Shown here: positions 1 to 38,448 of the stretch, piece by piece
How positions within the stretch are numbered: the first letter of the stretch is position 1
Layout of the letters: every line of letters begins with the position of its first letter
DNA from: Methanobrevibacter sp.
GTDB lineage: Archaea > Methanobacteriota > Methanobacteria > Methanobacteriales > Methanobacteriaceae
DNA length: 38,448 nucleotides
Assembly (NCBI RefSeq): GCF_017432245.1
Contig: NZ_JAFRJO010000048.1
Location: 1-38,448 of the forward strand
Direction: 5' to 3'
Translations under genes and position numbers: made by a program
The notes under the pieces: model-generated
Told to the model about the DNA's origin: nothing
What the model saw: only the letters and a program-made list of their open reading frames with translations
Database searches by the model: none

Positions 1-837
1 CTCTGGACAAATTCTAGCTCCTCCGTAGTATATTACTTCATTAGGATCTCTTTCTTCAATAACTGTATCAAAGATGGAAATCTCCTTATCAAATGTACTG
101 AATGGAGCTGCAATATAAAATGGAATGTCAAATCTTTTAGCTGCAAGAGCTACCATAAATGAACCAATCTTGTTTGCAATACCATCATAAGCCACCCTAT
201 CTGCACCGATTACAACCTTATCAATCTTTCCGATTGACATAAGATAACCGCTTGCAACATCTGGAATCAGTTTTACAGGAATTCCTTCCTGTTGCATTTC
301 CCAAACGCTTAAGCTTGCACCTTGTCCTCTTGGACGGGTTTCATCACAAATCACTTGAATATCTTTTCCTTGATTGAATGCAGAACGGAAAACACCTAAT
401 GCAGTACCATAATCTACACAAGCAAGTGCACCAGCATTACAATGGGTTAAGACTGTATCTCCATCATCAATAAGTTCAGCACCATATTCACCTATTGCAA
501 GATTTGTATTGATGTCCTCACCAGCCATTGCCATTGCTTCATTAAGCATATTGTCTGCTTTCATGACTCTGTCTACCGCCCACATTAAATTGACTGCTGT
601 AGGTCTTGCATTTTTCATCTCTACAGCGACCTTTTCCATATCTTCCCCAGCAATCTGAGCAAGTGCCATACCGAAAGCAGCTGAAACACCTATAGCAGGG
701 GCTCCACGAACAACCATTGTCTTGATTGCATCTATTACTTCCTGGTAAGTGCTGCAATAGACATAAGTCAATTCATCAGGCAATTTGGTTTGATCTATAA
801 GCTTTAATTTATTGTCTTCCCATTCTAAAGTTCTCAT
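1..837 (-). CDS. mtnA: S-methyl-5-thioribose-1-phosphate isomerase, 3' end missing
   Basis: Isomerises 5-methylthioribose-1-phosphate to the ribulose form (methionine salvage); the fold is shared with eIF-2B alpha subunits and archaeal ribose-1,5-bisphosphate isomerase. I translated 279 codons from the ATG at 835-837; the gene then runs off the left edge, so roughly 30-60 C-terminal residues are missing. The N-terminus RTLEW and LIDQTKLP, and VVRGAPAIG at about 43-50, are typical of MtnA rather than of the ribose-bisphosphate isomerase. THCNAG carries the expected catalytic Cys133 and GADRV the catalytic Asp213; their 80-residue spacing matches that of characterised MtnA enzymes. ETRPRGQGA (166-174) is also present. 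In organisms without a full salvage pathway the natural substrate may be a related pentose phosphate, which the sequence cannot decide. Confidence 0.9.
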   Translation of the reverse strand, partial: MRTLEWEDNKLKLIDQTKLPDELTYVYCSTYQEVIDAIKTMVVRGAPAIGVSAAFGMALAQIAGEDMEKVAVEMKNARPTAVNLMWAVDRVMKADNMLNEAMAMAGEDINTNLAIGEYGAELIDDGDTVLTHCNAGALACVDYGTALGVFRSAFNQGKDIQVICDETRPRGQGASLSVWEMQQEGIPVKLIPDVASGYLMSIGKIDKVVIGADRVAYDGIANKIGSFMVALAAKRFDIPFYIAAPFSTFDKEISIFDTVIEERDPNEVIYYGGARICPE

Positions 838-1041
838 AATAATCACATGATAAAAATAATTGATTCTATAATAAAATTGTTAAAATACAATAAAATATTG
901 GTCTTTTTTAAATAAATAAGTTATTATGAAAATAGTTTAAAGAGAATATGAGAACACCCTCCAAATAATCAGATAAAGAAAATTAATAAAGAGCATACAC
1001 AGAAGAACTAATAAAAACTTCAGCCCATTACAAATTAACTC

Positions 1042-1119
1042 CTAAAGGATTTTAAAAAATAATCCGATTAAAATAAGGAGGATTCCTATAAAAACATATA
1101 GAGCTCCTTCTTCTAACAA
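1042..1119 (-). CDS. putative 25-residue single-pass membrane peptide
   Basis: A TTG codon at 1117-1119 opens 25 codons ending in TAG (1042-1044). The peptide starts with a short acidic stretch (MLEEGALY), then a continuous hydrophobic segment (VFIGILLILIGLFF) and ends KIL. What makes it credible is an SD of maximal length for this lineage, GGAGGTGAT, nine bases before the TTG (plus-strand complement 1129-1137). There is no in-frame ATG. Small membrane peptides with strong SDs also occur at 18244-18357 and 37840-37950. I know no family for it; it could be an accident of a strong SD in AT-rich DNA. Confidence 0.4.
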   Translation of the reverse strand: MLEEGALYVFIGILLILIGLFFKIL

Positions 1120-1152
1120 GGATATTTTATCACCTCCATTAGAAGAATCTCG

Positions 1153-1225
1153 AATGAAGCATATTCCATTGTGAATAAGTATAAACAAGACTCAGCTATA
1201 AAAAAATCAACTTTTATGCTTCGTT
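1153..1225. repeat. inverted repeat, 11-bp arms
   Basis: AATGAAGCATA (1153-1163) pairs with TATGCTTCGTT (1215-1225), with one U-G wobble if transcribed from the plus strand and one mismatch if from the minus strand. The 51-base loop is A/T-rich. It lies just upstream of the strong SD of the 25-residue frame, so it may be a leader structure or an operator pair. No homology is recognised. Confidence 0.35.
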
Positions 1226-1690
1226 TAGTATTTTTTATATAGTAACAGAGAGAGCCCATATCCTAATTATAAAAAGAATGTTCCCAATATAATATTTAAG
1301 AAAATACAATATAAAATTAGCCTAAATGCGAAAAAACACGATAAATAAAAGATAAAAAATAATTAAAGCAATAAAACACAATTTCACAAATGTGAAAAAA
1401 CACAAAAATTTAAAAAATAAACTTAAAAAAAGGAAAAATGCTGCAAATGTGATCACCTCTCTCTAATGACCACATTCCAACATTTGTTGATTTATATAAA
1501 ATCTTGTTTTAACTATATTCACAACAGAATTTACAAGTTACCTTGTGATTAGTAATATATAAAAAGTAATATATAAATATTTTGGAAAATAAAGAATTTT
1601 TAAAGCTTTAAATGAAAAAGGAAAGAATAAATAAGCTTATTTTAACATATAGTAAACTATACATAAAAATTTAAATAAAAAAAAGTAAAA

Positions 1691-1707
1691 AAGGACATAA
1701 AGTCCTT
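1691..1707 (-). terminator. stem-loop terminator after the alcohol dehydrogenase gene
   Basis: AAGGAC (1691-1696) and GTCCTT (1702-1707) form a 6-bp stem with a 5-base loop starting 7 bases beyond the stop codon. On the minus strand it is followed by T-tracts (complement of 1681-1690), the layout of an intrinsic terminator. Confidence 0.7.
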
Positions 1708-1714
1708 ATAAAAT

Positions 1715-2758
1715 TTATTCGTCAAATTCTTCAAAGGTGATTACAGCTCTTCCTTCAACTCTTCCGTTTCTTAAGTCATCAAGAGCATCAAGAACTTTAC
1801 TGAATGGATATTGTTGAGCTTCAACCTTGATCTTTCCAGCTTTTGCCAAGTCCATGATCTCATAAAGGTCAGTGATGGTTCCACCTTGAGTCAATCTTAC
1901 CATTACACCAGGTTTAACTGTAGTCCAGCTTACTGGGAGGGTTCCTCCACCAAGACCTAATATTGAAATAAGACCTAATCCTTTGGTGATTTGTGCTGCA
2001 AGTTCTAAAGTGTTGTCTCTGCCTACAAAGTCAAATACTGCATCTACACCTTTGCCATTAGTTAATTCCATGATTTTGTCATATGCATTGTCATCTAAAA
2101 CAACCAATTCATCAGCACCATAGTTAACCATTTTAGCCATTTTTTCAGCAGATCTGTTAACTACAATAACACGAGCAGAGGTTGTTAAAGCCAAATATTG
2201 ACAGCAGTAGAATCCAAGTCCACCTACACCGATAACAACTGCAGTACCGTTATTAGGAATGAATGGTTTTGCAGTTTGCACAGCACCATATGGAGATAAA
2301 CCTGCATCTGCCAATGCCACATATTCTGTAGGGTCAAGGTCACCTAAAGGTGCAACTTCTCTTGCATCAGCAATCATATATTCTGCCATACCTCCGTCTT
2401 CCTTAAGACCACGTGCACTTGCAACTTCACAGAAGTTGTCACGGCCTGAAAGACAGTATTGACATTTACCACATGCATGCAATGTGTCAACAATAACGTT
2501 TTGACCAACCTCGACAGTATCTACTCCAGGTCCAAGTTTTACAACTTCACCTGCATTTTCGTGACCGAATGTGAATGGTCCTTCAAATGGAACTGTGATG
2601 AATCCTTCATCAATAACTTCAAGGTCAGTTCTGCACATTCCTGCACCTTTCATTTTAATTAAGATTTCCCCAAAAGTAGGTTCTGGTATAGGTACTTCCT
2701 CCATTACAGGAGGTTTTCCTAATTCATTTATCCTCCAAGCTTTCATCATTTCTGCCAT
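1715..2758 (-). CDS. zinc-dependent medium-chain alcohol dehydrogenase, probably NADP-linked
   Basis: Cytosolic 347-residue medium-chain dehydrogenase that interconverts an alcohol and an aldehyde or ketone. The GroES-like domain (about 1-160) carries catalytic zinc ligands Cys42 (GMCRTD), His66-Glu67 (GHENAG) and probably Asp151, the Cys/His/Asp set of bacterial and archaeal secondary-alcohol and NADP enzymes. The structural-zinc lobe has Cys96, 99, 102 and 110. The Rossmann domain shows GVGGLG (177-182). The second strand ends VVNRSAEK (from 199), with Asn-Arg instead of the acidic residue used by NAD enzymes, so NADP (or reduced F420-derived NADPH) is more likely. The ATG is preceded by GAGG with suitable spacing. 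It is monocistronic with its own terminator. The substrate is unknown; oxidation of ethanol or isopropanol as an accessory electron donor is plausible. Confidence 0.88.
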   Translation of the reverse strand: MAEMMKAWRINELGKPPVMEEVPIPEPTFGEILIKMKGAGMCRTDLEVIDEGFITVPFEGPFTFGHENAGEVVKLGPGVDTVEVGQNVIVDTLHACGKCQYCLSGRDNFCEVASARGLKEDGGMAEYMIADAREVAPLGDLDPTEYVALADAGLSPYGAVQTAKPFIPNNGTAVVIGVGGLGFYCCQYLALTTSARVIVVNRSAEKMAKMVNYGADELVVLDDNAYDKIMELTNGKGVDAVFDFVGRDNTLELAAQITKGLGLISILGLGGGTLPVSWTTVKPGVMVRLTQGGTITDLYEIMDLAKAGKIKVEAQQYPFSKVLDALDDLRNGRVEGRAVITFEEFDE

Positions 2759-3129
2759 TTTAATCCCTCAATTTTTTAAAGTAAAATTATTATTTAATTT
2801 TACATGTAATATTATATTCCTATTAAATATTAAATTTTACTATTTTAATTAAAAATTATTCATTTAAATATAAAAATATCTAAAAATTATTCGGCAAATA
2901 TGAAATAAATAATTAGTTTATTTATAAATTATATAAAAACAATAAATAATGTTCATTTAACTTAATAAAGCATATAGATAAAATAAAAAAATTTTTAAGA
3001 AAAATAGAAAAAATAAACAAAAAATATAAAATAAAATTTACAAATAGCTAAAATTAAAAAAATTGATTAAAAAAAGTAAGAAGAAAAATAGGAAAAAATA
3101 ATCCTATTTGAATAAAAATATTTGATCAC
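2759..3129. other. 371-base AT-rich spacer upstream of the dehydrogenase gene
   Basis: It holds the dehydrogenase promoter side (several minus-strand TATA-like stretches between about 2790 and 2940) and, at its far end, the nifB terminator hairpin. I see no coding frame with an SD and no long repeat. Confidence 0.5.
3086..3109 (-). terminator. stem-loop terminator after nifB
   Basis: AAATAGGA (3086-3093) pairs with TCCTATTT (3102-3109) across an 8-base loop, 20 bases past the nifB stop. On the minus strand it is followed by a T-rich run (complement of about 3070-3085). Confidence 0.6.
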
Positions 3130-4020
3130 TTAAAAGTGAGACTGAGGAGCATTTCCTATGTGATGGTCTTCATGTTTCTTACCAGGAATTCCATAAGCAT
3201 CTGCTCTACATTGAGTACATGCTCTGAATACTGGAAGATATTCTTCAACATCACTACGTGCCTTTTCAATCTCTCCACATCCAGGTCTTGGATAATCAGC
3301 CATCTTGTTTAATGGAATGAGAGGCAAGACATTTACTAAGTCTGCACCGCATTCTTTTACGGTTTTAGCGATTTCTACAATATGCTCGTCATTTAAACCT
3401 GGAATAAGAACAATATTAACCTTAACGACTACACCAAGGTCAGTAATCTTTTTGATTCCTTCAAGTTGGTTTCTAGAGAGAATTTCAGCTGCTTCAAGTC
3501 CTTTGTAAGCTTTTCCTTCATAAACAATGAATCCGTTGATATCCTTTAGGATTTCAGGATCAACTGCATTTACTGTAACAGTTACGGTATTTACACCAAG
3601 TTCCGCAATTTTTTCTGCATATTTTGGAAGCAAAAGACCATTTGTACTCATACATTTGATTAAGTCTGGCTTTACCTCATTGATTTTTTCAAAGAACTCA
3701 AATGTAGCTTCGTTAGCTAATGAATCACCAGGACCTGCTACACCTACAACAGTGATTGCACTGTCTTCAGTTACATTCAAGACATGTTCCACTGCAGCAT
3801 CTGCATCCATGATGGAACCTGCAACACCAGGCCTGTCCTCTTCAGTATTAATTGATCTTATACAGAAATTACATCCAATATTACATTTAGGAGCAATAGG
3901 TACGTGAACTCTTCCAACCTTATCATGCAATTTTTCATTATAGCATGGATGCACTTTTGTAATGTGTGCAAATTTTGCACCTTTATGACTTCCTCCACAA
4001 GTTAAATCTTTTTTAGTCAT
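3130..4020 (-). CDS. nifB: NifB-family radical SAM protein (8Fe-9S-C cluster synthase)
   Basis: NifB uses SAM radicals to fuse two 4Fe-4S clusters and insert carbide, giving the 8Fe-9S-C precursor of nitrogenase cofactor. At 296 residues this is the short archaeal form without a NifX-like tail. Visible motifs are HPCYN with Cys26 (cluster ligand), the radical-SAM CNIGCNFC (Cys46, 50, 53), GVAGPGDSL (93-101), STNGLLLP (125-132), NVVL-type strand and LIPGLND (205-211), and a C-terminal CTQCRADAYGIPG with Cys268 and Cys271. All expected cluster-binding cysteines are present, so it should be active. No nitrogenase genes are in view. It lies downstream of, and on the same strand as, the MCR-activation cluster but has its own promoter region with a palindrome and its own terminator. 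Identity is sure; that it serves MCR activation here is inference. Confidence 0.93.
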   Translation of the reverse strand: MTKKDLTCGGSHKGAKFAHITKVHPCYNEKLHDKVGRVHVPIAPKCNIGCNFCIRSINTEEDRPGVAGSIMDADAAVEHVLNVTEDSAITVVGVAGPGDSLANEATFEFFEKINEVKPDLIKCMSTNGLLLPKYAEKIAELGVNTVTVTVNAVDPEILKDINGFIVYEGKAYKGLEAAEILSRNQLEGIKKITDLGVVVKVNIVLIPGLNDEHIVEIAKTVKECGADLVNVLPLIPLNKMADYPRPGCGEIEKARSDVEEYLPVFRACTQCRADAYGIPGKKHEDHHIGNAPQSHF

Positions 4021-4152
4021 AGTATTACCTCAACACAATATTTTAATTAATAGTCATTTAATTAACTTAATTTTTTCTCCAATTTAATTTTTCTCACTAC
4101 AATTTACAAAATTTATTCGTTAAATTCATTCATTTACGCTTAAACTTATAAC

Positions 4153-4169
4153 TATTGTTATTAACAATA
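4153..4169. promoter_or_regulatory. palindrome upstream of the nifB TATA-like box
   Basis: TATTGTTA-T-TAACAATA is a perfect 8-bp inverted repeat around one base. It directly abuts TTATAAGTTTAA (minus strand, about 4137-4150), a candidate nifB TATA box. The spacing suits a repressor blocking TBP/TFB. It does not match the NrpR nitrogen-regulator operator GGAA-N6-TTCC. Confidence 0.4.
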
Positions 4170-4315
4170 TAGTATTTAAAACTTCCTATTTGTTTCTAAT
4201 ATATACGAACAAACTATTGAAAATTACGAACCGTTTTAAAAAAACAATGAAAAATTGGACAAAAAATTAAAACAACCCTATAAAAATGAAAATTTATGAT
4301 TTGAAAAAATAAATG

Positions 4316-4339
4316 GATTAAATCTAAAAAGATTTAATC
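4316..4339 (-). terminator. terminator of the mmp operon
   Basis: GATTAAATCT (4316-4325) and AGATTTAATC (4330-4339) form a perfect 10-bp stem with an AAAA loop, 16 bases after the mmp17 stop. On the minus strand a T-rich run follows. Confidence 0.65.
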
Positions 4340-4355
4340 AATATTTGAATTAAAT

Positions 4356-4922
4356 TTAATCCCATGTTTTAGGAGTATTCAATTCTACAATATATCCTTC
4401 TGCCTTTTCAACCCATTCATCTTTAATGAGCTCATCAGTAGCTATAATGGAAACGATATCTCCACGGGAAATGTCCTTCATAATCTTGAATCCTTCAGGA
4501 ACTATTCTGAATATTGCATCATAAATCCTTCTCTTAAGGTTTTCATGAGGATCATCTACAACCAAATCAGACACTTCATGCTCCCCTTTCATGTGAATGA
4601 CATATCTGCTTGGCTGATGAACGTTTTCCCTACCGTTGGTTTTCCAAAGGGTTCTTAGAATATTTGGAAGGTAGTTCTCATTATCTATTAGAACAACAGT
4701 GGTATCATCATCCGCTTCATAATTTACTTTAGCAACTTCCTTTAATGTAATGTGCTGGGAAGTCTTTCTCATCTTTATAGCTATAATGAAGCATACTTCA
4801 TCCGGATTGACATAAGCGCGCATGTCATCAATTGAAGGCGGCAAGACCAAATCCTGCAAGATTTGCCTAATAATCATATCGTAGACTTTTGCTCCTTCAG
4901 GGTCATTTGATTCAATATACAT
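4356..4922 (-). CDS. mmp17: methanogenesis marker protein 17 (MCR activation complex component)
   Basis: A 188-residue soluble protein matching methanogenesis marker 17 in length and sequence style (N-terminal ESNDPEGAKVYD, internal VIHMKGEHEVSDLVVDDPHENLK split over 107-131, C-terminal LNTPKTWD). Members of this family are found only in methanogens and relatives. Mmp17 has been reported as a subunit of the ATP-driven complex that reductively activates methyl-coenzyme M reductase, together with McrC, Mmp3, Mmp7 and the ATPase component A2. It is the last gene of the mmp3-6-5-15-17 operon, 80 bases after mmp15, and is followed by a 10-bp stem-loop. The ATG is preceded by GTGAT. It has few cysteines (one at about 44), so it is unlikely to ligate a cluster by itself. 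Confidence 0.88.
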   Translation of the reverse strand: MYIESNDPEGAKVYDMIIRQILQDLVLPPSIDDMRAYVNPDEVCFIIAIKMRKTSQHITLKEVAKVNYEADDDTTVVLIDNENYLPNILRTLWKTNGRENVHQPSRYVIHMKGEHEVSDLVVDDPHENLKRRIYDAIFRIVPEGFKIMKDISRGDIVSIIATDELIKDEWVEKAEGYIVELNTPKTWD

Positions 4923-5002
4923 ATAATCACTCTACTTAAAATAATAAATAAAAATGAAAATAGGATAAAAATATTTGAAATATTAAAATCCAATCATATT
5001 AT

Positions 5003-6238
5003 TTATTCATGTCTATTTCCCATACCAGATACAAGCAATGCTGCACCTACTGCACCAATATGCTGTGAGTATTCAGGTACGATAACTTCAATTCCACCTA
5101 AGGTTTCACTTACTGCTTCAACAAGTCCGGAAATTAAACTGGTTCCACCTACTTGGATTAAAGGTTCACGAATGTCAATTTCCTGTAATTGCTGTTCATA
5201 AACCTGTTCTGATACAGAGTGACATGCAGCAGCTGCTACATCTGCCTTAGATCCTCCAGCAGCAAGAGTGGTTACCAAGTCTTGAATACCGAATACAATA
5301 CAGTATGAGTTAAGCATAGCCTTTCTCCAATCACCTTGCACAGCAAGAGGTCCGAGTTCTGTAATGTCTACATCTAACCTTCTTGAAGTCATGTCCAAGA
5401 ATCTGCCTGATGCACCTGCACAGATACCACCCATAGTAAAGTTATCAGGAATACCATTGTTTACGGTAATTACCTTGTTGTCCATACCACCGATATCGAG
5501 TACTGTAGCTTCACCTTTTTGGCAATCAGCCAAGTATACTGCACCTTTTGCGTTTACAGACAATTCCTCTTGGATAAGTTCAGCTCCAAATTCCTGACCC
5601 ATAGTGAATCTACCGTAACCGGTAGTTCCTATACCATCAACATCATCCCATTTGTAGCCAGTGCCTTCAAATGCTTCTGCAGCTGCAGTTTGAGCAGATG
5701 CAATGATGTCTTTTGTGGAAGTCCAACCGGTTCCGATAACCTTGTTGTTTTCCATAAGAACTGCCTTTGTAGTTGTTGAACCTGAGTCAAGTCCAAGGGT
5801 AAGTCCTTCTTGCTTTTCACGAGCAAGAATGCTTCTACGTGTAACAGTGGTAGCCAATGCTTCCATACGGATAAATAGCTCATCCGCTTTTGTCCTTTCA
5901 GTAAAGGAATATGTTACTACTGGAATACGTGTATTGTTTTGAATGAAACGTCTTACTTCGTTTCTGACCAATGCACCTTCTGCACATCTGAAACAGGTAG
6001 CAATGAATACTGCATCAGGTTTGCACTTACCTTCAACAATAGACATAGCTCTTGCAATCATAAGCTTTAAGCTTGAACTTTGAGCAGAGAAACCGAATTT
6101 CTCATAAGCTTCATTAATGTAATCCAAATCAATTTCAGGAAGAATAATTTCTGCTCCAAATTTTAAAGCTGCCTTTTCAATTTCCTTTTGGATACCACTA
6201 TATTCGGTACCGCAAGAAACCAATGCAATTTGTACCAT
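5003..6238 (-). CDS. mmp15: methanogenesis marker protein 15, HgdC-like ATPase
   Basis: A 411-residue protein whose C-terminal half is an ASKHA-fold ATPase like HgdC/BadF, the Fe-S archerases that drive electrons to very low potential using ATP. Phosphate loop DSGSTTTK (151-158) and DIGGMDNK (248-255) are present. The two cysteines that bind the dimer-bridging 4Fe-4S cluster in HgdC are conserved: Cys273 in [10 protein letters not shown] and Cys313 in CIVFG, 40 residues apart. The N-terminal 140 residues carry CFRCAEG (82-88) and look like a separate domain. I start at the ATG at 6236-6238, one base after the mmp5 stop, because AGGAGG lies eight bases upstream; an upstream GTG/ATG-like extension of eight residues has no SD. 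It is presumed to supply low-potential electrons for MCR activation or F430/cluster chemistry, which is inferred from family and context. Confidence 0.9.
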
Positions 6239-6239
6239 T

Positions 6240-6746
6240 TTATTTTCCTCCTTTATTTCCAATTGGTTCGCCTAAAACATCACTGTCTCCTTCAAGGTCT
6301 CCTCCGCCACCAGGCAAGGAATCAAGGAAATCCATGATTTGATTTACCATAAGTCTTGTTCCATCTTCATCATCAGGATAAACCACTTCCAAGACAGGAA
6401 TGTCCTTTTTACGTAAACAGAAAATAGATAATTCATTTGTTCTTGCGCATCCTACACAACCAAAGCCAAATGGAGCGCCATCAACAATAATTGCTGCTTC
6501 TGCTGCATCTATAAGAGGGCCAATAATGGACATTCTTCCACGAACTCCTGAAGGCACTTCAATAGCTGCATACTTTAATCCGTTAATTGGATCTTCTTCT
6601 GTAATGTTCATTGGAGGAGAATCAATCTCCGGGTCTTTAATCTTTTGCCTTATTTGTTTTTGAAGAGCTAAAGGAGTATGACCTTTTCTCTCAATCAAGT
6701 CAGCTAGAACCAATGAATTTGGTGGATAAATAGCTACTTTTACCAT
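6240..6746 (-). CDS. mmp5: methanogenesis marker protein 5
   Basis: A 168-residue methanogen-specific protein of the marker 5 family. Conserved features are [20 protein letters not shown] (4-23), PSGVRGRM (65-72), and [13 protein letters not shown] with Cys97 and Cys100, plus Cys110, a likely metal or Fe-S site. The tail after about 145 is Gly/Asp-rich and probably disordered. It is translationally linked to mmp15: its last codons (GGK, TAA) contain the mmp15 SD. It starts 67 bases after mmp6. The biochemical role is not established; the operon suggests MCR maturation or activation. Confidence 0.87.
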
Positions 6747-6813
6747 AATATCATCCTCTTAATATAATCAAAGAAAACTTTTTGCAAACAATCCCATTTA
6801 GAAAGTTTTCTTA

Positions 6814-7293
6814 TTATTTATCATCCTCTTTTTTATTTTCTTCTTCTTCTAAAATCTCTTTGAAGTAATCAACAGAAACAGGTTCCTTTTTTTCTATTTC
6901 CACTTCTCTCGGATTCTTTAAAGCTTCTCCAACATAATCAAGAATTCTAAATTCCTTTTCCATTTGGTGGAAACCTTCTCTTGGTCCGTATCTGTGACCT
7001 CTGCATCTTCTTGGGTCACCTGGAGCAAAACCTCTTTCCTTAGTAAAAATTCCATAAGGGTCTAATTTACGGAGTTCACGAATAGCTTCTCTCACATATT
7101 CATCCTTTCCACTAATCATAGCCCCATAACAAGTCCATTTGATTGTAATAGGCAAATTCAACATATGAAGGAAGTTCACTACCTCACTTTCACTTACATT
7201 TGCCTTTGAACTTAAAATGATCATCCTTGTTGAAACTTCCGGATCCATATCCTCTTTACCTAAATCGGGGGTTATACATAAATTTGCAGGCAT
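6814..7293 (-). CDS. mmp6: methanogenesis marker protein 6
   Basis: A 159-residue methanogen-specific protein of the marker 6 family. Typical segments are [20 protein letters not shown] and [13 protein letters not shown] (an ACT/ferredoxin-like alpha-beta pattern), then [20 protein letters not shown]. The last 25 residues are Glu/Lys-rich and probably disordered. An ATG two codons upstream (7297-7299) is only one base from the SD AGGAGG (complement 7301-7306), while the ATG at 7291-7293 is seven bases away, so I start there. It follows mmp3 by 11 bases, with the SD overlapping the mmp3 stop, so the two are translationally coupled. Function is unknown beyond MCR-related context. Confidence 0.86.
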
Positions 7294-7304
7294 AATCATT
7301 CCTC

Positions 7305-8858
7305 CTAATCATCATCCTCGTATACTTCATGAATATAAAGAGTGCTTCCGTCCTTAAGCTTGTTCAAGCCTTCAATGTTTCCAACAACTTCACCGACAAC
7401 ATTTGTAGCTGAGAAAGGCTCACCGGTAGGTCCGAAATCAGTGGTGTCAATGGTTCTTATACCAATAAGTCCCACATTCTTCTTAGACATGTTAGTTACA
7501 CCTATCTCTCCTGCTTTCATAATGTCAGTTGGATTGTTTTCAGGAATGAGTCCCTTGGATTCATCGTTATCACCATTGAACATGAACATGTTCATGTCAG
7601 GAACTGCAAAGTAAACCTTCAAAGTTCCAACAGGCTTTTCAGCAAGACCAGTGATTTTCTCAAGATACCATCTGGTTCTTGGAGCCTTATCGGTTAATTT
7701 GATCTTAAGGAGCTCATCGCTTGCAAGACCAAAGGTAGTCACTTCACCTGCTTCTATGATGCCAACAGTGCTTTCAGGCTCTTGGGTTACGACAATTGCA
7801 TCATCAGCATCGTTACCTGTTCTTACATGAGTGATGCCTAAGGATGCGAGTTTTTCTTCCGCCTCTTTTTGAGTCATCATCATAAGCATGATTCTGTCAG
7901 GACTGCTTCTTACAGTAATGAAATCCCCCTCTTTTGCTATATCAAACAATTCCATTCCTTGCTTGACGGTAGCTAAATTAGTGTGGGTTTCAGCTCTTAC
8001 TCTGTCTTCTCTATAAATGTAAACTCTACCTTTACCGAATCCATCATTTCTCAAGGTAACTGTTCCTCTTTTACGTTCAGTTATCTCTTCCTTTTCCTTA
8101 GTTAAACCAGTCAATTCATAGAACCCGACAAATGAGTTAGATTCAAAGCTGACCTCTATCTTGTCATTCCTAATGAGTGAAAACAAGTGTTCAACAGATT
8201 TAGGGGAATTGAAGTTAGGTTCAAAAAGAACATAGGTGAACAATTGGTTTCCTTCCTCCAAGACTTCATCCAAGTTTGAACCACCAGTGCTCTCTCTAAC
8301 TGTACTGCGCTCAATTACAGGTTCAATAGCTAGGATTTCATCATCATCAGTAAGGGAGAACAATGTTTTCCTTCCACCTATAACCCTTGCAAAGACTCCA
8401 CGATCACTGTATTTTGGAACACCATAAACGTTCTTGTGGTCATCCTTAACAAAGATTATGTGAGTAGCCTCAGCTGAAAATCCGGATAAGCTAATCAAGA
8501 CCTCATTGTCGAAATATGCAAATTCCTCATGTGAAGGTTCAAAATTAGAGCTTACAGGACCTATAGCCACTTCATTAGATGTTTCCCAACGGACATTATT
8601 AGAGATAAACTGAGAATAGTTTTCCTTGAAGAAATCAGTTAAAGGTTGTGATTTTTCAGAAACTTCCAATTCAATGAGAATACTTCCCTTAGGTGTTTTG
8701 ATCTTATATTTGAGAATGTTACTTTGTATTTCACTTTCTCCCTTGATAAGACAAACGATACTTCCTTTCTTGTAAGGAGCATTTGAAATTTCAATTGCCT
8801 CCTTGATGGTAGAACCTTCAGGAATATCCACATCTTCTCCATTAATTTTAATTAGCAT
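7305..8858 (-). CDS. mmp3: methanogenesis marker protein 3 (UPF0288), MCR activation complex component
   Basis: First gene of the operon; 517 residues, the usual family length. The N-terminus ([22 protein letters not shown], about 2-23) is a ubiquitin-like/TGS-type domain. A central beta-rich part and a C-terminal half with [16 protein letters not shown] (about 313-328) and [14 protein letters not shown] (about 422-435) follow. The C-terminus [22 protein letters not shown] resembles a cyclophilin-like beta barrel, as noted for this family. Mmp3 has been reported as part of the MCR activation (component A3a) assembly. SD AGAGG is eight bases before the ATG. A promoter candidate lies at about 8932-8942 on the minus strand. 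Confidence 0.9.
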
Positions 8859-8929
8859 AGGCTTGCCTCTTTATTTATAAAATAATAATCATCAGTTAAT
8901 TATAAAATAAGAAATGAAAAATATCCCCT

Positions 8930-8943
8930 ATTTTATAAATTAA
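8930..8943 (-). promoter_or_regulatory. candidate promoter of the mmp operon
   Basis: On the minus strand AATTTATAAAATAGG forms a TATA box about 75-85 bases before the mmp3 ATG, which would give a leader of roughly 50 bases. It is the best TATA match in the 237-base spacer; other A/T-rich stretches (8945-8956) are possible. Confidence 0.4.
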
Positions 8944-9095
8944 ATATATGTATATTTTTAATAATATAAAATAGTTTTTAAATTAATTAGGATAATAAAA
9001 AAAGGGATGGAAATATTAATTATTTATACTGAATTGATAAAAAAATAAGTGAAAAAATTGAAAATAAATAAAAATAGAAAAGAAGTAAATCCTAT

Positions 9096-9779
9096 TTATT
9101 CATAGAATTTACCTAAGAAGTCTTTCATTCTTTGATTGTCTGATGAGAATACCTCTTCAGGTGAACCTTCCTCTACAATAACTCCACCATCCATGAAGAT
9201 AATGTTATCAGACACATTACGAGCGAAATTCATCTCGTGGGTAACAATTACCATTGTCATGTGTTCTGCAGCCAAATCCTTGATTACCTGCAAGATCTCA
9301 CCAGTAAGCTCGGGGTCAAGTGCAGAAGTAGGTTCGTCAAAGAACAGAATGTCAGGATCCATACAAAGTGCCCTTGCAATTGATACCCTTTGCTGCTGTC
9401 CACCAGAGAGTTCAGAAGGATATGCATCTTCCTTATCGGACAATCCCATCTTTTTAAGCAAGTCCCTCGCATGAGCGTAAACCTCATCTTTATCTCTTTT
9501 TTGAACCCTTATAGGTGCATTGACAATATTCTTCATTACAGAATGATGTGGGAACAGATTGAAATTCTGGAACACCAAACCAAAGGTTCCATCAAAATTA
9601 ATCTCTCCACTGTCTTCAGTTTCCAAATCTGTAATGCATCTAAGCAATGTAGACTTACCTGATCCAGATGGTCCAATAATGGACAATACCTCTCCCTTTT
9701 CAACATTAAAAGAGATATCCTTTAAAACTACATTGTCTCCAAAACTTTTCTTTAGATTTTTAACTTCCAATAAACTCAT
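9096..9779 (-). CDS. polar amino-acid ABC transporter, ATP-binding protein
   Basis: Cytoplasmic ATPase of the GlnQ/HisP type, 227 residues. Walker A is GPSGSGKS (36-43), the Q-loop is [11 protein letters not shown] (69-79), the signature LSGGQQQR (124-131), Walker [13 protein letters not shown] (144-155) and the switch His181 (VTHE). The stretch between Walker A and the Q-loop ([11 protein letters not shown]) is about a dozen residues shorter than in typical GlnQ, a small deletion outside the catalytic motifs. It is the last gene of a three-gene set: binding protein, permease, ATPase, with only 10 bases between permease stop and this ATG. The motif FNLFPH is characteristic of amino-acid importers. 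The exact substrate cannot be read. Confidence 0.93.
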
Positions 9780-9789
9780 GATATCTCTC

Positions 9790-10443
9790 CTAAGTGTCGT
9801 AATAATCCAATCTTTTCTCGAAACGTTCCATTACAAATGCCACAAGTGCATTGAACAGATAATAGAATCCACCTGCAATCAGCAATGCTGAAATGGACGC
9901 TTCAGCTGCTGCAATCTGTTTTGCAACAGTGAACATTTCCGGAATAGCAAGCACGAATGAAAGTGAAGTATCCTTTACAAGAGTGATGACCTCGTTGGTA
10001 ATTGAAGGAAGCACAATTTTCACTACTTGAGGCAATACAATGATGAAGAATGTCTCTAACCTATTGTAACCCAATACCTGTGCAGCTTCATACTGTCCAT
10101 TTGGAATGGATTCGATTCCTCCACGGAAAATCTCTGCAAAGTAGGCTGCATAGTTAATGGTAAATGCAATGATAACTGCAACCATCCTGAAATCTCTTGA
10201 AAGAGTCATTCCGAAAATATAGTATGGCCCAAAGAACACCACAATCAATTGCAGCATCAATGGAGTTCCTCTCATAATTGAAATATATGCTTTCATAATC
10301 CATTGCAATGGCTTGAAGCTACTCATTCTTCCTGCAGCAACAGCTAATCCAAGTGGAATTGAAAATAGCAATGTAAGTAAGAATATTTCAATGGAGGTTC
10401 CCATACCCCATAATAATTCTTCTAAAATTTTACTTAATAACAT
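9790..10443 (-). CDS. polar amino-acid ABC transporter, permease
   Basis: A 217-residue inner-membrane protein of the HisM/GlnP family with about five membrane helices. The cytoplasmic EAA loop is recognisable as [20 protein letters not shown] (about 128-147), the contact site for the ATPase encoded next. [19 protein letters not shown] (about 57-75) is the conserved family N-terminal signature. SD GGAG lies eight bases before the ATG. It probably works as a homodimer, since no second permease gene is present. It is separated from the binding-protein gene by 156 bases containing a strong stem-loop. Confidence 0.93.
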
Positions 10444-10553
10444 TTAACATTCTCCAAAATAAAGATAATAAACTTAAATAAATTATTTAAATAATATAAA
10501 ACAAAAAATAGCTTGTTTTAAATAATTTATTTAAAATTATTAAATTAAAGAAT

Positions 10554-10589
10554 AAAAAAAGTTTATACATAACGAATTATGCATAAACT
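10554..10589 (-). terminator. 13-bp stem-loop with TTCG loop and T-tract between binding-protein and permease genes
   Basis: On the minus strand AGTTTATGCATAA, loop TTCG, TTATGTATAAACT, then a run of T (complement of 10554-10560). Twelve Watson-Crick pairs and one G-U form the stem; the plus-strand mismatch at 10567/10582 becomes a wobble only in the minus RNA. It starts 11 bases after the binding-protein stop. It is inside the operon, so it probably gives partial termination or protects the upstream mRNA so that the binding protein is made in excess. Confidence 0.75.
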
Positions 10590-10599
10590 AAGAATTTAT

Positions 10600-11424
10600 T
10601 TATTTAGTAATGAGAGAACCTGGAACACCAAATTCATCGTATTTTTCTGCGATTTTTGCAACAGTTCCGTCTTCAAACATTTCGTCTAAAGTAGCTTGAA
10701 TTTGGTCTCTTAATTCTTCATTGCCTTTTTTGAAACCTACACCATATTGTTCAGAAGAGATTTCTTCATCTAATATTTTGTATTGGTCACTGCCTTTTTG
10801 GCTGATTTGGTATTGAGCTACACCAATATCGATTGCAACTGCGTCACAAGCACCGGATTCTAAGTCCATGAATGCAGTGTTATAGTCAGCAATTTGAGTT
10901 AAGGAATCAAAGGTGTCTGCTAAAGGTTTTTGATCTCCTTCAAGAGCTGCTAAAGCAGATGAATCTTTTTGGGTTTCTACGATTTTACCTTCTAAATCAT
11001 CTAAATCATCGATACCAGAATCGGTTTTTACAACAATAACTTGTTTGTTATCAATGTATGGTTCAGACCAGGTGTACTCGTCTTCTCTACCGTTGATGGT
11101 AAATCCGTTCCAAATACAGTCAATAGAACCAGAGTCTAATTCACTGTCTTTAGCATCCCAGTCTATTGGCTGTTTTACTAAAGTCCAGTTATTTCTATCA
11201 CAAACTTCTTGAGCTAAGTCTAAATCAAATCCCACATATTCCCCACTGTCATCTTTGTATCCGTATGGAGGGAATTCTGCGTCGAAACCAACAACTAAAG
11301 TGCTGTCATCGTTATCAGCAGTTGCTTCATCACCTAAGAAATCGAATAAACCAGCACTGGATGCTCCGATTACTAAGAATGCTAATAATGCAACCCCTAA
11401 TATAATTCCTATTTTTTTATTCAT
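10600..11424 (-). CDS. polar amino-acid ABC transporter, extracellular binding protein
   Basis: A 274-residue family-3 solute-binding protein. Residues 1-24 are a signal peptide or membrane anchor (positively charged start, hydrophobic GIILGVALLAFLVIGASSAG); there is no lipobox cysteine, so it is anchored by the uncleaved helix or released into the pseudomurein space. The mature part has the family pattern VVGFDAEFPPYGYKDDSGEY (about 44-63), GFDLDLAQEV, DCIWNGFTI and YGVGFKKGNEEL. The SD GGTG is five bases before the ATG. It is the first gene of the importer. A short acidic linker (GDEATADNDDS) separates the anchor from the binding domain. Ligand unknown; a polar or basic amino acid is expected. 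Confidence 0.93.
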   Translation of the reverse strand: MNKKIGIILGVALLAFLVIGASSAGLFDFLGDEATADNDDSTLVVGFDAEFPPYGYKDDSGEYVGFDLDLAQEVCDRNNWTLVKQPIDWDAKDSELDSGSIDCIWNGFTINGREDEYTWSEPYIDNKQVIVVKTDSGIDDLDDLEGKIVETQKDSSALAALEGDQKPLADTFDSLTQIADYNTAFMDLESGACDAVAIDIGVAQYQISQKGSDQYKILDEEISSEQYGVGFKKGNEELRDQIQATLDEMFEDGTVAKIAEKYDEFGVPGSLITK

Positions 11425-11910
11425 ATTTACACCAAATATTTTTAATTTATAATATATTATAAATTAGATAAATAAAAAAAATCTAATCTACATAATTATT
11501 TAAGAAAATCATATTATATAAAATAGTGTTATTTATTCAGAAAAATAATAAAAATCCAGTCAAAAAGGCGAGTTATGACTAATAAAAACTAAAAATAATA
11601 AATATTGTTTAAGTTTTAATAAATTATAAAATGAATAATTTTTAATAAAAATTATAAAACAATATGATAAAAATTTTCAATAAAAATAGAAATTATAGTA
11701 AAAATTAGTTTCAAATTATTGAAACATATCTGAAAATTTAAAAAAATGAAAATTTTAATTGACAGTGAATCGAATAAAAGGAAAATAAATAATAAATAAT
11801 GAGTTATAAGCAAAATAAAGGATGGAAAATCAAAATAATAAAAAAGTTAAAAAAAACGAAAATTAAAAAAGTTAAAAAAATATTGAAAAAATTGAGAAAA
11901 ATAGTAAAAT
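11425..11910. other. 486-base spacer with the importer promoter and leader repeats
   Basis: It separates the importer from mmp2. Next to the importer start are a perfect 22-bp palindrome (11444-11465), a hairpin with arms ATTAGAT and ATCTAAT (11463-11469, 11481-11487), and a TATA-like TTTATATAA on the minus strand (about 11513-11522). The far end (11790-11910) is almost pure A on the plus strand, giving T-rich RNA downstream of mmp2 as expected for archaeal termination. No convincing gene. Confidence 0.5.
11444..11487 (-). promoter_or_regulatory. palindrome and hairpin in the importer leader
   Basis: AATTTATAATATATTATAAATT (11444-11465; two 11-base halves) is a perfect palindrome, and adjoining ATTAGAT / ATCTAAT arms can form a hairpin. 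If the TATA box is that at about 11513-11522, both lie in the transcribed leader or start region of the binding-protein gene, where a regulator or RNA structure could act. All-A/T palindromes also arise by chance in such DNA. Confidence 0.3.
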
Positions 11911-12888
11911 TTATTCATTCATTTTCAATACAGGATTCTTTTCCTGAGAGAATAAAACTGCTTTTTCATCACAATGTTCCAAATAAAGCACTTTCTCTTC
12001 TATCACATCACCAACAACAGCAACTTCAAATGAATATGGGCTTAAAGTGTCAATGATTTTTTGGCAGTTTTCCTCTTTTGCAGTGAGTACAAATGCAGCT
12101 CCAGGATAAGCTCTTAACCAATCTTCCCAAGAGACATCAGGATTTCTTGGAATCAAATCAAGGTTTACACAAGCACCTACACCAGATGCCTCCAAAAGCA
12201 TTTCCAAAGTTCCAAGTGTTCCAGGATTACTGATATCCTTTCCAGCTGTAGGAAGGTGTGCCTCTGCAATTTCCTGCATGACCTTTATTTGATCTTGAAC
12301 CAACTTGTCATCCTTTTCATAGGTAGTGTCCCAATTTAGAGCAAATTGAGGATGCTGTCTGCCATCAGTGTCAATAGCTACAAGGACCTTATCTCCAACA
12401 CTTGCACCTGCAGATGTTATTAATGAATCTTTCTTAGCAATCCCTGCAATGGCTACATCCAATGAATTGAATTCGGAATCAGGGTGAAGATGTCCTCCAA
12501 CCATAGGAACATTGAACTTCTTGCATCCATCTACAATGCCTTGAAGAAGATCATCATAGATTTCATCATCAAAAATGGACATTGTATTTACCATAGCTAT
12601 TGGCTTTCCACCCATAGCTGCAATATCATTAACATTTACAAGAACAGAACAATATCCTGCCCAGTAAGGATTTACACTCATCAATTGTCCCCAAATCCCA
12701 TCAGCAGCAAGCAAGATAACCTGATTGTTACCAATATCAATAGCTGAAGCATCATCTCCAAAGTCAAGAAGGACTTCACCGGAGATATTATAAACTTCAC
12801 CTAAAGTTTTTGTAACCTTTTCAATGGAATTCTTTCTGCTAACTCCTACAAACTCCTGAAGCGATTTTACAAGTTCTTCAAAATCCAT
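11911..12888 (-). CDS. mmp2: methanogenesis marker protein 2 (AIR synthase-related)
   Basis: A 325-residue protein of the PurM/SelD/ThiL/HypE superfamily assigned to methanogenesis marker 2. The N-terminal ATP-binding half has [11 protein letters not shown] (about 40-50), AADGIWGQ (62-69, metal-binding Asp) and [19 protein letters not shown], with VGGHLHPD (about 131-138). The C-terminal half contains [22 protein letters not shown] (about 216-237). Family relatives phosphorylate or ATP-activate small molecules or carboxylates; the substrate here is unknown, and a role in F430 or other methanogenic cofactor synthesis is only inference. Of two adjacent ATGs I choose the second, because it keeps the five-base spacing between GGTG and ATG seen at several genes here. 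It sits 3 kb upstream of the mmp3 operon, separated by the importer. Confidence 0.85.
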
Positions 12889-13017
12889 CATTACACCTTA
12901 ATATTAAAAAATAATTTAAAATAATTGAATTTAAATAATAACCAAATTTAAATAATAATTGAATTAAAATAATAAAATAATTTTAAGAAAAATATTTGAT
13001 AAAATTAAATCAAAAAG

Positions 13018-15066
13018 TTAATCCTGTTTGTTTTCATCCTCTGACTGTTCAATAGACTCTCCAAATTCCTCTTCAATATATTCAGCCCATCCATCAGCCT
13101 CATCTACCTCATCTGCATCTCCATCAACAGACTCTTCTTGAGAAACATCATTTAAATCTTCATCCAGATAAACCTCTTCAACAGGAACATCTTCATAAAT
13201 GACTTCTTCTGCATCATGCTCAACATAAATCTCCTCAACAGGTGAATCAACTACACCATGCTCAACATAAATCTCCTCAACTAAAGGCTCATCACTGTCA
13301 TGCTCAACATAGATTTCCTCAACTGGAGGCTCATCAATAGTTTCCTCAAATGGAACTTCATCATAATAAATGGAATCCTCATCATCATAGACATCATCAT
13401 CAAGATAAATCTCTTCATCAAAGTAAACCTCTTCATATTCACCGGATCCATGTTCAACTAACAGTTCTTCAAGTTGAGCATCTGAAAGTTCCTCGAAATC
13501 ATCATCTGTATACTCTTCCTGTGGAGAATCATAATTTTCATCCAAATAAACTTCTTCTCCTTCCTCAAAGGATTCATATTCGAATCCATCAATAAACTCA
13601 TCCAGATTTTCCACAAGCTCAGGATTCTCATCAACAACCTCATGATATGTGTCAATGACATTATAATCGCAATCCTTCTCCACAAAGCTCGGAACAATAT
13701 TCTTTACCTTCTCAATAAGATGATTCTTGAAAACTTTGAAGATAACTGTTTTAAATTCATCTACAGAATTGGCTTCCTCATCAAATGGCATTTCAAAAGT
13801 GTCCTTTGACATGAATATTTCCTCATTGATGTATTGGCCAACAATATCATCAAAACCGGAAGCGACTTCAATGAATATTGATTTTTCATTGACAAAGCCG
13901 TTTTCAACAACCTTATCCAAATCTCCATCAATGATTCCAATGATTGGAATATTGAATCTGTACAAAATGTCAGAAGCAACCAATGAAGTGTCATCACCAA
14001 TTGTAACAACCAAGTCAAAATCCTTGAATTTGTAAATGTCATAAGCAGCATGGTCCACATAAGCCACTTTAAAGGAATACTCATCCTCAGAAATTTCACC
14101 GGAGTAAAGATTTCTCTCAGTATCCTTTACATAAATATCATTATGAGACAATACTCTTGGATTAACATCATCAGATTTTCTAAGCAATCCTGTTTTCACA
14201 ATTATCCTCTCCAAATCAACAGGACCTAATTTTTCAAGACCATGATATTTGATGGTTCCATTAATTATGTCTACAATCATTCCATCACGGGCAATGATGA
14301 CAATGGAATCTGCATTGGAATATCCAACAACAATTCCATTAATGAAGATATTTTCATCAGGGCTTACACCATGAATCTTACGGTAAGTGTAATGGCTGGT
14401 TTCATAATCATCATAGGATTTCAATAAGTCTTCAATGGATTTATCATCTTCCTTCTCTTGATTGTTTGAGAAATAAGCTGAAACAACTTCTTCAGGTGTG
14501 ATTTCAATTAAATCCAAAGCTGCCTTTAGGCCATCAAAGAATTCTTCAAAGTTAAATGAAAGTGATTCAAGCATGTTATTATCGCCTAATCCTAAACGTG
14601 CCCTTTTGCTTTTTCTGCTTTTTTCCAATTGCTGATTTAAAACACAATTCCAGCTGATGATTGCACCATCTTCCTCTCCAGGCCTTTCTATCTGAATAAC
14701 AGGAATGCTTGATTCATACAAAGACTTATGATTGGTAGCCAAGAAATCCTCATTTGAAAGCTGTTTGAAATAATGAGTAAATACCTTATATCCAAAAACA
14801 CGTCCAGTTTCAGGAGACTTTCCATAATTCAATAGGAAAATGACATCAGCATGTTCCCTGTTGAACAGCTCCAATGATTGGCTAGGCAATAATTTCAATG
14901 ATATGTCAATGATATCCTCCAATCCAGCATCAATCACTGCTGTTCTGCCCATTGTTCCTCCTAAACGGCAACGGACATTACCAAAATTAGATAGGATGTC
15001 AATAATCTTTTTGGCCCAGCCTGAATCAACTATTCCTGGACCATGTACAACAACACCAATTTCCAT
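13018..15066 (-). CDS. DUF2117-family protein with a long acidic repeat tail
   Basis: A 682-residue cytosolic protein of unknown function. The first ~460 residues match the archaeal DUF2117 family (EIGVVVHGPGIVDSGWAKKI at 2-21, GGTMGRTAVIDAGLEDIIDI, later TIGDDTSLVASDILYRFNIPIIGIIDGD), with two alternating alpha-beta segments suggestive of nucleotide or ligand binding. The last ~218 residues are extremely acidic (Asp/Glu/Tyr/Val) with four near-repeats of about 14 residues built on PVEEIYVEH. There is no signal peptide or membrane helix. Start: ATG at 15064-15066 with GGTG five bases before; a GTG two codons upstream is disfavoured. It follows nob1 by 18 bases, so they are co-transcribed, hinting at an RNA- or ribosome-related role. 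The tail looks lineage-specific. Confidence 0.75.
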   Translation of the reverse strand: MEIGVVVHGPGIVDSGWAKKIIDILSNFGNVRCRLGGTMGRTAVIDAGLEDIIDISLKLLPSQSLELFNREHADVIFLLNYGKSPETGRVFGYKVFTHYFKQLSNEDFLATNHKSLYESSIPVIQIERPGEEDGAIISWNCVLNQQLEKSRKSKRARLGLGDNNMLESLSFNFEEFFDGLKAALDLIEITPEEVVSAYFSNNQEKEDDKSIEDLLKSYDDYETSHYTYRKIHGVSPDENIFINGIVVGYSNADSIVIIARDGMIVDIINGTIKYHGLEKLGPVDLERIIVKTGLLRKSDDVNPRVLSHNDIYVKDTERNLYSGEISEDEYSFKVAYVDHAAYDIYKFKDFDLVVTIGDDTSLVASDILYRFNIPIIGIIDGDLDKVVENGFVNEKSIFIEVASGFDDIVGQYINEEIFMSKDTFEMPFDEEANSVDEFKTVIFKVFKNHLIEKVKNIVPSFVEKDCDYNVIDTYHEVVDENPELVENLDEFIDGFEYESFEEGEEVYLDENYDSPQEEYTDDDFEELSDAQLEELLVEHGSGEYEEVYFDEEIYLDDDVYDDEDSIYYDEVPFEETIDEPPVEEIYVEHDSDEPLVEEIYVEHGVVDSPVEEIYVEHDAEEVIYEDVPVEEVYLDEDLNDVSQEESVDGDADEVDEADGWAEYIEEEFGESIEQSEDENKQD
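13216..13323 (-). repeat. 42-bp-period repeat encoding the acidic tail motif
   Basis: A 24-base core coding for VEEIYVEH recurs at 13216-13239, 13258-13281 and 13300-13323 (period 42, that is 14 codons). The first two cores are identical and the third differs at two positions. A degenerate fourth copy lies at about 13165-13200. High DNA identity suggests recent slippage expansion. Confidence 0.75.
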
Positions 15067-15084
15067 ATTCACACCAAATACAGT

Positions 15085-15591
15085 TTAATAGGTTTTTATT
15101 CTTCTTTTAAATACTTTAGACCCACATATTTCACAATCATCGAAAGGATAATCCGCATCGAACTCCTTCTTGCATCCTTCACATGTTTTAACCCAATTGT
15201 ATATTCCCTTAATCCCTTCAGTAATTATGCTATCATATGGAATATCAATGATTTTCAAAACATTCTGCATTGAATAATCATCGGTTAAAACCTTAATATT
15301 TTCATTTTCACACTTTAAGTCTAAAGCTAAAGCCAATAGATTTTTATCCGCTTCAGATAAACGCAAATCATCTCCAGATTTGGATATAATTTCATTCAAT
15401 TCTTTAATAAACTCTTCTTTTGGCTCTTTTATTATAATTTTTCCTTCTTCAATAGCTTGATCTAACAATATCTTAGATTTTAAGTCCTTAACTTCATCAG
15501 TTATCTCAGAAACCGTAAAGTTAAACTGGCTTTTTGGTTCAAAGCCATTAATAAATGCAGACGCATCCAAGATATAAAATAAATCATTCAT
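15085..15591 (-). CDS. nob1: rRNA maturation endonuclease Nob1
   Basis: Nob1 cleaves the 3' end of 16S rRNA during small-subunit maturation. The 168-residue protein has a PIN nuclease domain (1-130) with the acidic residues Asp9 (LDASAFI), Glu33, Asp82 (LSEADKNLLALA) and Asp104/105 (LTDDYSMQN), followed by a zinc ribbon with Cys137, Cys140, Cys153 and Cys156 and a basic end (FKRRIKTY). This order and length are those of archaeal Nob1. There is no SD before the ATG; a TATA-like tract lies about 15-30 bases upstream, so the mRNA may be leaderless. It is first in a two-gene unit with the DUF2117 gene. Confidence 0.9.
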   Translation of the reverse strand: MNDLFYILDASAFINGFEPKSQFNFTVSEITDEVKDLKSKILLDQAIEEGKIIIKEPKEEFIKELNEIISKSGDDLRLSEADKNLLALALDLKCENENIKVLTDDYSMQNVLKIIDIPYDSIITEGIKGIYNWVKTCEGCKKEFDADYPFDDCEICGSKVFKRRIKTY

Positions 15592-15776
15592 GATAAATAT
15601 ATTTATATTTTAAATAAATAAACTTAATGATATTAATTTAAGTAATACTCAAGGATATACTATAAAAATTTAAGAATTATAAAAAATATTTTAATATGAA
15701 ATTAATAAAAATTAATATGAAATATATCAATCAAAAAAATATGAATTATTGAAAATGATCAAATGGAAGTAATCTT

Positions 15777-16295
15777 ATGAAAAGCGAAACAATGGAATTG
15801 CATAAAAAGAAAGCACCTATAAAAGTATCCTGTGGTGTTATAACCCTTAGTGACAGATTTTCAAATGACAAGGAAGGGGAAGAAAAAGACTTGTCTGGAA
15901 AATACTTAAAAGAAGAATTGGCTAAAAAATATGACGTTGATGCTTATACAATCATCCCTGATGAAATGGACACACTAAAAAACACTATTGAAGAAATGAT
16001 TGATGATGGAATAGAAGTCATCATTACAACTGGTGGAACCGGTCTTGAAACAAGGGACATTACCATTGAAACAATAGAACCTCTTTTTGAAAAGGAAATA
16101 AAGGGATTCGGAGAAATATTCAGAGCTATCTCTTATGAAGAATTAGGTGCAGGATCACTATTGTCAAGAGCTACAGCAGGAATCTATAGAAAAACCATGA
16201 TATTTGCAATGCCTGGCTCTCCAAATGCAGTTAAGACAGGCCTTGGAATCATCATTGATGAATTAGGCCATTTGAAAAAGCATGCCACAAAATAA
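15777..16295 (+). CDS. moaB: molybdenum cofactor biosynthesis protein MoaB/MogA family
   Basis: Adenylates molybdopterin, preparing it for metal insertion; methanogens need molybdopterin or tungstopterin for formylmethanofuran dehydrogenase and formate dehydrogenase. The 172-residue protein has the MPT-binding fold: VITLSDRFSND (22-32), TTGGTGLETRDITIE (about 84-98), FRAISYEELGAGSLLSRATAGI (split around 116-137), and AMPGSPNAVKTGL (about 144-156). A second in-frame ATG lies five codons in; the first is kept, though its SD is weak (GGAAGTAAT). It is monocistronic, convergent with the acidic surface protein and sharing a hairpin with it. Confidence 0.9.
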   Translation: MKSETMELHKKKAPIKVSCGVITLSDRFSNDKEGEEKDLSGKYLKEELAKKYDVDAYTIIPDEMDTLKNTIEEMIDDGIEVIITTGGTGLETRDITIETIEPLFEKEIKGFGEIFRAISYEELGAGSLLSRATAGIYRKTMIFAMPGSPNAVKTGLGIIIDELGHLKKHATK

Positions 16296-16349
16296 GATTT
16301 AAATATTTTAATAATTTTTTAAAAAAAAAGTTGAAAAATAGGATTCCAA

Positions 16350-16372
16350 AAGAAATAGATTATCTATTTCTT
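16350..16372. terminator. bidirectional stem-loop between moaB and the acidic surface protein gene
   Basis: AAGAAATAGA (16350-16359) and TCTATTTCTT (16363-16372) form a perfect 10-bp stem with a 3-base loop. On the minus strand the loop is exactly the TAA stop codon of the surface protein gene, and TTTT follows the stem. It can also end moaB transcripts coming from the left. Confidence 0.6.
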
Positions 16373-16890
16373 AATGGAATTACAATTAAAAACAATAAAG
16401 AGAATAATAAGACCCCAATAGGATTTCCGGTTTTTGGACTTGAGTCCACGCTATTTTGAGAATCTCCATTTGAATTTGATCCCATTTCACCATTCATGCC
16501 CTTTGCACTTGAAAGATCAAAACCTGCAGATAATGCTGTAAACTCTCCATCAAATTCTCCATCGAATTCTTCTTCCGCTTCATCATCTAAATCCTCATCA
16601 GAATCATCCTCATCAGAATCGTCCTCTTCATCGTCTAAATCATCTTCATCATCATAATCATCATCTAGATTTTCAGAATCATCCTCATCATTTTCATCAC
16701 CATCATCAAGGTCAAAATCGTCTTCATCATCTTCTCCGAAATCATCACCATCAAGGTCAAAATCGTCTTCATCATCTTCTCCGAAATCATCACCATCAGA
16801 AAGAAGACCCTCATCAGTTCCTGCACAAACAGAACCAATGGTTACGATTAGAACTATCAATGTAACGATCATTAAATTAATTTTCTTCAT
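16360..16890 (-). CDS. secreted, wall-anchored Asp/Glu-rich protein
   Basis: A 176-residue protein with a signal peptide (1-23, hydrophobic IVTLIVLIVTIGSVCA) and a mature part of which residues 25-117 are mostly Asp and Glu. A 15-residue unit (GDDFGEDDEDDFDLD) is exactly duplicated at about 33-62. After a Ser/Asn/Gly linker the C-terminus reads SPKTGNPIG, then a hydrophobic segment (158-171) and PLRNR. This is a sorting-signal layout: a TGNP-type motif, membrane segment and positive tail, like the ends of many Methanobrevibacter adhesin-like proteins. It probably ends up on the pseudomurein wall, where the acidic stretch could bind cations. The SD is GGTG, five bases before the ATG. It belongs to no family I can name. 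Confidence 0.7.
   Translation of the reverse strand: MKKINLMIVTLIVLIVTIGSVCAGTDEGLLSDGDDFGEDDEDDFDLDGDDFGEDDEDDFDLDDGDENDEDDSENLDDDYDDEDDLDDEEDDSDEDDSDEDLDDEAEEEFDGEFDGEFTALSAGFDLSSAKGMNGEMGSNSNGDSQNSVDSSPKTGNPIGVLLFSLLFLIVIPLRNR
16706..16795 (-). repeat. perfect 45-bp tandem duplication
   Basis: Positions 16706-16750 and 16751-16795 are identical over all 45 bases, coding for two copies of a 15-residue acidic unit in the surface protein. Absence of even silent differences points to a recent event and possible length variation between strains. Confidence 0.9.
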
Positions 16891-16997
16891 ATTGACACCA
16901 AAATAATTTTTTAAATTAAATTCACGTATATATCTATCAATTTTAAGATATATACTTAATTGAATTAATTTTATAAATTTAAAAAAATTAATAAAGA

Positions 16998-17133
16998 AAA
17001 TAGGAATAAATAAAAAAATGCAAAAAGAATAGAAAAAATTAAAAAAAGGAAATAGGAATAAATAAAAAAATATAAAAAAAAGAAAAAATTAAAAAAGAAA
17101 ATAGGAATAAAAATTAAAAAATTAAAAAAAGAA
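16998..17133. repeat. A-rich direct repeats downstream of pyrE
   Basis: The motif AAATAGGAATAAA starts at 16998, 17050 and 17099, each followed by similar A-rich sequence (unit about 49-52 bases). It lies downstream of pyrE and upstream of the acidic surface protein; on the minus strand it would give T-rich termination RNA for pyrE. Confidence 0.6.
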
Positions 17134-17157
17134 AAAACACCAATTATTTAAAATCAA

Positions 17158-17682
17158 TTATTCAAAAAATTCGCTTACGGAAATTAATGGTTCAAGTGTG
17201 ATTCCTTCATTTGCAAAGGTCTCCATTGCACCTTCTTCCCTGTCCACTACAACAAACGCTTTTTTAACTACTCCTCCATTATCAAGTATTGCATTTATTG
17301 CTTTTAATAAAGATCCGCCAGTGGTGGTAACATCTTCAACAAGGATTACATTGTCACCTTCAAGCAAGGTTCCTTCAATCAATTTGGAAGTTCCGTAACC
17401 TTTTTTCTCTTTTCTAATCATTAAAAGAGGTTTTCCTGATTCAAGAGAAACTGCAGTTGCAATCGGAACAGCACCTAATGCAGGACCTGCAATCTTATCG
17501 ATGTCATCATCAATCCTTTCATTGATCAATTGAGCTATTGTGGACAATATTTCCGGTTCGGTAATAGCTCTTTTCATATTGACATAATAATTGCTTTTCT
17601 TACCGGAAGCAAGAGTGAAATCTCCTTCTTCAAACACCTTATTTTCCTTTAATATTTCAATCAAATACTCTTTTGTAACCAT
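17158..17682 (-). CDS. pyrE: orotate phosphoribosyltransferase
   Basis: Joins orotate to PRPP to form orotidine 5'-phosphate in pyrimidine synthesis. The 174-residue protein (from the ATG) has the PyrE N-terminus with [40 protein letters not shown], the flexible loop [15 protein letters not shown], and the PRPP motif [19 protein letters not shown] three codons upstream (17689-17691) is an alternative start; I prefer the ATG at 17680-17682 because the GTGA overlapping that GTG sits where an SD would be expected. It follows the PRC-barrel gene by 25 bases. carA and carB, earlier in the pathway, are also in this window. Confidence 0.92.
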
Positions 17683-17707
17683 TGAACTCACAACTATTAA
17701 AAAATGA

Positions 17708-17992
17708 TTATAATTGACTCTTTAAATCTTCAATTTCCTCTTCCATCTGTACAAGGTCTTCATCAAAAACATCTTTCAAAATAATCTTGTCCCCGATTTT
17801 ATTAATCATATCAAAAGGAATTACCAATTCACTTTTACTGATGTTTAAAGATTCTTGAATTCCTCCTTTAGAGACTATAATTGATTCTATGAAATTATCT
17901 TCCAGGTCAACCTCAACATCAACAACTTTTCCCATACTTATTACGTCGTTGCCTAAAACCTCTTTACCGACTAATTCCTTAACTATTCTCAT
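17708..17992 (-). CDS. PRC-barrel domain protein
   Basis: A 94-residue protein with one PRC-barrel domain: [39 protein letters not shown], and [18 protein letters not shown]. Small archaeal PRC-barrel proteins of this kind are linked to cell division (the CdpB family) or to RNA processing, so this could be a CdpB-like division factor; which subgroup it belongs to cannot be told by eye. The C-terminal 15 residues ([13 protein letters not shown]) may form a short coiled coil. An upstream in-frame extension of 28 residues exists but is Ile/Lys-rich and lacks an SD; GGAGA before the ATG at 17990-17992 supports the short form. First gene of a two-gene unit with pyrE. Confidence 0.8.
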
Positions 17993-18094
17993 AAAAAATC
18001 TCTCCGAAAATAAGTTGGATAATAATTTAATTGAAATTTTTATATTAATAAACAATATTCTTTTTATTTTAATCAATAATAAATATTTTGAAAA

Positions 18095-18142
18095 AATGAA
18101 TGAAAATAAAAATGAATGAAAATAAAAATGATTGAAAATAAA
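18095..18142. repeat. three 16-bp tandem repeats
   Basis: AATGAATGAAAATAAA is repeated three times head to tail (18095-18110, 18111-18126, 18127-18142; the third has one change). It is intergenic between the PRC-barrel gene start and the symporter accessory gene end. Confidence 0.8.
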
Positions 18143-18243
18143 AATAATTATGAAAAAGTAAAAAAAAGTAAAACAAAAAACAACAGAAATAAAAAAAAGT
18201 AAAAAAAAATAGAAAGAATTAAAAGAATAAAGAAAGGATTAAA

Positions 18244-18357
18244 TTAATCCTCACTATTCCATTTTAATGCACCATACACAATACAAATTAATGTAATCAA
18301 TATTATTAAAACATAAGCTCCCCAAATCCAAGGGTCTTCAATTCCTAAAACTACCAT
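18244..18357 (-). CDS. symporter small accessory protein, 37 residues
   Basis: ATG at 18355-18357 opens 37 codons: MVVLGIEDPWIWGAYVL, one membrane helix (LIILITLICIVYGAL) and a short charged end KWNSED. A full SD, GGTGAT, lies five bases before the ATG. The gene starts eight bases after the symporter stop and its SD sits in that gap, so it is translated with the symporter. Small peptides beginning near GIEDPW with one helix accompany sodium/solute symporters in other methanogens and are annotated as small accessory proteins; they presumably stabilise or regulate the carrier. It is easily missed because of its size. Confidence 0.85.
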   Translation of the reverse strand: MVVLGIEDPWIWGAYVLIILITLICIVYGALKWNSED

Positions 18358-18365
18358 AATATCAC

Positions 18366-20018
18366 CTATTCTTTAGAAATCCCCTCAAAGGATTTGTTAA
18401 GGACTTTTTCATCAATTGGTTGTGTAAGCAAACTTACTGCAATGGTAAATATTGCTGAAACAGGTATAGCAAAGATCATTACGTCAATTGAATACCATGG
18501 CATGGTATTGATTAACATGTCTACACCAAATATGAATTTACAAATACCAAGACCTGTTGCAGTTTTCTTGAATACAAATACAAGCAAGAATAAACTTGTT
18601 AATGTACCAGATAAAAGTCCTGCAATTGCACCTTGTTTAGTAGTACGTTTCCAGAACAAAGCTGCGCAATAAACCGGCAAGAATGCAGCAGCACATAATC
18701 CCATAAATAATGAAGTACCAAGTGCTACAATACTCCCTGGCAATGCCAAACCAATGACCAATGAAAGAATAACTGCTATTAAAATACCTGCTTGGCTAAC
18801 TGAAATAAATCCGATTTTACTTTCTTCTACAGCATCCCCGCTTTTGTTAATTTCCTCTGCAGTATATTCATCAGAGCCGCCTCTATTCCTGATTGCATCA
18901 ACAATATCGTGACCTAATGCAGTTCCTTGAGTGTGATACTGTGAACTTAAGGTAGACATAGCTGCCGCAAGCAAGGACAATAGGAAGATGTATACAAACC
19001 ATTCAGGAAGAGCAGTTGAAATAAATGTTGGAATGATTGAATCCATGTTTCCTCCAACATAATCGATTGCAATTTGACCAAAGTTCTGATAGAAGTATAC
19101 ATTGGATAAGGAACCTACAATATAAGCAGTACAAGTCATTACAGCAATGAAGATAGCACCGATTAAAAGTGATCTGTGCAATTCCTTGTTGGATTTAACA
19201 GTCATGAATCTTACTGCAAGCTGTGGTTGAGCCAATGCACCGATACCTACACCCATAATGGTTGTAGTTACAAGAGACCACCAGAATGGACTTCCAAGTG
19301 TTGGGAAACTTGTCCAACCTGTACCACCTTCAGCGATAGCATCAGGAGGATAAAGGGCAGCCATATTGGTAAGTGCAGTATTAGCTTCAGTTACTCCACC
19401 TAATACCCAGTAAATGAATGCAAGCAAGATTATCATACCGACAAACATGATTGTTCCTTGCAATGCATCGGTATACATAACACCTTTCAATCCACCAAAC
19501 AATACATAAGCGCAGATTACAACTGCAAGCACTAAAAGCGCTAAATTAAAGTCAAGCATTAAAGAACTTTCCATAAATCTTGCTGCACCAATAAGAACTA
19601 CCGCTGCATATATAGGCATAGCACAGAAGATTAGAATTCCACTGAAATACTGTATGAATTTACTATTGAATCTACGGCCTAAAAACTCAGGGAATGTAAG
19701 AGATCCGAGATTTTTACCCATTCTACGAGTTCTTTTACCGAAGAATACGAATGCAATGAAAACACCTACAAAGATGTTCAAGAATACAAGCCATAGTATA
19801 CCCATACCATACTTACCTGCAACTCCTCCGAAACCGACAATAGCTGCAGTTGAAATGAAAGTAGCCCCGTAACTTAATGCCATGATATAAGGGTGGGTTT
19901 CCCTTCCTGCAATCATAAAGTCTTCAGAGGAATTTGTTCTTTTCCATGCAAGGTATCCTACATACCCTACCATAATGAAATAAACAATAAAAACTATTCC
20001 TAATAAAAAGTAATTCAT
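18366..20018 (-). CDS. sodium/solute symporter (SSS family)
   Basis: A 550-residue carrier with about 13 membrane helices. Family features include the N-terminal WKRTNSSEDFMIAGRETHP (25-43), the long unwound first core helix with SYGATFISTAAIVGFGG (49-65), LGSLTFPEFLGRRFNSKFIQ (105-124), FGGLKGVMYTDALQGTIMF (174-192), and LLAAAMSTLSSQYHTQGTALGHDI (about 352-375), which includes the second sodium site Ser-Thr-Ser-like residues. Substrates of the family include acetate, proline, pantothenate and phenylacetate; the sequence does not fix which. SD AGAGG lies before the ATG. It is co-transcribed with the small accessory protein and divergent from the arylacetate-type CoA ligase, which suggests an organic acid substrate. 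Confidence 0.88.
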   Translation of the reverse strand: MNYFLLGIVFIVYFIMVGYVGYLAWKRTNSSEDFMIAGRETHPYIMALSYGATFISTAAIVGFGGVAGKYGMGILWLVFLNIFVGVFIAFVFFGKRTRRMGKNLGSLTFPEFLGRRFNSKFIQYFSGILIFCAMPIYAAVVLIGAARFMESSLMLDFNLALLVLAVVICAYVLFGGLKGVMYTDALQGTIMFVGMIILLAFIYWVLGGVTEANTALTNMAALYPPDAIAEGGTGWTSFPTLGSPFWWSLVTTTIMGVGIGALAQPQLAVRFMTVKSNKELHRSLLIGAIFIAVMTCTAYIVGSLSNVYFYQNFGQIAIDYVGGNMDSIIPTFISTALPEWFVYIFLLSLLAAAMSTLSSQYHTQGTALGHDIVDAIRNRGGSDEYTAEEINKSGDAVEESKIGFISVSQAGILIAVILSLVIGLALPGSIVALGTSLFMGLCAAAFLPVYCAALFWKRTTKQGAIAGLLSGTLTSLFLLVFVFKKTATGLGICKFIFGVDMLINTMPWYSIDVMIFAIPVSAIFTIAVSLLTQPIDEKVLNKSFEGISKE

Positions 20019-20525
20019 TCAAAAACCTCTAAATAAAGATTAGTATTAAAAATAATTATTTATAAATATCTTATCCTACTGGATTATTCTAAAATTCTAT
20101 GTGAATAGTATTCAAAAATAATTCTATAGTATTACTAAAAATGAACAAAATTTATCATTTTAGAATTTAAAACCCTTTAGAATAGTAAAATTTAAACAAA
20201 TAATACTTTTACACTTTAATTTTTACATTATATTATATATAAATCTTATTAGATAAAAGAAAAAATATATTGAAATTTAATTAAGAAACCTTATCAAGTC
20301 TTAATTAGGTTAATAAAGAATAAAAATAAGACTATTTGAAAAATAAAAACAAAATGTGCAAAAATGAACAAAAAATACCCATTTTAGACATTAAAAATAA
20401 TTTTTAAACTATTAGGTTTATTAAGGATTATAAATAAATTATATAATATTATTAATTAAACTGACTAAATGAGAAATAACTTTAATGATTACTCAAAAGA
20501 CAATTGAAAATCATGGAGAAATTAT
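20019..20525. promoter_or_regulatory. 507-base divergent promoter region with a duplicated inverted-repeat motif
   Basis: It lies between the symporter (minus) and the CoA ligase (plus). Candidate TATA boxes: TTTATAAAT on the minus strand (20059-20067) for the symporter and AATTATATAATA (about 20435-20446) for the ligase. A motif AAAATGAACAAAA followed by (T)CATTTTAGA occurs at 20138-20164 and 20361-20388 in the same orientation; each copy is an inverted repeat (AAAATGA-N10-TCATTTT and AAAATG-N13-CATTTT). The copies lie about 70-75 and 50 bases upstream of the respective TATA candidates. No coding frame is apparent. Confidence 0.5.
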
Positions 20526-21827
20526 ATGATTTGGAATGAAAATGCAGAATGCATGGAAAGGGAAGAAAAGAAAGAAATGCAGCTTGCCCTATTCCAGCAA
20601 CAAGTAAAAAGAGTTTATGAAAATGTGCCATTTTACAAGAAAAAGTTTGATGAAGCCGGATTCCATCCAGATGACTTGAAAACTCTTGACGATGTCAGCA
20701 AAATACCATTTACCACAAAAGCTGATTTAAGGGAAGCTTACCCATTCGGATTATTTGCTGTGCCTGATGATGAGATTATAGAAATCCACAGTACCTCTGG
20801 AACCACTGGAACCCCTGTTGTATCAGGGTATACACAAAAAGACATTGACATTTGGGGAGAATGTACTGCAAGAGCTATTGCTATGGCTGGAGGAGACAAA
20901 AACTCAAAAATCCAAAACTCATATGGATATGGATTATTTACAGGAGGATTTGGAATCGACCACGGTGCAAAGGCAATGGGTGCAACCGTTATACCAATGT
21001 CTGCAGGAAACACTGCAAGACAATTAAAGATTATGGAAGATTTCCAAAGTGACATTTTAACATGCACTCCTTCCTATGCAATGTATTTAGCTGAATCCCT
21101 TGAAAAAGAAGGATACACAGCAGATGATATTAGTTTGCATGCAGGTATTTTTGGAGCTGAAATGTGGACTGAAGAAATGAGAAACAACTTAGAGGAAAAG
21201 CTTGGAATTACTGCTCATAACATTTATGGATTAACTGAATTGATGGGACCTGGTGTCTCTACAGAATGTGAATACCAAACAGGATTGCACATCCAGGAAG
21301 ATCATTTCTATCCTGAAATCATTGATTCTGAAACTGGAGAAGTCCTTGAAGATGGACAAAAAGGGGAATTGGTCTTAACTAACCTTACAAGAGAAGGAAT
21401 GCCAGTTATAAGATTCCGGACAAAAGACATCACTGCACTTAGAAGAGATGAATGTCCTTGTGGAAGAACCACTGTTAGAATGGACAGAATCACTGGTAGA
21501 AGCGACGATATGTTAAAGATCAAAGGAGTAATGGTTTATCCATCTCAAATTGAAGCAGCTATCTTGCAAATTGAAGGATTAACTGCAAACTATCAAATTC
21601 ATGTATCAAGACCAAAAACACTTGATGAAATTGAAGTGAAAGTGGAAACTTCACCTGAAGTGTTCTCTGACGAAATGAAAAAGATTGAAGAATTTGAAAG
21701 AAAAATTGCAAGAAAAATCCAAAGTGCAATTGGAATTAGTGTAGATGTGACTTTAGTAGAACCTGAATCCTTACCAAGAAGTGAAGGAAAAGCTATTAGA
21801 GTTATTGATGAAAGGAACTTTGATTAG
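20526..21827 (+). CDS. phenylacetate-CoA ligase-like AMP-forming enzyme
   Basis: A 433-residue acyl-CoA ligase of the PaaK family, the normal family length. The ATP/AMP motif is STSGTTGTP (89-97); further signatures are [16 protein letters not shown] (about 133-148), [15 protein letters not shown] (about 237-251), [11 protein letters not shown] (about 299-309), an ECPCGRT cysteine pair, and [22 protein letters not shown] (split about 324-345). In methanogens such ligases activate arylacetates that indolepyruvate:ferredoxin oxidoreductase then carboxylates reductively to aryl-pyruvates for aromatic amino acids; no oxidoreductase gene lies in this window. SD GGAG precedes the ATG. It is followed 46 bases later by an ACT-domain gene, a usual partner. 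Confidence 0.88.
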
Positions 21828-21873
21828 TTGAACTTGAAAAACATACTTTATATTAATTTAAGAAAGTGATAAC

Positions 21874-22305
21874 ATGAGTGTAAAACAACTTTCAGTATTT
21901 CTTGAAAACAAGGAAGGAAAATTAAAAAAAGCTGTCAATGCAATGTCCCAAGCAGGAGTAAACATTAGAGCTCTTTCCATTGCAGACAGTTCCAAATATG
22001 GAATCTTAAGATTAATTGTTTCAGACAATGAAACAGCAATAAATGCTTTAAAAGAAGAAAAATTCACAGTTAAGGAAACTGATGTAATTGTTGTAGGGGT
22101 TAAAGACGAACCTAACGGACTTAACACTATGCTTGAAATCCTTGAAAAGGAAAGCATTAACGTTGAATACCTTTATGCATTCGTCAGCTCTAAAACCGAT
22201 GAAGCTATTGTTGTTGTTAAAATCGAAAACTATGAAGATGGAGTAAAAGCATTGAAAGATGCTAATGCAAACTTATTATCAGAAGAAGATTTAGCTGAAT
22301 TATAA
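21874..22305 (+). CDS. tandem ACT-domain protein
   Basis: A 143-residue protein made of two ACT domains (about 1-70 and 71-140). The first shows QLSVFLENKEGKLKKAVNAM, GVNIRALSIADSSKYGILRL; the second VGVKDEPNGLNTMLEILEKE, INVEYLYAFVSSKTDEAIVV. ACT domains bind amino acids and act as feedback sensors; stand-alone double-ACT proteins next to aryl-CoA ligases and indolepyruvate oxidoreductases are presumed to sense aromatic amino acids and adjust that enzyme set. SD AAGTGAT is close to the ATG. Downstream sequence (22306-22360) is T-rich, fitting archaeal termination. Identity as ACT is firm; the ligand is inferred. Confidence 0.88.
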   Translation: MSVKQLSVFLENKEGKLKKAVNAMSQAGVNIRALSIADSSKYGILRLIVSDNETAINALKEEKFTVKETDVIVVGVKDEPNGLNTMLEILEKESINVEYLYAFVSSKTDEAIVVVKIENYEDGVKALKDANANLLSEEDLAEL

Positions 22306-22556
22306 ATCTTCTTATTTTCTCTTTTTTATTTTTTGAATTTTTTTTGAATCTAATTTTTTTAATTTCTATTGTTTTGAAAATTTTTAAAAAACTTTATTTG
22401 TTTTAATTTTGCTATTTTTTTAATTTGTTAATATTTGTTTTTTATTTAGACTATTTCTAATCTCCATATCCATTTTAACATATAAATTTAAAAAAAAGTT
22501 AATATAGTTAATCAATACATATTATATATATTAAGATAAATGATTATGGAGATACC

Positions 22557-23837
22557 ATGTTAAATCGACTTAAGGAAATTAGCTTAGGCAATTGGATACT
22601 AATCTCAATGATATTGGGTTTAATTGTAGGTCTAATACTGAATTTTTATGTTACTGACCCATTTATTAAAGACTTGATTTTAATAGACAATGTCTTCTAT
22701 TTAGGAGGAAATCTATTTATTAAATTAATGAAGATGTTGGTAGTTCCACTTGTTTTCTGTTCCATAATTGTAGGTGTAACCTCCATATCAGATATTAGAA
22801 AAATCGGTTCAATCGGTGGACGAGCCATTTTAATCTATCTTTTAACCACTGCATTGGCAGTTTCAATAGCTCTTTTAATAGCAGGAATCATAGAACCAGG
22901 TATCGGTTTGAATATGACTGGTCTTGCAGATCCTTCAAATGTTACAACTAATGTGACAGTAACCAACACTATTTTAGACATGATTCCAGATAACCCTTTA
23001 AACTCATTAGCTAATGGTGATATGTTACCATTGATAATTTTTGGAGTGGTTGTAGGATTTATCCTTGCTAAATTAAAAGAAGAAACAGCAACCATAAATA
23101 AACTTTTTACCGAAGGAAACACAGTCATGATGGAAATGACTAATATAGTCATGAAATTTGCTCCAATAGGCGTTTTTTGTTTAATAGCTAAGACATTTGC
23201 CACATTAGGAATGGATGGATTGATGCCTTTAAGCAAATATGTTGCATGTGTACTCCTAGCTTTAGCAGTACAAGCGTTTATTGTTTACCCAACATTGCTT
23301 GTCATTTTCACAAGATTGAATCCAATAAAATTCTTTAAGAAATTTTTCTCTGTAATGCTATTCGCATTTTCATCCTCATCATCAAATGCAACCATCCCAT
23401 TGAATTTAGAGAAATTAAGTGAAATGGGAGTGTCTAAAGAGGTTTCATCATTCACCATACCATTAGGTGCTACAATAAACATGGATGGAACAGCAATAAT
23501 GCAAGGTGTTGTGGTTATGTTTGCAGCACAGGCCTATGGGATTGATTTAGGGCTAAGTGCATTAATTACAGTAATATTTACCGCAGTGATGGCTTCAATT
23601 GGAACTGCAGGTGTCCCATCCGTAGGATTGGTAACCTTAAATATGGTATTTGCTTCTGTAGGATTGCCAACAGATGCAATAGGCCTAATCATGGGAATAG
23701 ACCATATCTTGGATATGATTAGGTCTGCAGTGAATGTAACTGGTGATGCAATCTGTACCATAATAGTTTCATTCAAAAACAAATCTGTAAACCTTGATAT
23801 GTTTAATGGTGAAAAGAAAGGTGAAAATGTACTGTAA
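22557..23837 (+). CDS. sodium-dependent acidic amino-acid/dicarboxylate symporter
   Basis: A 426-residue DAACS-family carrier like GltPh. It has the expected eight helices and two re-entrant loops: the serine-rich hairpin SSSSSNATIP (272-281), the NMDGTA motif (308-313), and the helix-8 sequence DHILDMIRSAVNVTGDA (382-398). The arginine that selects acidic substrates in GltPh is conserved (Arg389), and sodium-binding Asn393/Asp397 are present, so glutamate or aspartate is the likely cargo; C4-dicarboxylates are less likely but possible. Residues 118-150 form a longer extracellular loop with several Asn-x-Thr sites that may be glycosylated. SD GGAGAT precedes the ATG. It is monocistronic. Confidence 0.9.
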   Translation: MLNRLKEISLGNWILISMILGLIVGLILNFYVTDPFIKDLILIDNVFYLGGNLFIKLMKMLVVPLVFCSIIVGVTSISDIRKIGSIGGRAILIYLLTTALAVSIALLIAGIIEPGIGLNMTGLADPSNVTTNVTVTNTILDMIPDNPLNSLANGDMLPLIIFGVVVGFILAKLKEETATINKLFTEGNTVMMEMTNIVMKFAPIGVFCLIAKTFATLGMDGLMPLSKYVACVLLALAVQAFIVYPTLLVIFTRLNPIKFFKKFFSVMLFAFSSSSSNATIPLNLEKLSEMGVSKEVSSFTIPLGATINMDGTAIMQGVVVMFAAQAYGIDLGLSALITVIFTAVMASIGTAGVPSVGLVTLNMVFASVGLPTDAIGLIMGIDHILDMIRSAVNVTGDAICTIIVSFKNKSVNLDMFNGEKKGENVL

Positions 23838-23950
23838 AAAGCAATTTCTTTACAATCCAGCTTTAATGCGGGAACTTTCTATTTTTTTAAAAATTTAATT
23901 TAAAATAATCTAATTGGGATGAGGTAAGTGAAAAATAGTTTAAAAGGGTA

Positions 23951-24012
23951 AAATAAGAAAAATATAATCTTAAAAGAATAAAAATAAGAAAAATATAATC
24001 TAATAAGAATAA
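23951..24012. repeat. two 31-bp direct repeats in a convergent spacer
   Basis: Positions 23951-23981 and 23982-24012 match at about 29 of 31 bases (AAATAAGAAAAATATAATCT core). They are bracketed by a second repeat pair, AAGTGAAAAATAGTT, starting at about 23927 and 24015, so an outer repeat encloses an inner tandem. It is purely A-rich intergenic DNA. Confidence 0.7.
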
Positions 24013-24028
24013 AATAAGTGAAAAATAG

Positions 24029-24058
24029 TTAATAGAAAAATAAAACAATTTCTATTAA
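24029..24058. terminator. hairpin at the end of the small unknown gene
   Basis: TTAATAGAAA (24029-24038) and TTTCTATTAA (24049-24058) form a 10-bp stem with a 10-base loop just past the stop of the 24064-24342 gene. On the minus strand the sequence after it is CTATTTTT. Confidence 0.5.
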
Positions 24059-24063
24059 TAAAA

Positions 24064-24342
24064 TTAAAATTCTTTAAGCAATTCGATGATTTCGTCTCTA
24101 CCATATCCTAATTTAACAAGAATAGCTTTAAGACTGTCAGAATCGTCCCACTTAACTTCTTTCCATGCTTTAAAGTCATTTCTGATAATTGCATTAATTA
24201 CTAATTGCATAGTAATGAAATCATCACTTTCAACTACCATTAAAGCATCTTTTTTATTGAACTTTCCTTCTGGATCCACTAAATCGTATTTGCCAGTTTC
24301 TGTATCTAATTTCATTATTGCACTATCAATTTTAAAAGGCAT
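24064..24342 (-). CDS. small unknown protein downstream of carB
   Basis: A 92-residue soluble protein with no motif I recognise. It starts MPFKIDSAIMKLDTETG, has a short beta-rich part (GKYDLVDPEG) followed by helical segments (LMVVESDDFITMQLVINAII, then DSDSLKAILVKLGYGRDEII) and has no cysteines. Composition and codon use are normal for the window, and the GGTG-N5-ATG start signal supports it being real. It lies 68 bases after carB on the same strand, with the carB hairpin in between, so it is probably expressed by readthrough. A link to pyrimidine or arginine synthesis is only positional. Confidence 0.75.
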   Translation of the reverse strand: MPFKIDSAIMKLDTETGKYDLVDPEGKFNKKDALMVVESDDFITMQLVINAIIRNDFKAWKEVKWDDSDSLKAILVKLGYGRDEIIELLKEF

Positions 24343-24375
24343 TTTTACACCACATAAGATAAATAAGAAAGAAAA

Positions 24376-24392
24376 ATGGAGAAAATCTCCAT
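24376..24392 (-). terminator. terminator after carB
   Basis: ATGGAGA (24376-24382) and TCTCCAT (24386-24392) form a perfect 7-bp stem with a 3-base loop, 18 bases past the carB stop. On the minus strand TTTTCTTTCTT follows. The next gene starts 34 bases later without an obvious TATA box, so termination is probably incomplete. Confidence 0.65.
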
Positions 24393-24410
24393 CATAAACT
24401 TGTAAAAAAT

Positions 24411-27400
24411 CTAAATATTTGCTATATGATCATTTAATGATTTGACTTTTAATTCATTCTCTTTAACAGCTTCAATTGCATTTAATGCAGCTCTTGCTCC
24501 TGCTAAAGTGGTCACATAAGGAATTCCAAGTTCAATAGCTAAACGTCTAATGGTATAGCCATCTTTGGAAGCCTGTTCACCATGAGGAGTATTGATGATC
24601 ATATCAATCTTGCCGTCTAAAATAGCTTCCTTAATATTAGGGGTTCCTTGGGAAACTTTTTTAATTCTGGTAATAGGAACATCAAATATTGCGTTAGCTG
24701 TACCTTTTGTAGCAAATATATTGAATCCTAAAGCATGAGCCTTATCAGCTATTGGCTGGATTTTCTTTTGGTCCTGTTCCCTCACACTTATTAAGAGATT
24801 TCCTTCCTTAGGCAAGTCCATACCTGCTGAAAGCTGTGACTTGTAGAAAGCGAGACCAAAGTTCTCATCTATACCAATACTTTCACCAGTGGATTTCATT
24901 TCAGGACCTAAGATACTGTCAGATTCTGTTAACTTCAAGAATGGGAAAACAGATTCTTTAACTGCTACGTGATTGATCTTGATCTCTTTTGTTAAATTAA
25001 AGTCTTTGAGTTTTGCACCCATCATCAAGGAAGTTGCAACTTTTGCAAGAGGAACACCAATAGCTTTACTTACAAATGGAACAGTTCTACTTGCTCTTGG
25101 GTTAGCTTCAATGATGTAAACTTTTTCTTCATCCAATTTAACTGCATATTGAATATTCATTAATCCAATAACATCTAATTCCAAAGCTAATTTTCTTGTA
25201 TTTTCTCTAATGACTTCAAGCAAATGTTCTGGAATTGTTTGAGGAGGAATTACACATGCAGAGTCACCAGAGTGAACACCTGCTTCTTCAATGTGCTCCA
25301 TAATACCTGCAATGAATACATCTTCTCCATCACATAAAAGGTCTACATCAAGTTCCACTGCATCTTCAAGGAATTTGTCTACAAGAATAGGATGTTCAGG
25401 TGAAACTTTAACAGCTTCCTTCATATACTCTTCCAATTCCTCTACACAGTAAACGATTTCCATTGCTCTTCCACCAATAACATAGGATGGACGAACAAGA
25501 ACTGGGTATCCGATTCTTTCAGCTGCTTCTCTTGCTTCATCAAAGGAATTAGCCAATCCATAAGGGGCTTGACGAATATTTAAATCGTTAAGCACTTCAG
25601 TGAATCTTTCTCTGTCTTCAACTCTATCAATGCTTTCATATGGAGTACCTAATATTTTAACGCCTGCTTTTGCAAGAGGAACAGACAAGTTAATTGAAGT
25701 TTGACCACCAAATTGAACGATTACGCCTTCAGGTTCAACTTGTTCAATAATTCCCATAATGTCTTCAAAGGTCAATGGTTCAAAGAACAATTCGTCTGAA
25801 ATGTCATAATCGGTACTTACAGTTTCAGGGTTGTTGTTTACAAGGATAGTTTCAATTCCTTGGTCTTTTAATGCGAGAGAGGAATGTACACAACAGTAAT
25901 CGAACTCAATACCTTGTCCAATCCTAATTGGACCAGCACCGATAATGAGGATTTTCTTGTTATCGTTTTTAATGAGTTCATTACCACTGTCATAACTACT
26001 GTAATAATATGGAGTTTTTGCTTCAAACTCTGCTGCACAGGTATCTACCATCTTATAGGATGGCTTGATGTCAAACTTATCAAGAAGTGCTTTCACATCT
26101 TCCTCTTTGATTCCTGCGAGTTTTGCTAGAGTGTAGTTAGAGAATCCTAATTTTTTAGCCTTAAGCAAGAATTTTTCATCTTCAAGTGCTTCTTTTGTTA
26201 CTTGTTTTTCAAACTCTACTATGTTTTCAATTTTGTATAGGAAGAATGCATCCATTTTGGAAATTTCTGCAAGTTCTTCCACACTTCTTCCATCTTTTAT
26301 AGCAGAGTACATGTGGAATAATCTTTCATCAGTAGGATTTGCCAAATTATCTTCAGTGTATTCTAAATATTCAAATCCGTGCAAGCCAATGTCCAAGGAA
26401 CGAATAGCTTTTTGAATAGCTTCTTCATAGGTTCTACCAATAGCCATTACTTCTCCTGTCGCTTTCATTTGAACACCGATTTTTCTGTCAATGCCTTTGA
26501 ACTTGTCAAATGGCCATCTTGGGATTTTCACTACGATATAATCGATAGATGGTTCAAATGAAGCAGGGGTTTCCTTGGTAATGTCATTTCTGATTTCATC
26601 TAAAGTGAGTCCAAGAGCTACCTTTGAAGAGATTTTTGCAATTGGATAACCTGTTGCCTTAGATGCAAGTGCACTACTTCTACTTACACGAGGGTTTACT
26701 TCAATGATCTTGTATTCATTGGTTTCAGGGTTTAAAGCGAATTGGATGTTACATCCACCATTGATTCCCAAGTTTCTAATGATCTTGATGGAAGCATCCC
26801 TTAATCTTTGACACACTTCATCATTAAGGTTTTGAATAGGAGCAACTACAATACTGTCCCCTGTATGGATACCCATTGGGTCAACATTTTCCATATTACA
26901 TACAATGATACAGGTATCGTTTTTATCTCTCATAACCTCAAATTCGATTTCTTTCCATCCGAGAACAGATTCATCGATTAGAACTTGGTTAATGTAACTC
27001 ATGTCAAGACCATGAGTGGTAACTTCGATAAGCTCTTCCTTATTATGAGCCACTCCACCACCAGTACCTCCTAAGGTAAATGCTGGACGTACAATTACAG
27101 GGTAACCGATTTCCTCAACAGCCTCTAAAGCCTCTTCAACAGATTCAACTGCATGACATTTAGGAATAGGTTCATCCAATCTATCCATGAAGTTAGCGAA
27201 CAAGTCTCTGTCTTCCACATCTGCAATGGTTTGAACATCAGAACCAATAACCTTAATGCCTTCCAAAAGACCAAGTTTTCCAAGTTCAGTTGCAATGTTT
27301 AAACCGGTTTGTCCACCCATAGTAGGCAAAATAGCATCAATATTCTCTTTTTCAATAATCTGGGCAACAAGTTCTGCAGTCAACGGTTCGGTATAAACGG

Positions 27401-27587
27401 TATCTGCCATATCCATATCGGTTTGAATGGTAGCAGGATTACTGTTTACAAGAACAGTTTCCAATCCCTCTTCTCTAAGTGATTTACAAGCTTGAGAACC
27501 AGAGTAGTCAAACTCAGCAGCCTGACCAATCTGAATAGGCCCAGAACCAATTATAAGCACTTTTTTAATATCCTCATCAACAGGCAT
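24411..27587 (-). CDS. carB: carbamoyl-phosphate synthase large subunit
   Basis: Makes carbamoyl phosphate from bicarbonate, two ATP and ammonia delivered by CarA, for pyrimidines and arginine. At 1058 residues it is a full-length, unsplit subunit, whereas some thermophilic methanogens have it in two pieces. Both ATP-grasp halves are present with internal similarity: VLIIGSGPIQIGQAAEFDYS near the start and ILIIGAGPIRIGQGIEFDYC at about 550. The allosteric domain at the end has TKGTANAIFDVPI and the MGS-like INTPHGEQASKDGYTIRRLA. I start at the ATG 27585-27587, with AGAGGAT upstream; an upstream in-frame TTG overlaps that SD and is unlikely. It lies 116 bases after carA. Confidence 0.96.
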   Translation of the reverse strand: MPVDEDIKKVLIIGSGPIQIGQAAEFDYSGSQACKSLREEGLETVLVNSNPATIQTDMDMADTVYTEPLTAELVAQIIEKENIDAILPTMGGQTGLNIATELGKLGLLEGIKVIGSDVQTIADVEDRDLFANFMDRLDEPIPKCHAVESVEEALEAVEEIGYPVIVRPAFTLGGTGGGVAHNKEELIEVTTHGLDMSYINQVLIDESVLGWKEIEFEVMRDKNDTCIIVCNMENVDPMGIHTGDSIVVAPIQNLNDEVCQRLRDASIKIIRNLGINGGCNIQFALNPETNEYKIIEVNPRVSRSSALASKATGYPIAKISSKVALGLTLDEIRNDITKETPASFEPSIDYIVVKIPRWPFDKFKGIDRKIGVQMKATGEVMAIGRTYEEAIQKAIRSLDIGLHGFEYLEYTEDNLANPTDERLFHMYSAIKDGRSVEELAEISKMDAFFLYKIENIVEFEKQVTKEALEDEKFLLKAKKLGFSNYTLAKLAGIKEEDVKALLDKFDIKPSYKMVDTCAAEFEAKTPYYYSSYDSGNELIKNDNKKILIIGAGPIRIGQGIEFDYCCVHSSLALKDQGIETILVNNNPETVSTDYDISDELFFEPLTFEDIMGIIEQVEPEGVIVQFGGQTSINLSVPLAKAGVKILGTPYESIDRVEDRERFTEVLNDLNIRQAPYGLANSFDEAREAAERIGYPVLVRPSYVIGGRAMEIVYCVEELEEYMKEAVKVSPEHPILVDKFLEDAVELDVDLLCDGEDVFIAGIMEHIEEAGVHSGDSACVIPPQTIPEHLLEVIRENTRKLALELDVIGLMNIQYAVKLDEEKVYIIEANPRASRTVPFVSKAIGVPLAKVATSLMMGAKLKDFNLTKEIKINHVAVKESVFPFLKLTESDSILGPEMKSTGESIGIDENFGLAFYKSQLSAGMDLPKEGNLLISVREQDQKKIQPIADKAHALGFNIFATKGTANAIFDVPITRIKKVSQGTPNIKEAILDGKIDMIINTPHGEQASKDGYTIRRLAIELGIPYVTTLAGARAALNAIEAVKENELKVKSLNDHIANI

Positions 27588-27703
27588 ATTATCCTCTCTC
27601 AATCCACATTAAGTAAAAATTTTATAAATTTTATAATTTTATAAATTTTAATAATTTAATAATCAAATAAATATAATCAATTAAATACAATGAAATTCTA
27701 ATC

Positions 27704-28783
27704 CTAATACTCCTTAATCATTTTTCCAAATTCTTCAAACAATCCTCTTGTATCATTTGGACCTGGACCAGATTCTGGATGGTATTGGATAGTTCTTAAA
27801 GGCAATTCCTTATGCAAGAATCCTTCAGGAGTACCGTCGTTTAAGTTTATTTGGGTCAATTCCAAATCAGTTCCTTTCAAGGAATCTGGATCGATAGCGA
27901 ATCCGTGATTTTGGGAAGTGATGAACACTTTTCCAGTTTGCAAGTCTTTTACTGGTTGATTTGCTCCCCTGTGACCAAATTTCATTTTATAAGTGGTAGC
28001 GCCAAATGTCTTTGCAATTACATGTTGGCCCATACAAATACCAAATACAGGGAACTTGTTAATTAATTTTCCCACATTTGCAATTGTGTCAGTCAATCTA
28101 TCTGGGTTTCCAGGACCTGGAGATACCATAAGTCCATTTACACCATAATCCAAAATGGTTTGATAATCAGTATCGTAAGGGAATAAAGCAACACCAATAT
28201 CATTTTCCAAGAAACAATTAATGATATTCTTTTTTACACCGCAATCAAGAATAGCTACAGTCTTATCAAAGTCTCCGAAAGTCTTTACTTCAGGAGTTGA
28301 CACTAAAGGAACAAGATCTAAATCAACAATGCTCTTATGCTCTTGAGCACGAGCAACAAGCTCATCATCATCAATCTCTTCAGTAGCGAGTGCTGCTTTT
28401 AGAGAACCTTTTTCACGAATCTTCAAAGTCAAGTCTCTTGTATCGATATCTTCAATTCCAGGTACCTTGAATTCTTTTAAGAAGTCATCTAAAGTCTTTT
28501 TAGTACCGAAATTGGATAATTTCTTACAAGCTTCTCTCACTACAAAACCTTCAACCTGTACCTTATCAGATTGATACCATTCTTCACTGACTCCATAGTT
28601 ACCTTCCAAAGGATAAGTTGACATCAATATTTGTCCTTTGAATGATGGGTCAGTAAGCGCTTCGGTATAACCAGACATACCGGTTGAGAAAGCAAGCTCA
28701 CCTACAGTTACTGTTTCATAACCAAAGGCTTCACCTTTTAGAACAGTTCCATCTTCTAAAGCTAATTTTGCTTCATTTCCCAT
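27704..28783 (-). CDS. carA: carbamoyl-phosphate synthase small subunit
   Basis: Glutamine amidotransferase subunit, 359 residues, usual length. The N-terminal CarA domain (1-160) begins KLALEDGTVLKGEAFG with FSTGMSGYTEALTDPSFKGQ (32-51). The class I glutaminase domain shows SPGPGNP (221-227), nucleophile Cys250 in GICMGQH, GHRGANQPV (270-278), SQNHGFAID (290-298) and the catalytic pair His335/Glu337 in QYHPESGPGP. All catalytic residues are intact. The SD GGTGA precedes the ATG. A TATA box flanked by a short inverted repeat lies at 28845-28872. First gene of the carA-carB unit. Confidence 0.96.
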   Translation of the reverse strand: MGNEAKLALEDGTVLKGEAFGYETVTVGELAFSTGMSGYTEALTDPSFKGQILMSTYPLEGNYGVSEEWYQSDKVQVEGFVVREACKKLSNFGTKKTLDDFLKEFKVPGIEDIDTRDLTLKIREKGSLKAALATEEIDDDELVARAQEHKSIVDLDLVPLVSTPEVKTFGDFDKTVAILDCGVKKNIINCFLENDIGVALFPYDTDYQTILDYGVNGLMVSPGPGNPDRLTDTIANVGKLINKFPVFGICMGQHVIAKTFGATTYKMKFGHRGANQPVKDLQTGKVFITSQNHGFAIDPDSLKGTDLELTQINLNDGTPEGFLHKELPLRTIQYHPESGPGPNDTRGLFEEFGKMIKEY

Positions 28784-29218
28784 ATTTTCACCATTTAATT
28801 CATTGTATTTAATCTAAAATAATCATCAAATTAATAGCAATCGCAAGTATTTTTATATAAAAAATGATACTTTTTGCTAAATTAATTTACCTTAATTATT
28901 TATGTAATTTATTTAATTTAAACTATTCTATAAATCAGATTTTTATAAAAAAATCTCATGAAAAATTCATAGAATTTTATTAAATTTTAACTAAATATTT
29001 CATTATAATATAATATCTATTATACAAAATATTTTAAGTTATCTATTGAAAAAATAAAATTTAAAAAAATAGTTTTAAAATAGTTAAATTGTTAATAAAA
29101 AACAACTTAATTTTAATAAAAATTGAACAAGAATATATAAAAATCAAAATTAGAAAATTTAAAATAAAAAAAGAAAAAAAGAAAAAAACAAAACTATAAT
29201 TAAAATTTGAATTAAAAA
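28784..29218. other. 435-base spacer with the carA promoter
   Basis: AT-rich and without a credible gene. The carA side holds a minus-strand TATA box, the middle has nothing distinctive, and the far end (29160-29218) is A-rich on the plus strand, giving T-rich RNA after the 29219-29824 gene. Confidence 0.5.
28845..28872 (-). promoter_or_regulatory. carA promoter with inverted repeat around the TATA box
   Basis: On the minus strand the TATA-like TTTTTTATATAAAAA (28851-28865) is flanked by AAGTAT (plus 28845-28850) and ATACTT (28867-28872), an inverted repeat embracing the box. A regulator bound there would compete with TBP, fitting end-product control of carbamoyl phosphate synthesis. The expected start is about 28825, giving a leader of about 40 bases. 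Confidence 0.4.
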
Positions 29219-29824
29219 TCAGCGCTCCTCGCTGGAGCATCTATCAAATTTCATTTGCCTTGAAATCTCTTTTTTACGTTTTTCTGAAATCTCAGCATTC
29301 ATTTGATTCATGAAATCATCAAATTTTTCAGATTTATTTGAATCGTAAACTTTTCCATCCAAATAATCCTCTTCATTGGATTTGAGAAAATCTGATTTGT
29401 TCAGATTGGATTTGATCATTGAATGCCTTACAACCAGTTCATCATAAAACCATCTAACTGCAAATCCATCAGAACTGCTTAAGGAGACTAAATGTTTTGT
29501 ATAACCATTTTTTGAATAAACAATAACTATAGTGGAATATAATGATGACAAATCAGATTTATTAAGCTTTAAATCAATGATTTCACTGTAAAAAATCTTA
29601 AGAGAACCCTTGGATTTACGTTGAAGCAATGATTTCTTATTCAATAAAATGTAATCTTTTTCTAGGGAAGTTTCAGATATAATGCCGGAACTCATGCAGG
29701 ATTTTGAAAAAACTTGAGAATCAAAAGAATGACTCTCATCTTTAGAACTTAATCTCTTTTGTGAAAAAGAAAAATTAAGGAGATAACTAGAATCTGGAGA
29801 GTAATTTGAATTATTTTTTTCCAT
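29219..29824 (-). CDS. unknown protein with a PH/GRAM-like core
   Basis: A 201-residue soluble protein. Residues 1-55 are Ser-rich and probably disordered. The middle (about 55-135) has alternating strands ending in a helix (KDYILLNKKSLLQRK, IFYSEIIDLKLNK, STIVIVYSKNGY, KHLVSLSSSDGFAVRWFYDE), a layout reminiscent of bacterial PH-like domains that bind peptides or lipids at membranes. The last 60 residues are Lys/Glu-rich helix. GTGAT precedes the ATG. Last gene of a three-gene minus-strand unit with two membrane proteins. The stop codon lies in a CAGCG/CGCTG hairpin that may end the transcript. The fold assignment is tentative. Confidence 0.6.
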   Translation of the reverse strand: MEKNNSNYSPDSSYLLNFSFSQKRLSSKDESHSFDSQVFSKSCMSSGIISETSLEKDYILLNKKSLLQRKSKGSLKIFYSEIIDLKLNKSDLSSLYSTIVIVYSKNGYTKHLVSLSSSDGFAVRWFYDELVVRHSMIKSNLNKSDFLKSNEEDYLDGKVYDSNKSEKFDDFMNQMNAEISEKRKKEISRQMKFDRCSSEER

Positions 29825-29839
29825 AATATCACTGTTAAA

Positions 29840-30244
29840 TTAAATTGATGTATTTATTTTCCCCTCTAAAAAATACAATAAAATTATGTAAATCACCATA
29901 GATCCAAAATAGCAGATGACATCTATAAAATCAAATATTGCCCCTGCTTTGATAAACAATGCCACATATTCCCATACAAATGAAGCCAAGATTGTTACAA
30001 TAGTAATTAGCCAGACATTAGTCAATTTATAAGGATAAATAAGATTTAAAAAACTTAACAACACAACAATAGCTAGAAAATCATTGAAATAAAACATGAA
30101 AAACCAATTAATTTCATGCAAGAACTGATTATTCAATAAATAAAGGGATAATCCTATAATCAAGATGATAAGATTATAGATTCTGAAATTTTTGTCATTT
30201 TTCTCAAATGAAAATCTTTTGAATAAAATCTCTAAATCAAACAT
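29840..30244 (-). CDS. small polytopic membrane protein, unknown
   Basis: 134 residues with four predicted membrane helices (about 23-38, 47-68, 76-96 and 107-127). The third and fourth helices contain VWEYVALFIKAGAIFDFIDV, a Trp-Glu ... Asp-x-x-Asp arrangement recalling VanZ-type and related small membrane proteins, but too weak for a family call. There is no clear SD before the ATG; translation may be coupled to the preceding gene 40 bases upstream. It ends 15 bases before the PH/GRAM-like gene. Confidence 0.6.
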   Translation of the reverse strand: MFDLEILFKRFSFEKNDKNFRIYNLIILIIGLSLYLLNNQFLHEINWFFMFYFNDFLAIVVLLSFLNLIYPYKLTNVWLITIVTILASFVWEYVALFIKAGAIFDFIDVICYFGSMVIYIILLYFLEGKINTSI

Positions 30245-30284
30245 TCAAATCAATAAATTCATGAAAGCAAATCAAGCTATTTGA

Positions 30285-30521
30285 TTAATCGAAAGTCATT
30301 ATAAAAATAGCTATTAATAAAATAGCCACCATTAAAATAATCAATAAAGAAGTGTTATTCAAGGAAATGGATTTATAAAATCCATTAACGCTTCCTTGAT
30401 TATCATATCCATCATATTCCCTTTGATTATATTCTCTTTGATAATCCTCTTCATTATCTGTTTCTATAATCTGCTTATCCTTTACTTCATAATCTTCAAT
30501 TTCAATAATGTCATCAGCCAT
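30285..30521 (-). CDS. tail-anchored small membrane protein, unknown
   Basis: 78 residues: an acidic, Tyr/Asn/Gln-rich cytosolic stretch (EIEDYEVKDKQIIETDNEED, then REYNQREYDGYDNQG) followed by one C-terminal membrane helix (TSLLIILMVAILLIAIFIM) and FD. There is no signal peptide, so it is a tail-anchored or N-in protein exposing a charged tail to the cytosol. First gene of the minus-strand trio and divergent from the zinc-ribbon gene 182 bases away, so the two sets share a promoter region. Confidence 0.6.
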   Translation of the reverse strand: MADDIIEIEDYEVKDKQIIETDNEEDYQREYNQREYDGYDNQGSVNGFYKSISLNNTSLLIILMVAILLIAIFIMTFD

Positions 30522-30703
30522 AATACCACATCATATTGACAGTGCATCTTCATCTAATTTTTACTAATTAAAAATTTATAAATCTTTTTATAAATAATTG
30601 CCCTTAATAAATCATTAAATAAATTATAGATATCTATAAAAATAAATAAGATAATAATTAAATTATATTTAGTTTACTACAATTTTAAGTTGAAGGTGAA
30701 ATA

Positions 30704-30934
30704 ATGAACCAATTTTGTCCAAAATGCGGATCAAAACTTTTTGACCCCAATGCAAAGTTCTGCAGCCAATGCGGAGCTAATTTAACTGAAAAAAAGGAAA
30801 TCGACCCTAAGGACTTGCCAGAAGAGAGAATCGATTTAAGGGAAGGCATGACCAATAGAAATACTGGAATGTGGAAATCAACCAAATGGGGAAGACGAAA
30901 GAAAAAACCAGTTAATTGGGACATGGAAAAATAA
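30704..30934 (+). CDS. zinc-ribbon protein, 76 residues
   Basis: The N-terminus is a compact zinc ribbon with Cys5, Cys8, Cys20 and Cys23 (FCPKCGSKL, KFCSQCGANL), followed by about 50 charged residues rich in Lys/Arg (KSTKWGRRKKKPVNW). There is no membrane helix. Such ribbons are usually adaptor or nucleic-acid/protein-binding modules; the basic tail favours nucleic acid or an acidic partner. AAGGTGA precedes the ATG. First of four plus-strand genes reaching to 33656; the 76-base gap to the next gene is A/T-rich. Confidence 0.75.
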   Translation: MNQFCPKCGSKLFDPNAKFCSQCGANLTEKKEIDPKDLPEERIDLREGMTNRNTGMWKSTKWGRRKKKPVNWDMEK

Positions 30935-31010
30935 TGCTTTGATACACTAAATAAAATAAAATTAAAAATAATATTAAAAAAGGATTTATTAAATAATTTG
31001 GAGATTAAAA

Positions 31011-31358
31011 ATGAAAACAAAAGAGGAAATTGGAGAAAAAATTGAATTACTAAATGATAAGATTGCAGGATTAAGAGCAGAGGAAGATGAACTCACAAAC
31101 GAACTTAAAGTAATCCTTGCAGGATCTGAATTGCAATCAATTATGCTAACAAGCACTTTAGTCAATTCTGAAACTCAGAATCGTGACCTTCTGGAAAAAT
31201 TCGAGAAAAGAGCTGAAGAATTAAACAAAAGATATGAAGAGGCATCCGTTGAAGGAAATGTAGAATTGAAAAACCAGACCCATGCCATGATCTGGACAAA
31301 CGACATAAGACTAGATACCATCAAATGGGTTCTTGAAGAAGACTATGAAGTGATTTAA
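31011..31358 (+). CDS. coiled-coil protein, unknown
   Basis: 115 residues, almost wholly helical and charged: EEIGEKIELLNDKIAGLRAE starts a coiled coil of about 30 residues and LLEKFEKRAEELNKRYEEA a second. It ends IKWVLEEDYEVI. No cysteines, membrane helix or catalytic motif. GGAGAT precedes the ATG. It ends two bases before the ATG of the surface-protein gene, so the two are translationally coupled and probably act together, perhaps on the cytosolic tail of that protein. I know no family. Confidence 0.65.
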   Translation: MKTKEEIGEKIELLNDKIAGLRAEEDELTNELKVILAGSELQSIMLTSTLVNSETQNRDLLEKFEKRAEELNKRYEEASVEGNVELKNQTHAMIWTNDIRLDTIKWVLEEDYEVI

Positions 31359-31360
31359 AC

Positions 31361-32668
31361 ATGAACAAGATTATTCCAATATTGCTTTTATCATTAATCA
31401 TTTTATGCCCAATAATTGCTGAAAGTGCAGATGCAACTACCTTATTCTTAACTTCAGACAATTTGCATGAGCATGATGCAGATTTTGCAAGATTGAATGA
31501 TATCAAAGAACGAATTGAATCAAAAACCAATGGAGACATTATTGTAGTGGTTGATGATTCAGCTTCAAATCCTGGAGAAGGGACAAGGGTAATGGCAGCC
31601 AGATGTGATGTAGCTGTTACAATAGCTGGTGCTTGTGCAGGAAATCTGGTTGACCTTGCAGACTATTCCACTAAAGTCAGCAAAAAGATCATCTATGTGA
31701 ATGCAGGTACACTTGACTTGAATACAATAAATTTCCTTAGAAGATCCTACGATGACAATTGGTCCCATTACACCTTTGCCTCAGTGAAAAGCCCAGGAAA
31801 GTTCTTGAATGATGCGGGAATAACATTGATTCAACCTGCACAGGAATATCCTGACGATTGCTATAAAGGAATAATCGCATATGACAGCGATAATGTAAAC
31901 GAATATATCGCAAATGAAATCATTAATTCAGTTTATGCAGGAATAGATGAAAACAAGCAATTGGATACAGATTTAATAGTTTATCACAAGCTAGACCCTA
32001 AATACTTAGCAGAAGATTCTAAAAAAATCGTTGATGGACATGGAAGAGATATGCAGGAATCCTATGGTTCCTACACCACACAACAGTTATTGTATATGAG
32101 CGCTTCATACATAGATGGATATGCTTTAGAAGTTCCTGGGGACTTTGGAGCACCAGATAATCCTCAAAAATATTCAAGCTTTACAAAAGGGGAATACTCC
32201 TTTAACGATTATTACAATATGGCAGATATTGTTGTAGACTATATGAATGAACATGGAAAAGCGCCAGACTCAATTAATTATGAAGGTGCAACCATTGGAT
32301 ATTATGACTTGGTTTACAATTTTGCACTTCTTACAGAGGATGACACAAGTGCAAGCACTATGAATTTCCCATCAGAAATGGCATTCCACAAATATTACAG
32401 CGATTTCCTATTTGAAATCTTGCCAATAGGAATGATAATCGTTGCAATAATTCTAATCCTATTGATAGTTCGAAGCATAATAAAAAGAATCAAAAGAGGG
32501 ATAAGAAGAAGGAAAGAAAGAAAATATAGGAAAAGAATGCAAAGGGAAAGGTATGGCAGAAATCCTAGACAGTTCCATAGGAATATAGATTCAAGATATT
32601 ATTCAGATTACGATTATCCTTCCAATAAGCCAAAAAGATTAAACAGGCAAGAGAGAAGACGCAGCTAA
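31361..32668 (+). CDS. cell-surface protein with pseudomurein-binding-like segment and basic cytosolic tail
   Basis: 435 residues. A signal peptide (1-23, IIPILLLSLIILCPIIAESA) leads to a long extracellular part with several cysteines (82, 92, 167) that could form disulfides. Residues about 280-325 (NDYYNMADIVVDYMNEHGKA, PDSINYEGATIGYYDLVYNF) follow the pattern of the pseudomurein-binding repeat: a helix, Gly-x-x-Pro, a short strand, and a hydrophobic end. One membrane helix (350-370) precedes a cytosolic tail of about 65 residues that is very rich in Arg/Lys and Tyr. The N-terminal domain (25-270) is unknown to me. Being coupled to a coiled-coil gene and followed by a J-domain gene suggests an envelope-to-cytosol function. 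Confidence 0.65.
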   Translation: MNKIIPILLLSLIILCPIIAESADATTLFLTSDNLHEHDADFARLNDIKERIESKTNGDIIVVVDDSASNPGEGTRVMAARCDVAVTIAGACAGNLVDLADYSTKVSKKIIYVNAGTLDLNTINFLRRSYDDNWSHYTFASVKSPGKFLNDAGITLIQPAQEYPDDCYKGIIAYDSDNVNEYIANEIINSVYAGIDENKQLDTDLIVYHKLDPKYLAEDSKKIVDGHGRDMQESYGSYTTQQLLYMSASYIDGYALEVPGDFGAPDNPQKYSSFTKGEYSFNDYYNMADIVVDYMNEHGKAPDSINYEGATIGYYDLVYNFALLTEDDTSASTMNFPSEMAFHKYYSDFLFEILPIGMIIVAIILILLIVRSIIKRIKRGIRRRKERKYRKRMQRERYGRNPRQFHRNIDSRYYSDYDYPSNKPKRLNRQERRRS

Positions 32669-32729
32669 ATTAAAATAAGTAAATAGAAATTGAAATACCC
32701 ATAATCAATTATCCACAAGGAGTTTGAAA

Positions 32730-33656
32730 ATGACAGAACCTCAAAATAATGCAAAAAATGATGAATATATTGATAGTTTAAAAGATGAAATAAGCTATTT
32801 AAAGGAGATTCTAGCCAGCAAACTCTTTGAAGAAGATAATTTGATAAATTTCACTTGCAGGGAAATTGAAACAGATTATTCCTTGAAATTTGGAGTTTAC
32901 AAATACAAGATAAAGGATTATAAGATTAAAATCAAGAAAACAAAAAGAACAATTGAATTGATAAAAAAAATGGCCAATCAACAATCATCCAATCAATTCA
33001 ATAAGGAAATGAGTGATTTAGAGGAAAATCAGATTAAGATCAATAAAACTAAAATCAATAAGCCAAAAATCAATATGAGTGAAATCGAAAGCCATATTGA
33101 AAATGAGTTTAAAGAGGAAGTTCTGGAATTGGAAACAGAAACTGCAAAAGTGAATATTCTAATTGAAGAACATAAAAACAATTTAAGTAAAAAACAGGAC
33201 TTCAAGGAATTGCACTCAATTTATAAGGATTGCATAAGAAAAATCCATCCTGATTTATTGCTTGAACCAACAGATTATGAAGAAAACTTATTCTATAGTT
33301 CTAAAGAGGCATATGAAGATAGGGATTTGGATGAATTGAAATCTGCACAAAATCTAATAGGCAGACATGAAATTGAAAATGAACCAAAAACCGTTGAAGA
33401 TTTTGAAAAACTAAGGAACAAACTTGAAATCAATATTGAATTGGAAGACAAAGAGATTTCAAATATAGTCAACTCCAAGCCATACACTCAACAGAAGTTC
33501 CTATTGGATACCAAAAAAGTGAATAACTATAGGGAAGGGCTGGTAACATCCTTATTGGAAGTTGAAAAAGAGTATATAAGGATCAATAAGGAATTAAGCG
33601 AATTAAAAAAAGAGAACAACCTTAGCTATAAATTGGATTTGACTAAAAATAATTAA
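32730..33656 (+). CDS. coiled-coil protein with a divergent J domain
   Basis: 308 cytosolic residues. Coiled coils at about 11-80 and 128-156 are followed by a J-domain-like segment (158-210): FKELHSIYKDCIRKIHPDLL with the signature HPD (173-175), then a second helix pair containing SKEAYEDRDLDELKSAQN, the AY-x(3)-DL-x-x-L pattern of bacterial short J domains. Another coiled coil ends the protein (270-295). J domains recruit and stimulate Hsp70 (DnaK). It lies 61 bases downstream of the surface-protein gene. I start at the ATG 32730-32732 with AAGGAG seven bases before; a TTG two codons upstream is disfavoured. The J assignment rests on motif and helix pattern only. Confidence 0.65.
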   Translation: MTEPQNNAKNDEYIDSLKDEISYLKEILASKLFEEDNLINFTCREIETDYSLKFGVYKYKIKDYKIKIKKTKRTIELIKKMANQQSSNQFNKEMSDLEENQIKINKTKINKPKINMSEIESHIENEFKEEVLELETETAKVNILIEEHKNNLSKKQDFKELHSIYKDCIRKIHPDLLLEPTDYEENLFYSSKEAYEDRDLDELKSAQNLIGRHEIENEPKTVEDFEKLRNKLEINIELEDKEISNIVNSKPYTQQKFLLDTKKVNNYREGLVTSLLEVEKEYIRINKELSELKKENNLSYKLDLTKNN

Positions 33657-33746
33657 AATTATTTTTTTAATAATTAATTTTTTTATCTATTATATTTTTT
33701 TTATTTATTAATTTTTAATTCATTAATTTTTAATTTATTAATTTTA

Positions 33747-34193
33747 TTAATTGCTGATTTTATTGGTGTTGAATAACATTACATAAGCATCAGATCCATC
33801 CTCATAATAATTAGGGACTTTTCTATCAATTTCAAAACCGAATTTTTGATAGAAGCTAACTGCAATTTCATTATGGGATTTCACTTCTAAACTTATCCTG
33901 TGAATATCGATATTATTGAATATGCTTATTGCCATCATAAGCAATCGGGTTGCTATATGCTGCCTGCGGAATTTTTTATCAACTGCAAGAGCAATTATAT
34001 GACCTAATCCTTCTTCTTTTACCCAAAAAATAATATATCCTACGATTTCACCATCTTCAACAGCTACAAGAAACCCTGCACCTATTTCATACAATTGCTG
34101 AAGAATGGCCAATTCATAAGGTGTGGAAAAGGATTCCACTTCAATTTGATATACTCTGGCCAAATCAGAAGGGACAAATTCACGAATAAACAT
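33747..34193 (-). CDS. rimI: GNAT N-acetyltransferase, RimI-type
   Basis: A 148-residue single-domain acetyltransferase like RimI/archaeal NAT, which acetylate protein N-termini using acetyl-CoA. Motifs: IREFVPSDLARVYQIEVESF (N-terminal), GYIIFWVKEEGLGHIIALAV (beta4), the acetyl-CoA loop KKFRRQHIATRLL, and LEVKSHNEIAVSFYQKFGFE. The loop normally reads R/Q-x-x-G-x-A/G; here the first glycine is His (RRQHIA), a change at a CoA-contact position. An in-frame TTG seven codons upstream (34212-34214) is less likely than the ATG. It is convergent with the J-domain gene across a T-rich 90-base spacer and divergent from the UPF0146 gene. Confidence 0.85.
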   Translation of the reverse strand: MFIREFVPSDLARVYQIEVESFSTPYELAILQQLYEIGAGFLVAVEDGEIVGYIIFWVKEEGLGHIIALAVDKKFRRQHIATRLLMMAISIFNNIDIHRISLEVKSHNEIAVSFYQKFGFEIDRKVPNYYEDGSDAYVMLFNTNKISN

Positions 34194-34404
34194 ATAAAAC
34201 ACTTTAAAAATCAATTAAATATTATTTTTTAATGATTATTTTTCCAATTGAAAATTACTATTAATATTATATAATTTACTCTATTTAAAAGATTTCTAAA
34301 AATAAACTAAATTAAAACCATAATGAATCAAAAAATAGAACATATTAAATTATTAAAAGATAAATACAATATTAAGGAATAAAAAAATTAAAAAAGGAAT
34401 AAAA

Positions 34405-34815
34405 ATGTGGAACGATTTAGAGGAATTCATTCTTAAATTAGCTATTGAAAATAGCGAAAAAACTGGCAAAAAAACAAAGATAGTTGAAATTGGAGCTGGA
34501 AAATTCCAAACAATATCTAAAAACTTAAGTGAAAACGAAAACATTGACATCATAATGACAGATATTAATCCTGCAAATGAAAATATTATTAAGGATGATG
34601 TTTTCAATCCAAATATGAATATCTATAAAGATGCAGACATTTTGTTTTCAATCAGACCTCCAGCAGAATTGCAGGAAGCCATTATGAAAATAAGGGATGA
34701 AGTTAATGCTACACTTATCATAAAGCCATTATTCAATGAAGATTTGAATATTAAAAGCAAAAAAATGAAACTAAAAAATTATAATCGTGCCTCATTTTAC
34801 ATATATGAAAGATAA
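34405..34815 (+). CDS. UPF0146 family protein
   Basis: 136 residues matching the archaeal UPF0146 family: MWNDLEEFILKLA at the start, KIVEIGAGKFQTISKNL (about 24-40), IDIIMTDINP (about 47-56), DADILFSIRPPAELQEAIMK, and a C-terminal RASFYIYER. The glycine-rich EIGAGKF strand-loop and the acidic TDIN at the end of the second strand resemble a reduced Rossmann methyltransferase half, but the protein is too short for a complete methyltransferase. Function is unknown. AAGGA precedes the ATG. It is divergent from rimI by 211 bases. Confidence 0.85.
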   Translation: MWNDLEEFILKLAIENSEKTGKKTKIVEIGAGKFQTISKNLSENENIDIIMTDINPANENIIKDDVFNPNMNIYKDADILFSIRPPAELQEAIMKIRDEVNATLIIKPLFNEDLNIKSKKMKLKNYNRASFYIYER

Positions 34816-34884
34816 AAAGTATTACACAAATTAAAATCTTAAATATTTAAATAAAATAAATTAAAGATATAAATTTACTAACTT

Positions 34885-34905
34885 ATTATTTTATATATAA
34901 ATATA
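34885..34905 (+). promoter_or_regulatory. candidate promoter of the P-type ATPase gene
   Basis: TTTTATATATAAATA is the strongest TATA match in the spacer before the ATPase gene, about 105 bases before the proposed start. It is followed by phased ATAAAT/AAATG repeats (34900-34935) whose meaning is unclear. Confidence 0.4.
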
Positions 34906-35006
34906 GATATAAATGTAAATATAAATTTAAATGAAAAAGAATATCAAAATGATGGAATTTCATCAAAAAAAACTATTTTTAGCTAATTAGGAACTTGGGG
35001 ATTATA

Positions 35007-37691
35007 TTGATAGACGAAATATTAAAACAGTACACCACTCAAAAAGAAGGGCTAAGCAGTGCTGAGGCCAATGCTCGATTAGAAAAGTATGGTCCAAATA
35101 AATTAAAAGAACAAAAGAAAAACAGCCCTTTAAAACTATTTTTATCCCAATTTTTAGATGTTTTAATATTCATGCTTATCATTGCAGCTATAGCAAGTTA
35201 TATGATTGGAAATCATTTGGATGCAATTGTCATACTGGTAGTTGTAATAATTAACTCAATAATCGGCTTCGTTCAGGAATACCGTGCAGAAAATGCTATG
35301 GAAAAGCTGAAAAGTTTAGTACATACAGATGCACATGTTAAAAGGGACAATACCCTTAAAAGGATTCCGAGTGAAAAACTTGTTCCTGGAGACATTGTAA
35401 TCCTTGAAGAGGGAGACAAAGTTCCTGCAGATATAATTCTAATTGAAACATATGATTTAGGAGTTGATGAATCATCCCTAACTGGAGAATCCACTTTAGT
35501 TAAAAAAGATACAAATTATGAAAACATTGAAGATTTCTCAAATAAAATTAAGGATATTCAAAAATATTCTAAAGAGGAGAATATACAATCTAAACTCGTA
35601 TCCATGAATTCCAATGTAATCTTTGGAAAAGGAATAGGAGTTGTAATAGCTACTGGAATGGAAACAAACATAGGTAGAATTGCTACCATGATTCAAGAAG
35701 ATGAAGAGGAAACTCCTTTAACTGTTAAAGTAGGAAAATTAGGTAAAAGAATTGGAATATTATCTATTATCGTATGTATTTTTGTATTCTTTATAGACTT
35801 TTTCCAAGCTATGGATATTCTTGAAAGCTTTATGACTGCAGTTTCTCTAGCTGTTGCAGCTATTCCAGAAGGTCTTCCAGCTGTTTTGACATTGACTTTA
35901 GCATTAGGAATGCAAAAAATGGCCAAATCCAATGCAATCGTTAAAAAATTGTCATCTGTAGAAACATTGGGATCTTGTACTTACATTTGTACAGATAAGA
36001 CTGGAACTTTAACAGAAAATAAGATGACTGTTAAAAAAACCTTATTAACTAACAGAGAACGTTCTACATTAATTGCTGGATTATGTAATGGAGTAAGATA
36101 CGAAGATGATGAGTTAATAGGAAACCCTACTGATTTGGCATCATACTACTTTGCACTTGATAACGATTTTGAAAAGCTTAAAACAGATAGGAATTTTGAA
36201 AAGGAATATGAAATTCCATTTGACAGCAATAGAAAAAGAATGACCTTCATTTACAGTGAAATAGATGAAGAAAGCAATGATAAAAATTATTATGTTCTAA
36301 CAAAAGGGGCTCCTGAAATAATTTTAGATTTATCTGATAAACTCGATTTCAATGGACATATAAACAATTTTGACCCTGGCACCAAAAAGGAAATAATGCG
36401 TGAAATTGACAGAATGACAAAAAGGTCATTAAGAGTCATAGCCCTTGCTTACAATAAAATTGATACTGAAGAGTATGAAAATGTTTTGGACTTAGACAAT
36501 AAGGAAATTGAAAAAGGAGATTCTGAAATTCATAGAACCTATTCCAAGAATAGGCATCATGGAGAGTCTTTTGAAAAAGATTTGATATTTGCAGGCCTTC
36601 TTGGAATTATGGACCCTCCGAGAGCAGAAGCCATTGACGCTATAGCAGATTGTCAAAAGGCAGGAATCAATGTAGTGATGATTACTGGAGACCACAAGGA
36701 TACTGCAACTGCAATAGCTATGGAATTAGGCATTCTCCCTAGAGACTATTATATCCATGAAGAAAATTATAATAATTCAATCCTAACTGGTCAGGAATTG
36801 GAGGATTTAAGTGATGATGAATACAATGAAATGGCAAAGGACATCAAGGTTTATGCAAGAGTATATCCTGAACAGAAAAGAAGAATCATAGAAGTTCTCC
36901 AAAACCATGGAGAAATCGTTTCAATGACTGGTGATGGTGTAAATGATGCGCCAGCGCTTAAAAAGGCTTCCATTGGAGTGGCTATGGGCAGTGGAACAGA
37001 TGTTACAAAAGAATCTGCAGATATGATCATACAGGATGATAACTTTGCTACAATAGTCTCTTCAATAAGGGAAGGAAGAACAATTTTTGATAACATTAAA
37101 AGATTTTTAAAATTCCAATTATCCACAAATATTGGAGCAATACTGACCATTACCATAGGGTCATTATTGCCAATCCCAACTCCATTCACCCCTATTCAAT
37201 TATTATGGATAAATATAATAATGGATGGGCCTCCAGCACAATCCTTAGGTTTGGAAGGGCCTGAAAAGGACATAATGAGAAGACCGCCTGAGAAAGGGGA
37301 ATTGATTAATAGAAAAACAATGATTAAGATAACAATTTCCGGAATTGTAATGGCAATTGGCACATTAGGACTATTCATTTATGAGTTAAATAATGGGGTA
37401 GGAGATATAAATACCAAGGCAATTACCGTTGCATTCACAGTCTTCGTATTGTATCAGCTGTTCAATGCATTGAATTACAGGTCCAACTCTAAAGATAGAA
37501 ACATTACCCTTTGGATTTCTCTTATTGGATCATTCATATTGCAGGTCCTTGTTATTTATGTTCCATTCCTTCAAACAATCTTCAAAACCTGTGCAATTGG
37601 CTTGTTTGATTGGATTTTAATTTTAATTATTTCAGCAATAATCTTAGTAACAGATAAAATTGCTAATCGTATTATTGATGGATACATTTAA
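35007..37691 (+). CDS. P-type cation ATPase, PMR1/SPCA-like (Ca2+/Mn2+)
   Basis: An 894-residue P2A ATPase with an N-terminal actuator-type start (YTTQKEGLSSAEANARLEKYGPN), TGES (about 159-162), helix 4 AAIPEGLPAV (about 284-293), phosphorylated Asp330 in DKTGTLT, KGAPE (nucleotide site), TGDGVNDAPALK and helix 6 INIIMDGPPAQSLGLE. PEGLP with NIIMDGPPAQSLG is the pattern of PMR1-type pumps, which have one Ca2+/Mn2+ site, rather than of SERCA. It exports cations from the cytosol. The N domain has an extra charged insertion (around residue 495-515, KEIEKGDSEIHRTYSKNRHH). No ATG is available; TTG at 35007-35009 with GGGGAT six bases upstream is preferred over TTG at 34995. Confidence 0.9.
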   Translation: MIDEILKQYTTQKEGLSSAEANARLEKYGPNKLKEQKKNSPLKLFLSQFLDVLIFMLIIAAIASYMIGNHLDAIVILVVVIINSIIGFVQEYRAENAMEKLKSLVHTDAHVKRDNTLKRIPSEKLVPGDIVILEEGDKVPADIILIETYDLGVDESSLTGESTLVKKDTNYENIEDFSNKIKDIQKYSKEENIQSKLVSMNSNVIFGKGIGVVIATGMETNIGRIATMIQEDEEETPLTVKVGKLGKRIGILSIIVCIFVFFIDFFQAMDILESFMTAVSLAVAAIPEGLPAVLTLTLALGMQKMAKSNAIVKKLSSVETLGSCTYICTDKTGTLTENKMTVKKTLLTNRERSTLIAGLCNGVRYEDDELIGNPTDLASYYFALDNDFEKLKTDRNFEKEYEIPFDSNRKRMTFIYSEIDEESNDKNYYVLTKGAPEIILDLSDKLDFNGHINNFDPGTKKEIMREIDRMTKRSLRVIALAYNKIDTEEYENVLDLDNKEIEKGDSEIHRTYSKNRHHGESFEKDLIFAGLLGIMDPPRAEAIDAIADCQKAGINVVMITGDHKDTATAIAMELGILPRDYYIHEENYNNSILTGQELEDLSDDEYNEMAKDIKVYARVYPEQKRRIIEVLQNHGEIVSMTGDGVNDAPALKKASIGVAMGSGTDVTKESADMIIQDDNFATIVSSIREGRTIFDNIKRFLKFQLSTNIGAILTITIGSLLPIPTPFTPIQLLWINIIMDGPPAQSLGLEGPEKDIMRRPPEKGELINRKTMIKITISGIVMAIGTLGLFIYELNNGVGDINTKAITVAFTVFVLYQLFNALNYRSNSKDRNITLWISLIGSFILQVLVIYVPFLQTIFKTCAIGLFDWILILIISAIILVTDKIANRIIDGYI

Positions 37692-37839
37692 ACTGATTCA
37701 TTAAAGGTTTAGATTTAAAAAAATTTAAAAAAATTATAAATAGTATATTAACAAAAATATTATTAAATAAAATTATAATTATTAATTAATTATTAAATTA
37801 ATTTTTAAATTAATTATTAATTTTTTTAGGAGGAATATT

Positions 37840-37950
37840 ATGAATTTAGTAGCAGATATTTTAAGTGGACTTTCATCTTTTGCACTTGTAATGATTGTAG
37901 GTTTCATTATTGTTGTTGCATTATTAACTGTAATAGCAAAAAAAGCTTAG
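37840..37950 (+). CDS. 36-residue single-pass membrane peptide
   Basis: ATG at 37840 opens 36 codons ending in TAG. The peptide starts MNLVADILSGLSSFAL, continues with a membrane helix (VMIVGFIIVVALLTVIA) and ends KKA. The SD AGGAGG lies six bases before the ATG, one of the best in the window. It is 148 bases after the Ca2+ ATPase on the same strand, so it may be a regulatory peptide for that pump, as phospholamban-type peptides are for SERCA, or have its own role. No homology is recognised. Confidence 0.7.
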   Translation: MNLVADILSGLSSFALVMIVGFIIVVALLTVIAKKA

Positions 37951-38448
37951 ATATTTTTTAATATTAATTTTCAAAATTAATATTATCATCATCAAATATT
38001 TACCACCATAACTAATTTTTTTATTCATCAAAAATCATTAACAAAATACTATTTTTTAATAAATTATTAAATTTTACTAACTGCATATAGATTACTATTT
38101 TTCAAAAATTATGATTGGGACATTATTTTAATTAAATGAAAAATAGCTGCAATTAAATTAAAAGTTTTATATAAAGTATACTTTTAATGAAAGTTATTAT
38201 TAATTAAACTATGATAAATTTTTTTATCAGAAAATTTAATTGAAAAAATGAATTTTTAATGAAAATTTTTAAAAATAATGGAAATTTTTTTTGAAAAAAT
38301 GTGAAAAATGAAAAATTCAAAAAAATCATATTAACTAAAAATTTTGAAAATTCATGGATCTGAAAAACTCAAAAATGAAAATTTTAAAAATTTAGAAAAT
38401 ATAGAAAATATAAAATATTTAGAAAATATAGAAAATTCAGATAATACA
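37951..38448. other. 498 bases without a recognisable gene
   Basis: Extremely A/T-rich. It contains a perfect 12-bp palindrome AAAGTATACTTT (38173-38184) next to a TATA-like TTTTATATAAA (about 38165-38175), a GATAAA-TTTT-TTTATC hairpin (38213-38228), and, at the window edge, a 27-base direct repeat (38391-38417 and from 38418). Every frame is broken by stops. The promoter-like element may belong to a gene or RNA beyond the window. Confidence 0.45.

Follow-up and report, generated by a model that had tools for sequence, protein, structure and literature searches.

The window, by which we mean the whole 38,448-nucleotide stretch of Methanobrevibacter sp. DNA analysed here, carries a set of methanogenesis marker (mmp) genes followed on the same strand by a nifB gene. 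The features are as follows.

1..846, minus strand: mtnA (methylthioribose-1-phosphate isomerase), truncated at the window edge (TIGR00512, 307.6 bits, cut-off 279)
1715..2758: alcohol dehydrogenase, between nifB and mtnA
3130..4020, minus strand: nifB, a single-domain radical-SAM NifB of 296 aa (TIGR01290, E 2.5e-82)
4021..4355, minus strand: mmp17-nifB spacer, 335 bp, A+T-rich, aligned among three congeneric spacers
4356..4922, minus strand: mmp17, MCR activation complex subunit (TIGR03291, 180 bits; PDB 8s7v chain G, E 4.7e-18)
5003..6262, minus strand: mmp15, a marker protein with an acyl-CoA-dehydratase-activase (archerase) domain (TIGR03286, 719 bits; TIGR00241, 325 bits; PDB 1hux, 4eht)
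6240..6746, minus strand: mmp5 (DUF2112; TIGR03271, 237 bits)
6814..7299, minus strand: mmp6 (DUF2102; TIGR03272, 152 bits)
7305..8858, minus strand: mmp3, MCR activation complex subunit (TIGR03268, 586 bits; PDB 8s7v chain J, E 1.8e-91)

The original prediction described mmp3-mmp6-mmp5-mmp15-mmp17 as one tight operon with nifB directly downstream. The first part is borne out, as all five proteins score above their curated NCBIfam cut-offs and the gaps from mmp3 to mmp17 are only 5, 67, -23 (an overlap) and 80 bp. The second part holds for gene order, with nifB being the next gene on the minus strand, but not for tight packing, since the 335-bp gap sets nifB apart from the five mmp genes. With nifB standing this far beyond mmp17, the spacer probably holds a separate nifB promoter, and the three-congener alignment contains one conserved stretch. 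The NrpR operator has the motif GGAA-N6-TTCC; a search of the 335-bp spacer for such a site ahead of nifB found none, even allowing one mismatch.

The NifB protein matches TIGR01290 with 276.9 bits, under the curated cut-off of 343.65, over model positions 9-282 of 441, the C-terminal part being missing. We did not take this cut-off as defining because it is reached in none of 96 Methanobacteria genomes, G093 included; in a second phylum, 217 of 390 genomes reach it. The window protein matches PDB entries 7jmb, 7bi7 and 7jma, which we take to be Methanothermobacter NifB, with E about 1e-129, and the NifB of G093 contains exactly the whole 283-residue matched stretch of these solved entries. 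As had been predicted, the protein has a full complement of cluster cysteines: the radical-SAM CX3CX2C motif (C46, C50, C53), C26 in an N-terminal HPC, the central C123, and C268 and C271 in a C-terminal CXXC, all seven in columns that are invariant among 10 aligned NifBs. The HPC, central and CXXC cysteines are presumably the precursor-cluster ligands. The window NifB is thus like its Methanothermobacter ortholog, with a single radical-SAM domain and the same cysteines, and in G093, too, nifB directly follows mmp17; the two genomes differ in that G093 has 6 NifD-family matches, whereas only CfbD was found in the source genome. Bacterial two-domain NifB (the NifB-NifX fusion) has the radical-SAM core and cluster cysteines in common with the window protein, which is without the C-terminal NifX-like domain. 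Measured against congener G019, a genome with one NifD-family match only, nifB is under purifying selection (dN 0.038, dS 1.01, dN/dS about 0.04).

No nitrogenase had been seen near these genes, and this holds for the assembled genome, a MAG estimated to be 86.9% complete. A search of it found no nif operon: nifD, nifK, nifE and nifN gave no match, the sole PF00148 match at E up to 10 being CfbD, and no nifH distinct from cfbC was found, the one strong PF00142 match lying above the CfbC cut-off and below that for NifH. Seven further PF00142 matches in the MAG are partial and weak, with one above the Pfam cut-off. Mar-like D or K genes were likewise not found in this assembly.

NifB could nevertheless be retained to serve a nitrogenase, or an enzyme resembling one (nif or MAR-like HDK), that is encoded beyond the assembled 87% or was recently lost, and the incompleteness of the MAG leaves room for this. 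Moreover, at least two NifD-family matches occur in 35 of the 96 Methanobacteria genomes, and the NifB nearest to that of the window in our tree (99%) belongs to G024, a close relative that also carries methylthio-alkane-reductase (MAR)-like genes, so that a MAR-like enzyme is another possible NifB client. We nonetheless regard this explanation as very unlikely. At most one NifD-family match is present in 61 of the 96 genomes, yet NifB is found in all 60 of these that could be scored, and seven of the eight other genomes of the window genus have zero or one such match, the eighth having three (MAR-like); the low dN/dS of nifB also speaks against this explanation. In two genomes a second nifB copy adjoins MAR-like genes while the first copy remains beside mmp17, and these two MAR-linked copies belong to a clade of their own, separate from the mmp17-linked ones. 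In the literature on methylthio-alkane reductase (PDB 9fmg; PMC12552129), NifB/MarB is regarded as the probable source of an Fe8S9C cluster for this non-nitrogenase. The likeness to our case is a NifB-type enzyme with a non-nitrogenase client; the difference is that no Mar-like D or K was found in the source MAG, where the client would instead be McrC/Mmp7.

The adjacency of mmp17 and nifB is conserved well beyond the window. NifB is present in 95 of the 96 Methanobacteria genomes, the remaining one being unscorable. Of the 95 genomes with either gene, 90, spanning 15 of 18 genera, have a same-strand mmp17 no more than 3 kb upstream of nifB. This exceeds chance. The genomes are not independent samples. 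Of the 60 scorable genomes that have no more than one NifD-family match, 59 share the adjacency. Genome G078 looked at first like a counter-example, a methanogen without NifB, Mmp17 or Mmp15; it was set aside since the stretch that would hold the mmp17-nifB block is unscorable there. In genus g12 (2 genomes), nifB does not adjoin mmp17. Around the pair, a larger block, DUF2117-mmp2-mmp3-mmp6-mmp5-mmp15-mmp17-nifB-mtnA, is conserved in Methanobacteria, and 28 of 35 loci examined have an MtnA-type gene on the downstream side of nifB.

Such conservation might simply reflect a gene order inherited by the whole class and be uninformative on function. Methanobacteria are indeed one clade, the distance between the mmp17 and nifB profile matches varies from 44 to 623 bp, and 77 of 80 named loci elsewhere have no mmp, mcrC or A2 gene in the flanks covered. 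We consider this account unlikely, however, given that the pair persists in G001 and G013, with the remaining block genes out of view, and that two further, different arrangements connect nifB with marker or MCR genes. In the first, nifB is followed directly by mmp2, as seen in two named Methanosarcinaceae; an mmp2-type gene directly follows nifB in 18 of the best-scoring 30 NifB loci of the second phylum. In the second, the order A2-mcrC-x-x-nifB occurs in Ca. Methanohalarchaeum (L141), which provides the only case of mcrC beside nifB among the 80 named loci. We rejected this order as a recurrent arrangement, as the mcr loci of G141 and G174 both lack nifB; the A2-mcrC-nifB linkage thus comes from one genome.

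NifB and McrC also co-occur in the second phylum. Among its 390 genomes, NifB is present in 229 of 232 McrC carriers, with 3 genomes having McrC but no NifB and 21 having NifB but no McrC; 10 of these 21 have strong NifB scores. A Fisher p value was set aside as evidence, since it takes no account of kinship among the genomes.

The MCR activation complex of Methanococcus maripaludis (PDB 8s7v, 8s7x, 9h1l) provides a likely client. According to the published work (PMC12176620), [8Fe-9S-C]-type clusters, their carbide awaiting proof, and ATP-dependent MCR activation have been shown. McrC and Mmp7 bind the clusters, with FeSIII at the Mmp7-Mmp17 interface, and none is bound by Mmp3. Its passage on co-purified proteins does not name NifB, Mmp5, Mmp6 or Mmp15. 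The original prediction had named Mmp3 and Mmp17 as subunits of a cluster-bearing complex. Their 8s7v matches confirm both as subunits, whereas cluster binding does not extend to Mmp3. Both subunits are encoded in the window and Mmp7 in the same genome (L168), with H84, C143 and the possible ligand C90 conserved; McrC, part of the M. maripaludis system, was not found in the 86.9% complete source MAG. The McrC of congener G019 has all four ligands (C11, H47, C53, H116), and ligand residues are kept in all three Mmp7 and all five McrC sequences aligned, including the L141 McrC and the G078 Mmp7.

The linkages to mmp2 and to A2/mcrC, the co-distribution with McrC and the conserved client ligands all point in the same direction as the conserved adjacency and the lack of a nif operon in the assembly, and support the predicted role of the NifB product in MCR activation. 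We consider it probable that the window NifB is a working radical-SAM enzyme retained chiefly to make [8Fe-9S-C] (L-type) clusters for the activation complex. By SAM-dependent carbide insertion, NifB would fuse two [4Fe-4S] clusters into an 8Fe core; its product would pass to McrC and Mmp7, which hold three such clusters carrying low-potential electrons to F430, and the A2 ATPase, Mmp3 and Mmp17 complete the complex. Gene identity, the conservation of catalytic and ligand residues, linkage and co-distribution are observed here, and from these we infer both the production of the McrC/Mmp7 clusters by the window NifB and the manner of their delivery.

A different client, such as F430 synthesis by CfbCD, would make the mmp linkage incidental to a larger methanogenesis cluster. 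Some 3 kb separate nifB from a following cfbE-cfbD-cfbC-cfbB run in L141, and mmp2 and mtnA are also conserved nifB neighbours. Such a client is highly unlikely, since CfbD is described in PMC12176620 as being without [8Fe-9S-C] clusters, while the complex that does bear them has its Mmp7 in the source genome with ligand residues conserved.

Supply of [8Fe-9S-C] clusters for MCR activation by NifB has already been proposed in print, and NifB has been claimed to be essential (PMC12176620). A search of open-access PMC, with nifB beside mmp2 outside its scope, found no report of nifB linkage to MCR-activation genes. The three gene arrangements lend genomic support to the idea, already published, that the roles of NifB and the nitrogenase-type 8Fe cluster extend beyond nitrogen fixation to methane formation, which is a possible reason why methanogens without nitrogenase retain NifB. 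NifB and its neighbours are candidate choke points for methanogenesis, and Mmp2, Mmp5, Mmp6 and Mmp15 are candidate proteins for cluster delivery and electron supply.

More tentatively, we speculate that the entire DUF2117-to-mtnA block may encode a single pathway for building, loading and powering the 8Fe clusters used in MCR activation, a reading that we consider doubtful. NifB would make the cluster, with MtnA salvaging SAM by-products; Mmp17, at the outermost Mmp7 cluster site, would be the subunit for docking or delivery; transfer might be assisted by Mmp2, Mmp5 and Mmp6; and the archerase-type Mmp15, by analogy, could act through its two cysteines as an ATP-driven low-potential electron donor in a NifH-like role. 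Mmp15 scores above the TIGR00241 cut-off, and in alignment its C281 and C321 correspond to C127 and a second cysteine of 1hux, presumably the [4Fe-4S] ligands of the activase domain. Both activase cysteine motifs are present in all 29 Mmp15 sequences.

The proposal that the product of NifB feeds MCR activation is supported by comparative evidence. The genes of the block are arranged in the window as follows:

7305-8858, minus strand: Mmp3 gene
between mmp3 and mmp17, minus strand: Mmp6, Mmp5 and Mmp15 genes, in that order
4356-4922, minus strand: Mmp17 gene
3130-4020, minus strand: NifB gene

From mmp3 to mmp17 the intergenic gaps are 5, 67, -23 and 80 bp, while nifB lies 335 bp from mmp17, and the description of the block as one tight operon therefore fits the mmp genes only. 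Part of the mmp17-nifB spacer aligns with the spacers of two congeners, and we read this conserved stretch as a putative separate promoter of nifB. In four genera (g15-g18), the mmp17 and nifB profile matches are mostly separated by only 44-54 bp. The word GTTCGTA occurs twice upstream of nifB at 4155-4231, a stretch conserved in three congeners that may be a promoter carrying a site for a regulator; the palindrome TTGTTAATAACAA within it is present in the window and in the congener G024. Upstream of mmp3 (9096-11424) lies a polar-amino-acid ABC transporter, and an ABC gene occupies the same position in the congeners G019 (one 2,937,203-bp contig) and G024; DUF2117 and mmp2 stand there in many other loci.

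The nifB-mmp17 adjacency recurs across the group. We surveyed 96 genomes of the phylum (completeness threshold at least 90%, own genome included) and found NifB in 95 and Mmp17 in 94. Either gene is present in 95 genomes, and in 90 of these, from 15 of 18 genera, mmp17 precedes nifB by at most 3 kb in the same orientation. In three of the five exceptions (G007, G008 and G022), NifB is at a contig end (the contig start in G022, which is without Mmp17), and in the other two (G081 and G082, of one genus) the genes are on separate contigs with flanks of at least about 2 kb. Genome G078, with Mmp3, McrC and an Mmp7 present and NifB, Mmp17 and Mmp15 all unmatched, was left out of scoring because the stretch expected to carry the block is absent from the examined sequence. 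All six genes occur in order in 28 of the 35 first-copy nifB loci examined (34 and the window); for G001 (1,243,342 bp) and G013, no more of the block than mmp17 and nifB can be seen. Limited searches of the open-access PMC literature turned up no report of this linkage.

No nitrogenase was found, an absence that applies to the assembly only, since the MAG (1.69 Mb, 104 contigs) is 86.9% complete. Its single PF00148 match is CfbD (522 bits, TIGR03282) and its strong NifH-family match is CfbC (438 bits, cut-off 402), which scores 382 bits against the NifH model, below the cut-off of 394; seven other NifH-family matches are all partial and weak. The genus has eight other genomes, of which seven show at most one PF00148 match and G024 shows three; these three include a nitrogenase-like pair adjoining a NifH-like gene, and the D-type subunit best matches methylthio-alkane reductase (9fmg, E 1.3e-68). 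Excerpts of PMC13135261 describe Methanobrevibacteraceae clade C and Methanosphaera as having no nif operon. Across the survey, no more than one PF00148 match was seen in 61 of 96 genomes and, with G078 excluded, NifB is present in 60/60 of these and adjacent to mmp17 in 59/60. Two PF00148 matches each were seen in G001-G005, G087 and G089, one being a full-length NifD-family protein of ~400 aa.

A contig scan of other genomes gave at least 570 confirmed NifB stretches, from which 80 named loci were kept. For 77 of these, the available flanks, in some cases short, showed no mmp, mcrC or A2 gene; nif-type or Cfb-type genes are close by in ten of the 77, eight of the ten being bacterial. In Ca. 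Methanohalarchaeum thermophilum (L141, 2-18407), mcrB, mcrG, mcrA, DUF1638, A2, mcrC, NarI-like, HdrD-like and nifB genes follow on one strand, save short unassigned ORFs, with cfbE-D-C-B ~3 kb beyond nifB; this mcr locus is unusual. In two Methanosarcinaceae (L136 and L137), mmp2 (521.5 and 486.6 bits, cut-off 365) lies 30 and 42 bp after nifB. In a second phylum, which we take to be Halobacteriota, a putative mmp2-type gene, described as AIR-synthase-like, follows nifB in 18 (within L178-L205) of the best-scoring 30 NifB loci, a non-random set of top scorers in which the call was made by a one-sequence mmp2 profile, not the NCBIfam model. Mmp2 belongs to the Methanobacteria block in most loci examined, but not in the window's genus. 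From the nifB linkages as a whole we infer that NifB supplies the clusters.

Of 390 second-phylum genomes, 229 have both NifB and McrC, 21 NifB alone, three McrC alone (G186, G317 and G404) and 137 neither. Ten of the NifB-only genomes score strongly, and a divergent NifB-like enzyme may be present in the 11 whose scores are weak (about 1e-57 to 1e-83). McrC was checked in 45 of the 80 named genomes and scored over the cut-off in 30; two had only a weaker Mmp7-like match and 13 had neither. Of these 13, seven are labelled as methanogen or Euryarchaeota MAGs, four are bacteria and two are archaea in which nif-type genes adjoin nifB.

Excerpts of PMC12176620 report three L-cluster-like [8Fe-9S-C] clusters, bound by McrC (H49, H118, C55 and C12) and Mmp7 (C143, H84 and possibly C90), with FeSIII at the Mmp7-Mmp17 interface, and state that the carbide needs further proof. 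The own-genome Mmp7 carries H84, C90 and C143; McrC was not found in the 86.9% complete MAG, and that of the congener G019 has all four ligands (C11, H47, C53 and H116). In alignment, ligand positions are kept in 5/5 McrC, including that of L141, and 3/3 Mmp7. In two genomes of genus g11, presumably Methanosphaera, a second nifB adjoins nitrogenase-like genes (G070 and G079). Their D-type subunits best match 9fmg, and the G070 K-type subunit the partner chain of the same entries; 9FMG is a methylthio-alkane reductase (PMC12552129, in part). In the tree, these second copies group together, separately from 11 mmp17-linked g11 copies (support 99/98); thus, even with a separate NifB for a second likely client, these genomes retain the mmp17-linked nifB. 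Nitrogenase-like gene sets were seen in the Methanobacteria loci L068, L077, L080, L082, L083 and L084; the D-type subunits of the first three best match 9fmg, L068 and L077 have a second nifB, and L080 belongs to the window's genus.

That the whole block forms a single pathway building, loading and powering the 8Fe clusters, with Mmp15 as ATP-driven electron donor, seems to us rather unlikely; the idea stems from the activase domain of Mmp15, its two cysteines and its position in the block. Both cysteine motifs are present in 29/29 Mmp15 sequences examined, and PMC12176620, where the name Mmp15 is absent, gives ferredoxin as a possible physiological donor. A NifB homologue was listed among methanogen-specific genes in 2011 (PMC3087415, in part), and another function of NifB was suggested in a section of PMC8809328. 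Supply of [8Fe-9S-C] for MCR activation had already been proposed in print, and NifB claimed to be essential; neither the function nor the essentiality is therefore new.

The window NifB looks complete, with cysteines 26, 46, 50, 53, 123, 268 and 271 all in columns invariant across 10 aligned NifBs. Compared with G019, dN is 0.038 and dS 1.01, values that place NifB under strong purifying selection. The mmp17-adjacent NifB of G093 includes, with identical sequence, the matched 283 residues of solved NifB entries.

A MtnA-type gene (methylthioribose-1-phosphate isomerase) lies at 1-846 on the minus strand, NCBIfam-confirmed as in L062 and L072, and in 28 of 35 loci (window, L046-L081) such a gene follows nifB in the same orientation at a distance of no more than 4 kb; none was seen beside the two second nifB copies. 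The enzyme may salvage 5'-deoxyadenosine, the radical-SAM by-product. In 8 of the 12 g11 loci (L065-L067, L072-L076), mmp6 and mmp5 flank another, diverged Mmp5-like gene, which was confirmed in one case as PF09885.
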